This document shows, piece after piece, positions 1 through 64,000 of a stretch of 64,000 bases of DNA; within the stretch, counting starts at the first letter, position 1, and every line of letters starts with the position of its first letter. The position numbers were made by a program, and so were the translations under genes. The DNA is from Chryseobacterium sp. C-71 (GTDB taxonomy: Bacteria > Bacteroidota > Bacteroidia > Flavobacteriales > Weeksellaceae), in assembly GCF_020911865.1 (NCBI RefSeq), contig NZ_CP087131.1:2728001-2792000 (forward strand), given 5' to 3'. Below the pieces are notes generated by a model. The model was not told where the DNA came from and did not search any database. It was given only the letters and a program-made list of their open reading frames with translations.

Positions 1-128
1 ATAAAGTAAAACCTGAGATATTTCGTCATTAGTAGAAGAACACTCTTTTTGGTAAAACAGATCGGTCATTTATGAAAACTTTAAGACATTAAAGCCCTAA
101 AAGTAAGGTTAAAGTAAAAGAAAAACAA

Positions 129-136
129 TAAATTTG
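129..136 (+). promoter_or_regulatory. Candidate -7 box for rsfS-ftsH
   Basis: TAAATTTG matches the Bacteroidota/Flavobacteriia -7 consensus TAnnTTTG and lies 20 bases before the rsfS ATG. No TTG -33 element is evident at the usual 17-23 base spacing, so this is a partial match. The rest of bases 1-155 shows no gene. Confidence 0.45.
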
Positions 137-155
137 CAGATTATAGTATATTTTA

Positions 156-524
156 ATGAACAAAACAGTAGAAAAGCAAGCGCTAATAGATAAAATTGTA
201 GAAGCTATCCAGGATGTAAAGGGGGAAGATATTATGATTTTCGACCTTTCAAAAATTGAAAACTCGGTAGCAGAAACATTTATAATTTGTAGTGGTAACT
301 CAAATACACAAGTCTCGGCATTAGCAGGAAGTGTAGAAAAAAAGGTGAGAAATGATCTTCAGGACAGACCTTGGCACGTAGAGGGTACAGAAAACTCAAT
401 GTGGGTCTTGGTAGATTATGTAACCGTGGTGGTGCATATCTTCCAGAAAGAAACTCGTCAGTATTACGATATTGAAGAACTTTGGGGTGATGCAAAAATC
501 ACCAAAATAGAAAGTGAAGTATAA
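156..524 (+). CDS. rsfS: Ribosome silencing factor RsfS
   Basis: RsfS (DUF143/Iojap family) binds ribosomal protein L14 of the large subunit and blocks subunit joining when nutrients are scarce. The 122 residues fit the family's usual short length. The family core is visible as the segment FIICSGNSNTQVSALA (about residues 42-57) and the region from WHVEGTENSMWVLVDY to the ELWGDA near the C-terminus. It starts with ATG. It lies 16 bases before ftsH on the same strand, and the pair is probably co-transcribed. The identification rests on these recognisable blocks and is close to certain. Confidence 0.95.
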   Translation: MNKTVEKQALIDKIVEAIQDVKGEDIMIFDLSKIENSVAETFIICSGNSNTQVSALAGSVEKKVRNDLQDRPWHVEGTENSMWVLVDYVTVVVHIFQKETRQYYDIEELWGDAKITKIESEV

Positions 525-540
525 ATTTTAAAAGTATTAA

Positions 541-2526
541 ATGAATAATAAAGGATTTAACTGGTTTTTCCCAATCGCTATAATAGCCCTTTTGTTATTT
601 TTTGCCTCAAACTTTTTAGGTGGCAACAATGCAAAATCTATTGATGAAGATGCTTTCTTTAGAGAAATGCAGGCGGGGAAAGTTCAGAATGTATTGATTG
701 ATAAACAAGCTCAAAAAGCTGAAGTATTTTTAACAAAAGCTGCCAAAACAGCTACAGTGACGAAAGATGACAAGGCAAATCCTTTTTCGAATTTAGGTAT
801 GTCTACTGCAAAGGCTGATTATAGCCTGAAGTATGGAGATTTACAGCTGTTCTTAGAGAAATTTGAATCTATAAAAAGCCAAAATCCGGCAATCAAAACG
901 TCTAAAGATTATGCAGAAGGTGAGAGTGCATTAATGGGTGCTCTTATTCAGGCTCTTATCTGGATTACGATTTTAGGATTGTTCTACTTCATCCTTTTCA
1001 GAAAAATGGGAAGTGGCGGAGGTCCGGGAGGACAGATTTTCTCTATCGGTAAATCTAAAGCCAAATTATTTGACGAAAAAGAAAAAATTCAGACAACATT
1101 TAAGGATGTTGCAGGATTAGAAGGAGCTAAAGAAGAGGTGCAGGAAGTTGTAGATTTCTTGAAAAACTCTGAAAAATACACGAAATTGGGAGGTAAAATT
1201 CCTAAAGGGGTACTTTTGGTAGGCCCTCCGGGAACAGGTAAAACCTTATTGGCGAAAGCTGTAGCAGGTGAAGCTAAAGTTCCTTTCTTCTCACTGTCAG
1301 GTTCAGATTTTGTGGAAATGTTTGTGGGGGTAGGAGCTTCAAGAGTAAGAGATTTGTTTGCTCAGGCAAAGGCAAAATCTCCAGCAATTATCTTTATTGA
1401 TGAGATTGATGCGATCGGACGTGCAAGAGGAAAAAACAATTTCTCTGGCGGAAACGACGAGAGAGAAAATACATTGAACCAATTGCTTACTGAAATGGAC
1501 GGTTTCGGAACCGACGTGAACGTAATCGTAATGGCAGCAACCAACAGAGCTGATATTCTGGATAAGGCATTAATGAGAGCTGGTCGTTTTGACCGTTCGG
1601 TTTATGTTGATCTTCCGGAATTGCACGAAAGAAGAGAGATTTTTGATGTTCATTTACAGAAGATCAAATTGGATGAGACTATAGACAGGGAGTTCCTGGC
1701 AAAGCAAACTCCAGGTTTCAGTGGAGCGGATATCGCTAATGTTTGTAATGAGGCAGCATTGATTGCAGCAAGAAACAGTCATGAATTTGTTAACAAACAA
1801 GATTTCTTAGATGCTGTAGACAGAATTATCGGTGGCCTTGAGAAGAAAAATATGGCCATCAAGCCTTCTGAAAAGAAAAGAGTGGCATTCCATGAGGCTG
1901 GTCACGCAACAATTTCTTGGTTGGTAGAACATGCTTCTCCATTATTGAAGGTGACGATTGTTCCGAGAGGGCGTTCATTGGGTGCAGCTTGGTATCTTCC
2001 TGAAGAAAGACAGTTGACCACTACAGAACAAATGCTGGACGAGATGTGTGCTACATTGGGAGGTAGAGCGGCTGAGCAAGTTATATTTAATAATATTTCT
2101 ACAGGTGCACTTTCAGATCTGGAAACAGTAACTAAGAGAGCTCAGGCAATGGTTACCATCTACGGATTGAGTCCTAATATTGGTAATATTTCTTACTATG
2201 ACAGTTCGGGGCAGTCAGAGTACAATTTTGGGAAACCTTATTCTGAGGCTACTGCTTCTAAAATTGATACAGAAATCAAGGCGATTATTGAACATCAATA
2301 CGAAAGAGCAGTTAGAATCTTGAGTGAAAACAAAGATAAACTGAATGCCTTGGCGAATAAACTTTTAGAAAAAGAAGTGATTTTCCGTGAAGATCTTGAG
2401 GATATATTCGGTAAAAGAGCTTGGGATCCTGAATTGACAGAGAGACCGGTGACGAATACTATTCCAATCCATGAAAAAGTAGAAGAAAGTGAGATTCAGG
2501 CACCAGAAAGTCCTGCTCAGCTTTAA
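541..2526 (+). CDS. ftsH: ATP-dependent zinc metalloprotease FtsH
   Basis: FtsH is the membrane-anchored AAA+ protease that degrades misfolded membrane proteins and short-lived regulators. Two membrane segments (about residues 9-27 and 134-152) flank the periplasmic domain. The AAA module follows, with Walker A GPPGTGKT at 228-235, Walker B IIFIDEID at 283-290 and the second region of homology near 331-352. The zinc site HEAGH is at 451-455. At 661 residues it has family length, with an acidic C-terminal tail. It follows rsfS by 16 bases and ends in an intrinsic terminator, so rsfS-ftsH looks like a two-gene unit. Confidence 0.98.
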
Positions 2527-2551
2527 AATATTTATATTCAATTGAATACAG

Positions 2552-2581
2552 CCCGGTAATTGTAAAATTGCCGGGTTTTTT
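2552..2581 (+). terminator. Intrinsic terminator after ftsH
   Basis: A hairpin with CCCGG paired to CCGGG and an inner AATT/AATT pairing is followed by six or more T residues. It lies 25 bases after the ftsH stop and separates it from the LUD gene. Confidence 0.85.
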
Positions 2582-2624
2582 CATTTTAAAGCAATATTAT
2601 TAGAAGCAATTCTAATTAATTTTC

Positions 2625-2632
2625 TATTTTTG
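2625..2632 (+). promoter_or_regulatory. Candidate -7 box for the LUD-cdsA-psd genes
   Basis: TATTTTTG fits TAnnTTTG and sits between the ftsH terminator and the start at 2660. No clear TTG -33 element is seen. Confidence 0.4.
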
Positions 2633-2659
2633 TAGTAAGTTGACTAAAAATACATTAAG

Positions 2660-3241
2660 TTGAGTTTATTTAAGAGAATTGTAAGCAAACTAACTAATCA
2701 GCCTGAGGAAGATGACAAGCAAAGTCTGGAGAAGCTAGGAGATTCGCTGAAAAACGCTGATCTTGATTATAAGTTCGCCCAATTGTTTACCCATTCCGGA
2801 GGTTTTTTTAATTATTGTGCTGATGAAGCTGAAGCTTTGCAGACATTAAACCAGATCTTAAAGATTGAGGGTATAAATTCTGTGTTTTGTTGTGACAAAG
2901 ATTTACAAAATTTTTTGAATGTTGTAAAAGCTTCTCATACACAACAACTTGAAACGGTCAACGATGCTGCATTTATCACTTGCGAATATCTTATTGCGTA
3001 TGACGGCAGAATAATGCTTTCTCATAATAATATTCTGCATTATCACTCTTCAAGGCTTCCGTCAAAAATTGTTGTGATGGCAAACGTTTCTCAGATCGTT
3101 AATAATCTGAATGATGCAATGGGGAAAATAAAGCGTAGCGGAAACATCAAAAATCTTACTTCAATAAGCGGAAATCATTCTAAGCTAGATACCGCAACAA
3201 ACAATAATACCAAGCTGTTTCTGCTGTTATTAGAAGACTAG
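2660..3241 (+). CDS. LUD domain protein (LutC/YkgG family)
   Basis: This 193-residue protein resembles the LUD-domain (LutC/YkgG) family, whose best-known members act in lactate utilisation. In Bacteroidota a lone LUD gene is often found between ftsH and cdsA, where its role is unknown. The start is TTG (MSLFKRIV); no ATG precedes it in frame, and the upstream terminator and -7 box support it. Visible features are the central segment INSVFCCDKDLQNFLN and a C-terminal ISGNHSKLDTATN resembling the family's GPS-like loop. It has no lutA or lutB neighbour, so a lactate role is doubtful. Confidence 0.75.
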   Translation: MSLFKRIVSKLTNQPEEDDKQSLEKLGDSLKNADLDYKFAQLFTHSGGFFNYCADEAEALQTLNQILKIEGINSVFCCDKDLQNFLNVVKASHTQQLETVNDAAFITCEYLIAYDGRIMLSHNNILHYHSSRLPSKIVVMANVSQIVNNLNDAMGKIKRSGNIKNLTSISGNHSKLDTATNNNTKLFLLLLED

Positions 3242-3262
3242 AAACAATCTAAATTTTAAATT

Positions 3263-4135
3263 TTGGACAAAAATCTTATTCAGAGAACCATTTCGGGGAT
3301 TGTTTACATTGCAGTCATTATTCTCTGTACTACGCCATTGGGAGCTCAGCTTCTCGATCAAATTTCGCCGGGTCTTGTAAAGCAGCAATATTTGTATTAC
3401 GGATTGATCACTTTTCTTTTGCTGGTAGGAACGTGGGAGTGCATCAAGATCATGAAATTTGGCAATGGTTACGAAAAGTGGGTAGTTCTGCCCATTGTCC
3501 TGCTTATTTTCTATATGTTCTCTAAACGGTATTTCTATCACGACTTTTATTTCAATTTCAGGTTAACGGAAATCCTTGCGTTGGCACTAGTTGTGATTGC
3601 GGTAGTTACTTTATTTAAATTCACAAGTGAACTGTATTTTGATAGTGGGAAGCTCATTTTCACAGTAATTTATGTAGCCTTACCATTCTCATTTGCCTTA
3701 GGTTTGCCTAAATATTCTTCTTACGATAGCAATTTTTCTTTGGAAGTCATTTTCCTTTTTATTTTAATTTGGAGCAGTGATACGTTTGCTTATCTGGTTG
3801 GAAAGTTTTTTGGAAAACATAAAATGGCACCTAAGATTTCGCCTAAAAAAACCTGGGAAGGGTATGCCGGTGGAGTAGTACTTACATTATTTTTTTCTTA
3901 TTTTGTTGAAATGTATCAGCCACAGCTTCGCGGAAACTGGATGGTTGTTGGTTTTCTGATTGCAGCATTTGCGCCTTTGGGAGATCTGGTAGAAAGCCAG
4001 CTGAAAAGAACTTTCGGGGTAAAAGACAGCGGAAACATTATTCCTGGGCATGGTGGTGTATTAGATAGGCTGGATAGTTTTTTAATCTGCGTTCCTGTCG
4101 TATATTTGTATTTTATTTTAGAAAAATTTATATAA
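3263..4135 (+). CDS. cdsA: Phosphatidate cytidylyltransferase
   Basis: CdsA makes CDP-diacylglycerol from phosphatidic acid and CTP in the inner membrane, the branch point for all phospholipids. The 290-residue chain has many hydrophobic segments. The family signature runs from S245-QLKR through VKDSG to IPGHGGVLDRLDS. The start is TTG 21 bases after the LUD gene, with no better in-frame ATG nearby. The psd gene follows after 4 bases, so CDP-DAG synthesis and phosphatidylserine decarboxylation are probably co-expressed. Confidence 0.96.
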   Translation: MDKNLIQRTISGIVYIAVIILCTTPLGAQLLDQISPGLVKQQYLYYGLITFLLLVGTWECIKIMKFGNGYEKWVVLPIVLLIFYMFSKRYFYHDFYFNFRLTEILALALVVIAVVTLFKFTSELYFDSGKLIFTVIYVALPFSFALGLPKYSSYDSNFSLEVIFLFILIWSSDTFAYLVGKFFGKHKMAPKISPKKTWEGYAGGVVLTLFFSYFVEMYQPQLRGNWMVVGFLIAAFAPLGDLVESQLKRTFGVKDSGNIIPGHGGVLDRLDSFLICVPVVYLYFILEKFI

Positions 4136-4139
4136 ACTC

Positions 4140-4793
4140 ATGAAGTTACATAAAGAATCGAAAGGCACCATCGTAGTTGCCAGTGTATTGTTTGCAATAA
4201 TTGCGTCGGTAGCTATCTATTTCCTGGAAATGTGGTCGCTTGTAATCATCATACCAATATTAGTTATTTATGCTTTGGTATTTTGGTTTTTCAGAGTTCC
4301 GAATCGTGATATTTTAGATCATACGGAAAATGTCATAGCACCTGTTGATGGTAAAGTAGTCATGATTAAAGAAGTTGAAGAAACTGAATTTTTAAAGGAA
4401 AAAGCAATTCAGGTTTCTATCTTTATGTCTCCGTTGAATGTTCATATTTGTAGATACCCTGTTTCAGGAAATGTAATTTATAAAAAATATCATCCCGGAA
4501 AATATCTGGTAGCCTGGCACGAGAAATCTTCTACAGAAAACGAAAGAACAACGGTGGCTGTAGAAAGTATGACGAATCATAAAGTTGTTTTCAGACAGAT
4601 TGCAGGATATGTAGCGAGAAGAATTGTTTTTTATTGTAATGAAGGCGATGCAGCAAAAGCAGGACATGAGTTTGGTTTCATTAAATTTGGTTCAAGAATG
4701 GATATTTTCTTGCCATTGGATACTGAGATCATCTGCAAAATTGGTGATAAGACCAAAGGAGGAATAGATGTGATTGCCAGAATGAAAGATTAG
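4140..4793 (+). CDS. psd: Phosphatidylserine decarboxylase proenzyme, short form
   Basis: Psd converts phosphatidylserine to phosphatidylethanolamine. It is a pyruvoyl enzyme that cleaves itself at a Gly-Ser bond. The 217 residues fit the short bacterial/archaeal type rather than the E. coli type. Two N-terminal membrane segments span about residues 12-50. The processing site FGSR has Gly184-Ser185, predicting a small alpha chain of about 33 residues with an N-terminal pyruvoyl group. The conserved PVDGKV and SPLNVHICRYP segments are present. It starts with ATG 4 bases after cdsA. Confidence 0.96.
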   Translation: MKLHKESKGTIVVASVLFAIIASVAIYFLEMWSLVIIIPILVIYALVFWFFRVPNRDILDHTENVIAPVDGKVVMIKEVEETEFLKEKAIQVSIFMSPLNVHICRYPVSGNVIYKKYHPGKYLVAWHEKSSTENERTTVAVESMTNHKVVFRQIAGYVARRIVFYCNEGDAAKAGHEFGFIKFGSRMDIFLPLDTEIICKIGDKTKGGIDVIARMKD

Positions 4794-4819
4794 TATTTAG
4801 CAATTACAAAAAATAGATA

Positions 4820-4847
4820 AAGACCGTCTCGAAAGAGGTGGTCTTTT
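4820..4847 (+). terminator. Probable terminator after psd
   Basis: AAGACC pairs with GGTCTT, with CTC/GAG pairing around a GAAA tetraloop. The T-tract is short (TTTTA), so termination may be partial. Confidence 0.6.
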
Positions 4848-4876
4848 AGTTTGATCTACATTGATATTTTTGATTG

Positions 4877-5224
4877 TTATTTGATTTGCTTTTTAACCTC
4901 ATTGATTAACTCCAATATTAATTCTACAGGCAAATCCTCATCCATATCAATCAAAAGGATTTTAAACTTCTTTCTGCCTTCTGAAATCAATTCGGGGTAA
5001 TCTAATCGGTCACCATGATAAAAGCTGATGTAATGTTTCTGATGCTTTTTGCTGTAATACAGAAAACACAGCATTTTCTTTTTAAACTTAAAAAATGGAA
5101 GTCCGAAGCTTAAAGTTTCAGTAATGTTTTCAGGATCAGATTCTAGAATCTTCTTTCTTAAAAACAAAAGAGTACTTCGCTCAGGTTCGTTGATTCTGAA
5201 GAAGTACTCTTGTATGGGGTTCAT
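4877..5224 (-). CDS. DUF1801 family protein
   Basis: This 115-residue protein resembles the DUF1801 (YdhG/YjbR-like) family, small soluble proteins of unsettled function. Typical features are an N-terminal helix ending in ILESDPENITETLSFGLPFF and a central strand pattern, CFLYYSKKHQKHYISFYHG. It starts with ATG 25 bases after the ABC transporter stop, so the two may share a transcript. Nothing in the sequence indicates a substrate. Confidence 0.75.
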   Translation of the reverse strand: MNPIQEYFFRINEPERSTLLFLRKKILESDPENITETLSFGLPFFKFKKKMLCFLYYSKKHQKHYISFYHGDRLDYPELISEGRKKFKILLIDMDEDLPVELILELINEVKKQIK

Positions 5225-5249
5225 TTTAAATAAATTTAAAAAGATTTAA

Positions 5250-7088
5250 TTAGTCAAAATTTTGCAGCTCTACGAGCTTGTGATAGGTTCCTCGTTTTGC
5301 CATAAGTTCCTGGTGAGTTCCTTGCTCCATAATATCGCCTTTCTCCATTACAACGATCCAGTCTGCTTTTTGGATAGTTGAAAGTCGGTGAGCAATTACT
5401 AATGATGTTCTGTTTTCCATCATCTTCTCAAGAGCATCCTGTACAAATTTTTCAGATTCTGTATCCAAAGCAGAGGTTGCTTCGTCCAAAATCATGATTG
5501 GTGGATTTTTGAGAACCGCTCTTGCGATAGAAACTCTTTGTTTTTGTCCGCCAGATAACTTCCCTCCGTCGTCTCCGATGTTGGTATCGTAACCATTTGG
5601 AAGCTGAGTGATAAATAAGTCTGCATTGGCAATTTTAGCTGCAGCAATCACTTCATCTCTGGAAGCTTCAGGTTTCCCCATCAAAATATTGTTATAAACT
5701 GTATCATTAAAGAGAACAGATTCCTGAGTTACCATTCCCAACAGCTTTCTGTACTCAGTAAGTTTTAAATTTTTAATGTTGGTTTCGTCGATTAAAATTT
5801 CACCTTCAGAAACATCGTAAAATCTTGCCAAAAGATTAGCGATAGTTGTTTTACCACTTCCGCTTTGTCCTACAAGTGCTACAGTTTTTCCTTTAGGTAT
5901 TTTTAAATTAAAATTTTTCAGAATTAAATTAGACTTATCATAGTAGAAACCAATATTTTTGAACTCAATATGAGCATCAAGGTTAGAAATTGAAACAGGT
6001 TCTGCAACTTCTTCAATTTTAATGTCAGCATCAAGGATTTCCAAAACTCTTGTTAGAGAAGCTTCTCCTTTCTGAACGTTCGAAATAGAGGTTGACAAAC
6101 TTTTCATAGGTGGTAAAATCTGAAAGAAAATACCTAAGAAAACAAGAAAATCAGCTGGTGAAATGCTTTGATCTACGATGATTTGTTTTCCACCATACCA
6201 TGCGATAATTAAGAAAGTTACTGAACCTAAAAATTCGCTCATAGGCGATGCTAATTCTTTTTTTCTTCCGAGGCTTATTGAGCTGTTGATCCATTTTTGC
6301 ATCGACTGCATAAAACGGTTGTTCATAATTTTTTCAGCGTTGAAAATCTTTATTACCTTATTAGATTTTAATGTTTCATCAACGATTGAGAAAATATTTC
6401 CCATCTCGTTTTGAGCTTCATGAGAATCCTTTTTAAGGCTTTTTCCAATAAGGGCAATCATCGTTCCCATTATAGGAAGCACAAGGAGGGAAAAAAGAGT
6501 CATTTCCGGACTCAAGAAAAACAAAGTAACCAATGTGCTGATTAACATAAAAGGAGCGTTGATAAGATCTACTAAGCTTCCCAATATACTGCCCTCAACG
6601 TCACCTACATCATTTGACATACGAGACATCATATCTCCCTTTCTGCTTTCTGTAAAAAAAGAAACAGGAAGAGAAAGAATTTTTCTGTACATCGCTCCAC
6701 GAAGGTCTTTGGTAACTCCTACCCGGTAATTAATCAAAAGGAATGAACCTAAATAACGGAAAATATTTCGTAGCAGAAACATAACTGCGGTGATAACGCA
6801 AAGCCATGCCAGTACCTTCAAAGAGCCATACTCCGTAACTAAACTTTGAACATAATAATTGGAGTATTCCTTTAAAAAAGTAAAAAAGTCTATAATGTCT
6901 CCGGAGTAAACGGGCGCAGATTCATATTTCTCTGGTTTGATAGTTCCGAAAAGCATTCCCAAAACTGGCAGGATAGTACCTAAAGAAGCAATTTGAAATG
7001 CAGAATACAGTAAGTTGAAAAACAAACTTCCATAAATGTACTTACGGTGGGGTCTTGCGAATTTTAGTATTTTTTTATATTCGTTCAT
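5250..7088 (-). CDS. ABC transporter, ATP-binding/permease fusion (MsbA-like)
   Basis: This 612-residue half-transporter of the ABCB/MsbA type has an N-terminal membrane domain with about six helices (residues 15-330) fused to a nucleotide-binding domain. The latter shows Walker A GQSGSGKT near residue 400, the signature LSGGQKQR near 505 and Walker B IMILDEATSALD. Such homodimers export lipids, lipopeptides or drugs. In Bacteroidota this gene is often annotated as an MsbA-like lipid A flippase, but the sequence alone does not fix the substrate. It starts with ATG, and a TAATTTTG box lies 18 bases upstream. Confidence 0.92.
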   Translation of the reverse strand: MNEYKKILKFARPHRKYIYGSLFFNLLYSAFQIASLGTILPVLGMLFGTIKPEKYESAPVYSGDIIDFFTFLKEYSNYYVQSLVTEYGSLKVLAWLCVITAVMFLLRNIFRYLGSFLLINYRVGVTKDLRGAMYRKILSLPVSFFTESRKGDMMSRMSNDVGDVEGSILGSLVDLINAPFMLISTLVTLFFLSPEMTLFSLLVLPIMGTMIALIGKSLKKDSHEAQNEMGNIFSIVDETLKSNKVIKIFNAEKIMNNRFMQSMQKWINSSISLGRKKELASPMSEFLGSVTFLIIAWYGGKQIIVDQSISPADFLVFLGIFFQILPPMKSLSTSISNVQKGEASLTRVLEILDADIKIEEVAEPVSISNLDAHIEFKNIGFYYDKSNLILKNFNLKIPKGKTVALVGQSGSGKTTIANLLARFYDVSEGEILIDETNIKNLKLTEYRKLLGMVTQESVLFNDTVYNNILMGKPEASRDEVIAAAKIANADLFITQLPNGYDTNIGDDGGKLSGGQKQRVSIARAVLKNPPIMILDEATSALDTESEKFVQDALEKMMENRTSLVIAHRLSTIQKADWIVVMEKGDIMEQGTHQELMAKRGTYHKLVELQNFD

Positions 7089-7105
7089 TCAATAAAATTG
7101 GATAG

Positions 7106-7113
7106 CAAAATTA
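7106..7113 (-). promoter_or_regulatory. Candidate -7 box for the ABC exporter
   Basis: On the minus strand TAATTTTG matches TAnnTTTG, 17 bases before the ATG at 7088. It lies in the 50-base gap after the peptidase gene. Confidence 0.4.
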
Positions 7114-7138
7114 ATTAAAATATAATGATAAGACGTTT

Positions 7139-8065
7139 TTAATTGAATTTTACTTTATCATTATACTTCGGATTGAAGTTTTTTGTGTTTAATTTTTCTA
7201 AAGTCTTCCCGAAATTATTAATCAACTGGGTAAGATTATCAAAGTCTACAACATTAATGTCATCATTCAGTTGATGATAATGCTTAATTTTGCTCATATC
7301 TGCCGTAGAGATAGAATGCGCAATGATTTTTTTCTTCACAAAACTCACATTGTCTGATCTGTAGAATAATTGCTCTGATGCATAAGGATCAGGGTATATT
7401 TTTAACTCATTTACAGCATTTTGATTAAACAATTCATCAAGGTCAGAAAATTCGTCACCTGTGATGAATACTGCATTCTTTCCAAATTCAGATTCTGTGG
7501 CAACCATTTCAAAATTAAAAAGGGCAGCAAGATTTTTATAAATTTTATCTAAACCTTTATCCTCAGCAATCGCTGTCGAGCCAAGCATACCTTTTTCTTC
7601 GCCATTAAATGCCATGAAAACCATAGAGAACTCAGGTTTTTTATCTTTAAAGTAATCAGCTATTCCTACCAAAGTTGTAATTCCGCTGGCATCGTCATCA
7701 GCACCATTGTAGATGATATCTTCACCTCCTTTTTTACTCACTCCGATATGATCAAAGTGACCTGAAAAGCCTAAAGTTTTCTCAGATTTCCCTTTTTTGA
7801 TTCCACAAACGTTGTATGCGGTTTTTCCTTTGTAATCAAAAGGAACGAGATACGAATTTCCGGTACAGTATTCTAAATTGTTTTCTTTAAAAAGTGTTGC
7901 AATATAATTCGCTGCATTATCATTTTCAGGAGTTCCTATTTCTCTGCCTTTCATTTCGTCTGAAGCCAAAGTAGAGATCACCGTTTTAATTCTTTCTGTA
8001 GATACTTCCTGTGCAAAAGTTGTTGCAGAGAATAAAGATAGAATAAGGTAGGTTAGTTTTTTCAT
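7139..8065 (-). CDS. Secreted M28-family zinc metallopeptidase
   Basis: This 308-residue protein begins with a signal peptide (MKKLTYLILSLFSATTFAQ). It has the M28 aminopeptidase fold with a co-catalytic two-zinc site: GFSGHFDHIG supplies His and Asp, YNGADDDASG the bridging Asp, FNGEEKGMLGS the catalytic Glu pair, and a C-terminal His the last ligand. The family releases amino acids from peptides in the periplasm or outside the cell. The start is ATG. The gene stands alone, 50 bases before the ABC exporter start. Confidence 0.9.
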   Translation of the reverse strand: MKKLTYLILSLFSATTFAQEVSTERIKTVISTLASDEMKGREIGTPENDNAANYIATLFKENNLEYCTGNSYLVPFDYKGKTAYNVCGIKKGKSEKTLGFSGHFDHIGVSKKGGEDIIYNGADDDASGITTLVGIADYFKDKKPEFSMVFMAFNGEEKGMLGSTAIAEDKGLDKIYKNLAALFNFEMVATESEFGKNAVFITGDEFSDLDELFNQNAVNELKIYPDPYASEQLFYRSDNVSFVKKKIIAHSISTADMSKIKHYHQLNDDINVVDFDNLTQLINNFGKTLEKLNTKNFNPKYNDKVKFN

Positions 8066-8245
8066 ATTGAATATTTATTTTAATTGAATCTGTCGCAATT
8101 TTATGTGAAATGTTGCATTAAGATTAATGGAAAATATATTTAAAATTGAATCTGAGACAAATTTAAAACAAAACTGATACATCTCAGAAAATTTATGAGT
8201 CTTCACTTTAAATAAGAAATAAAAAGGTAATGTGGTCAAAGATAG

Positions 8246-8280
8246 TTGGTGTTTTTCACAAAAATAATTCGTAATATTTG
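8246..8280 (+). promoter_or_regulatory. Promoter of the candidate small RNA
   Basis: TTG at 8246-8248 is followed after 23 bases by TAATATTTG at 8272-8280. This is close to the flavobacterial pattern TTG-N17-23-TAnnTTTG, with one extra base inside the -7 box. It predicts transcription starting at about 8284, exactly where the first RNA stem begins. Confidence 0.5.
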
Positions 8281-8283
8281 ACG

Positions 8284-8387
8284 GTTGATTGGAAGAGGAA
8301 ATGAGCAATGCTGAGGAGCAACTCATCAGCAATACAATCAACGCTGTAAACAATAGTTTAGAGGATGGCTTTTGCCATCCTTTTTTT
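8284..8387 (+). ncRNA. Candidate small structured RNA, possibly 6S-like (6S-Flavo)
   Basis: This stretch of about 104 bases has no convincing ORF but has ordered structure. GTTGATTG (8284-8291) pairs perfectly with CAATCAAC (8335-8342). Inside lie a purine-rich strand of 9 bases and an opposite strand of 8 that form an internal bubble. Within the bubble sits an apical hairpin, ATGAG/CTCAT (8301-8305 with 8322-8326) plus TGCT/AGCA. A strong terminator follows. A closing stem, open bubble and apical stem is the layout of 6S RNA, which mimics an open promoter and binds RNA polymerase. Rfam has a Flavobacteria-specific 6S-Flavo family, but the match is inferred here from shape and not tested. Confidence 0.5.
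8363..8387 (+). terminator. Intrinsic terminator of the candidate small RNA
   Basis: GGATGGC pairs with GCCATCC around a TTTT loop and is followed by seven T residues. No plus-strand protein gene lies upstream for several kilobases, so it implies a non-coding transcript. Confidence 0.85.
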
Positions 8388-8399
8388 GCAAATTATTGG

Positions 8400-8407
8400 A
8401 ACAGCTC
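8400..8407. repeat. Left copy of an 8-base direct repeat flanking the IS remnant
   Basis: AACAGCTC here is repeated at 9510-9517, on either side of the transposase remnant. IS256-family insertions duplicate 8-9 bases of target. Terminal inverted repeats are not clear just inside, so the assignment is tentative. Confidence 0.4.
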
Positions 8408-8424
8408 TATGGCTTAAAAAACCT

Positions 8425-9481
8425 TTACGACTTTAGATTTTTATAAAAAAGATACTATTGGATAAACTTTTTTCTTCGACTTTTGGTAAGTCCCCGATGA
8501 ATATTGAGATGACCTTTCAGATGACCGAAAAAAGACTCTATGCCGTTTGTTGTTTTCGGAATTTTAGAATTTTGCAGGAACGTAAACATATTGGGTAAAG
8601 CCTTTCTGATAACCGAAAAACATCTTCTTACCATCTTGTGCGTGTACCAATATCTTCCGGTTTCCTGGCTGTATGATTTTTCATTCAAAAAATCTTTATC
8701 TTTCTCAGACCAATCCAAAAATTCTTTGATCAAATACTGCTTTTTAGCTTCATTGTCAATAAAATGAATCTTGCAGACTATTTCACGTAACTCAAAACCC
8801 GCTGCAGACTTTGGATAAGCTGAAAGCCATATTTTGCACATTCTCTGAATATGCACCAAACATCTCTGAACAGGAACTTTCGGGCAGACTTTTCGGATGG
8901 CTTTCAGTAGAGATTTGTCGCCATCGCAGGTTATCCCGCCTATTTTTATTCTTAAATTCAGAATGTTTTCCAAATCCTCTTTCAATTCTTCATAATGCTC
9001 TCCGTCAGTAATTCTGTAAAGTTGGGTTTGCTTAAAAACATTGTCTCTATAAACCACCAGACAGATCATTTGAGAAATAAGTGCCGTCAATCAGCAAATA
9101 AGCCTCCTTGTTCTGGCTGTAATTGAGTTTTGGCGCTTTGCTAAGCATCACATTAAAATACCGCTGAAGAGTACTTACCGAATACCCTGATTCTGCGGAA
9201 ATCTGCTCATAAGTCTGTTTACCGACAATCCATTTTCTAAACCAAATTTCTTTGTTTTTTAGGCTCACAGATTTATTTTCTGAAGTAAAACAAATGCCGC
9301 AATTTTTACATTTAAAACGACGCTTACCATTTTGCTTTCCCCAAGAAATCACATCCAGACTTTCGCAACTCCAACAACGATTTTTTTTGAATTTCCAGCC
9401 ATAAAAAAAGTTTATTGAAACAAAGTTCAATAAACTTTCTAAATCATCAGTAACAATCGGCAATACAAAGAATTTTACCAA
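8425..9481 (-). pseudogene. Degenerate IS256-like (IS1249-type) transposase
   Basis: Two frames together make one DDE transposase. The 5' part (9481-9047, TTG start) carries a zinc ribbon with CWSC and CKNC and a helix-turn-helix region, and ends LLIDGTYF with the first catalytic Asp. The rest (to 8455) carries GGITCDGDKSLLKAI with the second Asp, an RCLVHIQRMCKIW segment, and TTNGIESFFGHLK with the catalytic Glu. A frame change near 9060-9080 is needed to join them; restoring a lost CT dinucleotide would give DLCLVVYRDN. The end also looks cut: TAG at 8455-8457 is followed in frame by YLFYKNLKS to a stop at 8425, so TGG probably mutated to TAG. Both lesions make activity unlikely. Confidence 0.8.
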
Positions 9482-9506
9482 CTATTTTTGACTATTAAAC
9501 CAATAA

Positions 9507-9533
9507 AAAAACAGCTCCAAAAGAAGCTGTTCT
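9507..9533 (-). terminator. Intrinsic terminator after the DUF4293 gene
   Basis: On the minus strand AACAGC pairs with GCTGTT around a short loop and is followed by TTTTTT. It lies 25 bases past the DUF4293 stop. The T-tract is at the edge of the IS remnant. Confidence 0.75.
9510..9517. repeat. Right copy of the 8-base direct repeat flanking the IS remnant
   Basis: This second AACAGCTC matches 8400-8407 and falls inside the DUF4293 terminator hairpin. The insertion may therefore have landed in that hairpin. Confidence 0.4.
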
Positions 9534-9557
9534 TACTCAAAAAAAATCATTGTTAGG

Positions 9558-9947
9558 TTATCGGAGTCTGTCTACAGATTTTACGAGCCTCTCATCTTTT
9601 TTGATAAAAACATTTGCTATAAAAAAACAAATTACCGCAATCAATGGGAAAACCGGCTCAATACCCTTCTCAGGAAAATCTATTCCTCCGGATAAGTTTT
9701 GTACCCAATACACCAATATACCAATCAACAAAGCGTTTATAATGATGCTGATGTTATTCAGCATGATTTGTCTTTTTCTGTTTTTAAAGCTAAACAAACT
9801 GAATGCGCCTATCAAAACCAAAACAATAGATGCGATGCTGATAATCGGAACATTTCCGAAAACTTCTACATCCTGCCCTGTAATATATAGGAATGCCGCC
9901 GCCAGAACGGATAGCAAAATCCAAATAGTTTGTATTCTCTGTAACAT
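9558..9947 (-). CDS. DUF4293 family membrane protein
   Basis: This 129-residue protein has four predicted membrane helices: IWILLSVLAAAFLYI, the segment from IISIASIVLVLIGAFSLF, the one around INALLIGILVYWV, and VFPLIAVICFFIANVFI. It starts MLQRIQTIW, the typical opening of DUF4293, a Bacteroidota family of unknown function commonly found divergent from rho. That is the arrangement here, with 144 bases between the two starts. The C-terminus is basic (KSVDRLR) and probably cytoplasmic. Confidence 0.85.
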   Translation of the reverse strand: MLQRIQTIWILLSVLAAAFLYITGQDVEVFGNVPIISIASIVLVLIGAFSLFSFKNRKRQIMLNNISIIINALLIGILVYWVQNLSGGIDFPEKGIEPVFPLIAVICFFIANVFIKKDERLVKSVDRLR

Positions 9948-9982
9948 AGAATTTTAAATTCTCAGCAAAAATAACATAAATT

Positions 9983-10012
9983 TTGCACAATTCAAAAATA
10001 AGTGTAGATTTG
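9983..10012 (+). promoter_or_regulatory. rho promoter
   Basis: TTG (9983-9985), a 19-base spacer, then TAGATTTG (10005-10012) is a full match to the Flavobacteriia promoter pattern. It predicts a leader of roughly 75 bases before the rho ATG at 10092, long enough for the autoregulation known for rho in other bacteria. Confidence 0.7.
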
Positions 10013-10091
10013 CATTATACAATGTACTTGAAAACAAAAGTCACCGGACTTACTTTTCTTACTCACAACTAATTACATTTTTACTTTATAT

Positions 10092-11969
10092 ATGTTTAAC
10101 ATAGAAACGTTAAGGTCAAAATCCGTAACGGAATTGACTAAAATCCTCAAAGATTTGGGCGTTAAGGTTGCAAGAAACAGCACAGATAATGATAAAATCT
10201 TCGCAGTTCTTGATTTTCAGGCTTCCAACCCTAAAGTTGCAAAAGATTACTTCAATACTACAGAAAGCAACACTGAAACTGAAGAAAAACCTGCTGCAGC
10301 AGAAAAAGTGGTGAAAACTGCTCCTAAAAAACCAGCACCCAAAAAACCGGCAAGACCAAAAGTTGCCACAGAAACTCCTAAAGAAGAAGCAGAACCTGCC
10401 AAAACTGAGGAAGCAACAGACGAGAAAGAAGTTATTGCAGAGGCAATCATAAAAGAACCTGCAAAAGGTGCTGTAGAAGAAAGACCTGCAAATAATGCTT
10501 CAAAACAAAAAAGAAAAAGAGTAGCTCCTACCAATACTTCTGAAGAACAAACTCAGGAAAAAGAAGAAACTCCGACAAATACAGATTCTCAAGTAGCTGC
10601 CGCAGCTCCTGCACAAGCACAGACGAGAGAAGAAAGACCTAAAAGACCTCAACAACAACAAGGTCAGAATCCGAACCAAAAAGGTCCAAACCATCCACAG
10701 CAAAACGGTGGAAATCCTCAAAACAGAAATCAGAACAATAATCAAAATCAGAATTCTAACCAAAACAACCCTAATCAAAACCAAAATCCTAATCAAAATC
10801 AGAACAGAAATTCTGACAGACAGGAAGAAAATGAATCCAGAAAAGAGTTCAATTTCGACGGAATGGTAAGCATTGAAGGTGTTTTAGAGATTCTGCCTGA
10901 TAACTACGGATTTTTACGTTCATCAGATTTCAGTTATATCTCTTCACCAGATGACGTGTATGTTTCTACTGCACAGATCAGAAATTTTGGGTTAAAAACA
11001 GGAGATACTGTAAGAGGTATTGTACGTTTGCCAAAAGAAGGTGAAAAATATTTTTCTTTATTAAAACCAACAGAAGTTAACGGACGCGATCTTGCATTTA
11101 TCAAGGATCGTGTTGCTTTTGAATATTTAACTCCGCTTTTCCCGGAAGAGAAATTTAATCTTTCAGGAGATAATTCTACGATGTCTACAAGAATCGTCGA
11201 TTTATTTGCACCGATTGGAAAGGGTCAGAGAGCGATGATTGTTGCCCAGCCAAAAACCGGTAAAACAATGTTGCTGAAAGATATTGCTAATTCTATCGCA
11301 GCCAATCACCCGGAAGTTTATATGATGGTGCTTTTGATCGACGAACGTCCTGAAGAAGTTACCGACATGGAAAGAAGTGTAAATGCTGAAGTAATTGCGT
11401 CTACATTTGATGAGGCTGCCGATAAACACGTAAAAGTGGCTAACCTAGTTCTTGCGAAAGCTCAGAGAATGGTAGAATGTGGTCACGATGTGGTTATTTT
11501 ATTAGATTCAATTACAAGATTAGCAAGAGCTTACAATACGGTAACTCCGGCATCAGGAAAAGTGCTTTCAGGTGGTGTAGATGCTAACGCTCTACATAAA
11601 CCCAAAAGATTCTTTGGTGCAGCAAGAAAAATCGAAAACGGAGGATCATTGACGATTATTGCAACGGCATTGATTGATACTGGTTCTAAAATGGATGAGG
11701 TTATTTTTGAAGAATTCAAAGGTACCGGAAACATGGAGCTTCAGTTAGACAGAAAAATTGCCAACAGAAGAATTTATCCTGCTATTGATTTGGTTTCTTC
11801 AAGTACAAGAAGAGATGATCTATTGCTGGATGAGGTAACTTCACAGAGAATGTGGATTTTCAGAAAATATCTTTCAGAAATGAATCCTATCGAAGCGATG
11901 GAATTTGTCAACAAAAATATCAGAGGAACTCTGAACAACGAAGAATTTTTAATGTCTATGAATAGATAG
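10092..11969 (+). CDS. rho: Transcription termination factor Rho with a long disordered insertion
   Basis: Rho is a hexameric RNA helicase that ends transcription. Domains in order: an N-terminal Rho_N helical domain (residues 1-40); a low-complexity insertion (about 55-255), first rich in Lys, Pro, Ala and Glu, then in Asn, Gln and Pro; a cold-shock RNA-binding domain (about 258-330, with [16 protein letters not shown]); and a RecA-type ATPase with Walker A PKTGKT, Walker [11 protein letters not shown] and the C-terminal [11 protein letters not shown]. At 625 residues it is about 200 longer than E. coli Rho. Long insertions are common in Bacteroidota Rho, and in Bacteroides thetaiotaomicron the insertion drives condensate formation. 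It stands alone between its own promoter and terminator. Confidence 0.98.
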
Positions 11970-11994
11970 ACATACGTTAATATTGTTTATACGA

Positions 11995-12023
11995 AGCACA
12001 GATTGAGGTCTGTGCTTTTTTTA
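11995..12023 (+). terminator. Intrinsic terminator after rho
   Basis: AAGCACAGA pairs perfectly with TCTGTGCTT around a 6-base loop and is followed by a run of T. Confidence 0.9.
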
Positions 12024-12092
12024 TTTGAATACAGTTCAAAATTTTAAATTAAAGTATCAATGTTAAAGATTTATTAAAATAATCTGCAATTG

Positions 12093-12124
12093 TTGATATT
12101 GGCTTAAATATTGGCTAAATTTAC
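12093..12124 (+). promoter_or_regulatory. Probable superoxide dismutase promoter
   Basis: TTG (12093-12095), a 20-base spacer, then TAAATTTA (12116-12123). The last base differs from TAnnTTTG. It lies 25 bases before the ATG. Confidence 0.5.
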
Positions 12125-12148
12125 ATATTAACATTAAAAATTAAACTT

Positions 12149-12745
12149 ATGTCATTTGAATTACCAAAATTAGGATATTCGTACGATGCTCTTGAGCCTA
12201 CAATTGATGCAAAAACTATGGAGATTCACCATACAAAGCACCACCAGGCTTACATCGATAATTTAAATAAAGCGATTGAAGGTACTGATCTTGCAGGATT
12301 GTCTATCGAAGATATCTGCAGAAACGGTGTTGAAAAACCTGCTGTTAGAAATAATGGCGGAGGTCACTTCAATCACTCATTGTTCTGGGAGATTTTAACT
12401 CCTGGCGGAAGCAAAGAACCAGTAGGAAGCGTAAAAGCTGCTATCGAAAACTATGGTGGTCTTGAGAAATTCAAAACTGATTTTTCTGAAGCTGCAAAAA
12501 CAAGATTCGGTTCTGGATGGGCTTGGTTAGTTAAGAACGAAGACGGATCTGTATCTGTAACTTCTACTCCAAATCAGGATAACCCGTTGATGCCAACAGC
12601 TGATGCTAAAGGAACTCCGGTTTTAGGATTAGACGTTTGGGAACATGCTTATTATTTAAATTACCAAAACAGAAGACCTGATTATGTAGCTGCATTCTTT
12701 GATGTAGTTAACTGGGATAAAGTTGAAGAGTTATTTAATAAATAA
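12149..12745 (+). CDS. sodB: Superoxide dismutase, Fe/Mn type
   Basis: This 198-residue cytoplasmic enzyme converts superoxide to peroxide and oxygen. Metal ligands are visible: His in [17 protein letters not shown] near residue 27, His in [12 protein letters not shown] near 75, and Asp and His in the signature [19 protein letters not shown] (about 160-178). Start and length are typical and no signal peptide is seen. The metal (Fe, Mn or either) cannot be settled from the motifs, so the symbol sodB is a convention. It is a single-gene unit with its own promoter and terminator. Confidence 0.95.
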
Positions 12746-12764
12746 TTATCTTTAATTGAGGTAT

Positions 12765-12796
12765 AAAAAGGTTCAGAATTTTCTGAACCTTTTTTG
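12765..12796. terminator. Bidirectional terminator between sodB and the DUF6146 gene
   Basis: A 14-base perfect inverted repeat (AAAAAGGTTCAGAA and its complement) has T-runs on both strands. It ends one base from the stop of the converging minus-strand gene, so it can serve both. Confidence 0.85.
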
Positions 12797-12797
12797 T

Positions 12798-13220
12798 TTA
12801 AAATCTTGTGGCATCTGATGCTGCAAGACCGTTCATTCTGAGTTTATATTTCCAGTTGACGTAGGCGAAAACCTGATACAGTTTATATTCGAACTTAATT
12901 CCGTAGTTTTCTCTCGGGTCATAATCAATTGCAGATTCTATCACGTTTCTGTATCTTCCAGAAGTGTAGTAAGAATTCCATTCTATAACAAGCGTTCTGT
13001 TTCTGTTTTTTAATGTAGATTCAGAATATTGATTGATGGGTTGAGCGATGGCGTTCAAAAAATAATCAAACTGAGTATCAATCACAGTGAGTTCCCATTC
13101 GCCGTCATTATTTTTCTCAGGTTTCATTGCAGATTCTTCTTTTTCATTTTTAGGTAAAGATTGTGCAGTAAACTTCAACGGAATAATGAGAAAGATTATA
13201 ATTAAGATTAAATTTTTCAT
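12798..13220 (-). CDS. Small exported protein, DUF6146-like
   Basis: The protein has about 140 residues with a signal peptide (MKNLILIIIFLIIPLKFTAQ). The start at 13220 is preferred over the TTG/ATG codons up to 27 bases upstream because it gives a clean signal sequence. The mature part contains WELTVIDTQFDYFLNAIAQP and NRTLVIEWNSYYTSGRYRNV, which resemble the DUF6146 family of Flavobacteriia; function unknown. It is probably periplasmic or secreted. It lies 49 bases upstream of the next minus-strand gene's stop, but that gene is transcribed first, so the two may form one unit. Confidence 0.7.
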   Translation of the reverse strand: MKNLILIIIFLIIPLKFTAQSLPKNEKEESAMKPEKNNDGEWELTVIDTQFDYFLNAIAQPINQYSESTLKNRNRTLVIEWNSYYTSGRYRNVIESAIDYDPRENYGIKFEYKLYQVFAYVNWKYKLRMNGLAASDATRF

Positions 13221-13269
13221 AATCATAAAGTTACACAAAAAAAGCACTCGTTTATGAGTGCTTTATGTT

Positions 13270-14457
13270 TTATGGTTCTTTCTGTAAAATAACAAACGCC
13301 GGGAAGTGGTCACTGTAGCCGCCTGTAAACTGGTCGCCATTCCAAGATCGGAAAGGGTAGCCTTTGTAATTTCCTTCTTTGTTTACTAAATATGCAGGAG
13401 CATAAACTTCAGCTTTATAAACAGAATATTCTTTTGGATTTTTATCTAAGACTAAATTTTTAGATACAATAATCTGATCAAATAAATTGGGTGCATCCTG
13501 ATAAGCCAATGAAGCGATTCCTTTCTTATACAAAGGATACATTAGATTAAGATAAGGTTTTTCGTCACTTAAATCTTTTTCACTTGCAGCTGCTTTCAAA
13601 TGATTTTTTAAACTTGCACTTACTGGGTCATCGTTAAAATCTCCCATGGCAAAAAGTTTTGTTGCAGGATCTTCAGTTCTGATGCTGTCCATTTGTTGTT
13701 TCAATAATGCTGCTGCTGCATTTCTTTTAGGTAAAGAAACAGCCTCGCCACCTCTTCTTGATGGCCAGTGATTCATAAAGAAAGCTACTTTTTCGTTGTC
13801 TAAAATTCCGGAAACTACCAAAATATCTCTCGTATATTCTCTTTTTCCATCAGGACCATATACTTTCAACTCTTTTTTTAGAGAATTGGTAACCGTAAAT
13901 CTTCTCTTTTGATAGATTAAAGCAACATCAATTCCTCTGTAATCGTACGAATTGTAATGTATGATACCATAATCGTACTTTGACAAAGCGGGTTGCTTTA
14001 CAAGATCCAGAATGACCTGTCTGTTTTCTACTTCTATAAGCCCTACCACCGCAGGAGCTGTTTTTGTGTATTGAGAACCTAATTCAGCAATTACTTTTGC
14101 TGAATTTTCGAGCTTTTTCTTGTAGATTTTGGTATTGTAGTTTTTTCCGCTGGCTGGTGTGAATTCTTCTGCACCGCTTTGGTATCTTACCGCTTTTTTA
14201 CCTACCAACAAACCGTCGCTCCACTGTCCTTCATACTTTTCTGCCTCCAAAAACTTAATGGAATCTAATGGTATGCTTCTATGAAATGCAGGATTGGTTT
14301 TATCTTTAGTTCCATCTATATAATCTGCAGAACGAATGGTGTCCCAAAGGTTTTCAACATTTAAGAAACCTACGGCTGCAACTCTTTTTACTTTTCCTTG
14401 TTGTGCAAATATCATCATCGAAAAAATGAATGCCACAAAGCTTAAAAAATTTTTCAT
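13270..14457 (-). CDS. Secreted endonuclease/exonuclease/phosphatase-family protein (DNase I fold)
   Basis: This 395-residue protein has a signal peptide (MKNFLSFVAFIFSMMIFAQ). Motifs of the DNase I-like fold are visible in order: FLNVENLWDT near residue 32, VGLIEVENRQV with the metal-binding Glu, the segment ending NHWPSRRGG with a catalytic His, LFAMGDFNDDP, and GGYSDHFPAFVIL with the C-terminal Asp-His pair. Substrates of the family include DNA, RNA and phosphorylated lipids. It is divergent from a TonB receptor and DUF5689 lipoprotein gene pair. In related genomes these three types often lie together, which suggests, but does not prove, a role in using extracellular nucleic acid or organic phosphate. 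Confidence 0.88.
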   Translation of the reverse strand: MKNFLSFVAFIFSMMIFAQQGKVKRVAAVGFLNVENLWDTIRSADYIDGTKDKTNPAFHRSIPLDSIKFLEAEKYEGQWSDGLLVGKKAVRYQSGAEEFTPASGKNYNTKIYKKKLENSAKVIAELGSQYTKTAPAVVGLIEVENRQVILDLVKQPALSKYDYGIIHYNSYDYRGIDVALIYQKRRFTVTNSLKKELKVYGPDGKREYTRDILVVSGILDNEKVAFFMNHWPSRRGGEAVSLPKRNAAAALLKQQMDSIRTEDPATKLFAMGDFNDDPVSASLKNHLKAAASEKDLSDEKPYLNLMYPLYKKGIASLAYQDAPNLFDQIIVSKNLVLDKNPKEYSVYKAEVYAPAYLVNKEGNYKGYPFRSWNGDQFTGGYSDHFPAFVILQKEP

Positions 14458-14629
14458 CTTAGAATATTACAAGTATTTAATCTGCAAATTTACTTTTTTT
14501 TAATTCATACTATTTTAATTAAATATAAATTTATCATCTAAATATTAAACACATTTGTGATACATTATAGAAAATTAACAATGTTAACAAATAATAACGT
14601 TAAAAAAATTATTAAATATAAATTTTTAT

Positions 14630-14637
14630 TAAATTTG
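14630..14637 (+). promoter_or_regulatory. Candidate -7 box for the TonB receptor-DUF5689 operon
   Basis: TAAATTTG matches TAnnTTTG and gives a leader of about 62 bases before the ATG at 14704. No TTG -33 element is seen at normal spacing. The surrounding 14458-14703 gap is very AT-rich and holds no gene. Confidence 0.45.
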
Positions 14638-14703
14638 TGCCCCAAAAGTTTTTAACTTGTTGAAAACTAACCTTAAAAGTATTAAAACTAAGTATATATA
14701 CGC

Positions 14704-17571
14704 ATGATTAAAAAATTATCATTAGTCTCTTTATTTACTTTACTTCCTGCTTCTTTTTATTTTGCACAGACCACCGTTTTTGCATATTTGAAAGATGCTC
14801 AAGGAAAGCCTATCGAACAGGCTGAAGTAGATGTAAAAGGAACGGAAAATGATGTGACGGCAGACAAGATTGGTTATTTTCAGCTTGTAGATTTGATGCC
14901 GGGGCATTACCAGTTGGTGATTACAAAACCCAATTACGAAACAAAAGTAATGGAGTTTGATGTAACCAGTGATGAGAAAAGAAAGGATTTGGGAGTTCTC
15001 ACTTTAAATTCTAGTCTTACAAGCGCCGATCAAGGATTGGCGATTATCGAAAGTGATGATGATGAAGACAACAGCAGCCAGGCTTCTACGGTAGGTTTAC
15101 TGCAGTCTTCTATGGATGTTTTCAGTAGAATTGCAGCTTTTGATTTAGGTTTTTATTGGTTCAGACCTAGAGGAATTGATGGAAGAATGGGAGAAACTAT
15201 GCTGAATGGTGTCTCTATGATCAAATCTGATAACGGAAATGTAGATTTTGGAAACTGGGGAGGCCTTAACGAGATTACAAGATATCCTGAAATTTCTCAG
15301 AACCATACACCGTCAGAGTATGCTTTCGGGGGTAACAGTTCGGTAATCTACAAAAACACGAAAGCCAGCGAATACAGAAAAGGATTCCAGTTTACACAAT
15401 CGCTTACCAACAGAAACTACAGAAATAGAACATCTTTAAGATACAGTTCTGGAATGAACAGTAAAGGTTGGGCATTTACGGTAATGGGTGCAAGAAGATG
15501 GGCTGAAGAAGGGATTCAGGAAGGTACATTCTATGATGCATATGGTGCGTATTTAGGAATTGAGAAAAAATTCAACGACAAGCACAGCATGACATTCAAC
15601 TTTATTGCTGCTCCTTACAGAAGATCTACTTCAAGTCCGAGTACGCAGGAGGTTTATGACTACAGAGGTGTTCACTATAATTCATATTGGGGATATCAGG
15701 ATGGAAAACAGAGAAGTGAAAGAGTGAGAAAAGGTTTTCAGCCTATTTTCCAGCTTCAGGATTTCTGGAAGATTACTCCAAAATCAAGTCTTTGGACATC
15801 AGTTTCTTATCAATTCGGGAAAGATAAAGGTTCTCGTTTAGATTGGCAGAATGTACAGAATCCTTCGCCAACTTACTACAGAAATTTACCAAGTTATTAT
15901 GATTCTTTGGATCCTAATGCATCCGTTACACCTCCTCAAGGTGTGTCACAGACAACAGCTCAGGATGCTTATCAAACTTCTTTAGCAGCTTGGCAAAACG
16001 CCGACCCAAATATTACTCAGCTTAATTGGGATAATCTGTACAGAAGAAATATGCAACAACCAGCAGGAAGTTACTACGGACAGACTGGCAGAAGAGCTTT
16101 ATATTATCTTGTAAATGATGTAAGCGATGATAAAATCTTCAATGCTGCAACTCATTTTACTCACAACTTTAATGATACTACCAAATTTTTATTAAACCTT
16201 TCTTATCAAAACTACCGCTCTGAGCAATATAGAGAAGTAAATGATCTTTTAGGGGCAGATTTTGTTTTAAACCGTGATCCTTTTGCTGCTACAAACCAGC
16301 CTGGGAAATCAGGGTTGTTCAACGAAGGTGAAGAAAATGTAACGAAAAAGGTAGGTGATAAAATGACTTACGACTACATTTTCAGAAGACAAGAATTTAA
16401 AATAAATCCGGGGATTAAACTTTCTACAGGTAAATTTGATGTTTTTGTTTCTGCAATGGCAGGATATTCATCTTCAAGCAGAGAAGGTTTGTTTAATCAT
16501 TATTTATACAAAGATTCATTCGGAAAAGGTAAAGATTATAACTTCTGGAATTACGGTTTGAAGGGGCAGGCAATTTACAGAATAGACGGAAGAAATTTCT
16601 TTGTTTATAATGGAGCTTACTTTTCGCAAAGTCCTTATTTAGAAGATTTGTTTATCAATCCTAGAGTAAATGGTTCTGTTGCGCCGAATGTTCAGAATAT
16701 GGTAATCAGTGCGAATGATTTAAGCTACGTGATTTCTTCACCATTCTTAAAGTTAAGATTGACAGGGTATTTGATTAACTCAAGCAACGAAACTACGGTA
16801 CAGAGATTCTTTGCAGACGGAATTCAGCTTAATAATTCTGATTCTGAAGGTAATCAGACAATGGTACAGAGTGCTTTTGTAACTCAGGTAATGACTGATG
16901 TGAAAAGAAGAAATCTGGGCGCAGAATTAGGTATTGATGTGAAAGTTATTCCTACTTTATCTGTACAAGGTTTAGCGAGTGTAGGACAATTTACTTATCA
17001 AAATGATCCTGTAACTTACTTTGCTTCTGATGCAACGGGAACTTTCTCAAACGGGCTTTCTTATGTAAACTTAGGAAAAGCATACATCAAAAATTACCGT
17101 CAGGGCGGAACTCCTCAGCAAGCGTATTCATTAGGTTTAAGGTATAATTCTCCAAAATATTGGTGGGCAGGTGCAAACTGGAATTATTTAGATGATAACT
17201 ACTTAGATCCTTCAGCGTTAATCAGAACTGAATCTTTTATTCAGAATAATAATTCAGGAACTCCTTATTATGATCTTTCTGAATCTGAACTAAGAAGAGT
17301 TTTAGAACCAAATAAATTGCCTTCAGCATTTTTCTTTAATGTAAATGCGGGTAAATCTTGGGTAATTGGTAAATATTATGTGTTGATTTCTGCAACCGTA
17401 AATAATGTATTTGATAATACAAGATATATTACAGGAGGATTTGAACAAACAAGAAATGCTAAATTCCCAGATTTCAGACAAGATAATGACAGAGAAATGA
17501 CATTGTTTGCTCCGAAATATTGGTACACTCAAGGAAGATCTTACTTCGTAAACCTACAATTTAGATTTTAA
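14704..17571 (+). CDS. TonB-dependent receptor with carboxypeptidase-like regulatory domain
   Basis: This 955-residue outer-membrane receptor has a signal peptide (MIKKLSLVSLFTLLPASFYFAQ), a carboxypeptidase-D-like beta-sandwich (about 24-105), a plug region (about 130-220, with RPRGIDGRMGETMLNGV) and a long beta-barrel ending in aromatic FVNLQFRF. Such receptors import large or scarce ligands with TonB energy. No ligand can be read from the sequence. It is followed after 24 bases by a DUF5689 lipoprotein, likely its surface partner, and is divergent from a secreted DNase I-fold enzyme. There is no SusD gene beside it, so it is not a classical polysaccharide utilisation pair. Confidence 0.93.
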   Translation: MIKKLSLVSLFTLLPASFYFAQTTVFAYLKDAQGKPIEQAEVDVKGTENDVTADKIGYFQLVDLMPGHYQLVITKPNYETKVMEFDVTSDEKRKDLGVLTLNSSLTSADQGLAIIESDDDEDNSSQASTVGLLQSSMDVFSRIAAFDLGFYWFRPRGIDGRMGETMLNGVSMIKSDNGNVDFGNWGGLNEITRYPEISQNHTPSEYAFGGNSSVIYKNTKASEYRKGFQFTQSLTNRNYRNRTSLRYSSGMNSKGWAFTVMGARRWAEEGIQEGTFYDAYGAYLGIEKKFNDKHSMTFNFIAAPYRRSTSSPSTQEVYDYRGVHYNSYWGYQDGKQRSERVRKGFQPIFQLQDFWKITPKSSLWTSVSYQFGKDKGSRLDWQNVQNPSPTYYRNLPSYYDSLDPNASVTPPQGVSQTTAQDAYQTSLAAWQNADPNITQLNWDNLYRRNMQQPAGSYYGQTGRRALYYLVNDVSDDKIFNAATHFTHNFNDTTKFLLNLSYQNYRSEQYREVNDLLGADFVLNRDPFAATNQPGKSGLFNEGEENVTKKVGDKMTYDYIFRRQEFKINPGIKLSTGKFDVFVSAMAGYSSSSREGLFNHYLYKDSFGKGKDYNFWNYGLKGQAIYRIDGRNFFVYNGAYFSQSPYLEDLFINPRVNGSVAPNVQNMVISANDLSYVISSPFLKLRLTGYLINSSNETTVQRFFADGIQLNNSDSEGNQTMVQSAFVTQVMTDVKRRNLGAELGIDVKVIPTLSVQGLASVGQFTYQNDPVTYFASDATGTFSNGLSYVNLGKAYIKNYRQGGTPQQAYSLGLRYNSPKYWWAGANWNYLDDNYLDPSALIRTESFIQNNNSGTPYYDLSESELRRVLEPNKLPSAFFFNVNAGKSWVIGKYYVLISATVNNVFDNTRYITGGFEQTRNAKFPDFRQDNDREMTLFAPKYWYTQGRSYFVNLQFRF

Positions 17572-17595
17572 AAATTACAATTAAAAATAATTAAG

Positions 17596-18987
17596 ATGAA
17601 TATAAAAAAATACTTAAGTATTGTAACAGGAGCTGCGTTTGCTGCAATTTCTCTTACTTCTTGTGTACAGAAAGACGAGTGGGAAACGCCACCTATCAAC
17701 TGTAACAACAAATTTGCTAATACTACGACAACATTGGCTGCTTTTAAAGCACAAGCACCAGCTACAGGTTATGTGCTAATTACTACAGACCAAATTTTTG
17801 ACGGTTACGTAACCTCTTCTGATGAAAACGGTAACTTTTATAAAACAATTTCTTTCCAAGATAAAGCTGAAAACCCAACGGCAGCATTACAAATTGAAGT
17901 TGATAAGGCAAGTAACTATGCAGACTTTCCGGTGGGAGCTCATATCAGAATCAATGCTAATGGTTTGAGATTAGGTACAGATAGAGGTGTTGTAAAAATA
18001 GGTTCTGTAGATCCTTCTTTCGACATCGGAAGAATTCCGGGAGTTTTGGTAAGCAGATATATTTCCGGAGTTTGTAATGGTAACGGACTTGAAGTTTTGC
18101 CTCTAAAACCAGTAGAACTTGCTAGTTTGGCTGCAGCTAAAGATGCGCAGTATATCAATATGTTGGTAACGGTTCCTAATGTACAGTTTGCTACCGGAGA
18201 CATTATCCCGGTAAATAAAACGTTTATTGATTATCTTGCAGGAGCAGGTGTTGATACAGACAGAACATTGGAAGATGCAACAGGAAACACTGTAACAGTG
18301 AGAAACTCTGGGTTTTTCTCAGAAGGTTCAAAACTATTGCCTAAAGGAAATGGTAATGCCACATTCGTAGTGAGCCGTTATATTTCAACATGGCAAATGC
18401 TGATCAGAAAAACCAGTGATCTTAATTTTGCAGGAACAAGGCTAGATTCTGCACCACCAAAAGGAGGTACTACTATTGCGTTCTCAGGAAGCTTCCTTGA
18501 AAACTTTGAAAGTTATGCTACAAACCCTACTAATTTAGAGGTTTATCCAAAATATGTGAACGACCCATTAATCGGAAACCGTTATTGGCAATTAAAAACA
18601 TTCAGCAGCAATAAATACATTCAGCTTTCTGCAAATGCAGGATCTGGTAGCTATGTAACATATTTTGCAGTGCCGATCGATTTTACAGCTGCAAGTCAGT
18701 TTAAATTTGATGTAAACGTAGGTTTCTTTAATGGTAATGCTTTGAAAGTTTATTATACTACCAATTACACTGCATTGAGTGACATCTCTACAGTTACGAA
18801 AACTGATATTACTTCAGAATTTACAATTCCTCAGGCTCCGGCTACTGGGTATGGAACATTAACTCCTGCAGGTACCTACAATATTCCTGCAACCTTAACT
18901 GGTAATGGATATATTCTTTTTGAATATACAGGTACTGCAGGTGGTGTGACAACTACACTGCAATTAGATAATATTCAGGCATTGTAA
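17596..18987 (+). CDS. DUF5689 lipoprotein
   Basis: This 463-residue lipoprotein has a signal peptide and lipobox, with Cys at LTSC|VQK (about residue 23). The N-terminal two thirds (about 40-275) match DUF5689, a Bacteroidota family with an OB-like fold. The last 170 residues start FLENFESYATNP and resemble the choice-of-anchor J or jelly-roll domains of surface proteins. It lies 24 bases after the TonB receptor in the same operon, so it probably binds ligand at the surface for that receptor, as SusD does for SusC. That partner role is inference. Confidence 0.85.
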   Translation: MNIKKYLSIVTGAAFAAISLTSCVQKDEWETPPINCNNKFANTTTTLAAFKAQAPATGYVLITTDQIFDGYVTSSDENGNFYKTISFQDKAENPTAALQIEVDKASNYADFPVGAHIRINANGLRLGTDRGVVKIGSVDPSFDIGRIPGVLVSRYISGVCNGNGLEVLPLKPVELASLAAAKDAQYINMLVTVPNVQFATGDIIPVNKTFIDYLAGAGVDTDRTLEDATGNTVTVRNSGFFSEGSKLLPKGNGNATFVVSRYISTWQMLIRKTSDLNFAGTRLDSAPPKGGTTIAFSGSFLENFESYATNPTNLEVYPKYVNDPLIGNRYWQLKTFSSNKYIQLSANAGSGSYVTYFAVPIDFTAASQFKFDVNVGFFNGNALKVYYTTNYTALSDISTVTKTDITSEFTIPQAPATGYGTLTPAGTYNIPATLTGNGYILFEYTGTAGGVTTTLQLDNIQAL

Positions 18988-19006
18988 TATTAGAAAATTT
19001 AAAAAG

Positions 19007-19041
19007 AAAAAGGAACTGCATTGATGTGGTTCCCTTTTTTT
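19007..19041 (+). terminator. Intrinsic terminator after the DUF5689 gene
   Basis: GGAAC pairs with GTTCC, extended by AAAAA/TTTTT with one bulged C, and ends in seven T residues. It closes the receptor operon. Confidence 0.8.
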
Positions 19042-19192
19042 GTTCATAGATTTATTTATCAGTAACCTATTATGATTTATCAAAGTAATGCTGTGTACTG
19101 AATTCGATTTCCAATAACATAAATTTAATGTAGATAATAAAAAAAACCACAGCAAAAAGCAGTGGTCATATAGTTTAAACTAAAAATTCTTA

Positions 19193-19663
19193 TTAAAAAG
19201 AAACCTCATTCACCTCTTTTCCTCTTTGGAAATTCATCGTTTTTTGAGATCCTTTGTAGGCAATATTTACAAGGTTAATTTGTTTTGGGAAGGCACTTAA
19301 AAGAATTGTATTTTTAATCTTCAAATTACTCACCTCCGAAACACCACTTGTTTCAAAATAGACCCATACAGTTTCTCCGCTTACCTGACTTCCTGTGAAA
19401 GTAAGGGTTTTGGGAGAACCATTTACATAAACATCAAAATTGTTGTTTACATATTTCTTGACTTCGGCTTCAAAACCTGCCGTGCTGCGGTTGATTTTGA
19501 TGGCATCCGAAATATGACTGGTATTCATCTTTGTTGTAAACTTCAGCGTTTTGCTGCCGTCAATATAATCGACTTTCGTCATTGATGAGAAGAAATCTGC
19601 CGCCATGAAACTCATGAGTACAAATAGTGATAGAACACCCGATATGTATAAAAATTTTTTCAT
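19193..19663 (-). CDS. Exported DUF6702-like protein
   Basis: This 156-residue protein has a signal-anchor or signal peptide (MKKFLYISGVLSLFVLMSFM). The rest, with KVDYIDGSKTLKFTTKMNTSHISDAI and a C-terminal QINLVNIAYKGSQKTMNFQR, fits the Bacteroidota family DUF6702, whose role is unknown. It is beta-rich and probably periplasmic. It starts with ATG 59 bases after the LOG-family gene's stop, so it may be the last gene of that transcript. Confidence 0.75.
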   Translation of the reverse strand: MKKFLYISGVLSLFVLMSFMAADFFSSMTKVDYIDGSKTLKFTTKMNTSHISDAIKINRSTAGFEAEVKKYVNNNFDVYVNGSPKTLTFTGSQVSGETVWVYFETSGVSEVSNLKIKNTILLSAFPKQINLVNIAYKGSQKTMNFQRGKEVNEVSF

Positions 19664-19722
19664 CTTAATTTATTGATTGTTAATCATCTTAGTAAATGTA
19701 GGTTGCTCAAATATAATGCCAA

Positions 19723-20475
19723 TTAAAAGTTAACATTCACTGCATACTTCTCATAAAAAGCTTTGATGTGTTCCACAGCTTCGTCTGCTGTATCTACCAC
19801 ACGGTAAAGCTCAAGATCATCTGCCGAAATCATTCCTTCTTTTAGCAAAGTATCTTTAAACCAACCAAGCAAACCGCCCCAAAACTCTGATCCCACCAAA
19901 ACGATAGGGAACTTTCCGATTTTATTGGTTTGAATTAAAGTAATCGCCTCCGTCAGTTCATCCAAAGTTCCAAAACCTCCCGGCATCACAATGAATCCCT
20001 GAGAATACTTTACAAACATCACTTTTCTTACGAAGAAATAATCGAAATTAAGCGAGTACATCTTATTGATGTAGGGATTGAAATGCTGTTCAAAGGGTAA
20101 ATCAATATTGAGGCCTATAGATTTTCCCTGCGCATTGAAAGCACCTTTGTTACCGGCTTCCATAATTCCCGGACCGCCCCCGGTGATGATTCCAAAACCT
20201 ATTTTGGTGATTTTCTCGGCAATTTCAGCTGCCATCTGATAATATTTACTTTCAGGCTTTAATCTTGCTGATCCGAAAATAGAAACACAGGGTCCAATTT
20301 TTGCCATTCTTTCATAGCCATCCACAAATTCTGCCATGATTTTGAAAACCATCCAGCTGTCTTTGGTTACGATCTCGTCCCATGTTTTTTGTCTGAAACT
20401 ATTGTGTAATATTGATTCGTTGATGTCTAATTCAGGATTTTGTAAACTTTCATCCCTGCTTCCTTCAATTCCCAT
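19723..20475 (-). CDS. LOG family (TIGR00730) Rossmann-fold protein
   Basis: This 250-residue protein carries the LOG signature: GGGPGIMEAGNKGA (about 100-113) and PGGFGTLDELTEA (about 155-167). LOG enzymes release a base from nucleoside 5'-monophosphates; in plants they activate cytokinins, and many bacterial members are uncharacterised. The N-terminal 50 residues are an extension before the Rossmann core. It starts with ATG 6 bases after the murU-like gene, so the two are almost surely co-transcribed. Confidence 0.9.
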   Translation of the reverse strand: MGIEGSRDESLQNPELDINESILHNSFRQKTWDEIVTKDSWMVFKIMAEFVDGYERMAKIGPCVSIFGSARLKPESKYYQMAAEIAEKITKIGFGIITGGGPGIMEAGNKGAFNAQGKSIGLNIDLPFEQHFNPYINKMYSLNFDYFFVRKVMFVKYSQGFIVMPGGFGTLDELTEAITLIQTNKIGKFPIVLVGSEFWGGLLGWFKDTLLKEGMISADDLELYRVVDTADEAVEHIKAFYEKYAVNVNF

Positions 20476-20481
20476 TGTCTT

Positions 20482-21195
20482 TTATTTAAAATATTTTTCG
20501 GCTTCTATTACAGATGCCGGTCTTCCTACATCGATAAGAATACTGTCGTGCAGAAACCCATGAATTTTTTCGGTCTGCATCAGATCCAGATATTCTTCCA
20601 TCACAGAAAATTTCCCTGTTCGTTTTATTTTGTCAAAAATAATCGGGTTAATGCAGTGTACACCACTGAATGCGTATGGCTTAAATCCCTTGTTAAACTC
20701 TGCCAATCGTTGTTCGCCTGTTTGCACATTAAGCCAACCCCTTAAAACCAAATCGTCATTGAACAACAATTTTCGCGAACTTTCTCTGTCTGATACTGCT
20801 AAAGTAGCAAAATCTTTAATCTTCTTGTGGTATTCTACTAAATTATTTATGTTAATGTCGGTAAGAATATCTGCATTCATGATGATAAAATCTTCACCAT
20901 GATCAAGGAATTTTTTAGCAAAAACCAAACCACCGCCAGTTTCCAAAAGTTCTTCAGACTCATCTGAAACTTCAATTTTACAATTGAAATTATTGTTTTT
21001 CTTTAGAAAATCTACGATTTGCTCACCAAAATGATGTACGTTAATCACAAAATCGGTAATTCCAAAACCTTTCAGATAGATAATATTTCTTTCCAAAAGC
21101 GGAATGCCGTTTACTTTAGCCAAAGCTTTCGGATGATGATCTGTAAAGGGTTTCAGTCGGGTTCCTTTTCCTGCTGCAAAAATTAATGTCTTCAT
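20482..21195 (-). CDS. murU: Nucleotidyltransferase, probable MurNAc-1-phosphate uridylyltransferase
   Basis: This 237-residue sugar nucleotidyltransferase opens with the family motif FAAGKGTRLKPFTDHHPKAL (residues 6-25), which binds nucleotide, and has metal-binding MNADILTD near residue 104. MurU of Pseudomonas turns MurNAc-1-phosphate and UTP into UDP-MurNAc, letting cells recycle wall sugar past the fosfomycin-sensitive steps. The assignment is supported by an AmgK-like kinase and a RapZ-type domain in the same gene run. Motifs alone would also allow another sugar-1-phosphate substrate. Confidence 0.82.
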   Translation of the reverse strand: MKTLIFAAGKGTRLKPFTDHHPKALAKVNGIPLLERNIIYLKGFGITDFVINVHHFGEQIVDFLKKNNNFNCKIEVSDESEELLETGGGLVFAKKFLDHGEDFIIMNADILTDININNLVEYHKKIKDFATLAVSDRESSRKLLFNDDLVLRGWLNVQTGEQRLAEFNKGFKPYAFSGVHCINPIIFDKIKRTGKFSVMEEYLDLMQTEKIHGFLHDSILIDVGRPASVIEAEKYFK

Positions 21196-21273
21196 TTTTA
21201 TTATTGATAATAGATGAATAATAATTGATAGAAATAAATAGTTTTTAAATAATCATTTATAAATTATCAATCA

Positions 21274-21684
21274 TCATTTATTATTTAGTTGGTGCTGTTC
21301 ATCGTGGTGCAGACTTACTTCTACCTGATGACCATATTTTTCTTCAATAAAATGAGCAATTTTGATGGCAGAATAAACCGATCTGTGTTGTCCGCCAGTG
21401 CATCCGAAGTTGATTTGTAAGTTTTCAAAACCTCTTCCCAAATAATTGTCGATATTAATGGAAACCATGCTTTTCACCAACTCTAAAAATTTGGGCATGT
21501 CGGTTTTCGTTTCAAGATATTCCTGAACACCGATGTCGTTTCCTGTCTGGATTTTATATTCTTCTACTCTTCCAGGGTTTAAAATTCCGCGGCAATCGAA
21601 GGTAAAACCGCCTCCGTTACCTGAATCGTCTTTGGGAATGCCTCCTTTTTTGTATGAAAAACTGTGGATGTCTATGTGTAGCAT
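21274..21684 (-). CDS. Stand-alone RapZ C-terminal-domain protein
   Basis: These 136 residues cover only the C-terminal domain of RapZ: the start HIDIHSFSYKKGG, the central FDCRGILNPGR, and the signature FGCTGGQHRSVYSA (about 100-113). In E. coli this domain senses glucosamine-6-phosphate. No N-terminal P-loop domain is present. In many Bacteroidota the domain is fused behind an AmgK-like kinase; here it is a separate ORF with its own ATG, split from the kinase (22224-23243) by a GxxExxY gene. It may sense or handle wall-sugar intermediates. Confidence 0.88.
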   Translation of the reverse strand: MLHIDIHSFSYKKGGIPKDDSGNGGGFTFDCRGILNPGRVEEYKIQTGNDIGVQEYLETKTDMPKFLELVKSMVSINIDNYLGRGFENLQINFGCTGGQHRSVYSAIKIAHFIEEKYGHQVEVSLHHDEQHQLNNK

Positions 21685-21785
21685 ATTTTATTTTTTTATA
21701 ATTGATTACTATAACTTATTATTTGAACCATTAAGATTCTATTAAGGAGTTAAGTTTAATTAAGCTTTTTGATAAATCAAAAGAT

Positions 21786-22193
21786 TTAGTTGGGGAGTTC
21801 TTTGAAATATTCATTGACAAAAGGTCGCAATGATTTTGTGATATTATCGGTGAAAAAATTAATTAATAGTCCTTGTGGTTTTTTTAGAACTTTCATGTAA
21901 GTTAAAAGTTGAGCCTCATGAATTGGTAATATTTCTTCCACCGCTTTAAGTTCTAAAATAATCAAATCGTTAACTAGTAAATCAACTACTAACTTTGTTT
22001 CAATGGTCACTCCTTCATAATTAATGGTAGTGTAAAGTTGCTGTTTTACATCGTAACCATTTTTTAATAATTCAATTTTCAAACATTCTTCATACATGCT
22101 TTCCAATAAACCAGGTCCTAATGTTTTATGGACTTTTATTGCAAGTCCAGTGATTTCATATGATAATTGAGTAACATCCTTTTTTGTTATCAT
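21786..22193 (-). CDS. GxxExxY protein (PD-(D/E)XK_3 family)
   Basis: This 135-residue protein has the name-giving motif in GPGLLESMYEECL (Gly, Glu, Tyr at about residues 28-35) and a nuclease-type core, VVDLLVNDLIILELKAVEE, with Asp, Glu and Lys in PD-(D/E)XK order. The family is small and widespread in Bacteroidota, often alone between genes. Its function is unknown. Here it lies between the kinase and the RapZ-domain gene of a wall-recycling run, with gaps of about 30 bases on one side and 101 on the other, which suggests a later insertion. Confidence 0.88.
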   Translation of the reverse strand: MITKKDVTQLSYEITGLAIKVHKTLGPGLLESMYEECLKIELLKNGYDVKQQLYTTINYEGVTIETKLVVDLLVNDLIILELKAVEEILPIHEAQLLTYMKVLKKPQGLLINFFTDNITKSLRPFVNEYFKELPN

Positions 22194-22223
22194 TCTTAAT
22201 AATCTTAACTTCTTAAATCAATC

Positions 22224-23243
22224 TTAATGGTTCAGTATCTCTTCAATTTTAGATTTTGTTTTATTTAAACTCAATTGATTGATTACTTTTTTCAACTCAG
22301 GATAATTTTTCATTTCTTCCCAATTGTTTGAAAATGCTGTAATATTTTCGATTCCTTTGCCGATGCTTGCAATGAAATGTTGCTTTTTCTGGATCAGACC
22401 ACGGAAACCATAAGCTCCCAAAACCTGTAAAAATCTCATTAATTGAATTGGTTTAACCGAATTCTTTAGTTGAGATTGAATTTCTTTATTTTCAAACTGT
22501 TCAATGTAAAATTCGAGCATTTCGTTTTTAAAATCTTCAGAAAAATTCGCTTTTGCCTGAAACAGAAAAGAAATCACATCGTACATCAAAGGGCCTTTCA
22601 TTGCCGATTGATAATCAATAAATGAAACTTCATTCTTGTCATTCACCATAATATTCCTTGCTTGGAAATCACGAATCATTAAACCTTTTGGCTCAAGATT
22701 TTCGATGAGGTTGACGAGTTTTTTGAATTCTTTTAATAAAGTAGATTTATGATATTCCAACTCCAAAACATCAGCAATAAAATTTTTGAAATAGTATAAA
22801 TCGTGCATGACAGGTAATTCATCATAACTTTCATATTCGAAAGTCTGGGTAAAATCTATTTTGTCCTGTGTGAGAATTTGCAGATTAAAAAGTTTTTCTA
22901 AAGTCTGTCTTACCAAAAATTGTACATTTTCTGATAAACTTTCTTTCGCAATGATATCTGAAAAAGTTTGACTTCCCAAAAACTCCTGGATGTAGATTTT
23001 CCTGTCATTAGAAACTGTAAATATTTGCGGAGTATTGAGATTTAAATCTGAAAAGATTTTTGAAAAGTAAAGAAAACTCTCATTCTCCGGAATGTTTTCG
23101 TTGTAGGTAATGATATATTTTCCGGTTTGATTTTGAGCCAGAAAATTGACTCTTGCAGAACCGCTTTGAGCTAATGTGACAAATTCAGTTGATTTTTCGC
23201 CAAAATGGTTTTCAAAAAATCTTTTTGCGTTTTCAGAAGTCAT
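22224..23243 (-). CDS. amgK: Phosphotransferase, probable N-acetylmuramate kinase (AmgK-like)
   Basis: This aminoglycoside-phosphotransferase-fold kinase has 339 residues. The catalytic loop is RDFQARNIMV (Asp and Asn, near residues 196-205) and the metal-binding motif is FIDYQ. AmgK phosphorylates MurNAc at C1, the substrate for MurU, whose homolog lies 1 kb downstream. The ATG at 23243 is chosen over TTG at 23255, because a TATATTTG box covers the latter. Other kinases of this fold act on other sugars, so the neighbour is the main evidence. Confidence 0.8.
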   Translation of the reverse strand: MTSENAKRFFENHFGEKSTEFVTLAQSGSARVNFLAQNQTGKYIITYNENIPENESFLYFSKIFSDLNLNTPQIFTVSNDRKIYIQEFLGSQTFSDIIAKESLSENVQFLVRQTLEKLFNLQILTQDKIDFTQTFEYESYDELPVMHDLYYFKNFIADVLELEYHKSTLLKEFKKLVNLIENLEPKGLMIRDFQARNIMVNDKNEVSFIDYQSAMKGPLMYDVISFLFQAKANFSEDFKNEMLEFYIEQFENKEIQSQLKNSVKPIQLMRFLQVLGAYGFRGLIQKKQHFIASIGKGIENITAFSNNWEEMKNYPELKKVINQLSLNKTKSKIEEILNH

Positions 23244-23252
23244 AATATGAAA

Positions 23253-23260
23253 CAAATATA
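23253..23260 (-). promoter_or_regulatory. Candidate -7 box for the AmgK-like gene
   Basis: On the minus strand TATATTTG ends 10 bases before the A of the ATG at 23243. It lies only 20 bases from the divergent xrtF box, so the two transcription starts compete for the same DNA. Confidence 0.45.
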
Positions 23261-23280
23261 CTAATTTACAGTTGAATTTT

Positions 23281-23288
23281 TATCTTTG
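23281..23288 (+). promoter_or_regulatory. xrtF -7 box
   Basis: TATCTTTG ends 5 bases before the A of the xrtF ATG at 23293, as in the dnaB and MFS genes. It overlaps an alternative upstream TTG start (23272), which argues against that start. Confidence 0.5.
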
Positions 23289-23292
23289 CATT

Positions 23293-23823
23293 ATGCTAAA
23301 GGACTTTAAGCCTGTTTTGGGAATTCTGTTGCGATTCATCATCATTTATTTGGTGCTGCTTTTTGGGTATCAGTTTTATCTGAACAGCTTTAAAGCACAA
23401 GGGCTAGATCCTTTTTCCCGGTTGATTGCTGATCATGTTGTACTTCTGCAGAATGCATTAAATTATCCTTCACGACTGTATGATGATATTCCTAATGAGC
23501 AGATGTATTTTTACGTTAAAAATAAGACGGTAACGAGAATGGTGGAAGGTTGTAATGCTGTTTCTGTAATAATTCTTTTTATAGCTTTTGTTTTTGCTTT
23601 TTATAAAGGAACTAAAACATTCGTGTTTGTTTTGGCTGGGCTTGTTGCGCTTTACATTATGAATGTTTTGAGAATTGTTGTACTAAATATTGTAACCCGA
23701 GATTATCCAGAATATAATAAAATAGCGCATGATTATTTTTTTCCTGCAGTTATTTATGGGAGTGTAGTAATTCTTTGGCTTGTATGGATTAAATTTTTTG
23801 CCTTAAAAAATGAAAATTCTTAA
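23293..23823 (+). CDS. xrtF: Exosortase F
   Basis: This membrane transpeptidase of the exosortase/archaeosortase superfamily has about 176 residues and five or more membrane helices. The three catalytic residues sit in MVEGCNAVSVI (Cys), MNVLRIVVLNI (Arg) and IAHDYFFPAVI (His). XrtF is the Flavobacteriia subgroup; exosortases cleave and re-anchor proteins with a C-terminal sorting tail. The partner gene overlaps its end by 14 bases, which supports a coupled pair. No obvious XrtF substrate was recognised in the window. Confidence 0.92.
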   Translation: MLKDFKPVLGILLRFIIIYLVLLFGYQFYLNSFKAQGLDPFSRLIADHVVLLQNALNYPSRLYDDIPNEQMYFYVKNKTVTRMVEGCNAVSVIILFIAFVFAFYKGTKTFVFVLAGLVALYIMNVLRIVVLNIVTRDYPEYNKIAHDYFFPAVIYGSVVILWLVWIKFFALKNENS

Positions 23824-24256
23824 TTGGTTCTTAATTGCTGTCGGAGTTTGTGGGCTTTTCGGTGTAAGAATACTTGAAGACCGTATTTTTTATGATCCCT
23901 TTCTCGATTATTTTCACATAGCGAATAAAAATATTCCTCTTCCTGAATTTGAATGGTTGAAATTGATTTTCAGTCATGTTTTCAGATTTATTTTAAACCT
24001 TTTTTTCTCATGTCTTATCATTCATTTTTTGTTTAAAAATAAACATTGGACGATACAAGGAGCCCTTTTAATCTCAATTATTTTTGTCATAACTTTCCCT
24101 ATTTACATATATTGTATTCATGATAAGTTTCAAATAGGATATCTTTTTTCTTTTTATATGAGAAGATTTGTGATACAGCCTTTGATTTTGCTTTTGATTG
24201 TTCCGCTGTTTTATTACAGGAAGCAGATGTTACTTAGAAGCGACCAAAGTTTATAA
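23810..24256 (+). CDS. Exosortase F system-associated membrane protein
   Basis: This 148-residue protein has about four membrane helices and a basic C-terminal tail. It overlaps the end of xrtF by 14 bases in another frame, typical of translational coupling. In Flavobacteriia a small membrane protein of this type follows xrtF consistently and carries the name exosortase F system-associated protein. The gene order is the strongest evidence; its role (chaperone, partner or regulator) is unknown. Confidence 0.85.
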   Translation: MKILNWFLIAVGVCGLFGVRILEDRIFYDPFLDYFHIANKNIPLPEFEWLKLIFSHVFRFILNLFFSCLIIHFLFKNKHWTIQGALLISIIFVITFPIYIYCIHDKFQIGYLFSFYMRRFVIQPLILLLIVPLFYYRKQMLLRSDQSL

Positions 24257-24299
24257 AAGCTAAATTCCTAAGTTGAATTATAAGGAATTGATTTCTAAA

Positions 24300-24475
24300 T
24301 AACGGTGCATCGAAGATTTGAACCTGTACACCTTTCTTTAATCATATTGAGGAAACGTTGTGATAGCCTGGATCGCAGCGGTTACCCCACAGCAAGCGTT
24401 GGCAGATTAGAGTAGCTATAGGTAAGCGGCAGTGTGAGGAGTATGAGCGGAGAGCCGGAAATAGCTCCTAAAAAT
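24300..24475. repeat. GC-richer intergenic element, resembling a dispersed Flavobacteriia repeat
   Basis: This region between two converging genes (24256 and 24498) is much richer in G and C than the gaps around it. On the minus strand it starts AGGAGCTATTTCCGG then CTCTCCGCTCATACTCC, and later has CCGCTGCGATCCAGGCTA. I recall the pairing AGGAGCTATTTCC...TCCGCT with CCGCT...AGGCTA from a repeat scattered between genes of Flavobacterium and Chryseobacterium. No ORF or clear terminator is seen, and only one copy is in this window. Confidence 0.45.
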
Positions 24476-24497
24476 ACTATTACTTGAAGTCAAAAAA

Positions 24498-25493
24498 CTA
24501 GTTAATTGTATGCTTTTCAACTCTAGTCACATTTTCTGCAGTCCATTTTACTTTTTTAGTAAAAGGTTTTTCACGAACGGGGCAGTCCATAATCTGACAA
24601 ACGGGGCAGGAAATCGGTCTGCAGTCATCCATGTGGAAATTAAATTCAACCGTTCTTTTTGTGTTTTTGGCTAAAAGGAGAATGACTTTTTCCATTTCGT
24701 TATGAGCATCCCGAAGGCTGTAATACCAAGGCAGAGTGATGTGGGCATCGATGTGGAGAGAGGCGCCAAATTGCTGGATTTTCATGTTGTGAATGTCGAT
24801 CCATTCTGTATGTCTGTTTTTTTCTAATAGATCGATGATGCTGTTGAGAAGTTCTGGATTTTGCTCATCCATAATTCCGCTTAATGATTTGCGGACGATT
24901 TTGTAACCTACAAATATGATGTAGAAGCCAAAAATAAGGGCAACGACAGAGTCTATCCAGTAGATTTTGGTGAAATATACAATAATCAAACTTACCACCA
25001 CGCCTAAAGTAGTAAATGTATCAGATTGTAAGTGTTTTCCGGAGGCGATAAGAACCAATGAGTTTTCTTTTTTGCCCTTTTTAATGGAGATATATCCTAA
25101 TAAATAATTAACGAGTGCAGTAACTGCGATGATTGCAATTCCCCAATCGAGACCTTTCAAAACTCTTCCTGTAACCAAACTGTTGATGCCTTCGTAGATA
25201 ATCATAATTCCTGCAATGGCAATCAACGCACCTTCTATTCCGGCGGTGACAAATTCTACTTTACCGTGACCGTAGGGATGGTCTTCGTCTTTGGGTTTTG
25301 AGGCGAGATGCAGAGAGTACAATCCCATAAAAGCGCTGATGACATTCACTATACTTTCCATGGCATCAGAAAATACGGCATCAGAATTTGTGAGTTTCCA
25401 TGCGATAATTTTTCCGACGAATAAAATAATCCCAAAAACGGCTATTAACCTTTGGAAACCTATTTTATCTTGATTCGTATTTTTTGTTGTCAT
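24498..25493 (-). CDS. Cation diffusion facilitator (CDF) family transporter
   Basis: This 331-residue protein exports divalent metals (Zn, Fe, Mn, Co or Cd) by proton exchange. Six membrane helices lie in residues 12-210; metal-binding residues are in the helix with SDAMESIVN (Asp near 41) and in the fifth helix with HLQSDTFTT. The cytoplasmic C-terminal domain follows (from about 215). Its tail is unusual in having a Cys cluster, DDCRPISCPVCQIMDCP, which could bind metal. The start is ATG and the neighbours give no hint about which metal it carries. Confidence 0.92.
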   Translation of the reverse strand: MTTKNTNQDKIGFQRLIAVFGIILFVGKIIAWKLTNSDAVFSDAMESIVNVISAFMGLYSLHLASKPKDEDHPYGHGKVEFVTAGIEGALIAIAGIMIIYEGINSLVTGRVLKGLDWGIAIIAVTALVNYLLGYISIKKGKKENSLVLIASGKHLQSDTFTTLGVVVSLIIVYFTKIYWIDSVVALIFGFYIIFVGYKIVRKSLSGIMDEQNPELLNSIIDLLEKNRHTEWIDIHNMKIQQFGASLHIDAHITLPWYYSLRDAHNEMEKVILLLAKNTKRTVEFNFHMDDCRPISCPVCQIMDCPVREKPFTKKVKWTAENVTRVEKHTIN

Positions 25494-25617
25494 TTTTTTA
25501 TCAGTTTATACATCTTTTATGATGCTTTCTTGATAGGATTTTATCCTATCCTTTGTTAAATCGTCACTAAAGCTAAAGACCAAAAGCCAGTTGCTAGAAG
25601 CTTCTTTCTTCGATAAA

Positions 25618-25645
25618 AAAAAGAATCTCTTTTGGAGACTCTTTT
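25618..25645 (-). terminator. Intrinsic terminator after asd
   Basis: On the minus strand AAGAGTCTC pairs with GAGATTCTT (one G-T pair) around CAAAA, followed by a T-run. It is 14 bases past the asd stop. Confidence 0.85.
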
Positions 25646-25658
25646 CTTTTTTGTTAGT

Positions 25659-26651
25659 TTATACTAAGTTGTTTGCTACTAAGTATTCTGCAATCTGTAC
25701 TGCGTTGGTTGCAGCTCCCTTTCGCAGATTGTCTGCTACAATCCAGAGGTTGAGTGTTTTCGGTTGGGAGAGATCTCGTCTGATTCTTCCTACGAAAACT
25801 TCATCTTTTCCTTCTGAGTAGAGTGGCATTGGATATTCGTTGTTTTTTACGTTATCCATTACGATAACGCCTGGAGTTTCAGATAAAATCTTTCTTACTT
25901 CGTCCAATTCAAATTCATTTTCAAATTCGATATTTACGCTTTCAGAATGACCTCCTTGAACGGGAACTCTTACTGCAGTTGCTGTTAAATTGAATGTATC
26001 ATCACCTAAAATTTTCTTAGGCTCTTTCATTAACTTAATTTCTTCTTTCGTGTAATCGTCATCAGAAAACACATCACAGTGTGGCAATGCATTTTTGAAG
26101 ATTTGATAAGGGTACACTTTAGCGACTGAGTCGTCACCTAAGATTTCAGCATTCAGCTGATCCACTGCTGCTTTTCCTGTACCTGTTACAGACTGGTAAG
26201 TAGAAACAATGACTCTTTTTAAATCATATTTTTTATTCAACGGACCTAAAACCATCACCAACTGAATGGTAGAACAGTTTGGGTTTGCAATAATCTTGTC
26301 TTCTTTTGTCAAAACGTCTGCATTGATTTCCGGAACGACTAATTTCTTAGTAGGATCCATTCTCCATGCTGAAGAATTATCAATAACAGTAATTCCAGCT
26401 TCAGCAAACTTTGGTGCATATTCTAAAGAAGTAGAACCTCCCGCAGAGAAAATTGCGATATCAGGTTTGGCAGCTATAGCGTCGTCGATGCTTACGATAG
26501 TATAATCTACCTGTTTATACTTCACCTGTTTACCAATAGATCTTTCCGAAGCTACCGGAATTAATTCTGTTACAGGGAAATTTCTCTCTTCGAGAACTTT
26601 AAGCATCACTTGTCCAACCATTCCTGTTGAACCAACTACAGCTACTTTCAT
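25659..26651 (-). CDS. asd: Aspartate-semialdehyde dehydrogenase
   Basis: This 330-residue cytoplasmic enzyme reduces aspartyl-phosphate to aspartate semialdehyde with NADPH, on the route to lysine, methionine, threonine and diaminopimelate for the cell wall. The N-terminal GSTGMVGQVML binds NADP; the active site Cys is in NPNCSTIQLV near residue 125; the His in VPVQGGHSESV binds substrate. Length and start are normal. It is preceded 31 bases upstream by a membrane-protein gene. Confidence 0.97.
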   Translation of the reverse strand: MKVAVVGSTGMVGQVMLKVLEERNFPVTELIPVASERSIGKQVKYKQVDYTIVSIDDAIAAKPDIAIFSAGGSTSLEYAPKFAEAGITVIDNSSAWRMDPTKKLVVPEINADVLTKEDKIIANPNCSTIQLVMVLGPLNKKYDLKRVIVSTYQSVTGTGKAAVDQLNAEILGDDSVAKVYPYQIFKNALPHCDVFSDDDYTKEEIKLMKEPKKILGDDTFNLTATAVRVPVQGGHSESVNIEFENEFELDEVRKILSETPGVIVMDNVKNNEYPMPLYSEGKDEVFVGRIRRDLSQPKTLNLWIVADNLRKGAATNAVQIAEYLVANNLV

Positions 26652-26682
26652 TGTTGTTTAAAAAAATTAAGTTAATATATAA

Positions 26683-27114
26683 TTAAGCTCCAAAGACTCT
26701 AGTCCATGGAAATGCAAATGCAAATAAACCTACTGCGATCAATCCCATAATCACAATTCCTAAAGAAATGGTGTCATTAGATTTTACTTTTTTGTTGATG
26801 ATGGTCATCAAAACCGCAGCGATCAACATAGAAAATGGGTGTTCTACATATTGAAATCTTAAATCAGCATTTTTCATCACTGATCCCATGTCTAAACCTT
26901 TTGTGAAATTCATGATCAGCATTACAATGCCAATCAAAAACTGAACATGGAAAAAGATCATTGTAAATAAAGTAACTTTCTTCAATAACTTATTTACTTT
27001 CCCGCTATATCCGAACATTACTGTTAATAAAGCGATGATAAATAGCGCTGTTAATCCAAGTTCCAAATAGGCAAATCCTTTATGGGCACTTAGTAAAATT
27101 TTGTAAAAATCCAT
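26683..27114 (-). CDS. Four-helix membrane protein of unknown function
   Basis: This 143-residue protein has four predicted membrane helices (about residues 16-35, 46-70, 90-108, 117-140). His residues occur at SAHKG, FFHVQF and VEHPF. Similar Bacteroidota proteins are sometimes labelled cytochrome b-like, but I see no firm heme-binding pair here. It starts MDFYKILLSAHKGFAYLELG, with a long loop before the third helix. Asd follows after 31 bases on the same strand, and no functional link is evident. Confidence 0.7.
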   Translation of the reverse strand: MDFYKILLSAHKGFAYLELGLTALFIIALLTVMFGYSGKVNKLLKKVTLFTMIFFHVQFLIGIVMLIMNFTKGLDMGSVMKNADLRFQYVEHPFSMLIAAVLMTIINKKVKSNDTISLGIVIMGLIAVGLFAFAFPWTRVFGA

Positions 27115-27156
27115 ACTTCTATTTTTTCTATTTTTTTATGTGTACAAATATAAAAA

Positions 27157-27180
27157 AATCCCAGCTATAAAGCTGGGATT
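27157..27180 (-). terminator. Intrinsic terminator after the second TonB receptor
   Basis: A 10-base perfect stem AATCCCAGCT/AGCTGGGATT around four bases is followed on the minus strand by seven T. It lies 24 bases past the receptor stop. Confidence 0.9.
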
Positions 27181-27204
27181 TGGTATTTAATAAAAGTGAA
27201 TTTA

Positions 27205-29838
27205 TTAGAAGTTGAAAGATAAATTGGCTGCCCAAGTTCTTCCGAATCCAAAGAATACTCTGTTTGAAGTATCAATTCCTTTATAGAAATTCGCTGGATT
27301 GTTAATGTAAGTGTTATACAATGCCTGTGCTTGTGCATCGGTATTGCTGTTTGTTTTGAAGTCTCCAACATTTTTGACGAAATTGTTTGTTGCTCCGTCA
27401 GCAATGTAAGTTGTATCAAATAAATTATAAACGTTAGCTCCTACAGTGAAGTATTGAGCTGTGTTTTTTAGTCTAATCTTAAATGATGCCCCAATGTCAA
27501 GCAAGTTGAAGTCTGGCAATTGAAGAGCTCCTCTCTCTTGATTTGCAACAGTCGTAAAAGTTGCAGCGTCTATAGAAGAATATAATTTACCAACATATCT
27601 CCAAGTACCATAGATACTTAAATCTTTTACAGGTCTTACAGTAGTTCCTAATGATGCAGTTACTTGAGGAATACTGTTACTGCTGCTTCCTCCTACTTTT
27701 ACTCCATCTAAGTAAAGAGTGTTCGTAGTTTTTGTACCTACAACAGTTACTGGGTTGTTGTTGTCATCAAAATTAGTTCCTGTAGCGTTGCCTTTGTATT
27801 GGTAATCACCATAAGATAACATTCCCTGGAATTCTAAGAATTGGAATGGCTTATAAACCGCATCAAATTCTACGCCCATGTGAAGTTGAGTAATTCCACT
27901 GATTTCAGAATATCCGTTTACTTGTGCGATTCCACCAGGTGCTGTTGGATCTGCCACATCGAATACTTGGCTACCTCTTCTTAACCATCTGTCTTTCCAT
28001 TCTGTTCTGTATAAGTTAACATTTGCAGTTAATTTAGGAGATCTGAAACCATAACCGATTTCGGCAGAGAAAATTTTCTCATTAGTTAAAGTTGGATTAA
28101 CTACTTGAAGATTACTTGGGTAAACTGAGTTCATGAAAGGCTGTTTGCTATAGTAACCTATATTTGCAAATACGTTGTGATAGTCATTAATGTTATAGTT
28201 AGCACCCCCTTTTACATTATATCCAAATAAATCTTTGAATCCTGTTTTGGTGTAAACAGTTTGGTTCTGCTGCTTTGTAACACCGTCTTTTACAAAATTA
28301 TCGATTCTTTGGTAAGATTGGTTAGAGACTGACCCTTGTACGAAAGCAGATAGGTTGTCTTTAGAATATTCTACCTGAGCGAAACCGCTGTACCATAAGA
28401 CTTCTCCGTCATTGCTATAACCTATTTGATCTGTAATAGGAGCTGTACTTCCTCCGAAAGGATTCCATGAAAGTTTTTTATAATCATAGACATTGCTCGC
28501 CACATAAGGGGCAACATTTGCATTTCCTGGCTCTTTATAACCACTTGCACCATAAAGATCGGAAACTACTTGATAATGGTATCCATAATAATATCTATCA
28601 TCAGTACCAACTGAGAAACTCCAATTATCATTCACCTTATGCTGAAAGTTAGCTAAGATTCCATACCAATTGTGAGAGTTAATACTAGCTCTACGAATCA
28701 AAGTACTTCTGTTTGGTGCTGTTGGGCTATTAAGGTTAACTGCTTGGTTAGCGGCAAAAACTGCATCATAATCAAAATGTCCTGTAGTATCATAGAAACC
28801 AGTCATTCCTTTATTAGCTACCCTTCCTAAATCACCAGTTCCACCACCTCTACCATTAGACATATACAAAACAGTACTCAACTTAGATTTTTCACTCATT
28901 GTGAAATCCCAGTTTACCATCATCACTGGCTTAGCGTAATAGTTTGATCTGTTTGCGATAGCATATCTGTCACCATTCGCACCCGTTTTATATCCAAAGT
29001 CAGAATTGTATTGTCTGAATGGTGTGCCGTCATTATCAGGGTTGAATTTTATGTAGTTGGCAATTGTAGGAGCAAATGTTCTTTGATCATGCCACTGTGG
29101 AGAAGAAGTCAAAGTAAACTGGAAGTTATGCTTTTTGTTGGGTTCCCATCCTAAAGCAAAATAGTACGCATAAGCTTCAAAGTCTGTATTCTCAATATAT
29201 GTACCTCCGGCAGTTCTGCTCATTAAGAATGATGAAGACCATCCATTATCCGTTTTTCCGGTATTATAAGCAAATGAAGTTTTCAAATAATCATCATTAC
29301 CAACACCAAGTCTTACCACTCCGCCTTTTTTCATATCGGCTGAACGTGTAATGAAGTTAATTGTTCCACCTACAGATGCAATTCCTAACTTTGAAGATCC
29401 TAAACCTCTTTGTGTTTGTACAAAACTTGTAACATCAGCTAGGCCTGTCCAGTTAGAATAGTATACAGAACCTCCTTCCATATCGTTTACCGGCATACCG
29501 TTTACCATAACTGCGATGTTTCTTGATTCGAAACCTCTCATAGTAATACCTCCATCTCCAAAACCACCACCGGATTTTGTTGCATAAACTGATGGAGTAG
29601 TGTTTAAAATTTCAGTAAGTTCTTGGTTACCTAATCTCTCGATGATTTGTGCAGCCTTAATAGTTGAAGCAGCAACTGGTGTTTTTCTGTCTTTTGCAAT
29701 GTCAGTAACACCTTGCAAAATAACTTCCTCAATCTCTTTCGACTTTGTAGCCGTATCTTGAGTCTGCTGTGCATAATAAACGCTAGCTGTAGAAAGTGAG
29801 ATAATCACAGTTAGCATCGATTTGTTGATTAATTTCAT
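27205..29838 (-). CDS. TonB-dependent receptor
   Basis: This 877-residue outer-membrane receptor has a signal peptide (MKLINKSMLTVIISLSTASVYYAQ) and a plug domain (about 40-165) with EVILQGVTDIAKDRKTPVAAS, ELTEILNTTPSVYATKSGGG and ITMRGFESRNIAVMVNGMPV. The barrel ends in aromatic WAANLSFNF. Unlike the receptor at 14.7 kb it lacks a carboxypeptidase-like domain, and no lipoprotein or enzyme gene follows, so its ligand is unknown. It resembles the family of small-ligand (siderophore or cofactor) receptors only in general form. Confidence 0.92.
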   Translation of the reverse strand: MKLINKSMLTVIISLSTASVYYAQQTQDTATKSKEIEEVILQGVTDIAKDRKTPVAASTIKAAQIIERLGNQELTEILNTTPSVYATKSGGGFGDGGITMRGFESRNIAVMVNGMPVNDMEGGSVYYSNWTGLADVTSFVQTQRGLGSSKLGIASVGGTINFITRSADMKKGGVVRLGVGNDDYLKTSFAYNTGKTDNGWSSSFLMSRTAGGTYIENTDFEAYAYYFALGWEPNKKHNFQFTLTSSPQWHDQRTFAPTIANYIKFNPDNDGTPFRQYNSDFGYKTGANGDRYAIANRSNYYAKPVMMVNWDFTMSEKSKLSTVLYMSNGRGGGTGDLGRVANKGMTGFYDTTGHFDYDAVFAANQAVNLNSPTAPNRSTLIRRASINSHNWYGILANFQHKVNDNWSFSVGTDDRYYYGYHYQVVSDLYGASGYKEPGNANVAPYVASNVYDYKKLSWNPFGGSTAPITDQIGYSNDGEVLWYSGFAQVEYSKDNLSAFVQGSVSNQSYQRIDNFVKDGVTKQQNQTVYTKTGFKDLFGYNVKGGANYNINDYHNVFANIGYYSKQPFMNSVYPSNLQVVNPTLTNEKIFSAEIGYGFRSPKLTANVNLYRTEWKDRWLRRGSQVFDVADPTAPGGIAQVNGYSEISGITQLHMGVEFDAVYKPFQFLEFQGMLSYGDYQYKGNATGTNFDDNNNPVTVVGTKTTNTLYLDGVKVGGSSSNSIPQVTASLGTTVRPVKDLSIYGTWRYVGKLYSSIDAATFTTVANQERGALQLPDFNLLDIGASFKIRLKNTAQYFTVGANVYNLFDTTYIADGATNNFVKNVGDFKTNSNTDAQAQALYNTYINNPANFYKGIDTSNRVFFGFGRTWAANLSFNF

Positions 29839-30006
29839 AATCTTAAGTAATAGTTAGAATTAATTTTTTTGCAAAATTCGGTAAAATAACTTTAACTATT
29901 ATTAACTTAATGTTAATTTTTAATCAGTCTTAATAATGAATAATTGTTTGATTGTCAATATTTTAAATAAAAATTGAATTTTAACGTGAAAAAAATCATA
30001 TTATTT

Positions 30007-30043
30007 TATTTTTAATAAAAGGTACTTGTTTTTATTAAAAATA
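30007..30043. terminator. Perfect AT-only inverted repeat downstream of nadC
   Basis: TATTTTTAATAAAA (30007-30020) and its exact complement (30030-30043) flank a 9-base loop. It sits just past the nadC stop. Containing no G or C in the arms, it would be a weak terminator but could also be a protein-binding site. Confidence 0.5.
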
Positions 30044-30050
30044 CAATGTT

Positions 30051-30911
30051 TTACATAGCAGCTTTTAAGCTTAAATCGATGTTTTTAGCTGAATGGGTAA
30101 GGGCTCCAGCAGAAATAAAAGTTACTCCGGTGGCAGCGATTTCTTTCAATTGATCTCTTGAGATTCCTCCTGATGCTTCACTTTCACAAGATCCATTGAT
30201 TAATTTTACTGCCTTTTTCATAGTGGCAACATCCATATTATCGAGCATGATTCTGTCGACTTTGGCATTGATAGCTTCTTGTACTTCTTCAAGATTACGG
30301 GTTTCAACTTCTATTTTAAGTTTTTTCTTTGATTTTTTCACGTAATCTTTTGCCATTTTTACAGCGTTGGTGATGCTTCCATTATAATCAATATGGTTGT
30401 CTTTTAGCATGATCATATCATATAAACCGTATCTGTGATTGGTTCCTCCACCGATAGCAACTGCCCATTTTTCACAAACTCTGAAGTTTGGAGTGGTTTT
30501 TCTCGTATCTAAAAGTTTTGTTTTCGAACCGATTAATCTCGAATCCCAATCCTGAGTAAGCGTGGCAATACCGCTCATTCGCTGCATGCAGTTTAAGACT
30601 AATCTTTCTGTGGATAGTATTGATCTTGCGCTTCCGGTGACGATAAATGCGACATCGCCCACTTTTGCAGTTTCACCATCCTTGATGAATCTTTCAATCT
30701 TTAAATTTTTATCAAAGGTTTTAAAAATAATTTCAGCCAGTTCAACTCCGGCAAGGATGCAGTTTTCTTTCACTAAAAGTTTTGCGCTTTGCACTAAATC
30801 TTTAGGAATTGTAGATAGAGTAGAGTGGTCTCCATCCTGAATGTCTTCTTCCAAAGCGTTTTTGATGAATTGTTTTAAAACTTTATCGGTTGCGTAGTTT
30901 GGTCTTTTCAT
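30051..30911 (-). CDS. nadC: Nicotinate-nucleotide pyrophosphorylase (carboxylating)
   Basis: NadC joins quinolinate to PRPP, giving nicotinate mononucleotide and CO2 in NAD synthesis. The 286-residue chain has the expected blocks: EDIQDGDHST near residue 18, TRKTTPNFRVCEKWAVAIGGG near 136-156 with substrate-binding Arg and Lys, MLKDNHIDYNGS, IEVETRNLEE, and the end SGGISRDQLKEIAATGVTFISAG. It starts 19 bases after the nadB stop, so the two are co-transcribed. A nadA gene is not in the window. Confidence 0.97.
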   Translation of the reverse strand: MKRPNYATDKVLKQFIKNALEEDIQDGDHSTLSTIPKDLVQSAKLLVKENCILAGVELAEIIFKTFDKNLKIERFIKDGETAKVGDVAFIVTGSARSILSTERLVLNCMQRMSGIATLTQDWDSRLIGSKTKLLDTRKTTPNFRVCEKWAVAIGGGTNHRYGLYDMIMLKDNHIDYNGSITNAVKMAKDYVKKSKKKLKIEVETRNLEEVQEAINAKVDRIMLDNMDVATMKKAVKLINGSCESEASGGISRDQLKEIAATGVTFISAGALTHSAKNIDLSLKAAM

Positions 30912-30930
30912 TATTTTCTTTAATAATCAA

Positions 30931-32508
30931 TTATGCTTGCACTAAATCTTTATTGTAAAATGCGCCTTTATTTTGTGTCATTTCCATCGATTGGGTGATG
31001 ATGAGATGAGCAACTGTTGTTAAATTTCTTAATTCTGAAAGTTGAGGTGATAGAATAGAGTAGTGATAAATCTCGTCAACTGCAGCTGCAATTTCCTGAT
31101 GCTTTTGGAGAGCCATTTTTAGACGGCTGTTGCTTCGCACAATTCCTACCAGATCGCTCATCATTTCCTGAAGCTGCTTTCTGAGGTAGGAGACAATCAC
31201 CATTTCGTCGATAATTTTCATGCCTTCTTCGTTCCATTCCGGGACTGCTTTTAGATCATCAAAATTAAAATTATTTTCATTTAATAATTCCATGGTTTTC
31301 ATAGCTGCATTGTGTCCGAAGACTAAGCCTTCCAGTAAAGAGTTGGATGCTAATCTGTTAGCTCCATGAAGTCCAGAGTTGGTGCATTCTCCGACGGCGA
31401 ATAAATTATTGAGAGAAGATTGTCCGTCTTTATCAACTTCAATTCCGCCCATTAGATAGTGACAAGCCGGAACTACGGGAATTAATTGTGTGAAAGGATC
31501 AATTCCTTCGTCTTTACATTTCTTATAAATATTAGGAAAATGTTCCAGGAATTTCTCTTGGCTCATATCTCTGCAGTCAAGTCCTACAAATTCGTCTCCC
31601 GTAACTTTCATTTCTGCGTCAATGGCTCTTGCAACGATGTCTCTGGATGCTAATTCTTCACGCTCATCATATTTGTGCATGAATTTTTCACCTTTTTTGG
31701 TTCTCAGCTTTGCGCCGTCTCCACGTACAGCTTCGGAAATTAGAAATAACATTCCATCAAGCTTGCTGTACAAAGCAGTTGGATGAAACTGATAATATTG
31801 CATATTGGTCACTCTGCCTTTTGCACGGGCAACGAAAGCAATTCCGTCTCCTGTTGCAATCACCGGATTTGTGGTGTTTTTATAAACGTGACCAGCTCCG
31901 CCAGTCGCAACTAACGTGATTTTTGAGGTGATTTTTTTGATAGATTTAGATTTTTCATCTAAAATATAAGCGCCATAACAATTAATTTCACCCTCATTCA
32001 GTTCTTTTCCCGGAACGTGATGCTGAGTGATGATGTCGATAACGTAGTGGTGATCAAGGATTTCAATATTCGGACTGCTTTTAGCGGTTTCTAATAAAGC
32101 TCTTTCTATTTCAAAACCGGTAATGTCTTTATGGTGTACAATTCTGTTTTCGGTGTGACCGCCTTCTCTTCCTAAAGCAAATTCACCGTTTTTCATATCA
32201 AAATTTGCTCCCCATTCTACAATTTCGTTGAATCTAGCGGGTGCTTCTCTCACAACCATTTCTACAACATCACGTTTGTTTTCGCCATCTCCGGCACGCA
32301 TGGTGTCTTCGATATGTTTTTCGAAATTATCATTTTTAGAATCTGTAACCACAGCCAAACCGCCCTGAGCGTACTTTGTGTTGCTTTCGTCTTCGTCAGA
32401 TTTTGTTACAATGATTATTTTGGCATCGGGAAGTTGTTCTGAAACTTTTATGGCATAAGAAAGCCCCGAAATCCCGGAACCAATCACTAATACATCCGCT
32501 TTTATCAT
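30931..32508 (-). CDS. nadB: L-aspartate oxidase
   Basis: NadB oxidises aspartate to iminoaspartate, the first step of de novo NAD synthesis, with FAD. The 525-residue chain has FAD-binding GSGISGLSYA near residue 11, SGGLAVVTD-like QGGLAVVTDSKND, the active-site stretch HHKDITGFEIERAL, MQYYQFHPTALYS, and a C-terminal helical cap after LHGANRLASNSLLEGLVFG. It leads a unit with nadC. NadA, which makes quinolinate from the product, must be encoded elsewhere. Confidence 0.97.
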   Translation of the reverse strand: MIKADVLVIGSGISGLSYAIKVSEQLPDAKIIIVTKSDEDESNTKYAQGGLAVVTDSKNDNFEKHIEDTMRAGDGENKRDVVEMVVREAPARFNEIVEWGANFDMKNGEFALGREGGHTENRIVHHKDITGFEIERALLETAKSSPNIEILDHHYVIDIITQHHVPGKELNEGEINCYGAYILDEKSKSIKKITSKITLVATGGAGHVYKNTTNPVIATGDGIAFVARAKGRVTNMQYYQFHPTALYSKLDGMLFLISEAVRGDGAKLRTKKGEKFMHKYDEREELASRDIVARAIDAEMKVTGDEFVGLDCRDMSQEKFLEHFPNIYKKCKDEGIDPFTQLIPVVPACHYLMGGIEVDKDGQSSLNNLFAVGECTNSGLHGANRLASNSLLEGLVFGHNAAMKTMELLNENNFNFDDLKAVPEWNEEGMKIIDEMVIVSYLRKQLQEMMSDLVGIVRSNSRLKMALQKHQEIAAAVDEIYHYSILSPQLSELRNLTTVAHLIITQSMEMTQNKGAFYNKDLVQA

Positions 32509-32538
32509 ATTCTTGCTTTAAGACAATCGTCTAAATAA

Positions 32539-33168
32539 TTAAATAAATTTAAACAATTTTTCGTTTGGTTTCCTTACTTTTTTCATGTGCTGAAACTGAT
32601 CTTCTTCCGATCGGTAGCCAAGTGCCAATGTTACAGTGACTTTTTCTTTTTCAGGATTGATATCTAAAATTTCTTCGATCAATTCTTGTCTGAAACCTTC
32701 CATAGGGCAGGTATCTACGTTTTCTATTGCTGCAGCATACATTAAATTGGCTAACACTATATAAGCTTGTTTCTCTGCCCAGTTCAAAATGTCATCGTGC
32801 TCTTGTCTGCTGAAATGGCTTGTTATACTTTTTTTAAATAAATTTAAATCTTCAACAGGATGTTCACGCACTTCAGAGATGTGATTGAAATATCCGTCAA
32901 GATACGTTTCTTCCATATCTTTTTTGGAAACTAAAACAATAAGGTGTGAACAGGTAGAAATTTGTGAAGGATTATAAAAAGAAGGTATCAGTTTCTCCTT
33001 CATTTCTGTACTTTCAACAACGAATATTTTATAAGGCTGAAGCCCTTGAGAACTTGCCGCCAGTTTTCCTGCCTCAAGAATGTTGAGAAGTGTTTCCTGC
33101 GGAATGATCATTTCGGGATTAAATTTTTTCACAGAATATCTTCTGCTTAAAGCTTCCAAATAATTCAT
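32539..33168 (-). CDS. Nitroreductase-family NAD(P)H-dependent oxidoreductase
   Basis: This FMN-binding flavoprotein of about 209 residues has the opening SRRYSVKKFNPE, LAASSQGLQPYKIFVVES and the later ALGYRSEEDQ. Family members reduce nitro compounds, quinones or enones. The start is set at the ATG at 33168 (MNYLEALSRR) because a TAAATTTG box lies just before it; an upstream start at 33216 would be read through that box. It may precede nadB as a transcriptional neighbour, 30 bases apart. Confidence 0.88.
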   Translation of the reverse strand: MNYLEALSRRYSVKKFNPEMIIPQETLLNILEAGKLAASSQGLQPYKIFVVESTEMKEKLIPSFYNPSQISTCSHLIVLVSKKDMEETYLDGYFNHISEVREHPVEDLNLFKKSITSHFSRQEHDDILNWAEKQAYIVLANLMYAAAIENVDTCPMEGFRQELIEEILDINPEKEKVTVTLALGYRSEEDQFQHMKKVRKPNEKLFKFI

Positions 33169-33173
33169 AAAGA

Positions 33174-33181
33174 CAAATTTA
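33174..33181 (-). promoter_or_regulatory. -7 box of the nitroreductase gene
   Basis: On the minus strand TAAATTTG ends 6 bases before the A of the ATG at 33168. It supports the shorter start and a near-leaderless mRNA. Confidence 0.5.
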
Positions 33182-33246
33182 AGAATTGAATATGAATAAA
33201 GACAGTTTTGTGCCAAAATTCTATTTTTAAATTTTCTAAATAAAAA

Positions 33247-33270
33247 ATCACTCCTTTTGAGGGGAGTGAT
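33247..33270 (-). terminator. Intrinsic terminator after the first T9SS surface protein
   Basis: On the minus strand ATCACTCC pairs with GGAGTGAT and runs into six T residues, 28 bases past the gene's stop. Confidence 0.88.
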
Positions 33271-33298
33271 CGCAATATAATTAAAATATGAAAAAAAA

Positions 33299-35566
33299 TT
33301 AGTCTCTGTTTTTTACCATGATCCAACCTGAGAACTTGATTGGGGTTTTGTTTTTGTTGTTTTCATTCCATGTTACAGAATACCAATAGCTTCCTGTAGG
33401 AACTTTTCTGCCGTTGGCGGTTCCGTCCCAAATGTATCGGTTGGTTTTGTCTCCCTGGTGGAGTTTTGATCCGTATCTGTCGAAAACATTGAATGTTAAA
33501 TCTATTTTCCCTGCTAAAGCTGAGTAATCGATATAGTCATTTTGTCCGTCTCCGTTTGGAGTGATTACATTGATTAAATTCGGTACGGTTACATTTATTT
33601 CAATAGGCACACAGTTATAAACGTCTCTTACATAAATTTTATGCATTCCTCTTGAGATTCCTGTAAACACATTAGAATCTTGCCAGTTGACATTGTCTAA
33701 AGAATATTGATAAGCAGGAGTTCCACCATCAACGTTTACGGTAATTGTGGTATTTGAAATGTCAATAGAAGTTACGACAGGTTGCTCTGAAGCGTAAACT
33801 TTTACCGTTTGTGTGGCAATACAGTCACCGCTTTTCAATTTTACCCAATAAGTTCCTACACCGACATTTGAGATTATTTGTGTTGTTTCGCCAGTGCTCC
33901 ACTCATATCCGCTAAATCCTGATCCTGCGTCTAAAGTAGTTTTGTCTTCAATACAAATTACTTTATCAACCAAAACGGTAGAATATATAGGGGGAATTAC
34001 CACTAAGGTTACTTTTGCCACTGAATAACATCCGGTTCCGTTGCTTACTTTTACATATACAACTCCGTTTGGAGCCGTGTAAGTTGCAGGTGTGCTGATT
34101 TCATTAGTTCCATTTACTGCATCCGTTAAAGATGGAAAGTATTTTTTCGTGGTTCCCGGTTCTGTAGTTACGGGAGCATTTGGTAAATTAAATATTCCGA
34201 GTGAAGGATTGTTTGGTTCAAAGCAACTTCTCAGTGTAGCATCGTTTACAACGACTAATGGAGACGTGTTTAGCGTTATAATTGCATTGTCTACACAGCC
34301 TTGAGCAGTCGTTACTTTTACATGAATTGTAGTTCCCTGTGCCGCTGGATATGCTGCAAAGTTCATAATTTGATTTGTTCCTGCAATCAAATCTGCTAAA
34401 GTTGGATAATATTGTTTAGTAACCCCGGCTAGTGTGGTTACTGCCGCATTATTTAAATTAAATATCCCAACGCCTGAGCCATTATTATTACATTCTGTCA
34501 TAGATGCATCAACGGCTTCGAACGGACTTGGATTTAAAATAATTCTCGCATCACCATTATCACATAGTGTGGAAGACGGATCTTTGATGACTACAGATAT
34601 TGTGGTGTTTCCTGTGTACTGAAAGTTATTAGGTGTCACAATTGGTGTGGAACTTCCTAAAACATAATAGGTAATAATATAGTTGCTGGGAACATTGACA
34701 AATTGTGTTGCGTAAGAAGTTAAATCAACAAAACCATTTCCTGTAGAAGGATTAGTACATACAAACGGTGTCACTGTACTCTGTAAAATAGGAACTTTGT
34801 CAATGAAAATTTTTGCATTTTTGATAGAATGCCTTGCGCTCGCTGCTCCTGTTCCTGCTGAAAATCCGAAGTATCCGGTTGTCATACCGATGGCTCCTCC
34901 TGATGGAGCAAAAGATTGGTTTGTAATTACAACGCCATCTATTCTGATTTGAATAATCCAATTGTTGATATTGGCCGGATCAACCTGACCATTTACTTCA
35001 ACGTGTTTATAATTTGCTCCTACAAAAGGCTGTGTGGCCTGCAAATCTGGTGAGTGAAATGTACTTCCTGCCGCCATATTGTATTCAATATTTGGATTTC
35101 CTGCTGGAGTATTATTGGTTCCATATAAGAGATGCACCTTGCTCATTTGCCCTTCCGTAGAATTGTTGAAGATGTCAAAAGCAACCATCAATCCGTTTGC
35201 GTTTGCCGGAATTCCCAATCCTCCTCCGGTCGTGAAGGCTGTTGGTGGGTTTGAAAGATACCAAAATGTTAATCCGTCACCTCTTCCGTAAGCTGTAGTT
35301 CCGTTTCCGTCGATTCTGAAGTCGAATTCAACTTTCCATTTATCACAATATTTTAAGTTGATGGGGTCGGAAAGTTTTATGGCTCCAAACTGACCCGTCT
35401 GATCTGCTGTAAGCTGTACGAAATCATTGGGAGCAGTTGCTGAAGGAACAATATCCCATCCTGTTGTAACAACCGGATTTCCTGTAAGCTGATACGTTTG
35501 GGCAGATATGTTTTGAGAGAAGAATAAAAGAATTACTGAAAGGTAAAATAGTAGTGTTTTCTTCAT
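33299..35566 (-). CDS. T9SS type B sorting protein with L-type-lectin-like domain (A1)
   Basis: This 755-residue secreted protein has a signal peptide (MKKTLLFYLSVILLFFSQNISA), an N-terminal legume-lectin-like beta-sandwich (about 25-260, with GDGLTFWYLSNPP), a run of repeats (LNPSPFEAVDASMTECNNNG and similar), and a gliding motility C-terminal domain (last 90 residues, INVITPNGDGQNDYID ... GWIMVKNRD), the type B signal for T9SS export and surface attachment. It may bind glycans. Its C-terminal half is closest to protein B1 (42705-44816), although its N-terminus matches neighbour A2. Confidence 0.9.
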   Translation of the reverse strand: MKKTLLFYLSVILLFFSQNISAQTYQLTGNPVVTTGWDIVPSATAPNDFVQLTADQTGQFGAIKLSDPINLKYCDKWKVEFDFRIDGNGTTAYGRGDGLTFWYLSNPPTAFTTGGGLGIPANANGLMVAFDIFNNSTEGQMSKVHLLYGTNNTPAGNPNIEYNMAAGSTFHSPDLQATQPFVGANYKHVEVNGQVDPANINNWIIQIRIDGVVITNQSFAPSGGAIGMTTGYFGFSAGTGAASARHSIKNAKIFIDKVPILQSTVTPFVCTNPSTGNGFVDLTSYATQFVNVPSNYIITYYVLGSSTPIVTPNNFQYTGNTTISVVIKDPSSTLCDNGDARIILNPSPFEAVDASMTECNNNGSGVGIFNLNNAAVTTLAGVTKQYYPTLADLIAGTNQIMNFAAYPAAQGTTIHVKVTTAQGCVDNAIITLNTSPLVVVNDATLRSCFEPNNPSLGIFNLPNAPVTTEPGTTKKYFPSLTDAVNGTNEISTPATYTAPNGVVYVKVSNGTGCYSVAKVTLVVIPPIYSTVLVDKVICIEDKTTLDAGSGFSGYEWSTGETTQIISNVGVGTYWVKLKSGDCIATQTVKVYASEQPVVTSIDISNTTITVNVDGGTPAYQYSLDNVNWQDSNVFTGISRGMHKIYVRDVYNCVPIEINVTVPNLINVITPNGDGQNDYIDYSALAGKIDLTFNVFDRYGSKLHQGDKTNRYIWDGTANGRKVPTGSYWYSVTWNENNKNKTPIKFSGWIMVKNRD

Positions 35567-35767
35567 TTTATTAGATTGATTATGGTTGTATTAATACTAT
35601 GGATTATTTTTATAAAATAATTATGAAAATTTGTTTATATGTGTGAATAAATTTAAAACAAGAGTAAAAGTTTATGTTATTTTGAGTTATTGATTTGTTT
35701 TTGTATAAAATTCATCAAAAAACATCATTTAGCTTATTTTTTTTATTCAATTTTACTATTACAAAAA

Positions 35768-35789
35768 ATCACTCCCATTTAGGAGTGAT
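35768..35789 (-). terminator. Intrinsic terminator after T9SS protein A2
   Basis: The stem ATCACTCC/GGAGTGAT is the same as in the A1 terminator, with a different loop. It lies 16 bases past the stop. Confidence 0.85.
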
Positions 35790-35804
35790 TTTTATTTGAG
35801 AAGT

Positions 35805-38057
35805 TTATTCTCTATTTTTTACAAGTACCCAGCCATTGTATTGAGTGCGGGTGTTGTTTGCGTCATTTTCGTTCCAAGAGATAGTGTACCAGTAAGTTCC
35901 TGTTGGGATTTTCTTTCCTGCTGAAGTTCCGTCCCATTTGAAATTTCTCAGCTTGTCTGCTTCGTATTTTTTGTTTCCGTATCTGTCATATACGATAAAT
36001 ACTAAGTTTTTCTTATATGCTAAAGCTGTGTAATCAATAACATCATTTACATTATCTCCGTTTGGTGTGATTGCATTGAGCAAATTCGGAACTGTAATTT
36101 GTATTTGTACTGGCTCACAATTGTAAGAGTCTTTCAGGAAAATTTTATTTTCTCCTCTTGGCAGCCCTTTGAAAATATTAGAATCCTGCCAGGTTGTTCC
36201 GTTTAAAGAATATTGATAAGGTGCTGTTCCTCCGGTAGCATTCACTGTAATTGTGTTGTTGCTGATATCTATACTTGCAATAACAGGGTTTGAGGCTGCT
36301 TTTACATCGACAATCTGAGTAGTGTAGCAGCTTCCGGTTTTCAATCTTACCCAATATGTTCCTACAGGTACCCCTTGAATTGATGATGTCGTTGCACCAG
36401 TATTCCATAGGTATTCGTCAAAACCTGGTCCTGCATCTAAATTTGTTCTGTCGTAGATACAAATTATCTTGTCTTTTAAAACCGTTGATTTTACAGGCGG
36501 AATTACTTTTAGGGTAATTTTTTTAATGATAAAACAATTGCTGACAGTAGAGGTTACCTTTACAAATACATCTGAATTGGAAGAAACATGGGCGATAGGA
36601 TTTACTATTGAATTTGTTCCTGCTAAAGCGTTTGCTAAGGAGGTGTAAAATGTTTTTGTTATACCTGTTTCCGCTGTAACGTTTGCTGAAGTTAAATTGA
36701 AAAGCCCTGTTGTAATATTTGTAGGAATAGAACAAGATTGTAATGCTGCGTCTGTCACTACCGGTAACGGTAGAAAGTTTAACGTGATTTGCGCTGTGCC
36801 AGTACATCCTTGCGGTGTTGTTACTTTTACATAAATAATAGTAGGTTCAGAAATAAATGCGGTAGGATTCGTAATTTCATTTGTTCCTGCGTTCAGATCA
36901 GCTAGTGTTCTGTAGTATTTCTTAACGATTCCGGGTACACCGCTTACATTTGCTGTGGTAAGATTAAATGTAGCTGTGGTATCATTGTTATTGTTACATT
37001 CTGAAATAGTCCTGTTGTTTGCGGTAAACGGTGAAAGCGTAAGGAGAATTTGACCATCCGGATTATCGCACAATACTCCAGAGTTATCTTTTACAAAAAC
37101 ACTCACAGTTGTATTTGCATTAAACTGATAAGCTGTAGGATTGGTAATTGGTGTTCCTCCTACAGAATACGAAAATGTATAATTTGCAGGGGTTGCAACA
37201 AATTGAGAGTTAAATGATGTAAGGTTTACTGTTGCGAATCCTGTTGAAGGACTAGGGCAATAAGATTGTGTTACAGATGGTTGTAAGATGCTTACTTTAT
37301 CTGTGTATATTTTTACGTTTTTAATAGAATGTCTTGATCTGTTTCCTCCTGTAGAGGCCGAGAATCCAAAATATCCAACGGTCATCGCAGCTGCAGCTCC
37401 TGAAGGGGCAAAAGATTGATTACAAATCACAGTACCGTCAATTTTTATCTGTATGATCCAATTGGTTGGTATTGCAGGATCTACTTCCGCTGTTACTTCA
37501 ACATGTTTATACGTAGCTCCCTGAAAAGGTAAAGTAGTATTCATATCAGGAGAATGAAAAGAGCTTCCGGCTACATTAAAAAATTCTACGTTGTTGGTAT
37601 CGGTTGTGTTGACTACCTGACCGTATGCAACATGTACTTTACTCATTACTGCTGTGGTTGTATTGTTGTAGGTGTCAAAACCCGCAATAAGACCTACTGC
37701 ATTTTGCGAAACACCAAGCCCTGATCCCAATACACTTGCTACCGGCGGGTTTGCCAGATACCAAAATGCAAGACCATCACCATTGGCAGTTTGGTTAGAA
37801 TCCATTCTGAAATCAAATTCCACTCTCCATTTATCACAAAATTTCAAGTTGATAGGATCATTCAGCCTTACAGATCCCGATTGATTGTTTGTGTCTGGAG
37901 TAAGCTGAATAAAATCTGTGCTTGCCACTGTAGGTGCCACCATCGTCCAGCCAGCGGTTGTGAAAGGAGTTCCGGCAAGCTGATAAGTTTGGGAATGGTA
38001 TTTTCCGGAAATGCAAAGTAGAAATATGGTAAAATAAAACAGTAAATTTTTATTCAT
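35805..38057 (-). CDS. T9SS type B sorting protein with L-type-lectin-like domain (A2)
   Basis: This 750-residue homolog of A1 has a signal peptide, an N-terminal lectin-like domain (about 25-265, with GDGLAFWYLANPP), repeats with TISECNNNNDT and AALQSCSIPTN, and a C-terminal type B sorting domain (LNAITPNGDNVNDVID to GWVLVKNRE). The lectin half resembles A1, whereas the last half with STVLKDKIICI and YGNKKYEADKLRN resembles B2 (40538-42601). The gap upstream (35567-35804) between A1 and A2 is AT-rich and, apart from the A2 terminator, empty. Confidence 0.9.
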   Translation of the reverse strand: MNKNLLFYFTIFLLCISGKYHSQTYQLAGTPFTTAGWTMVAPTVASTDFIQLTPDTNNQSGSVRLNDPINLKFCDKWRVEFDFRMDSNQTANGDGLAFWYLANPPVASVLGSGLGVSQNAVGLIAGFDTYNNTTTAVMSKVHVAYGQVVNTTDTNNVEFFNVAGSSFHSPDMNTTLPFQGATYKHVEVTAEVDPAIPTNWIIQIKIDGTVICNQSFAPSGAAAAMTVGYFGFSASTGGNRSRHSIKNVKIYTDKVSILQPSVTQSYCPSPSTGFATVNLTSFNSQFVATPANYTFSYSVGGTPITNPTAYQFNANTTVSVFVKDNSGVLCDNPDGQILLTLSPFTANNRTISECNNNNDTTATFNLTTANVSGVPGIVKKYYRTLADLNAGTNEITNPTAFISEPTIIYVKVTTPQGCTGTAQITLNFLPLPVVTDAALQSCSIPTNITTGLFNLTSANVTAETGITKTFYTSLANALAGTNSIVNPIAHVSSNSDVFVKVTSTVSNCFIIKKITLKVIPPVKSTVLKDKIICIYDRTNLDAGPGFDEYLWNTGATTSSIQGVPVGTYWVRLKTGSCYTTQIVDVKAASNPVIASIDISNNTITVNATGGTAPYQYSLNGTTWQDSNIFKGLPRGENKIFLKDSYNCEPVQIQITVPNLLNAITPNGDNVNDVIDYTALAYKKNLVFIVYDRYGNKKYEADKLRNFKWDGTSAGKKIPTGTYWYTISWNENDANNTRTQYNGWVLVKNRE

Positions 38058-38229
38058 CTATTAGGATTTTATAATTAGACGTGTAAAGATATTAAATCCC
38101 AAGTAATAAATATGTATGCAATGTTAATTTTGTAAAAAAATATGGTTATATGGTAAAATATCTTATGATTTGTAAAGGAATAATGAAAATAATTAATCCA
38201 AGATTAGAATGATTCAAAATTTATTAGTG

Positions 38230-38706
38230 CTAAAATAAAGAATTGCCGTCTAAATTTTCAAAATAAGTATCGATCTCAAGATTTGCCGAACTTGCTGCAG
38301 CTACTGCAAGCTTATCACACAGCTCATTTTCAAAATGACCAGCATGGCCTTTTACCCAATGCATCTTTGGATGATGTTCTTTGAAAAGCACCGCAAAACG
38401 TTTCCACAAATCGGGATTTTTTACGTTTTTCCAGCCTCTTTTAATCCAGCCTGCAAGCCAGTTTTGATTGATAGCGTCAGATACATATTTGCTGTCTGTG
38501 AAAACATGGATGTCGTTTTCTGTAGATTTTAGTTTTTCTAAAGCAGTAATTACTGCCAGTAATTCCATTCGATTATTGGTGGTTTTGCGAAAACCTTTTG
38601 AGAATGTTTTTTGGTAATTTTTCTCCGGAACTTTCATGACGATTCCGAATCCTCCTTTTCCGGGATTTCCGCTGCATGCGCCGTCTGTATAGATTTCTAT
38701 TCTCAA
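38230..38706 (-). CDS. rnhA: Ribonuclease HI
   Basis: RNase HI cuts RNA in RNA-DNA hybrids. All four acidic catalytic residues are visible: Asp in IYTDGACSGNPG (residue 7), Glu in NNRMELLAVI (about 49), Asp in VFTDSKYV (about 70) and Asp in NELCDKLAV (about 133), next to the HWVKGHAGH loop. The 158 residues fit the family. It lies alone between a T9SS gene and dnaB on the same strand, 96 bases after dnaB's stop, so it could be transcribed behind it. Confidence 0.96.
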   Translation of the reverse strand: MRIEIYTDGACSGNPGKGGFGIVMKVPEKNYQKTFSKGFRKTTNNRMELLAVITALEKLKSTENDIHVFTDSKYVSDAINQNWLAGWIKRGWKNVKNPDLWKRFAVLFKEHHPKMHWVKGHAGHFENELCDKLAVAAASSANLEIDTYFENLDGNSLF

Positions 38707-38802
38707 AATTTTTAGGTTGAGATTAAGTTTGAGGTTTAGTTAAATAAAAATTAAATTATTTCAAGGTTAAATAAGCCTAAGCCTTGACCTTAATTTTAGA
38801 AA

Positions 38803-40383
38803 TTAAAATGGAAAATCATCTTCATCATCCAGATCATTCATTGAAGAGCCCGAAACTTTAGAATTATCAGGTAAATCAAATGCAGCTCCTGGCTGAATGG
38901 TTGTTTTTATCTTTTCAAAACCACTTGGTTCCGGAGAGTGTGAGCCTCCTGATGGATAACTGCTATCTGTTTCGCCAATGTCCCCAAATTTCGCAAAATG
39001 CTTCATAAAAGAAAGTCTTACGTCGGCAGTTGCACCGTTTCTGTGTTTTGCGATAATCAGCTCAGCTTGGTTTTCTGTCGAAGATTCTTGTCCTTCTTCA
39101 TCATTATCCCAAACGGCAATTTTATAATATTCTGGTCTGAAGATAAATGATACAATATCAGCATCCTGCTCAATTGCTCCCGATTCCCTCAAATCTGACA
39201 GCTGAGGTCTTTTTCCCGGACGGGTTTCTACGGTTCTTGACAGCTGGGAAAGTGCAATTACTGGAACATTTAATTCTTTAGCAATTGCTTTTAATGAACG
39301 AGAAATCATTGCAATTTCCTGTTCACGGTTTCCGCCTCCTTTTCCTCCGCTGCTTGCGGTCATCAGCTGAAGATAATCGACCATGATGATTCTCACGCCA
39401 TGTTGCATTACCAATCTTCGACATTTTGCCCTGAAGTCGAAAATGGATAGGGAAGGCGTCTCATCAATATATAAAGGAGCATTTTCAAGTTCAGATACGT
39501 TTGAGAATAGTCTTTGCCATTCTTCATCGCTCATTTGTCCTTTTCTTAGTTTTTCTGATGAAATTTTAGTTTCTGAAGCAATCATCCTGGTGATCAACTG
39601 TACAGATGCCATCTCGAGAGAGAAAAGTGCCATTGGAATTTTGTGTCCCACAGCGATATTTCTTGCCATCGAAAGAAGAAATGCTGTTTTCCCCATCGCC
39701 GGACGTGCTGCAATGATAATTAAATCTGAATTTTGCCAGCCACCGGTTTCTTTATCAACTCCTGTAAATCCCGAAGGAACTCCAGAAATTCCTTCTTTGT
39801 CTTTAAGAGATTTTATGGTATCAATTGCTTGCTTTACTAATGTATTTGCGGTGTCAAAACCTTTTTTGATGGTTCCGTTGGTAATTTCAAAAAATGATTG
39901 TTCAGCTTTATCTAACAGCTCAAAAACATCTGTTGATTCTTTGTAAGAAGTATCAATAACATTGGCAGAAACATTAATTAAACTTCTCAGAATATATTTT
40001 TCGAGAATTACACGTACGTGATATTCGATATGGGCAGATGAACTTACACCCATCGTTAATTCAATAATATAATGATCTCCACCTGCGGATGCTAGCCTGT
40101 CGGTTTTTTTCAACTCTTGAATAACGGTCATCAAATCTACGGGCTGATTTCCTTCGTATAGTTTTAGAATCACCTCAAAAATCACCGAGTGTCTTGGGTC
40201 GTAAAAAACTTCGGGAGTCAAAAGGTCAATAGAATGATCGAGTCCTTTTTTATCAATTAAAAAAGTACCGACCACCAAACGTTCAAAATCTACAGCATTG
40301 GGAGGCATTTTTCCATCTGCAATCGATAATTCTCTAGCAAAGTTTCCTTGAGTAAGAGAAGATAAAGTTTCTTTCTGCGCCAT
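38803..40383 (-). CDS. dnaB: Replicative DNA helicase DnaB
   Basis: DnaB is the hexameric helicase of the replication fork. The 526 residues have an N-terminal helical domain (about 25-130) that binds primase, and a RecA-like core with Walker A ARPAMGKTA near residue 215 and Walker B IIMVDYLQLM. Arg-finger region RPQLSDLRESGAIEQDAD is also present. The C-terminal tail is Asp/Glu-rich. No intein is seen. ATG is preceded by TATCTTTG at a spacing found at two other genes here. It starts between the two pairs of surface-protein genes. Confidence 0.97.
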   Translation of the reverse strand: MAQKETLSSLTQGNFARELSIADGKMPPNAVDFERLVVGTFLIDKKGLDHSIDLLTPEVFYDPRHSVIFEVILKLYEGNQPVDLMTVIQELKKTDRLASAGGDHYIIELTMGVSSSAHIEYHVRVILEKYILRSLINVSANVIDTSYKESTDVFELLDKAEQSFFEITNGTIKKGFDTANTLVKQAIDTIKSLKDKEGISGVPSGFTGVDKETGGWQNSDLIIIAARPAMGKTAFLLSMARNIAVGHKIPMALFSLEMASVQLITRMIASETKISSEKLRKGQMSDEEWQRLFSNVSELENAPLYIDETPSLSIFDFRAKCRRLVMQHGVRIIMVDYLQLMTASSGGKGGGNREQEIAMISRSLKAIAKELNVPVIALSQLSRTVETRPGKRPQLSDLRESGAIEQDADIVSFIFRPEYYKIAVWDNDEEGQESSTENQAELIIAKHRNGATADVRLSFMKHFAKFGDIGETDSSYPSGGSHSPEPSGFEKIKTTIQPGAAFDLPDNSKVSGSSMNDLDDEDDFPF

Positions 40384-40387
40384 ATTG

Positions 40388-40395
40388 CAAAGATA
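40388..40395 (-). promoter_or_regulatory. dnaB -7 box
   Basis: On the minus strand TATCTTTG ends 5 bases before the A of the dnaB ATG, predicting transcription to start at or beside the start codon. Confidence 0.5.
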
Positions 40396-40491
40396 GTTTA
40401 TTTAGAAAATAATTTGAATTGAGTAATTCATATTTATTGTTGATAACTTCTAAAATGTCAATATCCAAAGGCGTTGAATGATGTTAATAAA

Positions 40492-40519
40492 AAAATCACC
40501 CCATTGCTGAGGTGATTTT
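40492..40519 (-). terminator. Intrinsic terminator after T9SS protein B2
   Basis: AAAATCACC pairs with GGTGATTTT around a loop of about 10 bases; on the minus strand a T-run follows. It lies 19 bases past the stop. Confidence 0.8.
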
Positions 40520-40537
40520 AATGATATGAGATTTTAC

Positions 40538-42601
40538 TTATTCTCTATTTTTTACCAATATCCATCCGTTGTAAACTGTATGGGTGTTGTTGATGTCAGT
40601 TTCGTCCCAAGTGATGGTGTACCAGTAAGTTCCTGTTACGATTTTCTTACCGCCTGATGTACCGTTCCACTTGTAATTTCTTAGCTTATCAGATTCGTAG
40701 ATTTTATTTCCGTATCTGTTGTAGATTGTGAAAACAAGATTTTTCTTATAAGCTAATGCAGAATAATCTAATTCGTCGTTTACATTATCTCCGTTTGGAG
40801 TAATTGCGTTAACTAAATTAGGAACAGTTACCTGAACTATAATAGGAGTACAATCAAAAGAATCTTTTAAATAGATTTTATTTTCCCCTCTCGGAAGGTT
40901 ATTAAATATATTAGAATTCTGCCAATTTGTACCGTCAATAGAATATTGGTAAGGTGCAGTTCCTCCTGAAGCATTTACTGTAATCGTATTGTTGTTGATA
41001 TCTAAACTAGCGATTACCGGTTGCGACGCAGGTAATACTTTAACTTGTTGTAGTGTAAAGCATTTACCGGTTTTCAGTTTTACCCAGTAAGTTCCAATGC
41101 CTACTCCTTGAATACTTTGGGTAGTAGCTCCGGTACTCCATTCGTAACCTGTGAACCCTGGACCAGCATCTAAGGTTGTTCTGTCTTCCAGACAGATTGT
41201 TTTGTCTTTTAATACTGTAGATTTTACAGGAGGAAGAACTTTTAATGTGATTTTTGTTATTGCATAACATCCATTTGTATTGGTTACTCTCACATATACT
41301 TCACTGTTTTCAGCAATATAATTCGTAGGATTTAGAATTTCGTTAGTGCCCGATAAAGCAGTTGCCTGAGTTTTAAAGAATCTTTTTGTAATACCTGTTT
41401 GAGAAGTAACGGCGGCTGTTGTCAAATCAAAAGTTGCAGTTGTAATTGCATTTTCAATAAAACAAGACTCTAAAGTGGCAGGTGTTAAAACGACCACAGG
41501 ATGGAAGTTTAACGTGATTGTTGAATCATCAGTACATCCTTCTACAGAAGTAACTTTTACATAGATTGTTTTTGGTGCAGAGACATATGCTGTAGGGTTT
41601 GTAATAGCATTGGTGTCAGCATTAAGATCGGCTAATGTAAGATAGTACTTTTTGGTTGCAGTAGGATCTCCAAAAACAGCTGCAGTTGTAAGGTTAAAAG
41701 TTCCTGTTCCAGCTCCGTTGTTGTTACATTCTGTAAGTGTTGCGTTATCTGCAACAATATTTCCTTGTTTAAACTTAAACTTTCCAGTCACAAAGCATCC
41801 ATTGATAGGATTGGTTGGGTTTGCAGGGTCAGTATATTTTAATCTGTAATAATAAATCGTAGTTCCATCAACTAATGCTGTAGTAAGTGGAGAATTTCCT
41901 GTGATGGCATCATTTTGTAAATTATGATAAGTAACAGTAAAATTCGTGTTCCCATTGATAATACCAGAAGAAAGTGTAGTAAAATCAAACTGCATAGGCA
42001 GTGCACACTTCAGGATTTCATTAGGTTGTGTAGGATCCGTAGCATTAGGGACACCTGGTGTGATAAAAGGGTTTGGAGTTAACGCGGGGTCGTTAAAAGG
42101 TGAAGTTAACGATGCAGTACCCTCCCAGATCAAGGAAAATCCAGCATTTTGCGCATTACTGTAATTGTCAATTACCAAATAATAAGTTTGTCCTGCAACT
42201 ACGTCAAGGTAAGCCTCAAAGTAGGCTGAGCCCGAGGGTACTAATTCAAGACCTGTATTACCTGTAGGACTTACTCCTGCAAAATTACATCTTATAGGTG
42301 CCCCTAATGATGAGCAGGTAGCATTAGGAGCATATACTGCGAAGTCATAATCAGTTGTATTTATATTTGCATCAATTGTGAAAGCTAATGTACCCGATGT
42401 AGCTACTGTAAAAGTGTACCATACTGAGAAGTTTTCATCATCAGTTAAACATCCTCCAAGATCCTCCAAAACAGCTCCTGGACCCGATGGGGTGAAAAAG
42501 ACGTTTGAATTCCCACAAACAGGAATTGCTGATACGCAGTCAGATTGTGAATAAAATAACTGTGAGGTTATTAAAATAAAAAAGAGTAGTAATTTTTTCA
42601 T
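40538..42601 (-). CDS. T9SS type B sorting surface protein (B2)
   Basis: This protein of about 687 residues has a signal peptide (MKKLLLFFILITSQLFYSQ). ATG at 42601 is chosen because a TAAATTTG box lies 18 bases upstream and the longer start adds only 10 residues. The N-terminal domain (DCVSAIPVCGN ... FSVWYTFTVATSG ... YYLVIDNYSN) resembles pre-peptidase or CUB-like domains, not the lectin of A1 and A2. Repeats with LTECNNNGAGT follow, and the C-terminus is a type B sorting domain close to that of A2. Its role is probably adhesion or surface binding. Confidence 0.88.
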   Translation of the reverse strand: MKKLLLFFILITSQLFYSQSDCVSAIPVCGNSNVFFTPSGPGAVLEDLGGCLTDDENFSVWYTFTVATSGTLAFTIDANINTTDYDFAVYAPNATCSSLGAPIRCNFAGVSPTGNTGLELVPSGSAYFEAYLDVVAGQTYYLVIDNYSNAQNAGFSLIWEGTASLTSPFNDPALTPNPFITPGVPNATDPTQPNEILKCALPMQFDFTTLSSGIINGNTNFTVTYHNLQNDAITGNSPLTTALVDGTTIYYYRLKYTDPANPTNPINGCFVTGKFKFKQGNIVADNATLTECNNNGAGTGTFNLTTAAVFGDPTATKKYYLTLADLNADTNAITNPTAYVSAPKTIYVKVTSVEGCTDDSTITLNFHPVVVLTPATLESCFIENAITTATFDLTTAAVTSQTGITKRFFKTQATALSGTNEILNPTNYIAENSEVYVRVTNTNGCYAITKITLKVLPPVKSTVLKDKTICLEDRTTLDAGPGFTGYEWSTGATTQSIQGVGIGTYWVKLKTGKCFTLQQVKVLPASQPVIASLDINNNTITVNASGGTAPYQYSIDGTNWQNSNIFNNLPRGENKIYLKDSFDCTPIIVQVTVPNLVNAITPNGDNVNDELDYSALAYKKNLVFTIYNRYGNKIYESDKLRNYKWNGTSGGKKIVTGTYWYTITWDETDINNTHTVYNGWILVKNRE

Positions 42602-42618
42602 GTGAAATGAATTTAAAG

Positions 42619-42626
42619 CAAATTTA
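42619..42626 (-). promoter_or_regulatory. -7 box of T9SS protein B2
   Basis: TAAATTTG on the minus strand fits TAnnTTTG and gives a leader of about 12 bases before the ATG at 42601. Confidence 0.4.
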
Positions 42627-42653
42627 AACAAAATAATACAAATATGTTTAAAG

Positions 42654-42686
42654 TAAATAAATCGCTCTCAAGGAGCGATTTATTTA
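42654..42686 (-). terminator. Intrinsic terminator after T9SS protein B1
   Basis: A 14-base perfect stem (TAAATAAATCGCTC and its complement) closes a 5-base loop. It lies 19 bases past the B1 stop and before the B2 promoter. Confidence 0.85.
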
Positions 42687-42704
42687 CAGATTTTATAAAG
42701 ATGA

Positions 42705-44816
42705 TTATTCTCTGTTTTTAACCATTACCCATCCTGTGAATTTGATAGGGGTTTTGTTTTTATTGTTTTCGTTCCAGGTTACAGAGTACCAGTAATTTCC
42801 GGTTGGCACATTTTTGCCGCCAATTTTTCCGTCCCAAGTATAGTTATTTGATTTGTCTGCTTGGTGGATTTTTGTTCCATATCTGTCATAAATGTTTAAA
42901 ATTAAATTGCCTTTTCCTGAAAGAGCAGAATAATTAATGACATCATTTACGCCATCACCATTTGGTGTGATTACGTTGATGATATTAGGAACTACAATTA
43001 CGATTTCCATAGGTATACAATCATAAGAGTCTTTTACATAGACTGTGTAATCTCCTCTGGTAAGACCCGAGAACACATTAGACTCCTGCCAGTTGACATT
43101 GTCTAAAGAGTATTGATATGCCGGAGTTCCACCTGTAACATTAACAGCTATTGAAGTGTTTGTAATTTCAACATTTGAAATAACCGGCTGTTCTGTTGCA
43201 TAAACTTTCACTTTTTGAATTGCAGTACAATCTCCTGTTGTAAGTTTTACCCAATAAGTTCCTACACCTACGTTAGAGATGATTTGTGTAGTTTCACCTG
43301 TGCTCCATTCGTATGCAGAGAATCCTGGTCCTGCATCTAAAGTTGTTTTATCTTCAATACAGATCACTTTATCAACCAAAACTGTAGAGTACACTGGCGG
43401 AATAACCACTAAGTTAATCTTTGCAACTGTATAGCACCCAGTTGCATTCATTACTCTTACATACACGACACCATTTGGAGCTATGTAATTTGCAGCATTT
43501 AAAATCTCATTGGTTTGATTAATGGCATCCGTTTCTGATGGGTAGAACTTTTTAGTGGTTCCGGCATCTAAGGTTACTGGAGCGTTTGGTAAATTAAACT
43601 CGCCAGTAGAAGGATTATTTTCAATAAAACATGCTCTCAAAGTTGCTTCTATTACAGTAACTATAGGGTGGAAGGCAAGTTTTATTTCAACTATGGTCAC
43701 ACATCCAAATTCATTGGTTGCTTTTACAAAGGCAGATCCTACAGGTGCTGTATAGGCGTATGGTGTTGTAATCTCATTTGTACCCGTATTTAGAGATGTC
43801 ATCGACGGATAATATTGTAACGTTAGATTGGGTGTTGCACCAATCGCTGCAGACGTCAGGTCATACAAAGCTGTTCCTGTATTATTGTTGCTACAAGAAG
43901 TCAATGTTACAGGAGTCAGCTGAAAAGATTTATCGACAAAAGTAATCGTTCCGAATTGCCTACACTGGTTTAAGAAACTCGTAGGTCTGGTAGGATCTAC
44001 ATAAGAAATGGTATAATGATAAGTGTTTGCTGTGTTTACTATAATAGGAAGTGTGATCTCACCAATTCCATCCGCCGCATCTCCAGCACTTTTGTAATAT
44101 TTAACTACAAAATTCGGGTTTGAATTTAATATTTCGGCTGATAATGTTGAAAAATCAAAAGAAGCAGGGTTGCTACAGATGATGATTTCTCCATCATGAT
44201 TAATTCCTGGTTCTAAAAACGGGTTTGGCTGATAAACTTGCCCGGAATTGTTATCAAAAGGTGTCAGCAATGTTGCCGTTCCTCCGAATGATAGTGTAAA
44301 AGGTGCAATTGTGGGTGAGAAGTTATTTAGAAGCAAGTGGTAAATTTGACCCGGAACAACGTCAATATACTTTACGAAACCGTCTCCACCGCCATCTTCT
44401 GTTGTATCTGTAGCAGTCATGTTGAGTCCTGTAAGCGGTGCTAATGGTGAGCCTAAACCTGCATAAGAACATCTTAAAGGAACTGCGGTTAAATTTGAGC
44501 AGTTATGATTAGGGCCATAAAGTGCCCAGTCATAATCGATATTGTTTGCGCCTGGTCCTGTGGGTGTTATTAAGAATGTTAATGTACCAGCAGTTTCGAT
44601 ACTAAAGGTCAACCATATTGAATTCGTTTCTCCTTGGGTGGTTGATCCCGGACTAGGAGTTAAACAGCCTACTTCACCTTCATGAACATTTCCAAAACCA
44701 CCAGGGGTCAAAGAAATGTCAGAATCACTACATATAGGTATTGCGGTAGTGCAGTCCTGCTGTGCGGAGATTATTTGTACTATCGTTAAAGCAAAAGCGA
44801 GTAAATATTTTTTCAT
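42705..44816 (-). CDS. T9SS type B sorting surface protein (B1)
   Basis: This protein of about 703 residues has a signal peptide (MKKYLLAFALTIVQIISAQ); the ATG at 44816 is chosen over a TTG at 44825. The N-terminal domain (DCTTAIPICSDSD ... SIWLTFSIETAGT) matches B2. Repeats follow, then a type B sorting domain (INVITPNGDGVNDVINY ... GWVMVKNRE) that matches A1 more closely than B2. The 200-residue gene upstream shares the strand, 33 bases apart, and may be co-transcribed. Confidence 0.88.
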   Translation of the reverse strand: MKKYLLAFALTIVQIISAQQDCTTAIPICSDSDISLTPGGFGNVHEGEVGCLTPSPGSTTQGETNSIWLTFSIETAGTLTFLITPTGPGANNIDYDWALYGPNHNCSNLTAVPLRCSYAGLGSPLAPLTGLNMTATDTTEDGGGDGFVKYIDVVPGQIYHLLLNNFSPTIAPFTLSFGGTATLLTPFDNNSGQVYQPNPFLEPGINHDGEIIICSNPASFDFSTLSAEILNSNPNFVVKYYKSAGDAADGIGEITLPIIVNTANTYHYTISYVDPTRPTSFLNQCRQFGTITFVDKSFQLTPVTLTSCSNNNTGTALYDLTSAAIGATPNLTLQYYPSMTSLNTGTNEITTPYAYTAPVGSAFVKATNEFGCVTIVEIKLAFHPIVTVIEATLRACFIENNPSTGEFNLPNAPVTLDAGTTKKFYPSETDAINQTNEILNAANYIAPNGVVYVRVMNATGCYTVAKINLVVIPPVYSTVLVDKVICIEDKTTLDAGPGFSAYEWSTGETTQIISNVGVGTYWVKLTTGDCTAIQKVKVYATEQPVISNVEITNTSIAVNVTGGTPAYQYSLDNVNWQESNVFSGLTRGDYTVYVKDSYDCIPMEIVIVVPNIINVITPNGDGVNDVINYSALSGKGNLILNIYDRYGTKIHQADKSNNYTWDGKIGGKNVPTGNYWYSVTWNENNKNKTPIKFTGWVMVKNRE

Positions 44817-44849
44817 TTTAATCAACTTTGGGTTTTGTTAATCTTAGGA

Positions 44850-45452
44850 TTATTTATTCAGTGAAAGCAATTGTTTGCCCCAAGTGACATCAGTAGAATT
44901 ACTTGTGTCAAAATCTTTTACGGCTTTTTGCTGTAATTGGGATGCATTCATCTGATCAAATTTTTTGTCAGGGAATTGTTTTGCCATTCCAGCTTTTAAT
45001 AAAGTCAGTCTTGGGTTATTTGGAGAAACAGACTCTGCTTTAGAAATAAGTTGTAAAATCGTTTCTGCGTCTTTTTTCGCATCTGGAGATGTATTAATCC
45101 TGATTCTCTGAAGTTTGGCAAGACCTATAAGTATTGATATTTCAATATTGTCAGGTTGTGAATTTACGATGCTCATTGCATATTTTAGTGCAAGTGCGTT
45201 CGACTCTGCAAGAGATGCCGATTTTACTGTTTCGGCTTTCATGTATTGTGTTACTGCCGCATAATAATATGCCTGCCATTTTTCTGATGTATTTGCCGTT
45301 GCAAATTTTTTAAACAAGGCATCATAATCTGAAGAAGAGATAGTTGTATTAATCTTTAATACATTTTTTTGTAAATCTTTATCTGTAAATGTTTGGCTAT
45401 TAGCACCACTTGATATTAAGATAAGCAATAAAAGTAGATAAATTTTTTTCAT
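44850..45452 (-). CDS. Exported helical-repeat protein of unknown function
   Basis: This 200-residue protein has a signal peptide (MKKIYLLLLLILISSGANSQ). The rest is helical, and segments such as SEKWQAYYYAAVTQYMKA and SPNNPRLTLLKAGMAKQF suggest tetratricopeptide-like repeats, although no strict TPR consensus is met. It probably resides in the periplasm. A TAAATTTG box lies 22 bases before the ATG. It leads into the B1 surface-protein gene after 33 bases, so a helper role for that protein is possible but unproven. Confidence 0.7.
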   Translation of the reverse strand: MKKIYLLLLLILISSGANSQTFTDKDLQKNVLKINTTISSSDYDALFKKFATANTSEKWQAYYYAAVTQYMKAETVKSASLAESNALALKYAMSIVNSQPDNIEISILIGLAKLQRIRINTSPDAKKDAETILQLISKAESVSPNNPRLTLLKAGMAKQFPDKKFDQMNASQLQQKAVKDFDTSNSTDVTWGKQLLSLNK

Positions 45453-45474
45453 AAAATTGATATAAAAACTAAAA

Positions 45475-45482
45475 CAAATTTA
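45475..45482 (-). promoter_or_regulatory. -7 box for the 45 kb exported protein
   Basis: TAAATTTG on the minus strand ends 23 bases before the ATG at 45452. It probably drives the exported protein and perhaps B1. Confidence 0.4.
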
Positions 45483-45579
45483 TGTAAATAGTTGATAGTG
45501 CGCAATGTTTTTGTTGTTGATTTTTTTAAATTTATTAAAAAAGAGATTCTTCTAAATGAATTATAATAATAAATCACAC

Positions 45580-46815
45580 TTAATATTGCATTTTTCTTAA
45601 TTTTGGATTCGTGCCTGCAACAATTAATGCAATCAATAAAGTCATGCTACCACCAAATACGACAGACCTTACCACACCCAAAAGCTTTGCTGCTAATCCG
45701 CTCTCAAATTGTCCCATTTCATTACTTGACATAATGAAAATAGAATTCACACTTAAAACCCTTCCTCTTATATGATCAGGAGTTTTCAATTGTACGATTG
45801 TTCCACGAATAACAACAGAAATACCATCAAGCATTCCGCTCAAAACCAGAAACATAAATGAAAGCCAATAATAATGTGAAAGCCCGAAACCAATGATGCA
45901 AAGTCCGAACCCGGCAACGACACCAAGTAACACTTTACCTTGATTTTTACGCAAAGGAATTATAGAAAGTGTGGTAATGATAATCATCGAACCAATATCT
46001 GAAGCAGCATTTAATAACCCAAAACCTTCGGCGCCCGATTTTAAAATATCTGTCGCAAAAACAGGAATCATCGCAACGGCACCGCCAAAAAGTACAGCAA
46101 ACATATCAAGACAAAGTGCTCCGAGTATTTCTTTAGTTTTAAAAATATAAGAAATACCTTCACGCATACTTTCCATCACTTTTATTTTATCCTTTTCATG
46201 TTCAGAAAACTGCTTATTCAGTTGCCAGAAAAAGATAGAAGCAATTGAAATTAAAGAGATTATAGCAATCAAAGTCCATTTCACCCCGACTAAACCAATC
46301 AGAAATCCTCCGGCAGCGTGGCCACAAACGGAAGAAATCAAAAATGTTCCCTGATTTAATGTGATTGCACTAGGTAAGTTAACTTTCTGTACAATTTTCG
46401 GAATCATCGAAGGAACAATCGGGCCGATAAACGCTCGCACAATTCCTGTGAAGAATATCACTCCGTAGATGAAGTAAGTGATTTCATGTCCTGTAAAATG
46501 AAGTTCAACATTATAAAACGCAGGAATTAGTAACAGGCCAATTAGAAAAACATAAAGGTAGGTGCAGATTAATAGCAGTTTCTTCTTTTCGTTCATATCA
46601 ATAACATGGCCGGCGTATAAGGCGCAACTTACCGCTGGAATTACTTCCGAAAGCCCAATTAAACCTATAGAAAAAGGATCTTTTGTTAATTGATACACCC
46701 ACCAGCCTAAAAGTGTGGCAAGCATCCTGAATGCTAAAACAATAAAAAATCTCCCGGTAAGAAGATTTCTGAATTCTATATTTTCTAAAGTCTTGAGCGG
46801 GGAAAGCGAAATCAT
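45580..46815 (-). CDS. MFS transporter
   Basis: This 411-residue major facilitator has 12 predicted membrane helices and a DMNEKKKLLL loop between helices 2 and 3. The sequence resembles the MFS_3 group (proton-driven efflux or enterobactin-exporter-like proteins), with PDHIRGRVLSVNSIFIMSSNEMGQFESG as a characteristic stretch. The substrate is not evident. It starts with ATG, with a TATTTTTG box 5 bases before it that lies inside the upstream gene's terminator. The gene stands alone. Confidence 0.88.
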   Translation of the reverse strand: MISLSPLKTLENIEFRNLLTGRFFIVLAFRMLATLLGWWVYQLTKDPFSIGLIGLSEVIPAVSCALYAGHVIDMNEKKKLLLICTYLYVFLIGLLLIPAFYNVELHFTGHEITYFIYGVIFFTGIVRAFIGPIVPSMIPKIVQKVNLPSAITLNQGTFLISSVCGHAAGGFLIGLVGVKWTLIAIISLISIASIFFWQLNKQFSEHEKDKIKVMESMREGISYIFKTKEILGALCLDMFAVLFGGAVAMIPVFATDILKSGAEGFGLLNAASDIGSMIIITTLSIIPLRKNQGKVLLGVVAGFGLCIIGFGLSHYYWLSFMFLVLSGMLDGISVVIRGTIVQLKTPDHIRGRVLSVNSIFIMSSNEMGQFESGLAAKLLGVVRSVVFGGSMTLLIALIVAGTNPKLRKMQY

Positions 46816-46819
46816 TCCG

Positions 46820-46827
46820 CAAAAATA
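46820..46827 (-). promoter_or_regulatory. -7 box of the MFS gene, overlapping a terminator
   Basis: On the minus strand TATTTTTG ends 5 bases before the A of the ATG. Its TA falls in the 3' arm of the terminator stem for the upstream lipoprotein gene, and its T residues form that terminator's T-tract. Confidence 0.5.
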
Positions 46828-46853
46828 GCCCTAAAAATTCATTCAGGGCTATT
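46824..46853 (-). terminator. Intrinsic terminator after the 120-residue lipoprotein gene
   Basis: On the minus strand AATAGCCCT pairs perfectly with AGGGCTATT and is followed by a short T-tract. It lies 56 bases past the lipoprotein stop and ends 5 bases before the MFS start. Confidence 0.8.
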
Positions 46854-46909
46854 AGTATATGGGGTTTTCAAAAGAATTTGGTTATTTCTCTTGAAAGATA
46901 ACGTCTATC

Positions 46910-47272
46910 TTAGTCAGCTCTCAAAGAACTGATAACAATTGCAGCAACTCCTGCAGCTCCGATTACGGCAGCACCGGCAACCACTCTTCCTTGAGATCTG
47001 TCTTTTACAGATGCTACATTAGATTTAGGAATCACCACTTCTGTACTGTCTTTTTTACCTGCAGTTCCTATAATGTTGTCGCCACTGATGTTTCTGAAAA
47101 GTATGGTCTGCTTTTTAGAACCGTCTCTTGGTGTTACAACATACATTTTTCCTGCTTCAAGATTAGAGTAGTTATTTGTTGAAATGTTTTCGCTGTACTT
47201 TGTGGTAGCACAAGATGAGATGACAAATAAACCCGTTAGTAAAGATGATTTTAAAAGTACAGATGCTTTCAT
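46910..47272 (-). CDS. Small lipoprotein of unknown function
   Basis: This 120-residue protein has a signal peptide with lipobox ISSC|A (Cys near residue 21). The mature part, with GKMYVVTPRDGSKKQTILFRNISGD, looks like a small beta domain, and it ends in a hydrophobic Gly/Ala-rich segment (RVVAGAAVIGAAGVAAIVISSL), which could be a membrane-spanning or membrane-inserting helix. I recognise no named family. It stands alone with its own terminator. Confidence 0.7.
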   Translation of the reverse strand: MKASVLLKSSLLTGLFVISSCATTKYSENISTNNYSNLEAGKMYVVTPRDGSKKQTILFRNISGDNIIGTAGKKDSTEVVIPKSNVASVKDRSQGRVVAGAAVIGAAGVAAIVISSLRAD

Positions 47273-47341
47273 TATTAAATTTTAGTTTTCCAAATTTATC
47301 ATTTTTTTTGAATATATGTTTTCATAATCAAGAAAATGTGT

Positions 47342-48841
47342 TTAAATTTTATAAATTTTCAATAAATCCGCAATTTTTCTGTCATTTGCTAATCTCGGGA
47401 TTTTATTTTGACCGCCAAGTTTACCTTCAGATTTTGCATATTCCTGAAATGCGTTTTTAGAAAGTTTGCTGATTTTTAATTTCTGAAGAATATTGCCCGA
47501 AATCAAATCGTCATAATACGTATTGCGTTTTCTCAGCTGATCATCCAATTCATTTTTAAATAAGTCTAAATTTTCCGGCTCTTTTTCAAACTCAATAAAC
47601 CATTCATGATAAGGTAACCCTTCTTCCGGATTCACTTCCGGAGCGAGATGAAATTCTGTAATCTGTGCAGGAAATTTTTCAACCGTAGCTTTCATCGCTT
47701 CCTCTACTTCAAATGCAATAACATGCTCACCAAAAGCTGAAGTAAAATGTTTGGTTCTTCCACTCACCAATACTCGGTGCGGTTTTTTATTAATAAATCT
47801 TACAACGTCACCGATAGAATATGCCCACAAACCTGAATTTGTCGTTAAAATTAATGCGTAATCCTTATTGAGTTCGATTTCTTTTAAAGTCAGTCGTTGA
47901 GCATTCGGCTTTCCATATTGTTCTAAAGGAATAAATTCATAGAAAATCCCATGATTGGTTAAAAGTAAAAGTCCTTCTTTAGTATAATCGTCCTGAAAAG
48001 CAAAAAATCCTTCAGAAGCAGGAAATGTCTGAACAATGTCAACTTTTCCACCTAATAATTCTTCCATCTTCTCACGATAAGGTTCATAATTGACACCGCC
48101 TGTAACAATCAATTGAAGATTGGGGAAAAGCTGTTTGATTTTTTTACCGTTTTTCTCAATCAGTTTTTCAAAATACATGATCAACCAAGGCGGAATTCCG
48201 GAAATCAACGTCATGTTTTCCTTTTCCGTTTCTTCTACAATTTTGTCGACTTTTGCTTCCCAATCTTCCATCAGATTGGTTTCCCAGCTTGGCAGACGGT
48301 TTTTTTGAAGATAATTCGGGATATGATGCGCTACAATTCCGGAGAGTCTGCCTGTTTTTATTCCAAAAACTTCTTCCAATTCAGGACTTCCCTGTAAAAA
48401 AATCATTTTTCCGTTAACGAAATCGGCGTTTCCTTTTTTTGAAATATAATGAAATAGCGCACTTTGAGCGCCTGCAACCTGATAGGGCATTCCTTCTTTT
48501 GAGATCGGAATATATTTTGAACCTGACGTTGTTCCTGATGTTTTTGCAAAATATTCCGGAGTTTCTGTCCAGAGAATATTGCGTTGACCTTTTTTTACTT
48601 TTTCTATATAAGGTTTAAGATCTTCATAGTCTGCAATTTGCACGTTTTTCTGAAAATCTTCTACGGAATGGATGTTTTCAAATTGATGTTCTCTCCCGTA
48701 AAGTGTTTTCTCGGCAGTTTTCACAAGTGACAAAAGCAGTTTTTCCTGATTTTTTTCTGCATTTTGCTTAAAATCATTTGTCTTTTGAACATGTTTTTTT
48801 GCCCAAATCAGTGCTGCATTTTTCTTGAAGAAGTTTAACAT
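47342..48841 (-). CDS. GH3-like acyl-adenylating enzyme
   Basis: This 499-residue protein resembles the GH3 auxin-responsive promoter family, members of the ANL adenylating superfamily that couple carboxylic acids to amino acids in plants. The nucleotide-binding loop FAKTSGTTSGSKYIPIS lies near residue 103. A second motif, ALILTTNSGLWAYSIGDVVRFI near 325-346, matches the adenylate core. The bacterial function is unknown, and the substrate is not readable. It starts with ATG and has no obvious operon partner. Confidence 0.88.
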   Translation of the reverse strand: MLNFFKKNAALIWAKKHVQKTNDFKQNAEKNQEKLLLSLVKTAEKTLYGREHQFENIHSVEDFQKNVQIADYEDLKPYIEKVKKGQRNILWTETPEYFAKTSGTTSGSKYIPISKEGMPYQVAGAQSALFHYISKKGNADFVNGKMIFLQGSPELEEVFGIKTGRLSGIVAHHIPNYLQKNRLPSWETNLMEDWEAKVDKIVEETEKENMTLISGIPPWLIMYFEKLIEKNGKKIKQLFPNLQLIVTGGVNYEPYREKMEELLGGKVDIVQTFPASEGFFAFQDDYTKEGLLLLTNHGIFYEFIPLEQYGKPNAQRLTLKEIELNKDYALILTTNSGLWAYSIGDVVRFINKKPHRVLVSGRTKHFTSAFGEHVIAFEVEEAMKATVEKFPAQITEFHLAPEVNPEEGLPYHEWFIEFEKEPENLDLFKNELDDQLRKRNTYYDDLISGNILQKLKISKLSKNAFQEYAKSEGKLGGQNKIPRLANDRKIADLLKIYKI

Positions 48842-48902
48842 GCTTCAAATTTATAAATAAGTAGAGAATTCTGTCAAATATTTTAAAATTTAAACACAAA
48901 AA

Positions 48903-48927
48903 AACCGACGAATAATATTCATCGGTT
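48903..48927 (-). terminator. Intrinsic terminator after the PBCV-motif gene
   Basis: On the minus strand AACCGATGAAT pairs with ATTCGTCGGTT (one G-T pair) and is followed by seven or more T. Confidence 0.85.
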
Positions 48928-48970
48928 CTTCGAAATTTGATTATGAAAAGACAACATTTTTTAATGTTGA

Positions 48971-49216
48971 TTATTTGTTTGCTTTGTATCTTTTATCAGG
49001 AGTGCCATCCTTTTTTAACTTTTGATTTTCCTTAAATCTTTTGTCAGGAGTTCCGTCTTTTTTAAGCTTTACAGCAGGTTTTGCGGTTTCTGGTTTTGCT
49101 GCTTTTACTGTTTTAGTTGTTTGCTTTACAGTTGTTTTGGTAGCCGGAACAGCCTGTTGAGCAGTTGCGAGTCCCAATCCTAATACGATTGACATTGCGG
49201 TAAGAAATTTTTTCAT
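48971..49216 (-). CDS. Small exported basic protein with two PBCV-type basic adaptor motifs
   Basis: This 81-residue protein has a signal peptide (MKKFLTAMSIVLGLGLATAQ), a Lys/Thr/Ala-rich linker and two tandem repeats of the form LKKDGTPDKR-(F/Y)K-x-N (about residues 51-64 and 67-80). That repeat matches the PBCV-specific basic adaptor motif (KKDGTPDMRYKANK) known from chlorovirus proteins. It is strongly basic, so it may bind acidic surface polymers or nucleic acid. The role in bacteria is unknown. Confidence 0.75.
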   Translation of the reverse strand: MKKFLTAMSIVLGLGLATAQQAVPATKTTVKQTTKTVKAAKPETAKPAVKLKKDGTPDKRFKENQKLKKDGTPDKRYKANK

Positions 49217-49340
49217 GTGTATATATTTATATTTTTTTGTTGAAGTAAATTTAGATAAAATCTTTATACAAAAATCAATTTTCAGAGACTTAACTAAAGT
49301 TTAGTACAGATTAAAAAAAGATTAAATGCATTTTAAAAAT

Positions 49341-49374
49341 AAAAAAGCCTGCTTCTCAAAAGAGAAACAGGCTT
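49341..49374 (-). terminator. Intrinsic terminator after the 49.4 kb lipoprotein gene
   Basis: AAGCCTG pairs with CAGGCTT and TTCTC with GAGAA around AAAA; on the minus strand TTTTTT follows. It lies 20 bases past the stop. Confidence 0.88.
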
Positions 49375-49394
49375 CAGATATGTATGAATAGTTA

Positions 49395-49787
49395 TTATCT
49401 TGTAGCGTTTGCTGTCCATGTTTTACCATCTGCTGTGTAGAACATTTTCAATTCGTTATTGTCAATTCTAACGTAAACTAAAGCGTTTGAGCCTACCATT
49501 ACCAAAGAATTGTCTCCTTGTTTTTCAAACTCCAATCCGTTAAGATCAGGAATTCCGTTTGAAAATCTAAAGTTATACTTTGTAGCTGATGCTATTTTGG
49601 TCACAAAAACTTCTCCGTTGTCTGTAGAGTTTGTAGTTGAGCCATCATTATAAGAAATACTTCCTTTGTACGTTCCTGCAAAGAAATCGTTGTCTGCCGG
49701 ATCGTCATCGTTGCTGCATGATGTGAATGAGATTGCCGTGAACATGACCAGCATAAAAACTCCTAAAATTTTGATTACATTTTTCAT
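49395..49787 (-). CDS. Small lipoprotein of unknown function
   Basis: This protein of about 130 residues has the signal peptide MKNVIKILGVFMLVMFTAIS and lipobox FTSC|SNDDD, the Asp-rich tail after Cys being typical of surface-exposed lipoproteins in Bacteroidota. The start at 49787 is chosen because the 14 residues from the upstream start add nothing like a signal. The mature domain (YKGSISYNDGSTTNST ...) is beta-rich and resembles lipocalin-like sequences only loosely. Function unknown. Confidence 0.7.
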   Translation of the reverse strand: MKNVIKILGVFMLVMFTAISFTSCSNDDDPADNDFFAGTYKGSISYNDGSTTNSTDNGEVFVTKIASATKYNFRFSNGIPDLNGLEFEKQGDNSLVMVGSNALVYVRIDNNELKMFYTADGKTWTANATR

Positions 49788-49961
49788 AAAATTATTTTTT
49801 TGGTTTACTGAAGTAGACTTTCCAAACATTGTGCCGTAATTAATTATGTGAATATTTTTAACGTATTTTTTAATTTTTAATGAAAAATTGTGATTTATAT
49901 TTATTTATTATTGATATTTCTGTATAAAGGCAACGCATTCAACACTTAAGGAAAATAGCAT

Positions 49962-49969
49962 TATCTTTG
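49962..49969 (+). promoter_or_regulatory. mfd -7 box
   Basis: TATCTTTG fits TAnnTTTG and ends 3 bases before an in-frame ATG at 49972. It places the transcription start at about 49974, which argues for the downstream start at 50035. Confidence 0.45.
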
Positions 49970-50034
49970 TAATGCTAAAACGGTTTCGGAATTCTTCCGA
50001 AATCGCTTTTGTCGTTTATATCTATATTATTTTT

Positions 50035-53000
50035 ATGCATTTAAAAACCATAAAAGAAAGCTTTCTTCCTGATCTTCTTAAAAAAGAATTCGGAAGAGAA
50101 ATTTTTATTCAGCTTGAAAATCATCAGCATCTTTCAATAAAAGGAAGTGCTGGTTCTTCGGTTTCGATTTTTACTGCCGAACTTTTTCTTACTCATAAAA
50201 AAACAATTCTTTATCTCGTTGATGATAAAGAAGACGCCTTGTATGTAAACACCGAAATGGAAGATTTGCTGGGTAAAGAAAAGGTTTTGTATTTTCCGGC
50301 AACGCATCTGGAGCCTTATCAGGTGGAGAAAACTCAGAATGCCAATTTGGTTTTAAGAACCGATGTTTTAAATAAAATAAATTCCGAAAAATCTCCGAAA
50401 ATCATTGTTGCCTACATGGGTGCTCTGTCTGAAAAGGTTTTGAAGAAAGAAGATTTTAAAGCCATTTCGCATCATATTAAAGTGGGTGATCAGCTTGATT
50501 TTGATTTTGTAGATGAATTGCTTTCGCATTATCAGTTTCAGCAGACCGATTTTGTTTCCGAGCCGGGAGAATTTTCTGTACGTGGAGGAATTGTAGACGT
50601 TTTTTCTTATTCAAACGAGAAACCTTACCGAATTACTTTCTTTGGGAATGAAGTAGAAAACATTAAAACTTTTGACATCGAAACTCAGCTTTCTGTCGAT
50701 AAAGTGAAAGATTTTCAGTTGGTTTCTAATATGAATTTTTCAGTTTCCGGAAGTCGAGTTTCCTTGCTTGAACTTTTGCCGAAAGATAGTTTTGTGATTT
50801 CTAAAAATGCCGTAGTTGGTTTACAGAAAGTCAGAAGTTTCTATGAAAAATCTCAGGAAAAATATGAAACATTAAGCAAAGATATTTCTCACAGAACTCC
50901 GCAGGAACTATTTATTTCTGATGAAGAATTTTTATTTGATTACAAAAAATTTAAAACCATAGATTTCAGTCCACAATCAATTGAAATACCAAATATAGAA
51001 CAGGTCGAAATCAAACAAACGCAACAACCTTCTTTTCACAAAAATTTCGAATTACTAATTGAAGATTTAGAAGAAAAGCAGCAGCAGGGTTTTGAGACGT
51101 GGATTTCTTTTTCTACCGATAAACAAAAGGAAAGACTAGAATCTATTTTTGAGGACATCAATTTTGGTGATTCAGGGGTTTCGAAAATCTCATTTAAAAG
51201 TTTTAAATCTGAACTTCACGAAGGTTTTGTAGATACCGATCACAAACTTCTTGTGTATACCGATCATCAGATTTTTGACCGTTATCAGAGATATAAAGCT
51301 AAAAACACATTTGCCAAATCTGAACAGCTGACGCTGAAAGATCTGATGTCCTTGAAAGTAGGAGATTATATCGCTCACATCGACCACGGAATCGGGAAAT
51401 TCATGGGATTGGTAAAGGTAAACAACGACGGAAAAATTCAGGAATGTTTTAAATTAACATATAAAAATGGAGACTTATTATATGTAAGTATTCATTCTCT
51501 TCATAAAATTTCAAAATACAACGGTCCGGACGGAAAAGAAGTTGTTTTGAGCAAGCTTGGTTCACCCGCTTGGAAATCATTGAAGCAGAAAACAAAAGCC
51601 AAAGTCAAGCAGATCGCTTTTGATTTAATTAAATTATATGCCGAAAGAAAAACAGCAAAAGGTTTTGCCTACACACCAGATTCTTATCTGCAGAATGAGC
51701 TGGAAGCAAGTTTCATCTACGAAGATACACCAGATCAGGAAAAAGCAACCATTGATGTAAAAAATGATATGGAAGCGGATACTGTGATGGATCGTTTGGT
51801 TTGTGGCGACGTTGGTTTTGGTAAAACAGAGGTTGCGATTCGTGCTGCGTTTAAAGCGGCTACTGATGGAAAACAGGTGGCAATCTTGGTTCCAACCACT
51901 ATTTTGGCATTTCAGCATTACCGAAGTTTTAAGGAAAGATTGAAAGATTTCCCGGTTAATGTTTCTTATTTAAACAGATTCAGAACGGCAAAGCAAAAAT
52001 CTGAAACCATAGCGGGCTTAAAAGATGGAAAAATAGACATTGTCATCGGAACGCACCAACTGGCTTCCGAAAAAGTGAAATTTAAAGATTTAGGTTTATT
52101 AATTATCGATGAAGAACATAAATTCGGAGTTTCTGTAAAAGATAAATTAAAAACTTTAAAATCAAATATTGATACGCTGACCTTGACTGCAACGCCGATT
52201 CCGAGAACTTTACAGTTTTCGTTGATGGCTGCAAGAGATCTATCTGTAATTAAAACACCACCGCCAAACAGACAGCCTGTGGAAACGCATATGGTTGGTT
52301 TTAGTGAAGAAATAATCCGAGATGCAGTTTCTTATGAATTGCAGCGTGACGGACAGGTTTATTTTATTAACAACAGAGTTGAAAATCTTAAAGATATTGC
52401 GGGGTTGATTCAAAGATTGGTTCCTGATGCGAGAGTAATAACCGGTCACGGACAAATGGAAGGGAAACAGCTTGAAAGAAATGTTCTTGACTTTATGGAA
52501 GGGAAATATGATGTTTTGGTTGCCACAACTATTGTAGAAAGTGGGGTAGACGTTCCGAATGCGAATACCATGTTCATCAATGATGCGCAACGTTTCGGGA
52601 TGGCAGATCTTCACCAGATGAGAGGTCGTGTCGGGCGAAGTAACCGAAAAGCTTTCTGTTATCTGATTACGCCGCCTTTGGATATGGTAACTTCTGATGC
52701 AAGAAAAAGGCTGGAAGCGATTGAACAGTTTTCAGATTTGGGAAGTGGTTTTCAGATAGCGATGAAGGATTTGGAAATTCGTGGTGCGGGAGATTTGTTA
52801 GGCGGTGAACAAAGCGGGTTCATTAATGAAATGGGCTTTGAAACCTATCAAAAGATGATGCAGGAAGCTCTTGAAGAACTAAAAGACGATAAAGATTTTG
52901 AAAATCTGTTTGAAAATGAAGCAGACCGACAAAAATTATTTAAATCTGTAAAAGAAGTCAATATTGATACTGATCTTGAACTGATGCTGCCGGATTCTTA

Positions 53001-53415
53001 CATCTCAACCACAGAAGAAAGATTATTGCTTTACCAAAAACTGGCTGAAATTGATAATGAAATTGACCTTCAGAAATTTGAATCTGAATTGACAGACCGT
53101 TTTGGAACATTACCTTCTGAAGCTGTTAACTTATTGAAAAGTGTTGCCTTAAAATGGCTTGCGGCAGATATTGGTTTCGAAAAAATCGTCATGAAAAACG
53201 GAATTTTCTTAGGATATTTCCCGAATAATCCTCAGGATAAATTTTACCAGACTGATAAATTCAGACATATTATCAGTTATTTAACGCAAAATCCATCGCA
53301 GGCGCAATTGAAAGAGAAGATTGGAAAAGAAGGTAATCAGCTGATGATGAGAAAAGATGGGGTGCAAAATGTAGATGAGGTGAATTTATTGTTGAAGTCG
53401 ATTTTGTCTCTTTAA
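50035..53415 (+). CDS. mfd: Transcription-repair coupling factor Mfd
   Basis: Mfd pushes stalled RNA polymerase off damaged DNA and recruits nucleotide-excision repair. From ATG at 50035 it has 1126 residues. Order: a UvrB-like N-terminal region (UvrA-binding), the RNA polymerase-interacting domain with VGDYIAHIDHGIGKFMGL, a RecA-like motor with Walker A CGDVGFGKTE and DEEH box LLIIDEEHKFG, TRG-type motifs (QMRGRVGRSNRKAFCYL), and the C-terminal D7 domain. An upstream ATG (49972) would add 21 residues of hydrophobic, unusual sequence and sits against the -7 box, so it is not preferred. Confidence 0.96.
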   Translation: MHLKTIKESFLPDLLKKEFGREIFIQLENHQHLSIKGSAGSSVSIFTAELFLTHKKTILYLVDDKEDALYVNTEMEDLLGKEKVLYFPATHLEPYQVEKTQNANLVLRTDVLNKINSEKSPKIIVAYMGALSEKVLKKEDFKAISHHIKVGDQLDFDFVDELLSHYQFQQTDFVSEPGEFSVRGGIVDVFSYSNEKPYRITFFGNEVENIKTFDIETQLSVDKVKDFQLVSNMNFSVSGSRVSLLELLPKDSFVISKNAVVGLQKVRSFYEKSQEKYETLSKDISHRTPQELFISDEEFLFDYKKFKTIDFSPQSIEIPNIEQVEIKQTQQPSFHKNFELLIEDLEEKQQQGFETWISFSTDKQKERLESIFEDINFGDSGVSKISFKSFKSELHEGFVDTDHKLLVYTDHQIFDRYQRYKAKNTFAKSEQLTLKDLMSLKVGDYIAHIDHGIGKFMGLVKVNNDGKIQECFKLTYKNGDLLYVSIHSLHKISKYNGPDGKEVVLSKLGSPAWKSLKQKTKAKVKQIAFDLIKLYAERKTAKGFAYTPDSYLQNELEASFIYEDTPDQEKATIDVKNDMEADTVMDRLVCGDVGFGKTEVAIRAAFKAATDGKQVAILVPTTILAFQHYRSFKERLKDFPVNVSYLNRFRTAKQKSETIAGLKDGKIDIVIGTHQLASEKVKFKDLGLLIIDEEHKFGVSVKDKLKTLKSNIDTLTLTATPIPRTLQFSLMAARDLSVIKTPPPNRQPVETHMVGFSEEIIRDAVSYELQRDGQVYFINNRVENLKDIAGLIQRLVPDARVITGHGQMEGKQLERNVLDFMEGKYDVLVATTIVESGVDVPNANTMFINDAQRFGMADLHQMRGRVGRSNRKAFCYLITPPLDMVTSDARKRLEAIEQFSDLGSGFQIAMKDLEIRGAGDLLGGEQSGFINEMGFETYQKMMQEALEELKDDKDFENLFENEADRQKLFKSVKEVNIDTDLELMLPDSYISTTEERLLLYQKLAEIDNEIDLQKFESELTDRFGTLPSEAVNLLKSVALKWLAADIGFEKIVMKNGIFLGYFPNNPQDKFYQTDKFRHIISYLTQNPSQAQLKEKIGKEGNQLMMRKDGVQNVDEVNLLLKSILSL

Positions 53416-53533
53416 AAAAAAATTGTAAAAATAAAATTCTTAAATTTTATTTAAAATATAAGTCTAAAAGCGAAAGTTTTTAGATTTTTTTTGTTAAATG
53501 TTTAAATTAAATCAAGTCGTGTTGAAAAATAAT

Positions 53534-53541
53534 TATATTTG
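53534..53541 (+). promoter_or_regulatory. -7 box of the first paralog lipoprotein
   Basis: TATATTTG lies 22 bases before the ATG, in the context AATTATATTTGTGAA. The second paralog has almost the same context at 55646-55653. Confidence 0.45.
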
Positions 53542-53562
53542 TGAACTAAAAAACTAAACTTT

Positions 53563-54480
53563 ATGATCAAAAACAACTTTTTTAAAGTCGTAGCAGCTCT
53601 ACTTCTCTTCTTTATGTTCTCATGCGACAATACAACCGCAGATCCTATCAATCAAAATAATCCTAATAACACTCCAGGCGGGAGTGGTGGTGGAACTACG
53701 GGTCCCACAATTACAGGTCCAAGAATTTTGCATAAAATTATTGTCAATAACGAAACCAATCAGGAATTTGTAACCACAGGAAATGTTTTAGAAAAAGCAA
53801 TCTTTAAAGAAGCAAGTGGGCCTACTTCATTTCTTGTAGGAAATGTAACGTATACTTCAGGAAAAATTACAAAAGTGAAATTCGGGCAGGAAGTCAATGG
53901 CGCTCCTGCAAATACTTTAAACTATGAATTTAATATCACTTACGATTCAAGCGGTAAAATCAATTATACGACTTGTAATACAAGCTTAGGAACTATGCCT
54001 ACTTTCAACAGTGAGTATACCTATACATACGATGGCTCCGGAAAAATGACCAAAATTGTTGAGAAGAAAAAATCTGGAACTACTTACACTCATTTTACCA
54101 ATTATAATTTTACCAATACAGGTGATAATATAACAAAAATGGTCACAGAAGCTGGAATTACAAATGCGGCGGGTACTCCAGATTTATCTGCTGTAGTTTT
54201 AACTACCACTTATAATTACACAAATTATGATGTTAAGATCAATCCTTATATTACACTACCAAGAACTTTCTTTGTGATGTGGAGTTTGGTGCATCCTATT
54301 AACTTCCCTTCGCTATCTGCTAATAATTTGAAGAGTTTCAATATTGTCTTTCCATCTCCTCCCGGTTCCGGTATACCCGCTCAGGTAATACCAGGCGATT
54401 ATACTTATCTTTATGATTCTATGAATTACCCTACTTCAGATCAAACCCAAGCTCAAAAGTATGTTTACAAGGCTTTGTAA
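53563..54480 (+). CDS. Lipoprotein of unknown function, paralog L1
   Basis: This 305-residue protein has a signal peptide (MIKNNFFKVVAALLLFF) with lipobox MFSC|D, followed by an Asn/Pro/Gly-rich linker. The mature part contains YD-like beta repeats, such as NYEFNITYDSSGKINY and YTYTYDGSGKMTKIVE, and ends YVYKAL. The protein at 55680-56612 shares GPR near the linker, the block NYD(V/T)(K/Q)I(N/S)P, and the ending Y(V/I)YK(A/P)L. YD-type repeats are common in surface proteins. Function and ligand are not known. Confidence 0.75.
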   Translation: MIKNNFFKVVAALLLFFMFSCDNTTADPINQNNPNNTPGGSGGGTTGPTITGPRILHKIIVNNETNQEFVTTGNVLEKAIFKEASGPTSFLVGNVTYTSGKITKVKFGQEVNGAPANTLNYEFNITYDSSGKINYTTCNTSLGTMPTFNSEYTYTYDGSGKMTKIVEKKKSGTTYTHFTNYNFTNTGDNITKMVTEAGITNAAGTPDLSAVVLTTTYNYTNYDVKINPYITLPRTFFVMWSLVHPINFPSLSANNLKSFNIVFPSPPGSGIPAQVIPGDYTYLYDSMNYPTSDQTQAQKYVYKAL

Positions 54481-54528
54481 ACTAGCTGTGAATGATACTT
54501 TAATAGGGATTTAAATAAAAATAAGCTT

Positions 54529-55452
54529 TTGATTCAAAAAATAATTCAATTTAAATTTTTAAAATTATCATTGCTGGTATTCGTATCAGCAATGATGATT
54601 TCTTGTAAAAAGACAGAACAGAGTACGATTGGAGATCTAAAAGAACCCCTCAATGATTCTGAAGGATATTTCAAAGGAATCATTAGGCTAGAAGAGAAAG
54701 ATGTGCTTGGAACGCACTCTGATATCGTCTTAACGTTCAATGGCAATGATGTGAAAAGAGAAGTGACAGAAAAACTTTTTAAAAATATTTCTTATGGAAT
54801 GATTTACAGAAACGGGCAAGATTCTGTGGATTATTTCTATACAAAAGATCAAAAATCCTGGCATGCTTCGATTGCAAAAAAAGATTTCCAGAAATGGGTT
54901 CAGGAATTGGAAAAACCAATTGTTGATCCTGAAAATATAGGGAGTACAAGTCTTGCGGCGCAACCCCCGTTTGGGATTATATTTCAATACTTCGACAGTT
55001 CCGGAAAAAATGTCGTTTCTACAATTACGAGTTCGCCTCTCAAAAATTATTCTGCTGTAAAATGTCAGACTTTTTTAGTTCCAGACGATAAATCTTGTAA
55101 TGTCTGGTACAGTGATGCGATAAAAATTCGTCCTGAGATTTTAGAAATTATTGAGCATAATCAGCCGAAAACAATCAAAACTTTGGCACTTCAGGTAGAA
55201 TATTTTTCACCAAAATCTTCCGGTGAAAAAAATACTTTAGATAAAGTTTTTGATAAAGTCAATAAGGTTCTTGTGAAGACCGACAAAAAAATACATTTAA
55301 ATGATATAAGTTCTAATAATCAAGTATCAATTGAGTTACCAAAAAATAGTGAAAAGGTTTCTCCAAATAGTTTAAATGAAATTATTTATCCTGCTGAGGA
55401 AAGTGACGGAAACAGTAGTGGGGGAGGACATCACCATCATGATATTTTCTAA
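54529..55452 (+). CDS. Lipoprotein with His-rich C-terminus
   Basis: This 307-residue protein starts at TTG; no ATG gives a full signal peptide. The signal sequence ends in MMISC|KK. The mature part is not obviously related to its neighbours. It ends in a flexible Ser/Gly stretch and HHHH (GGGHHHHDIF), which could bind metal. Two stretches, GYFKGIIRLEEKDVLG and WYSDAIKIRPEILEI, resemble a lipoprotein-type beta domain, but I recognise no named family. It sits 48 bases after paralog L1, possibly co-transcribed. Confidence 0.65.
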   Translation: MIQKIIQFKFLKLSLLVFVSAMMISCKKTEQSTIGDLKEPLNDSEGYFKGIIRLEEKDVLGTHSDIVLTFNGNDVKREVTEKLFKNISYGMIYRNGQDSVDYFYTKDQKSWHASIAKKDFQKWVQELEKPIVDPENIGSTSLAAQPPFGIIFQYFDSSGKNVVSTITSSPLKNYSAVKCQTFLVPDDKSCNVWYSDAIKIRPEILEIIEHNQPKTIKTLALQVEYFSPKSSGEKNTLDKVFDKVNKVLVKTDKKIHLNDISSNNQVSIELPKNSEKVSPNSLNEIIYPAEESDGNSSGGGHHHHDIF

Positions 55453-55645
55453 TATTGATGTTTAAGTCAGATAGATTTTAGTAATAAAAGATTAGAAAAC
55501 AATCTTCTACTACAACATATTGAAAAATGACAGAGTATTTTTCAGGATTATATTGGAATCAATATTTGAGTACCAATTTTTTTAAGTTTTCACTATTATT
55601 TTGCGATAATATAAAGTAAAACGCAATTTTTATTCAAAAAAAAAT

Positions 55646-55653
55646 TATATTTG
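55646..55653 (+). promoter_or_regulatory. -7 box of the second paralog lipoprotein
   Basis: TATATTTG lies 27 bases before the ATG. The 15 bases around it are nearly the same as at paralog L1, so the two genes are probably regulated alike. Confidence 0.45.
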
Positions 55654-55679
55654 TGGAAAAATAAATAATCCCTTCGGAA

Positions 55680-56612
55680 ATGAAACAACTTTTCTATTTT
55701 ATTTTACTTGTAGCTGGCATCTCGTCTGTTCATTCTTGTAAAGACCTGACTGATGAAGAAGGTAACCCTTTAATTGACTTGAATCAGAATAGTGGTTTTA
55801 ATGGTCCTAGAGCTTTGTTCAGAGAAGTTACAGACTCAGATACATTGGCAGAATACCGTTACAATGGTCTCCTTTTATCTAATGTGATCACAGAAAAAAA
55901 CTCTATAACCAATGTGATGTGGAGTGGTGATAAAATCAGCCAGATAACTTTCAACGGACATTTAGATCTTGATAACGATGGAACGATTGATGATGATAGT
56001 ATTGTCTACACTCAGTTGTTTACATATGGAAATTTAGGAAGACTGACGATTATCTCAGAAAACAGAGTTTCTTATAAAAGAACACCTCCTGTTCCGCCGT
56101 CAACTACGCCTGGTCCTTATTTAGTAGATAAAAGAATAAAATCAATTTATAATTTAACGTATAGTTCTACTACTGGAAAATTTGCCGGAATTACAATGAA
56201 AAGTGGTGAAGATATGCCGGGAGTTCCTTACGTAGATCAAAATTACAGCAAAACAGCGTATACTTATTTTGGGGATAATGTTTCAAAATCAGAAGTGAGC
56301 AGTGGTGCAATTAATGCTGGAGTAGAAGGTCCGGTTACTGAAAAGTACGGATATGAGTTTTTAAACTACGATACTCAAATCAGTCCTTTTACATTACTTC
56401 CTTTTGCTTATAAAGTATCTAGAATTATTTCAGAAGAGGCAGGTGATGTTGAAGCATTTATACTTTCACCGAACAGTCCGAAAAGAATTTCTATCACAGA
56501 TTTGATGATGCCGATTCCGACTCCTGTAATCTTTTCAACAGCTTACAGATATGATGCTCAAACATATATGACACAGGGATTCAGTGTTAATTATATCTAC
56601 AAGCCTTTATAA
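55680..56612 (+). CDS. Lipoprotein of unknown function, paralog L2
   Basis: This 310-residue protein has a signal peptide (MKQLFYFILLVAGISS) with lipobox VHSC|KD. Its core repeats YD-like patterns (FTYGNLGRLTIISENR, AYTYFGDNVSKSEVS) and ends INYIYKPL-like VNYIYKPL, similar to paralog L1 at 53563-54480. It is not recognised as a named family. It is single, with its own promoter, and followed by a terminator that overlaps the pth promoter. Confidence 0.75.
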   Translation: MKQLFYFILLVAGISSVHSCKDLTDEEGNPLIDLNQNSGFNGPRALFREVTDSDTLAEYRYNGLLLSNVITEKNSITNVMWSGDKISQITFNGHLDLDNDGTIDDDSIVYTQLFTYGNLGRLTIISENRVSYKRTPPVPPSTTPGPYLVDKRIKSIYNLTYSSTTGKFAGITMKSGEDMPGVPYVDQNYSKTAYTYFGDNVSKSEVSSGAINAGVEGPVTEKYGYEFLNYDTQISPFTLLPFAYKVSRIISEEAGDVEAFILSPNSPKRISITDLMMPIPTPVIFSTAYRYDAQTYMTQGFSVNYIYKPL

Positions 56613-56636
56613 AGAATATCTTTAAAAAAAATATTT

Positions 56637-56664
56637 AAACTCAATTCTTCACAGGATTGAGTTT
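56637..56664 (+). terminator. Intrinsic terminator after lipoprotein L2
   Basis: AAACTCAAT pairs perfectly with ATTGAGTTT and is followed by TTTT. The TTG in its 3' arm also serves as the -33 element of pth. Confidence 0.85.
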
Positions 56665-56688
56665 TTTATTTAATATCTCTTAATTTTG
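56657..56688 (+). promoter_or_regulatory. pth promoter, starting inside a terminator stem
   Basis: TTG (56657-56659), a 21-base spacer and TAATTTTG (56681-56688) form a full match to the Flavobacteriia promoter. It ends 14 bases before the pth ATG, so the leader is very short. Confidence 0.65.
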
Positions 56689-56701
56689 CAAAAAATTTCT
56701 C

Positions 56702-57265
56702 ATGAAATATTTAATTGTCGGTCTTGGCAACAAAGGTCCGGAATATGAAAATACACGTCATAATATTGGTTTTAAAGTAGCTGAAAAAATTGCAGAAACT
56801 CTGGATGTCTCTTTTAATACCACAAATTTTGGCTGGATGGCTGAAGGGAAATATAAGGGCAGAAAAGTTTTTGTACTTAAGCCTGATACCTACATGAATC
56901 TATCAGGAAATGCGGTGAAATTCTGGATGCAGAAAGAAAATATTCCGTTAGAGAATGTGATGATTGTTACTGATGATTTGGCTTTGCCATTCGGAACTTT
57001 AAGAATGAAAATGAAAGGTTCTGATGCCGGACATAATGGTCTGAAAAGTATTCATGAAAGTTTACAGACACAGAATTACGCAAGACTTCGTTTCGGAATT
57101 TCTGCCGAGTTTTCTGAAGGAAGACAGGTAGATTACGTATTGGGAACCTGGAATGAAGAAGAATCTGCAAAACTGGGAGAGAGAATTGAAAAGTTTTCTA
57201 AGGCTTGTCTGTCATTCGTTTTTGCAGGAATTGGGAATACGATGTCGGCATTCAACGGTAAATGA
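56702..57265 (+). CDS. pth: Peptidyl-tRNA hydrolase
   Basis: Pth frees tRNA from stalled peptidyl-tRNA. The 187-residue chain has the family signatures VGLGNKGPEYENTRHNIGF at the start, with catalytic His, PDTYMNLSGNAV (about 60-71) and VTDDLALPFGTLRMKMKGSDAGHNGLKS (about 90-117), with the second key Asp and His. Length is normal. It is driven by its own promoter and ends at a strong convergent hairpin. Confidence 0.97.
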   Translation: MKYLIVGLGNKGPEYENTRHNIGFKVAEKIAETLDVSFNTTNFGWMAEGKYKGRKVFVLKPDTYMNLSGNAVKFWMQKENIPLENVMIVTDDLALPFGTLRMKMKGSDAGHNGLKSIHESLQTQNYARLRFGISAEFSEGRQVDYVLGTWNEEESAKLGERIEKFSKACLSFVFAGIGNTMSAFNGK

Positions 57266-57305
57266 TTTTATCTAAGTAAGAATTGATTCGGAATAATCCG
57301 AAAAA

Positions 57306-57332
57306 AAACGCCGGGAGCAAAGCTCCCGGCGT
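57306..57332 (-). terminator. Strong terminator between pth and carbonic anhydrase
   Basis: A 12-base perfect GC-rich stem (AACGCCGGGAGC with its complement) has only three bases in the loop. The T-run follows on the minus strand, so it serves the carbonic anhydrase gene; on the plus strand it may slow readthrough from pth. Confidence 0.85.
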
Positions 57333-57354
57333 TCATATTATTTACGCTGTAAGA

Positions 57355-57990
57355 TTATAACCAAGTTACAACACCGGTTTCTACATCATAATTCGCTCCT
57401 ACGATTTTGATTTTTCCTTCTTCCTCAAGTCTTCTCAATGTAGAGCTTTGTTTACGGATGTCGTCAATCGCATTTTTAACGTTATGCTGATTCAATCTTT
57501 CAAGAAGTTCTAAGTTTGCTGAAGAACGCTCTTCACCATCGTTGATAATTGTTTTGATGATAGGGTCGAAGTGATCAATCAGATGGTTGAGGTTATCCAT
57601 TCCCATTCCTTCGATTTTAGCAGCGTCTAATCCGCCTTTCAATGCTCCACATTTAGTGTGTCCTAAAACTACTACTAGTTTAGAACCGGCAACATTACAG
57701 CCAAATTCCATTGAACCTAAAATATCCTGATTTACAAAATTACCTGCAATTCTGATGCTGAAAACATCGCCAAGCCCTTGGTCAAAAATCAGTTCCGCAG
57801 AAGTACGGCTGTCGATACAGCTTAAAACTACCGCAAACGGCCACTGACCTTCACGTGTAGCGTTTACTTGTTCTAAAAGATCTCTGTTTGCTTTAAGGTT
57901 TCCCACAAATCTCTGATTTCCTTCCTTTAAAAATTCTAATGCTTTTTCAGGGGTAATAGTCGATTGTGTTTCAGATGTATGTGCTTTCAT
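57355..57990 (-). CDS. Beta-carbonic anhydrase (1)
   Basis: This 211-residue enzyme interconverts CO2 and bicarbonate. The zinc ligands are in CIDSRTSAEL (Cys and catalytic Asp-Arg pair) and LGHTKCGALKGG (His and Cys); no signal peptide is present. It lies 59 bases after the SulP transporter's stop on the same strand, suggesting one operon for bicarbonate supply. It is more distant from the second anhydrase (60099) than expected for a recent duplication. Confidence 0.93.
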   Translation of the reverse strand: MKAHTSETQSTITPEKALEFLKEGNQRFVGNLKANRDLLEQVNATREGQWPFAVVLSCIDSRTSAELIFDQGLGDVFSIRIAGNFVNQDILGSMEFGCNVAGSKLVVVLGHTKCGALKGGLDAAKIEGMGMDNLNHLIDHFDPIIKTIINDGEERSSANLELLERLNQHNVKNAIDDIRKQSSTLRRLEEEGKIKIVGANYDVETGVVTWL

Positions 57991-58049
57991 ATAACTATAT
58001 ATTTTTTTGAATTATATTTAAATTTAAAATTGATTTGTCTATTTATTTT

Positions 58050-59645
58050 TTACATTGCTCTCTTGTGAGTAATGACAATGTGAGAATCTTCATCAGTCTC
58101 ATAATCTTTGTATGAAGTTTTGAAACCCATCAATTCTACAGTAATATCTTCTTCTTTTGCTCTGATATTGGCAAAATCCTGAATCATTTCCAAAACATCG
58201 GTTGCAATATACGAAGTCGTTGTTGCATCAATGATTACGGTAGAATTTGGTTTAATATTTTTCAACGTTTTTTTAATCGCAGCCTTGTTTAAGAAAGAAA
58301 CTTCCTCTGCCAATTTGATTGTGATTCCGTCTGCGTCATTTAGTTTTTCTCTGCTTAGATAATAGGCACGCTTCATATTTCCCTGAAGGATATAGAAAAC
58401 TGATATTGCCAAACCAATTCCTACACCTTTTAAAAGATCAGTTGCCACAATCGCAACCACAGTTGCCACAAAGGGAATAAACTGGAATTTTCCAAGATCC
58501 CAAAAATGCTTAAATGTCGCCGGTTTTGCCAATTTATATCCTACTAAAAGTAATACCGCAGCCAGTGTCGCCAATGGAATTAAATTTAATAAAAACGGAA
58601 TTGTAAGTACGCAGACTAATAATAAAAAGCCATGAATCATTGCTGAAGCCTTAGAAGTTGCACCCGCATTAGCATTTGCAGAACTTCTTACAACAACTGA
58701 TGTCATTGGAAGTCCTCCAATTAATGAACTTACTAAGTTTCCTATTCCCTGAGCTTTCAGTTCGAGATTAGTATCTGTTGTTCTTCTCTGAACATCTAGT
58801 CGGTCTGATGCTTCTATACAAAGCAGTGTTTCAATAGAAGCTACAATGGCAATCGTTGCACCGGCAATCCATACCTTTAAATTTGTAAATCCGTTGAAGT
58901 CTGGCATTATGATAAGGTTTTTAAAATCAGCAAGACTTTGAGGTACCGGAAGCGAAACTAAGTGATTGGTCGTAATTGCTAAAGAACTTCCTGTCAATTT
59001 GAACACCTCGTTTAGCAAAATACCAACTACCACAGCAACTAATGCACCTGGAAGCATTTTCATCCTTTTTAAAAAAGGAATTTTATCCCAAGCTAAAAGA
59101 ATCCCGATGGATACTAACGTCACAATGATAGCACCCGGATGAATGGCTCCGAGTAATTCATCAAAATAACCGAAATTCAATCCTTTATCAAAGATAGATT
59201 CATGCCCTTCGTAGTCTTTATCAAATCCCAAGGCATGCGGAATTTGTTTTAAAATAATAATGATACCGATTGCAGCAAGCATTCCCTCGATAACATTATT
59301 AGGGAAATAATTGGAAATACTACCCGCTCGTATAAATCCTAAAACCAGCTGAATAAGTCCTGCAATAATACCTGCACACAGGAAAAGTTCAAAGGCGCCA
59401 AGATCTGTAATTGCTGTTAAAACTATAGCTGTAAGCCCTGCAGCAGGGCCGGAAACAGATATATTTGAATTACTGATGGCTCCGATAACCAGACCGCCTA
59501 CAATACCGGCAATTACTCCGGACAAGGGTGGTGCGCCGGATGCTAAGGCAATTCCTAAACATAAGGGAAGAGCAACTAAGAAGACTACTAGACCCGAAGG
59601 AAAGTTCTCTTGGATTTCTCCAAAGAAAGATTTTGATTTTTTCAT
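58050..59645 (-). CDS. SulP-family inorganic anion transporter with STAS domain
   Basis: This 531-residue transporter has a SulP membrane domain of about 12-14 helices (residues 15-430) and a C-terminal STAS domain (about 445-520, with STVIIDATTTSYIATDVLEMI). The family carries sulfate, bicarbonate and other anions; in cyanobacteria BicA is a bicarbonate pump. Lying between two carbonic anhydrase genes, it most likely imports bicarbonate here. This substrate is inferred from the neighbours and not from sequence signatures. Confidence 0.92.
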   Translation of the reverse strand: MKKSKSFFGEIQENFPSGLVVFLVALPLCLGIALASGAPPLSGVIAGIVGGLVIGAISNSNISVSGPAAGLTAIVLTAITDLGAFELFLCAGIIAGLIQLVLGFIRAGSISNYFPNNVIEGMLAAIGIIIILKQIPHALGFDKDYEGHESIFDKGLNFGYFDELLGAIHPGAIIVTLVSIGILLAWDKIPFLKRMKMLPGALVAVVVGILLNEVFKLTGSSLAITTNHLVSLPVPQSLADFKNLIIMPDFNGFTNLKVWIAGATIAIVASIETLLCIEASDRLDVQRRTTDTNLELKAQGIGNLVSSLIGGLPMTSVVVRSSANANAGATSKASAMIHGFLLLVCVLTIPFLLNLIPLATLAAVLLLVGYKLAKPATFKHFWDLGKFQFIPFVATVVAIVATDLLKGVGIGLAISVFYILQGNMKRAYYLSREKLNDADGITIKLAEEVSFLNKAAIKKTLKNIKPNSTVIIDATTTSYIATDVLEMIQDFANIRAKEEDITVELMGFKTSYKDYETDEDSHIVITHKRAM

Positions 59646-59770
59646 GACAATTGAAAAATACGTTGATGTAAATTAATAAGATAATTAACGTCAATCTGGA
59701 ATGATGGATATTAATGTAATGTAGAGATATTCAAGATCGATGACGATTTGAATAATAAAATGGAGAATTA

Positions 59771-60073
59771 CTAAGCTTCCGGAGGAGGAGAAAATATGCT
59801 CAGTAAAGGAGATAGATGAAAGTCATCATCTATCAAAGTGAAGGATTTTCCTTCAATATTAAGTTCAAAAAACTTAAGATAATCGTAAACATCTAAAGTT
59901 TTTGGAAGTGTTTTTTCGTAAACAGAAAACAGAGATGAGTAATGAGAATGAGTTTCTTCTTCGTTCACTATTACATTGGTTGTCATGATATCCCAATCAG
60001 CAACCGCAGCAATGCTGGGCAATGCTGTGAAGTTGAGGACGATCATTAATGTAATAATACTCCAGAATTTCAT
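59771..60073 (-). CDS. Small exported protein in the carbonic anhydrase cluster
   Basis: This 100-residue protein has a signal peptide (MKFWSIITLMIVLNFTALPSIAA). The remainder contains NEEETHSHYSSLFSVYEKTLPKTLD and ends LLSIFSPPPEA. I recognise no family. It lies between the SulP gene and the second carbonic anhydrase on the same strand, 25 bases after the latter's stop, so it is probably in the same unit. Its function is unknown. Confidence 0.6.
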   Translation of the reverse strand: MKFWSIITLMIVLNFTALPSIAAVADWDIMTTNVIVNEEETHSHYSSLFSVYEKTLPKTLDVYDYLKFFELNIEGKSFTLIDDDFHLSPLLSIFSPPPEA

Positions 60074-60098
60074 TTACTCTTTTTATTTTTTTGAAAGA

Positions 60099-60764
60099 TT
60101 ATTTTTTTCGGCTCATCACCCAGTCTGAACTGGTAAGATTGTATATTTTTTGAATGTCTTTTAAGATTTTCTCAAAGTCAATTTCCAGATCAATAATTTT
60201 TCCCGTTCTAAGGTCAAATACCCAGCCATGTACTACTGGAAACTCATCAATGATATATCTTTCCTGCACGCAAGCCATTTTGATAACGTTGATGCATTGC
60301 TCCTGAACGTTTAGTTCTACCAATCTGTCATAGCGTTTTCCTTCATCATCTATAGAATCCAGCTCAGCTTGGTGTAATCTGTAAACATCACGAATATTTC
60401 TCAACCAGGGATTTAATAATCCTAAATCCTGAGGCGTCATCGCAGCTTTTACGCCACCGCAATTGTAGTGCCCGCATACGATAATGTGTTTTACCTTTAA
60501 ATGTTCTACCGCATATTGAATAACAGCTGTGGAACTCATATCTAAAGTATTGACAACATTGGCGATGTTTCTCGTTACAAAAACTTCACCCGGCTCTGTG
60601 CCCATCAATTCTTCTGCAGTTACCCTGCTGTCTGAACATCCGATGTATAAATAATCAGGATTCTGAGTTTTAGCTAAATTTTCAAAGAACGATGGGTTTT
60701 TTGAGATTTTAGACTCTACCCATTTTCTGTTGTTTTCAAAAATAACTTTGTACGATTGTGACAT
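60099..60764 (-). CDS. Beta-carbonic anhydrase (2)
   Basis: This 221-residue anhydrase has zinc ligands in GCSDSRVTAEELMG (Cys and Asp-Arg) and VCGHYNCGGVKAAM (His and Cys). It belongs to the E. coli Can-like group by its RNIANVV and NIRDVYRLHQ segments. It has no signal peptide. The gene is the first of the four-gene run anhydrase-small protein-SulP-anhydrase. The two anhydrases may differ in pH optimum or location, which the sequence cannot show. Confidence 0.95.
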   Translation of the reverse strand: MSQSYKVIFENNRKWVESKISKNPSFFENLAKTQNPDYLYIGCSDSRVTAEELMGTEPGEVFVTRNIANVVNTLDMSSTAVIQYAVEHLKVKHIIVCGHYNCGGVKAAMTPQDLGLLNPWLRNIRDVYRLHQAELDSIDDEGKRYDRLVELNVQEQCINVIKMACVQERYIIDEFPVVHGWVFDLRTGKIIDLEIDFEKILKDIQKIYNLTSSDWVMSRKK

Positions 60765-60913
60765 AAATAAGATTTAATTGATAGTTATTTATTTCGTTTA
60801 AATTATTTCCAAATTCAATAGACTAAATCAATAATTATACAAAAATATAATTTTTGATGAATTTACAATCAATTTTAACACAATTTAATATAGATTAAAT
60901 TATAATAAAATGA

Positions 60914-61474
60914 TTATTCAACCCTATTGTTGATATATCCTTCAGTAGCGTCACTTTTAGGATATATTTTTGCCTTATTCCCAGCAACGATGGAGTTATC
61001 TGGTACATCGGTGTTAACATAAGAATTGGGTGCAATCAAAACATTGTTTCCAATGGTGATGCTTCCCACAATTACAGCGTTCGGCCCAATCCAGACATCG
61101 TTTCCGATAACGGGAAAGCCTTCGTTTTTACCTCTGTTTTGCTGTCCTATGGTTACGCCTTGTGCAATATTGCAGTTTTTACCGATTACGGCTTTTGGAT
61201 TCACCACCAGACTTCCCCAATGTCCAAGATACAAACCTTCGCCGATCTGTGTTTCAGGGTAGATTTGAAAACCATATTTAATCTGAAAATGTCTCAAAAC
61301 AATCTTCCAATACAATCCTAAAACAGGAGTTTTGTCAAATTTTTGTGCCTTTCTCAGAAGATAGATGAAGTGAAGATTTGGATTGATGCATTTCATCAAA
61401 ATCTGAATGGGCGAAAGCCACTCTCCGCTTTCTCGGTAAAAATCTTTTTGTATAATTGAATAATTCTTGGGCAT
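60914..61474 (-). CDS. Serine acetyltransferase-like protein (hexapeptide acyltransferase)
   Basis: This 186-residue protein has an N-terminal helical segment and a left-handed beta-helix (about 65-170) with hexapeptide repeats: GLYLGHWGSLVVNPKAVIGKN, AQGVTIGQQNRG and IGPNAVIVGSITIGNN. The layout resembles CysE, but shortened enzymes of this type often act on sugars in surface-polysaccharide clusters. Given two glycosyltransferases and another acyltransferase upstream, acetylation of a sugar is more likely here than cysteine synthesis. Confidence 0.8.
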   Translation of the reverse strand: MPKNYSIIQKDFYRESGEWLSPIQILMKCINPNLHFIYLLRKAQKFDKTPVLGLYWKIVLRHFQIKYGFQIYPETQIGEGLYLGHWGSLVVNPKAVIGKNCNIAQGVTIGQQNRGKNEGFPVIGNDVWIGPNAVIVGSITIGNNVLIAPNSYVNTDVPDNSIVAGNKAKIYPKSDATEGYINNRVE

Positions 61475-61632
61475 GCAGCAAATTTAAGGATTCTCTTTTG
61501 TTTTTATTTAAAGCCGATTTCAATTTTATGTAAAATTAACTTCCTTGTTTAGTACATATACTTATTTCTTTTAGATACGGATTTGTAAATAATGACAATA
61601 TGAAAACCAATAGCAAAATGCCAACAACGAAA

Positions 61633-62784
61633 TTAAAGCTCATCTAAAACCGAAACGATTCTCGCAACAGAATGATCAAGATTGAAGGGCATCGTATAAT
61701 TCTGAAGTTTTTCGGTAAATTCTGAGAAAGATTCGGGCTCGGTCAATGCTTTTTTCATTCCCTGATAAATTCCCTCTTCTGAGTTTTCTACAATTAAGCC
61801 CAATTCACCGTTATTCAGCATTTCGTTTACTCCCGAAACTTCTGTTGCGATAATTTTCTTATTTAAAGTGATGGCTTCAAACAAAACCGTCGGAAAACCT
61901 TCATACCTCGAACTTAAAATATAAAAATCAGAATGTTTAAAATAAGGATAAGGATTGTCTGTGAAACCCAGCATCGTTGCGGTTTCATCAACTCCCAATT
62001 CGGTTTTTAAATTTTTGATGTTTTCAAAATCATAGCCGTCGCCAACAATTAAAACTTTGTGTTTTAAGCCTTCGTCCAGAAGTCTTTTATGAACTTTCAA
62101 CAGTCTGTCAAACCCTTTTTGAGGAAAAACTGTTCCTACGGAAATAAATGTCGGAATATTTTCATCAAATTGATAATTGATAACCGGTTGTTCAGCTTTC
62201 GTTAAAATTTCTTTGGTATCTAATGGATTGTAAATCTTGACAATTTTCTGTTTTTCTGCTTCGTTTTTGGCTAAATCATGGAATAATTGCTCGATTTTTT
62301 TTGAAATCACCATAATCGAATCAAACCCGAAAAACTTTCTGATTTCCTCATTGGTGTATTCTTTCACCTGCGAAAGGTCATTATGAATCCAAATGATTTT
62401 TTTTGAAGAATGGTGGCTTGAGTGAAGAATTTCATCACGCATACCGTGAATTGCTGCAAACTCGATATCGTATTTTTTATCTTTTAAGATTAAGGTATAC
62501 AAAAGGTCTGGAAATTCTTTCAGAACCCTTTGGAAGATAACCCTCGCCGCTTTCTCAGGAATATCCTGAAGACGGTTGGTGGTAATCATTTCACCTTTGT
62601 TTAGGTAGATGACATTAATCCATTTCGGAACTTCGGGTAGGTATTTACCGGAATATAAATTTAGCAATAAATCAATTTCGTACTTGTCTTCCGGAAGATT
62701 TTTGAGGAAGGTCACCAGTACTTTTTCAGCTCCGCCATGTCGCAGAGAGCCAATACGAATAAGGATTTTTTTCTTTTCGGTCAT
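61633..62784 (-). CDS. Glycosyltransferase (GT4-type)
   Basis: This 383-residue GT-B enzyme has a start resembling family 4: IRIGSLRHGGAEKVLVTFL. The C-terminal half contains FISVGTVFPQKGFDRLLKVH (about 215-234) and YILSSRYEGFPTVLFEA (about 285-301), the latter with the family's Glu-x7-Glu motif (SRYEGFPTVLFEA). It transfers a sugar from a nucleotide to a polysaccharide or lipid carrier. It abuts the upstream acyltransferase without a gap. Sugar and linkage are unknown. Confidence 0.9.
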   Translation of the reverse strand: MTEKKKILIRIGSLRHGGAEKVLVTFLKNLPEDKYEIDLLLNLYSGKYLPEVPKWINVIYLNKGEMITTNRLQDIPEKAARVIFQRVLKEFPDLLYTLILKDKKYDIEFAAIHGMRDEILHSSHHSSKKIIWIHNDLSQVKEYTNEEIRKFFGFDSIMVISKKIEQLFHDLAKNEAEKQKIVKIYNPLDTKEILTKAEQPVINYQFDENIPTFISVGTVFPQKGFDRLLKVHKRLLDEGLKHKVLIVGDGYDFENIKNLKTELGVDETATMLGFTDNPYPYFKHSDFYILSSRYEGFPTVLFEAITLNKKIIATEVSGVNEMLNNGELGLIVENSEEGIYQGMKKALTEPESFSEFTEKLQNYTMPFNLDHSVARIVSVLDEL

Positions 62785-63351
62785 TTATTTTTTTATGTGT
62801 TTATAGGTGTAGGGAAGATGCTCCCTGATGTAAGCATCTAATTTTGGTCGGAAGGGCTCGAGTTCTCTCGGGTACATTACATTGTTTGCTAAAGCCTTAT
62901 CGCCATATTCTTCGATTGTACAAATGAATTTTGCCGGAACTCCTGCATACACCGAGTTGTCGGGCATGGAAGAATTTAAGACAGAACCTGCTCCCAAAAT
63001 ACAATTGTTTCCCATCTGAGAGCCTGGTAAAAATGTACAGTTGTTGCCCACGAAACAATTGCTTCCGAGTTTTATTCTTCCAAAATTTCTTGCATCTTCA
63101 TATTTTTCCATGGTTCGGATGACGTACATTGCGCCGTCATGATTGATGAAAGTGCAGCCTGCAGTAATTTTGGTACGGTCACCGATTTCGATGAGGTAGG
63201 GTTCTGAACCGAAGGCCGGAGCTTCTATAAAAATGACATCTTTGCCCACCTTCATGCCTCGTGCTTTACATATTTCTATATAAGCGGTGTCATGTATATT
63301 TTGCCAGATGGCATGGATTTTTAGTATGATTCTGTAAAATAAATTCATCAA
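62785..63351 (-). CDS. Hexapeptide-repeat acyltransferase
   Basis: This 188-residue protein has a left-handed beta-helix of hexapeptide repeats (about 45-150, with GDRTKITAGCTFINHDG, LGSNCFVGNNCTFLPGSQMGNNC, and LGAGSVLNSSMPDNSVYAG). It resembles WbbJ-like O-acetyltransferases of polysaccharide clusters. Its stop is directly followed by the GT gene's ATG, so translation is probably coupled. The C-terminal 40 residues are a helical tail. The acyl group and target sugar are unknown. Confidence 0.88.
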   Translation of the reverse strand: MMNLFYRIILKIHAIWQNIHDTAYIEICKARGMKVGKDVIFIEAPAFGSEPYLIEIGDRTKITAGCTFINHDGAMYVIRTMEKYEDARNFGRIKLGSNCFVGNNCTFLPGSQMGNNCILGAGSVLNSSMPDNSVYAGVPAKFICTIEEYGDKALANNVMYPRELEPFRPKLDAYIREHLPYTYKHIKK

Positions 63352-63376
63352 TTAATGTTTTAAATTGAAACGGGAA

Positions 63377-64000
63377 TTATTTTTCAACTAATTTAGTGAT
63401 GATATTTTCAACGGCATCAAAAATTTTCTGATTATCAAACTGTTTTTCAATATCCGTGAGATTTTCTTTAATTTTCGAAACAAATTCAGGTTCAGAAATA
63501 AATTTCTTCATCGCATCGTACATTTCGCTGGTTTCGTAATTGATGAGGTAGCCTGTTTTTTCATGACTGATCATTTCCGGAATTCCACCTACATTGGTTG
63601 AGATAATCGGTTTCTGAAGAATCAAAGAATCAGCAATGATCAGCGGCCAGCTTTCAGACTCAGAAGGGAGAATGAAGAAATCTGCATTTTTCACGTAAGG
63701 ATAAGGATTCAGCAATGATCCTAAAAACTCAAAACTTTGAGTTACACCTAAACTTTCTGCCTGTTTTTTTAAATTTTCCTTCTCATCACCATCACCGATG
63801 ACGGTAATGTGATGATCAAAGCCGTCTTTCAGCAATTGAGCATGTGCTTCCATCAATTTGTGAAAACCTTTGCGACTATGAAGTCTTGCTACAGAAACGA
63901 ATATTGGCTTGTCTGGAAATTCAGGTTGAAAAGCTGTAGCCTTAGTTTTTAATTCTTCAATCGGAATTGCATTTAAAATAACCTGATTTTCAGGAATGTT
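63377..64000 (-). CDS. Glycosyltransferase, C-terminal part (runs off the window)
   Basis: The reading frame is open to the right edge at 64000, giving about 207 residues of the C-terminal half of a family-4 GT-B enzyme; the start lies outside the window. Before the first internal ATG the frame reads NAIPIEELKTKATAF and VARLHSRKGFHKLME. Then come DGDEKENLKKQAESLG, VKNADFFILPSESESWPLIIADSL and TNVGGIPEM, the usual nucleotide-sugar-binding elements. It is the first of a run with two more polysaccharide genes. Confidence 0.88.
   Translation of the reverse strand, partial: NIPENQVILNAIPIEELKTKATAFQPEFPDKPIFVSVARLHSRKGFHKLMEAHAQLLKDGFDHHITVIGDGDEKENLKKQAESLGVTQSFEFLGSLLNPYPYVKNADFFILPSESESWPLIIADSLILQKPIISTNVGGIPEMISHEKTGYLINYETSEMYDAMKKFISEPEFVSKIKENLTDIEKQFDNQKIFDAVENIITKLVEK

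Follow-up and report, generated by a model that had tools for sequence, protein, structure and literature searches.

Evidence for a conserved, mobile-element-borne structured RNA with two pseudoknots in Bacteroidota

The structure found at the left end of an insertion sequence in Chryseobacterium sp. C-71 is almost certainly a conserved, structured RNA that is borne by mobile elements. It lies in a stretch of 64,000 nucleotides that was analysed as a whole (the window; positions below are counted from its first letter). Set against the Rfam models and the literature that we searched, the structure likely represents a new mobile-element-borne RNA family that was previously undescribed. The explanation that best accounts for the data overall is a passenger noncoding-RNA gene of about 141 nt with its own promoter, whose product would act in trans via a host component; we regard this explanation as evenly balanced between right and wrong, and its functional part is put forward more tentatively, as rather less likely than not.

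The initial annotation of this region described a stand-alone small RNA with a 6S-like shape, and the structural parts that it listed are present where it placed them. These are a promoter-like TTG at 8246–8248, followed after 23 nt by TAATATTTG at 8272–8280; a closing stem (8284–8291 with 8335–8342); a bubble, that is, the internal loop 8292–8300/8327–8334; an apical hairpin at 8301–8326; and a 7-bp hairpin (8363–8369/8374–8380) followed by T7. The fold of positions 8280–8388 has a free energy of −36.1 kcal/mol (z = −4.36), and none of 200 shuffled sequences folded equally well. The boundaries had to be redrawn. The remnant of an insertion sequence that had been placed about 20 bases downstream is in fact an insertion sequence with intact ends, the left one at 8226, so that the promoter, the stems, and the hairpin all lie within it. 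The hairpin and T7 had been read as the 3′ end of the RNA, but a conserved tail reaching to about 8424 pairs back with the core, and since both pseudoknots need this tail behind the hairpin, the RNA would not end there. What is left of the original proposal is a structured, conserved RNA-like element whose stems covary and which has a promoter-like box. The 6S identity was not supported, and neither was the stand-alone character: the element forms part of an insertion sequence and turns up on other transposons as well. The coordinates of all features are given in Table 1.

Table 1. Features of the RNA copy in the window and of the insertion sequence that holds it
Feature	Position	Strand	Details and basis
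Predicted promoter of the RNA	8246..8280	+	TTG 8246–8248 (inside the terminal repeat), TAATATTTG 8272–8280; TAnnTTTG at the same place before P1 across the family
Predicted noncoding RNA, about 141 nt	8284..8424	+	Start predicted from the −7 box; end placed at the last base of the pseudoknots
Core	8284..8342	+	P1 8284–8291/8335–8342, P2 8301–8305/8322–8326, P3 8309–8312/8317–8320; covariation
J1/2 internal-loop strand, conserved AAGAGGA (8293–8299)	8292..8300	+	Alignment A1
P3 loop GAGG; AGG 8314–8316 is the 5′ strand of pseudoknot 2	8313..8316	+	Tail/loop co-variation
J2/1 AGCAATA, 5′ strand of pseudoknot 1	8328..8334	+	Tail/loop co-variation
P4 long hairpin, 8343–8347/8401–8405 and 8351–8359/8390–8398; terminator-like tip 8363–8380	8343..8405	+	Folds of 38 copies
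TATGGCT, 3′ strand of pseudoknot 1 (a single mismatch is conserved)	8408..8414	+	Tail/loop co-variation
CCT, 3′ strand of pseudoknot 2	8422..8424	+	Tail/loop co-variation
Insertion sequence holding the RNA (IS256-type, zinc-binding variant), 1276 bp, ends GGTAATG.../...TTAAACC	8226..9501	.	Terminal inverted repeat, duplication
Target-site duplication AATAAAAA (8 bp), left copy	8218..8225	.	
Target-site duplication AATAAAAA (8 bp), right copy	9502..9509	.	
Transposase gene, broken into two frames (9047–9481, 8455–9090)	8455..9481	−	ORFs; 3′ end faces the RNA

The RNA and the transposase gene lie on opposite strands, the RNA filling the gap that separates the 3′ end of this gene from the left terminal repeat. 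The termini of the element, GGTAATGTGGTCAAAG... and ...TTTTTGACTATTAAACC, are inverted repeats of each other, and 12 of the 45 related loci tested have these ends together with an exact 8-bp duplication. With the NCBIfam model NF048019 (IS256 family, variant Zn-binding type), the two pieces of the window transposase score 129.2 and 57.8 bits, each below the cut-off of 150, and the 281-aa ORF of relative L003 scores 176 bits. The two frames in the window overlap at 9047–9090; relatives such as L020 have one open frame. A terminator-like hairpin, AAAGTTTATTGAA/TTCAATAAACTTT, stands at 9407–9438 directly before the transposase start and also occurs in related copies. In 31 of 32 IS256-variant copies (window 9370–9440 on the minus strand, L050–L096), the ATG that follows this leader hairpin does not share the reading frame of the transposase, and a run of 6–10 A stands between the two; frame slippage at the start of the transposase gene is likely in these copies.

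The initial annotation had proposed that the stems be checked for covariation in relatives, and they do covary. In an alignment of 38 copies covering helices P1, P2, and P3 (17 pairs, 642 cells), 97.0% of the helix cells are paired, and both sides change in 13 of the 17 pairs. Double-change cells number 151; shuffling gave 44.5 on average and never reached 151 in 500 rounds, and sliding the partner columns by one to three positions leaves at most 43.9% of cells paired. Judged by this covariation, the three stacked helices P1–P2–P3 are a real conserved core fold. The alignment contains 33 G-U cells and 5 A-C cells, an excess that speaks for the plus strand of the window as the folded strand; taken alone, this test would also allow folded single-stranded DNA. 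Behind the core, the long hairpin P4 appeared in all 38 copies when each was folded singly, with a lower part that differs in some of them (L058, L091).

Further copies were found with two models of the 59-nt core, R1 and R2. The window core scores 84.2 bits with R1, a value that is not independent because R1 was built with the window copy included. Behind the core, the tails read TATGGCTAANAAAACCT and variants of it, with the conserved form TATGGCT...ACCT. Pseudoknot 1 joins the tail with the internal loop and pseudoknot 2 joins it with the apical loop, and the strands change together: AGC in J2/1 goes with GGCT in the tail, AGG with CCT, and AGT with ACT, while the P3 loop GAGG goes with CCT at the tail end, GGAG with CTC, and GGGG with CCC. 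The loop–tail combinations of the second pseudoknot were found in both core types. A core of P1–P2–P3 with two pseudoknots to a 3′ tail is the arrangement that defines the new family.

The pairing rule is followed by 77 of 79 copies for pseudoknot 1 and by 74 of 79 for pseudoknot 2. Because the search pattern fixed several letters of both strands of pseudoknot 1, only one of its positions is an independent test. At this free position, 75 distinct cores carry C-G (40), G-C (31), U-A (2), or no pair (2), so that 73 of 75 are Watson–Crick, compared with a mean of 35.1 and a maximum of 51 in shuffles that ignore descent. For pseudoknot 2, 70 of 75 distinct cores fit (shuffle mean 38.3, maximum 51, descent again ignored). 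Before this count, 73 of 152 copies had been excluded: 44 in which the search pattern found no tail, 20 in which J2/1 was not recognised, 8 that lacked the anchor, and 1 repeat. The first 44 comprise 17 that end at a contig boundary and 27 that are full-length. Some of the full-length rows have a tail with an inserted base, and no tail is visible in the full-length copies L108, L124, L170, L176, L178, L181, and L189. By eye, several excluded rows back the pairing: L204 has one extra base on both strands, the conserved mismatch has become a pair in L200, and both pseudoknot strands are changed in L183 and L202.

We also considered the tail ATGGCTAAGAAAACC as a start codon (reading MAKKT...). 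This was rejected, because many copies, among them the window, L050, and L062, have a stop right after ATG GCT, and because the tail varies together with the core loops. A search of the window's own genome for a copy at the start of a gene, made with the tail pattern and one mismatch allowed, gave eight places, of which only that in the window is the RNA; the reversed control also gave eight.

TAnnTTTG is the −7 box consensus of Bacteroidota. All six of its fixed letters are present in 29 of 137 stretches before the core; the same was true of 1.6% of the shuffles and, farther upstream, of 14 among 411 windows. Among the best sites scoring 5 or 6, 74 of 90 begin 10–12 nt before P1. On the basis of this motif, the RNA is predicted to be transcribed from its own promoter.

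The RNA travels with its element. A 155-bp stretch of the window was found at unrelated sites in a search of 59 genomes. From public genomes, we collected 47 loci related to the transposase and examined 42 of them behind the transposase (L076, L078, L079, L094, and L095 were left out); the end of the insertion sequence is visible in 40 of the 42, and the RNA is present in all 40. Within the genus, the RNA adjoins 24 of 25 long transposase matches (E ≤ 1e-90), and the sole match without it, on contig 27 of genome G029, is partial. It also stands beside all six full-length IS481 relatives (at least 93% identity). Two genomes contain mini-elements, L098 and L099, of 389 and 391 bp, which have no transposase gene and retain both ends, the leader hairpin, and the whole RNA; they are flanked by the exact 8-bp duplications CCAGTACG and GATTTTTT, respectively.

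R1 matched 33 of the 173 genomes searched in the genus and, in a phylum sample, 10 of 395; R2 matched 63 of 395 genomes of a class sample and 6 of 296 of a second phylum sample, these samples overlapping. Single genomes hold up to 10 and 11 copies, often at contig ends. Most genomes have no copy (in the genus, 140 of 173), which indicates that the host does not need the RNA, and a host gene for it was not found, weak matches such as L134 resembling worn copies. Plasmids gave no match for the element of the window and one 29-base match to an IS481 end. For the core of the RepL copy, short unannotated plasmid matches were seen in NZ_CP120686.1 (4755–4797, Tunicatimonas) and NZ_CP095055.1 (3752–3788, Hymenobacter). 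Phages gave no match, and three scans of viral contigs gave one contig only, L140. This IMG/VR contig holds an IS110 element with the RNA next to terminase-like and DNA-binding-like reading frames.

The carriers belong to several families. Among 146 distinct copies, they are IS256-variant (55), IS3 (18), IS481 (13), IS110 (5), RepL (2), and IS30 (1), and 52 copies have no carrier gene within 700 nt, 19 of these ending at a contig boundary (in the raw count, 58 of 152 copies have no recognised carrier gene within this distance, 54 being listed as none). L139, which has a canonical IS256 carrier, appears in the raw count; the distinct-copy count treats it as one with a cut copy of identical sequence. 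Family names come from representatives scored with NCBIfam, or with Pfam for RepL, and L164 was named by its likeness to the Pfam-named RepL. It should be noted that the sample is uneven: the first loci were fetched via the IS256-variant transposase, and 60 places were picked by hand from the class-sample matches. Gene and RNA overlap in some loci: in IS481 copies such as L109 the end of the gene reaches into the RNA, and in L122 and the RepL locus L133 the RNA reaches into the end of the coding sequence. The RNA reads inward in some elements and outward in others; a generic search for ends over the other elements gave a convincing pair only for L135. IS256-variant, IS481, and IS110 carriers each include both core types, so the RNA seems to have moved from one kind of carrier to another.

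Conserved loops together with freely changing helices suit an RNA that binds or acts better than they suit a mere terminator. In the explanation that we prefer, the RNA would be transcribed from its own predicted promoter and would act in trans by binding a host component. The effect would be to adjust the expression or movement of the element, or its cost to the host. The transposases of the carriers differ in chemistry and have the RNA on either strand, while its loops stay the same, so the partner would be a host factor common to all carriers. We think it slightly better than an even bet that the RNA forms a new class, a compact double-pseudoknot RNA gene passed between IS256-type, IS3/IS481-type, and IS110-type transposons and plasmid replicons as a shared passenger that works with, or against, a single host machine common to them. 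Exact base changes for testing can be read off the invariant loops and both pseudoknots, and there are copies in growable species.

The strongest competitor, though an unlikely one, is a transcript-end or insulator module, in which transcripts would stop at the hairpin and T-run, on the 3′ edge of the transposase gene, with no separate RNA at work. It is in line with the position of the RNA at the 3′ side of the carrier gene in 92 of 94 distinct copies and with the frequent occurrence of a hairpin with a T-run. A terminator could do without conserved loops, a promoter box of its own, and pseudoknots, however; 72 of 94 copies lie on the strand opposite to the transposase gene, and some hairpins, such as that of L096, have no T-run.

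Two further readings are somewhat less probable still, and to the same degree. One is a scaffold or guide RNA working with the carrier's own recombinase, like bridge RNA or omega RNA. Mobile elements do use such RNAs, and some carriers are IS110, the recombinase of which is termed RNA-guided by NCBIfam. Against it, one and the same core is found beside DDE-type enzymes, DEDD-type enzymes, and RepL genes, a pattern that does not fit a fixed partnership with one family, and the direction of reading differs among elements; none of the genes met beside the copies was recognised as TnpB or IscB. The other is a self-cleaving or otherwise catalytic RNA that processes the transcripts of the element, for which the compact double-pseudoknot fold and the invariant loop letters speak. 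Here, the fixed distance of the promoter box from P1 is the main objection, since it makes P1 the 5′ end without cleavage, and no known ribozyme family of Rfam was matched.

It is very improbable that the RNA is a trans-acting antisense RNA against the transposase mRNA, like RNA-OUT. In the window, 12 of 13 bases of 8325–8337 are found again, in direct orientation, at 9456–9468 on the transposase leader strand, so the RNA could pair with the leader. The Flavobacterium and Algoriphagus copies that were read by eye do not preserve this match, however, and P1 and pseudoknot 1 already use the pairing strand. We therefore rejected an antisense role that is seen in the window and not kept in distant copies.

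The least credible reading is 6S RNA or a 6S mimic binding RNA polymerase: despite the stem-bubble-stem outline of the window fold, the search that the initial annotation had suggested with the Rfam model 6S-Flavo (RF01685) gave no match at the gathering score, nor at E values up to 5 between 7000 and 10000, and the genome has a separate 6S candidate, so that this identity was rejected. That candidate, at C1:4202515–4202619 (L019:1501–1605), is the only 6S-Flavo match of the genome (47.3 bits, E = 4e-6, below the gathering score of 85), and the same locus also scores 31.8 bits with Bacteroidales-1, a suggested 6S.

More broadly, no Rfam family matches the element of the window or the scanned relatives at the place where the RNA lies, motifs that have no Rfam model being outside this comparison. 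A weak match to the Rfam DUF805 RNA (37.9 bits, cut-off 51.1) was seen at L186:182–235, away from the new RNA. Literature searches, which covered neither subscription papers nor preprints, found no paper describing the RNA, nor any description of an RNA in the IS256 family, variant Zn-binding type. Two candidate RNA motifs, 'Transposase-resistance' and 'GUCCY-hairpin', appear in a listing in PMC2864571, the one named after transposases and the other from Bacteroidetes; they enter here by that listing alone, outside the model comparison.

Comparison with described systems places the RNA apart from each of them. Like 6S-Flavo RNA, it is a short Bacteroidota RNA with a stem-bubble-stem outline; unlike it, it is carried by transposons, has no sequence or model match to it, and closes two pseudoknots with its tail, and to our knowledge, two pseudoknots and such a tail are not part of 6S RNA. 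With the IS256 family, variant Zn-binding type (NF048019), the carrier in the window shares transposase relatives, ends, and 8-bp duplications. The regulatory RNAs RNA-OUT of IS10 and Art200 of IS200, which pair with the transposase mRNA of their own element, are small RNA genes of insertion sequences as well, whereas in the new RNA the complementarity to the transposase leader is not conserved. Guide RNAs borne by insertion sequences, the bridge or seek RNA of IS110/IS1111 and the omega RNA of IS200/IS605 and IS607, are also structured noncoding RNAs within an insertion sequence, each going with one enzyme family. The new RNA differs from them: several transposase families have it in common, it lies on either strand, and no nuclease was recognised with it. 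The insertion-sequence RNAs that we know of each belong to one enzyme family; one RNA fold across several transposase families points to a need common to the mobile DNA of Bacteroidota that is independent of the chemistry of movement.
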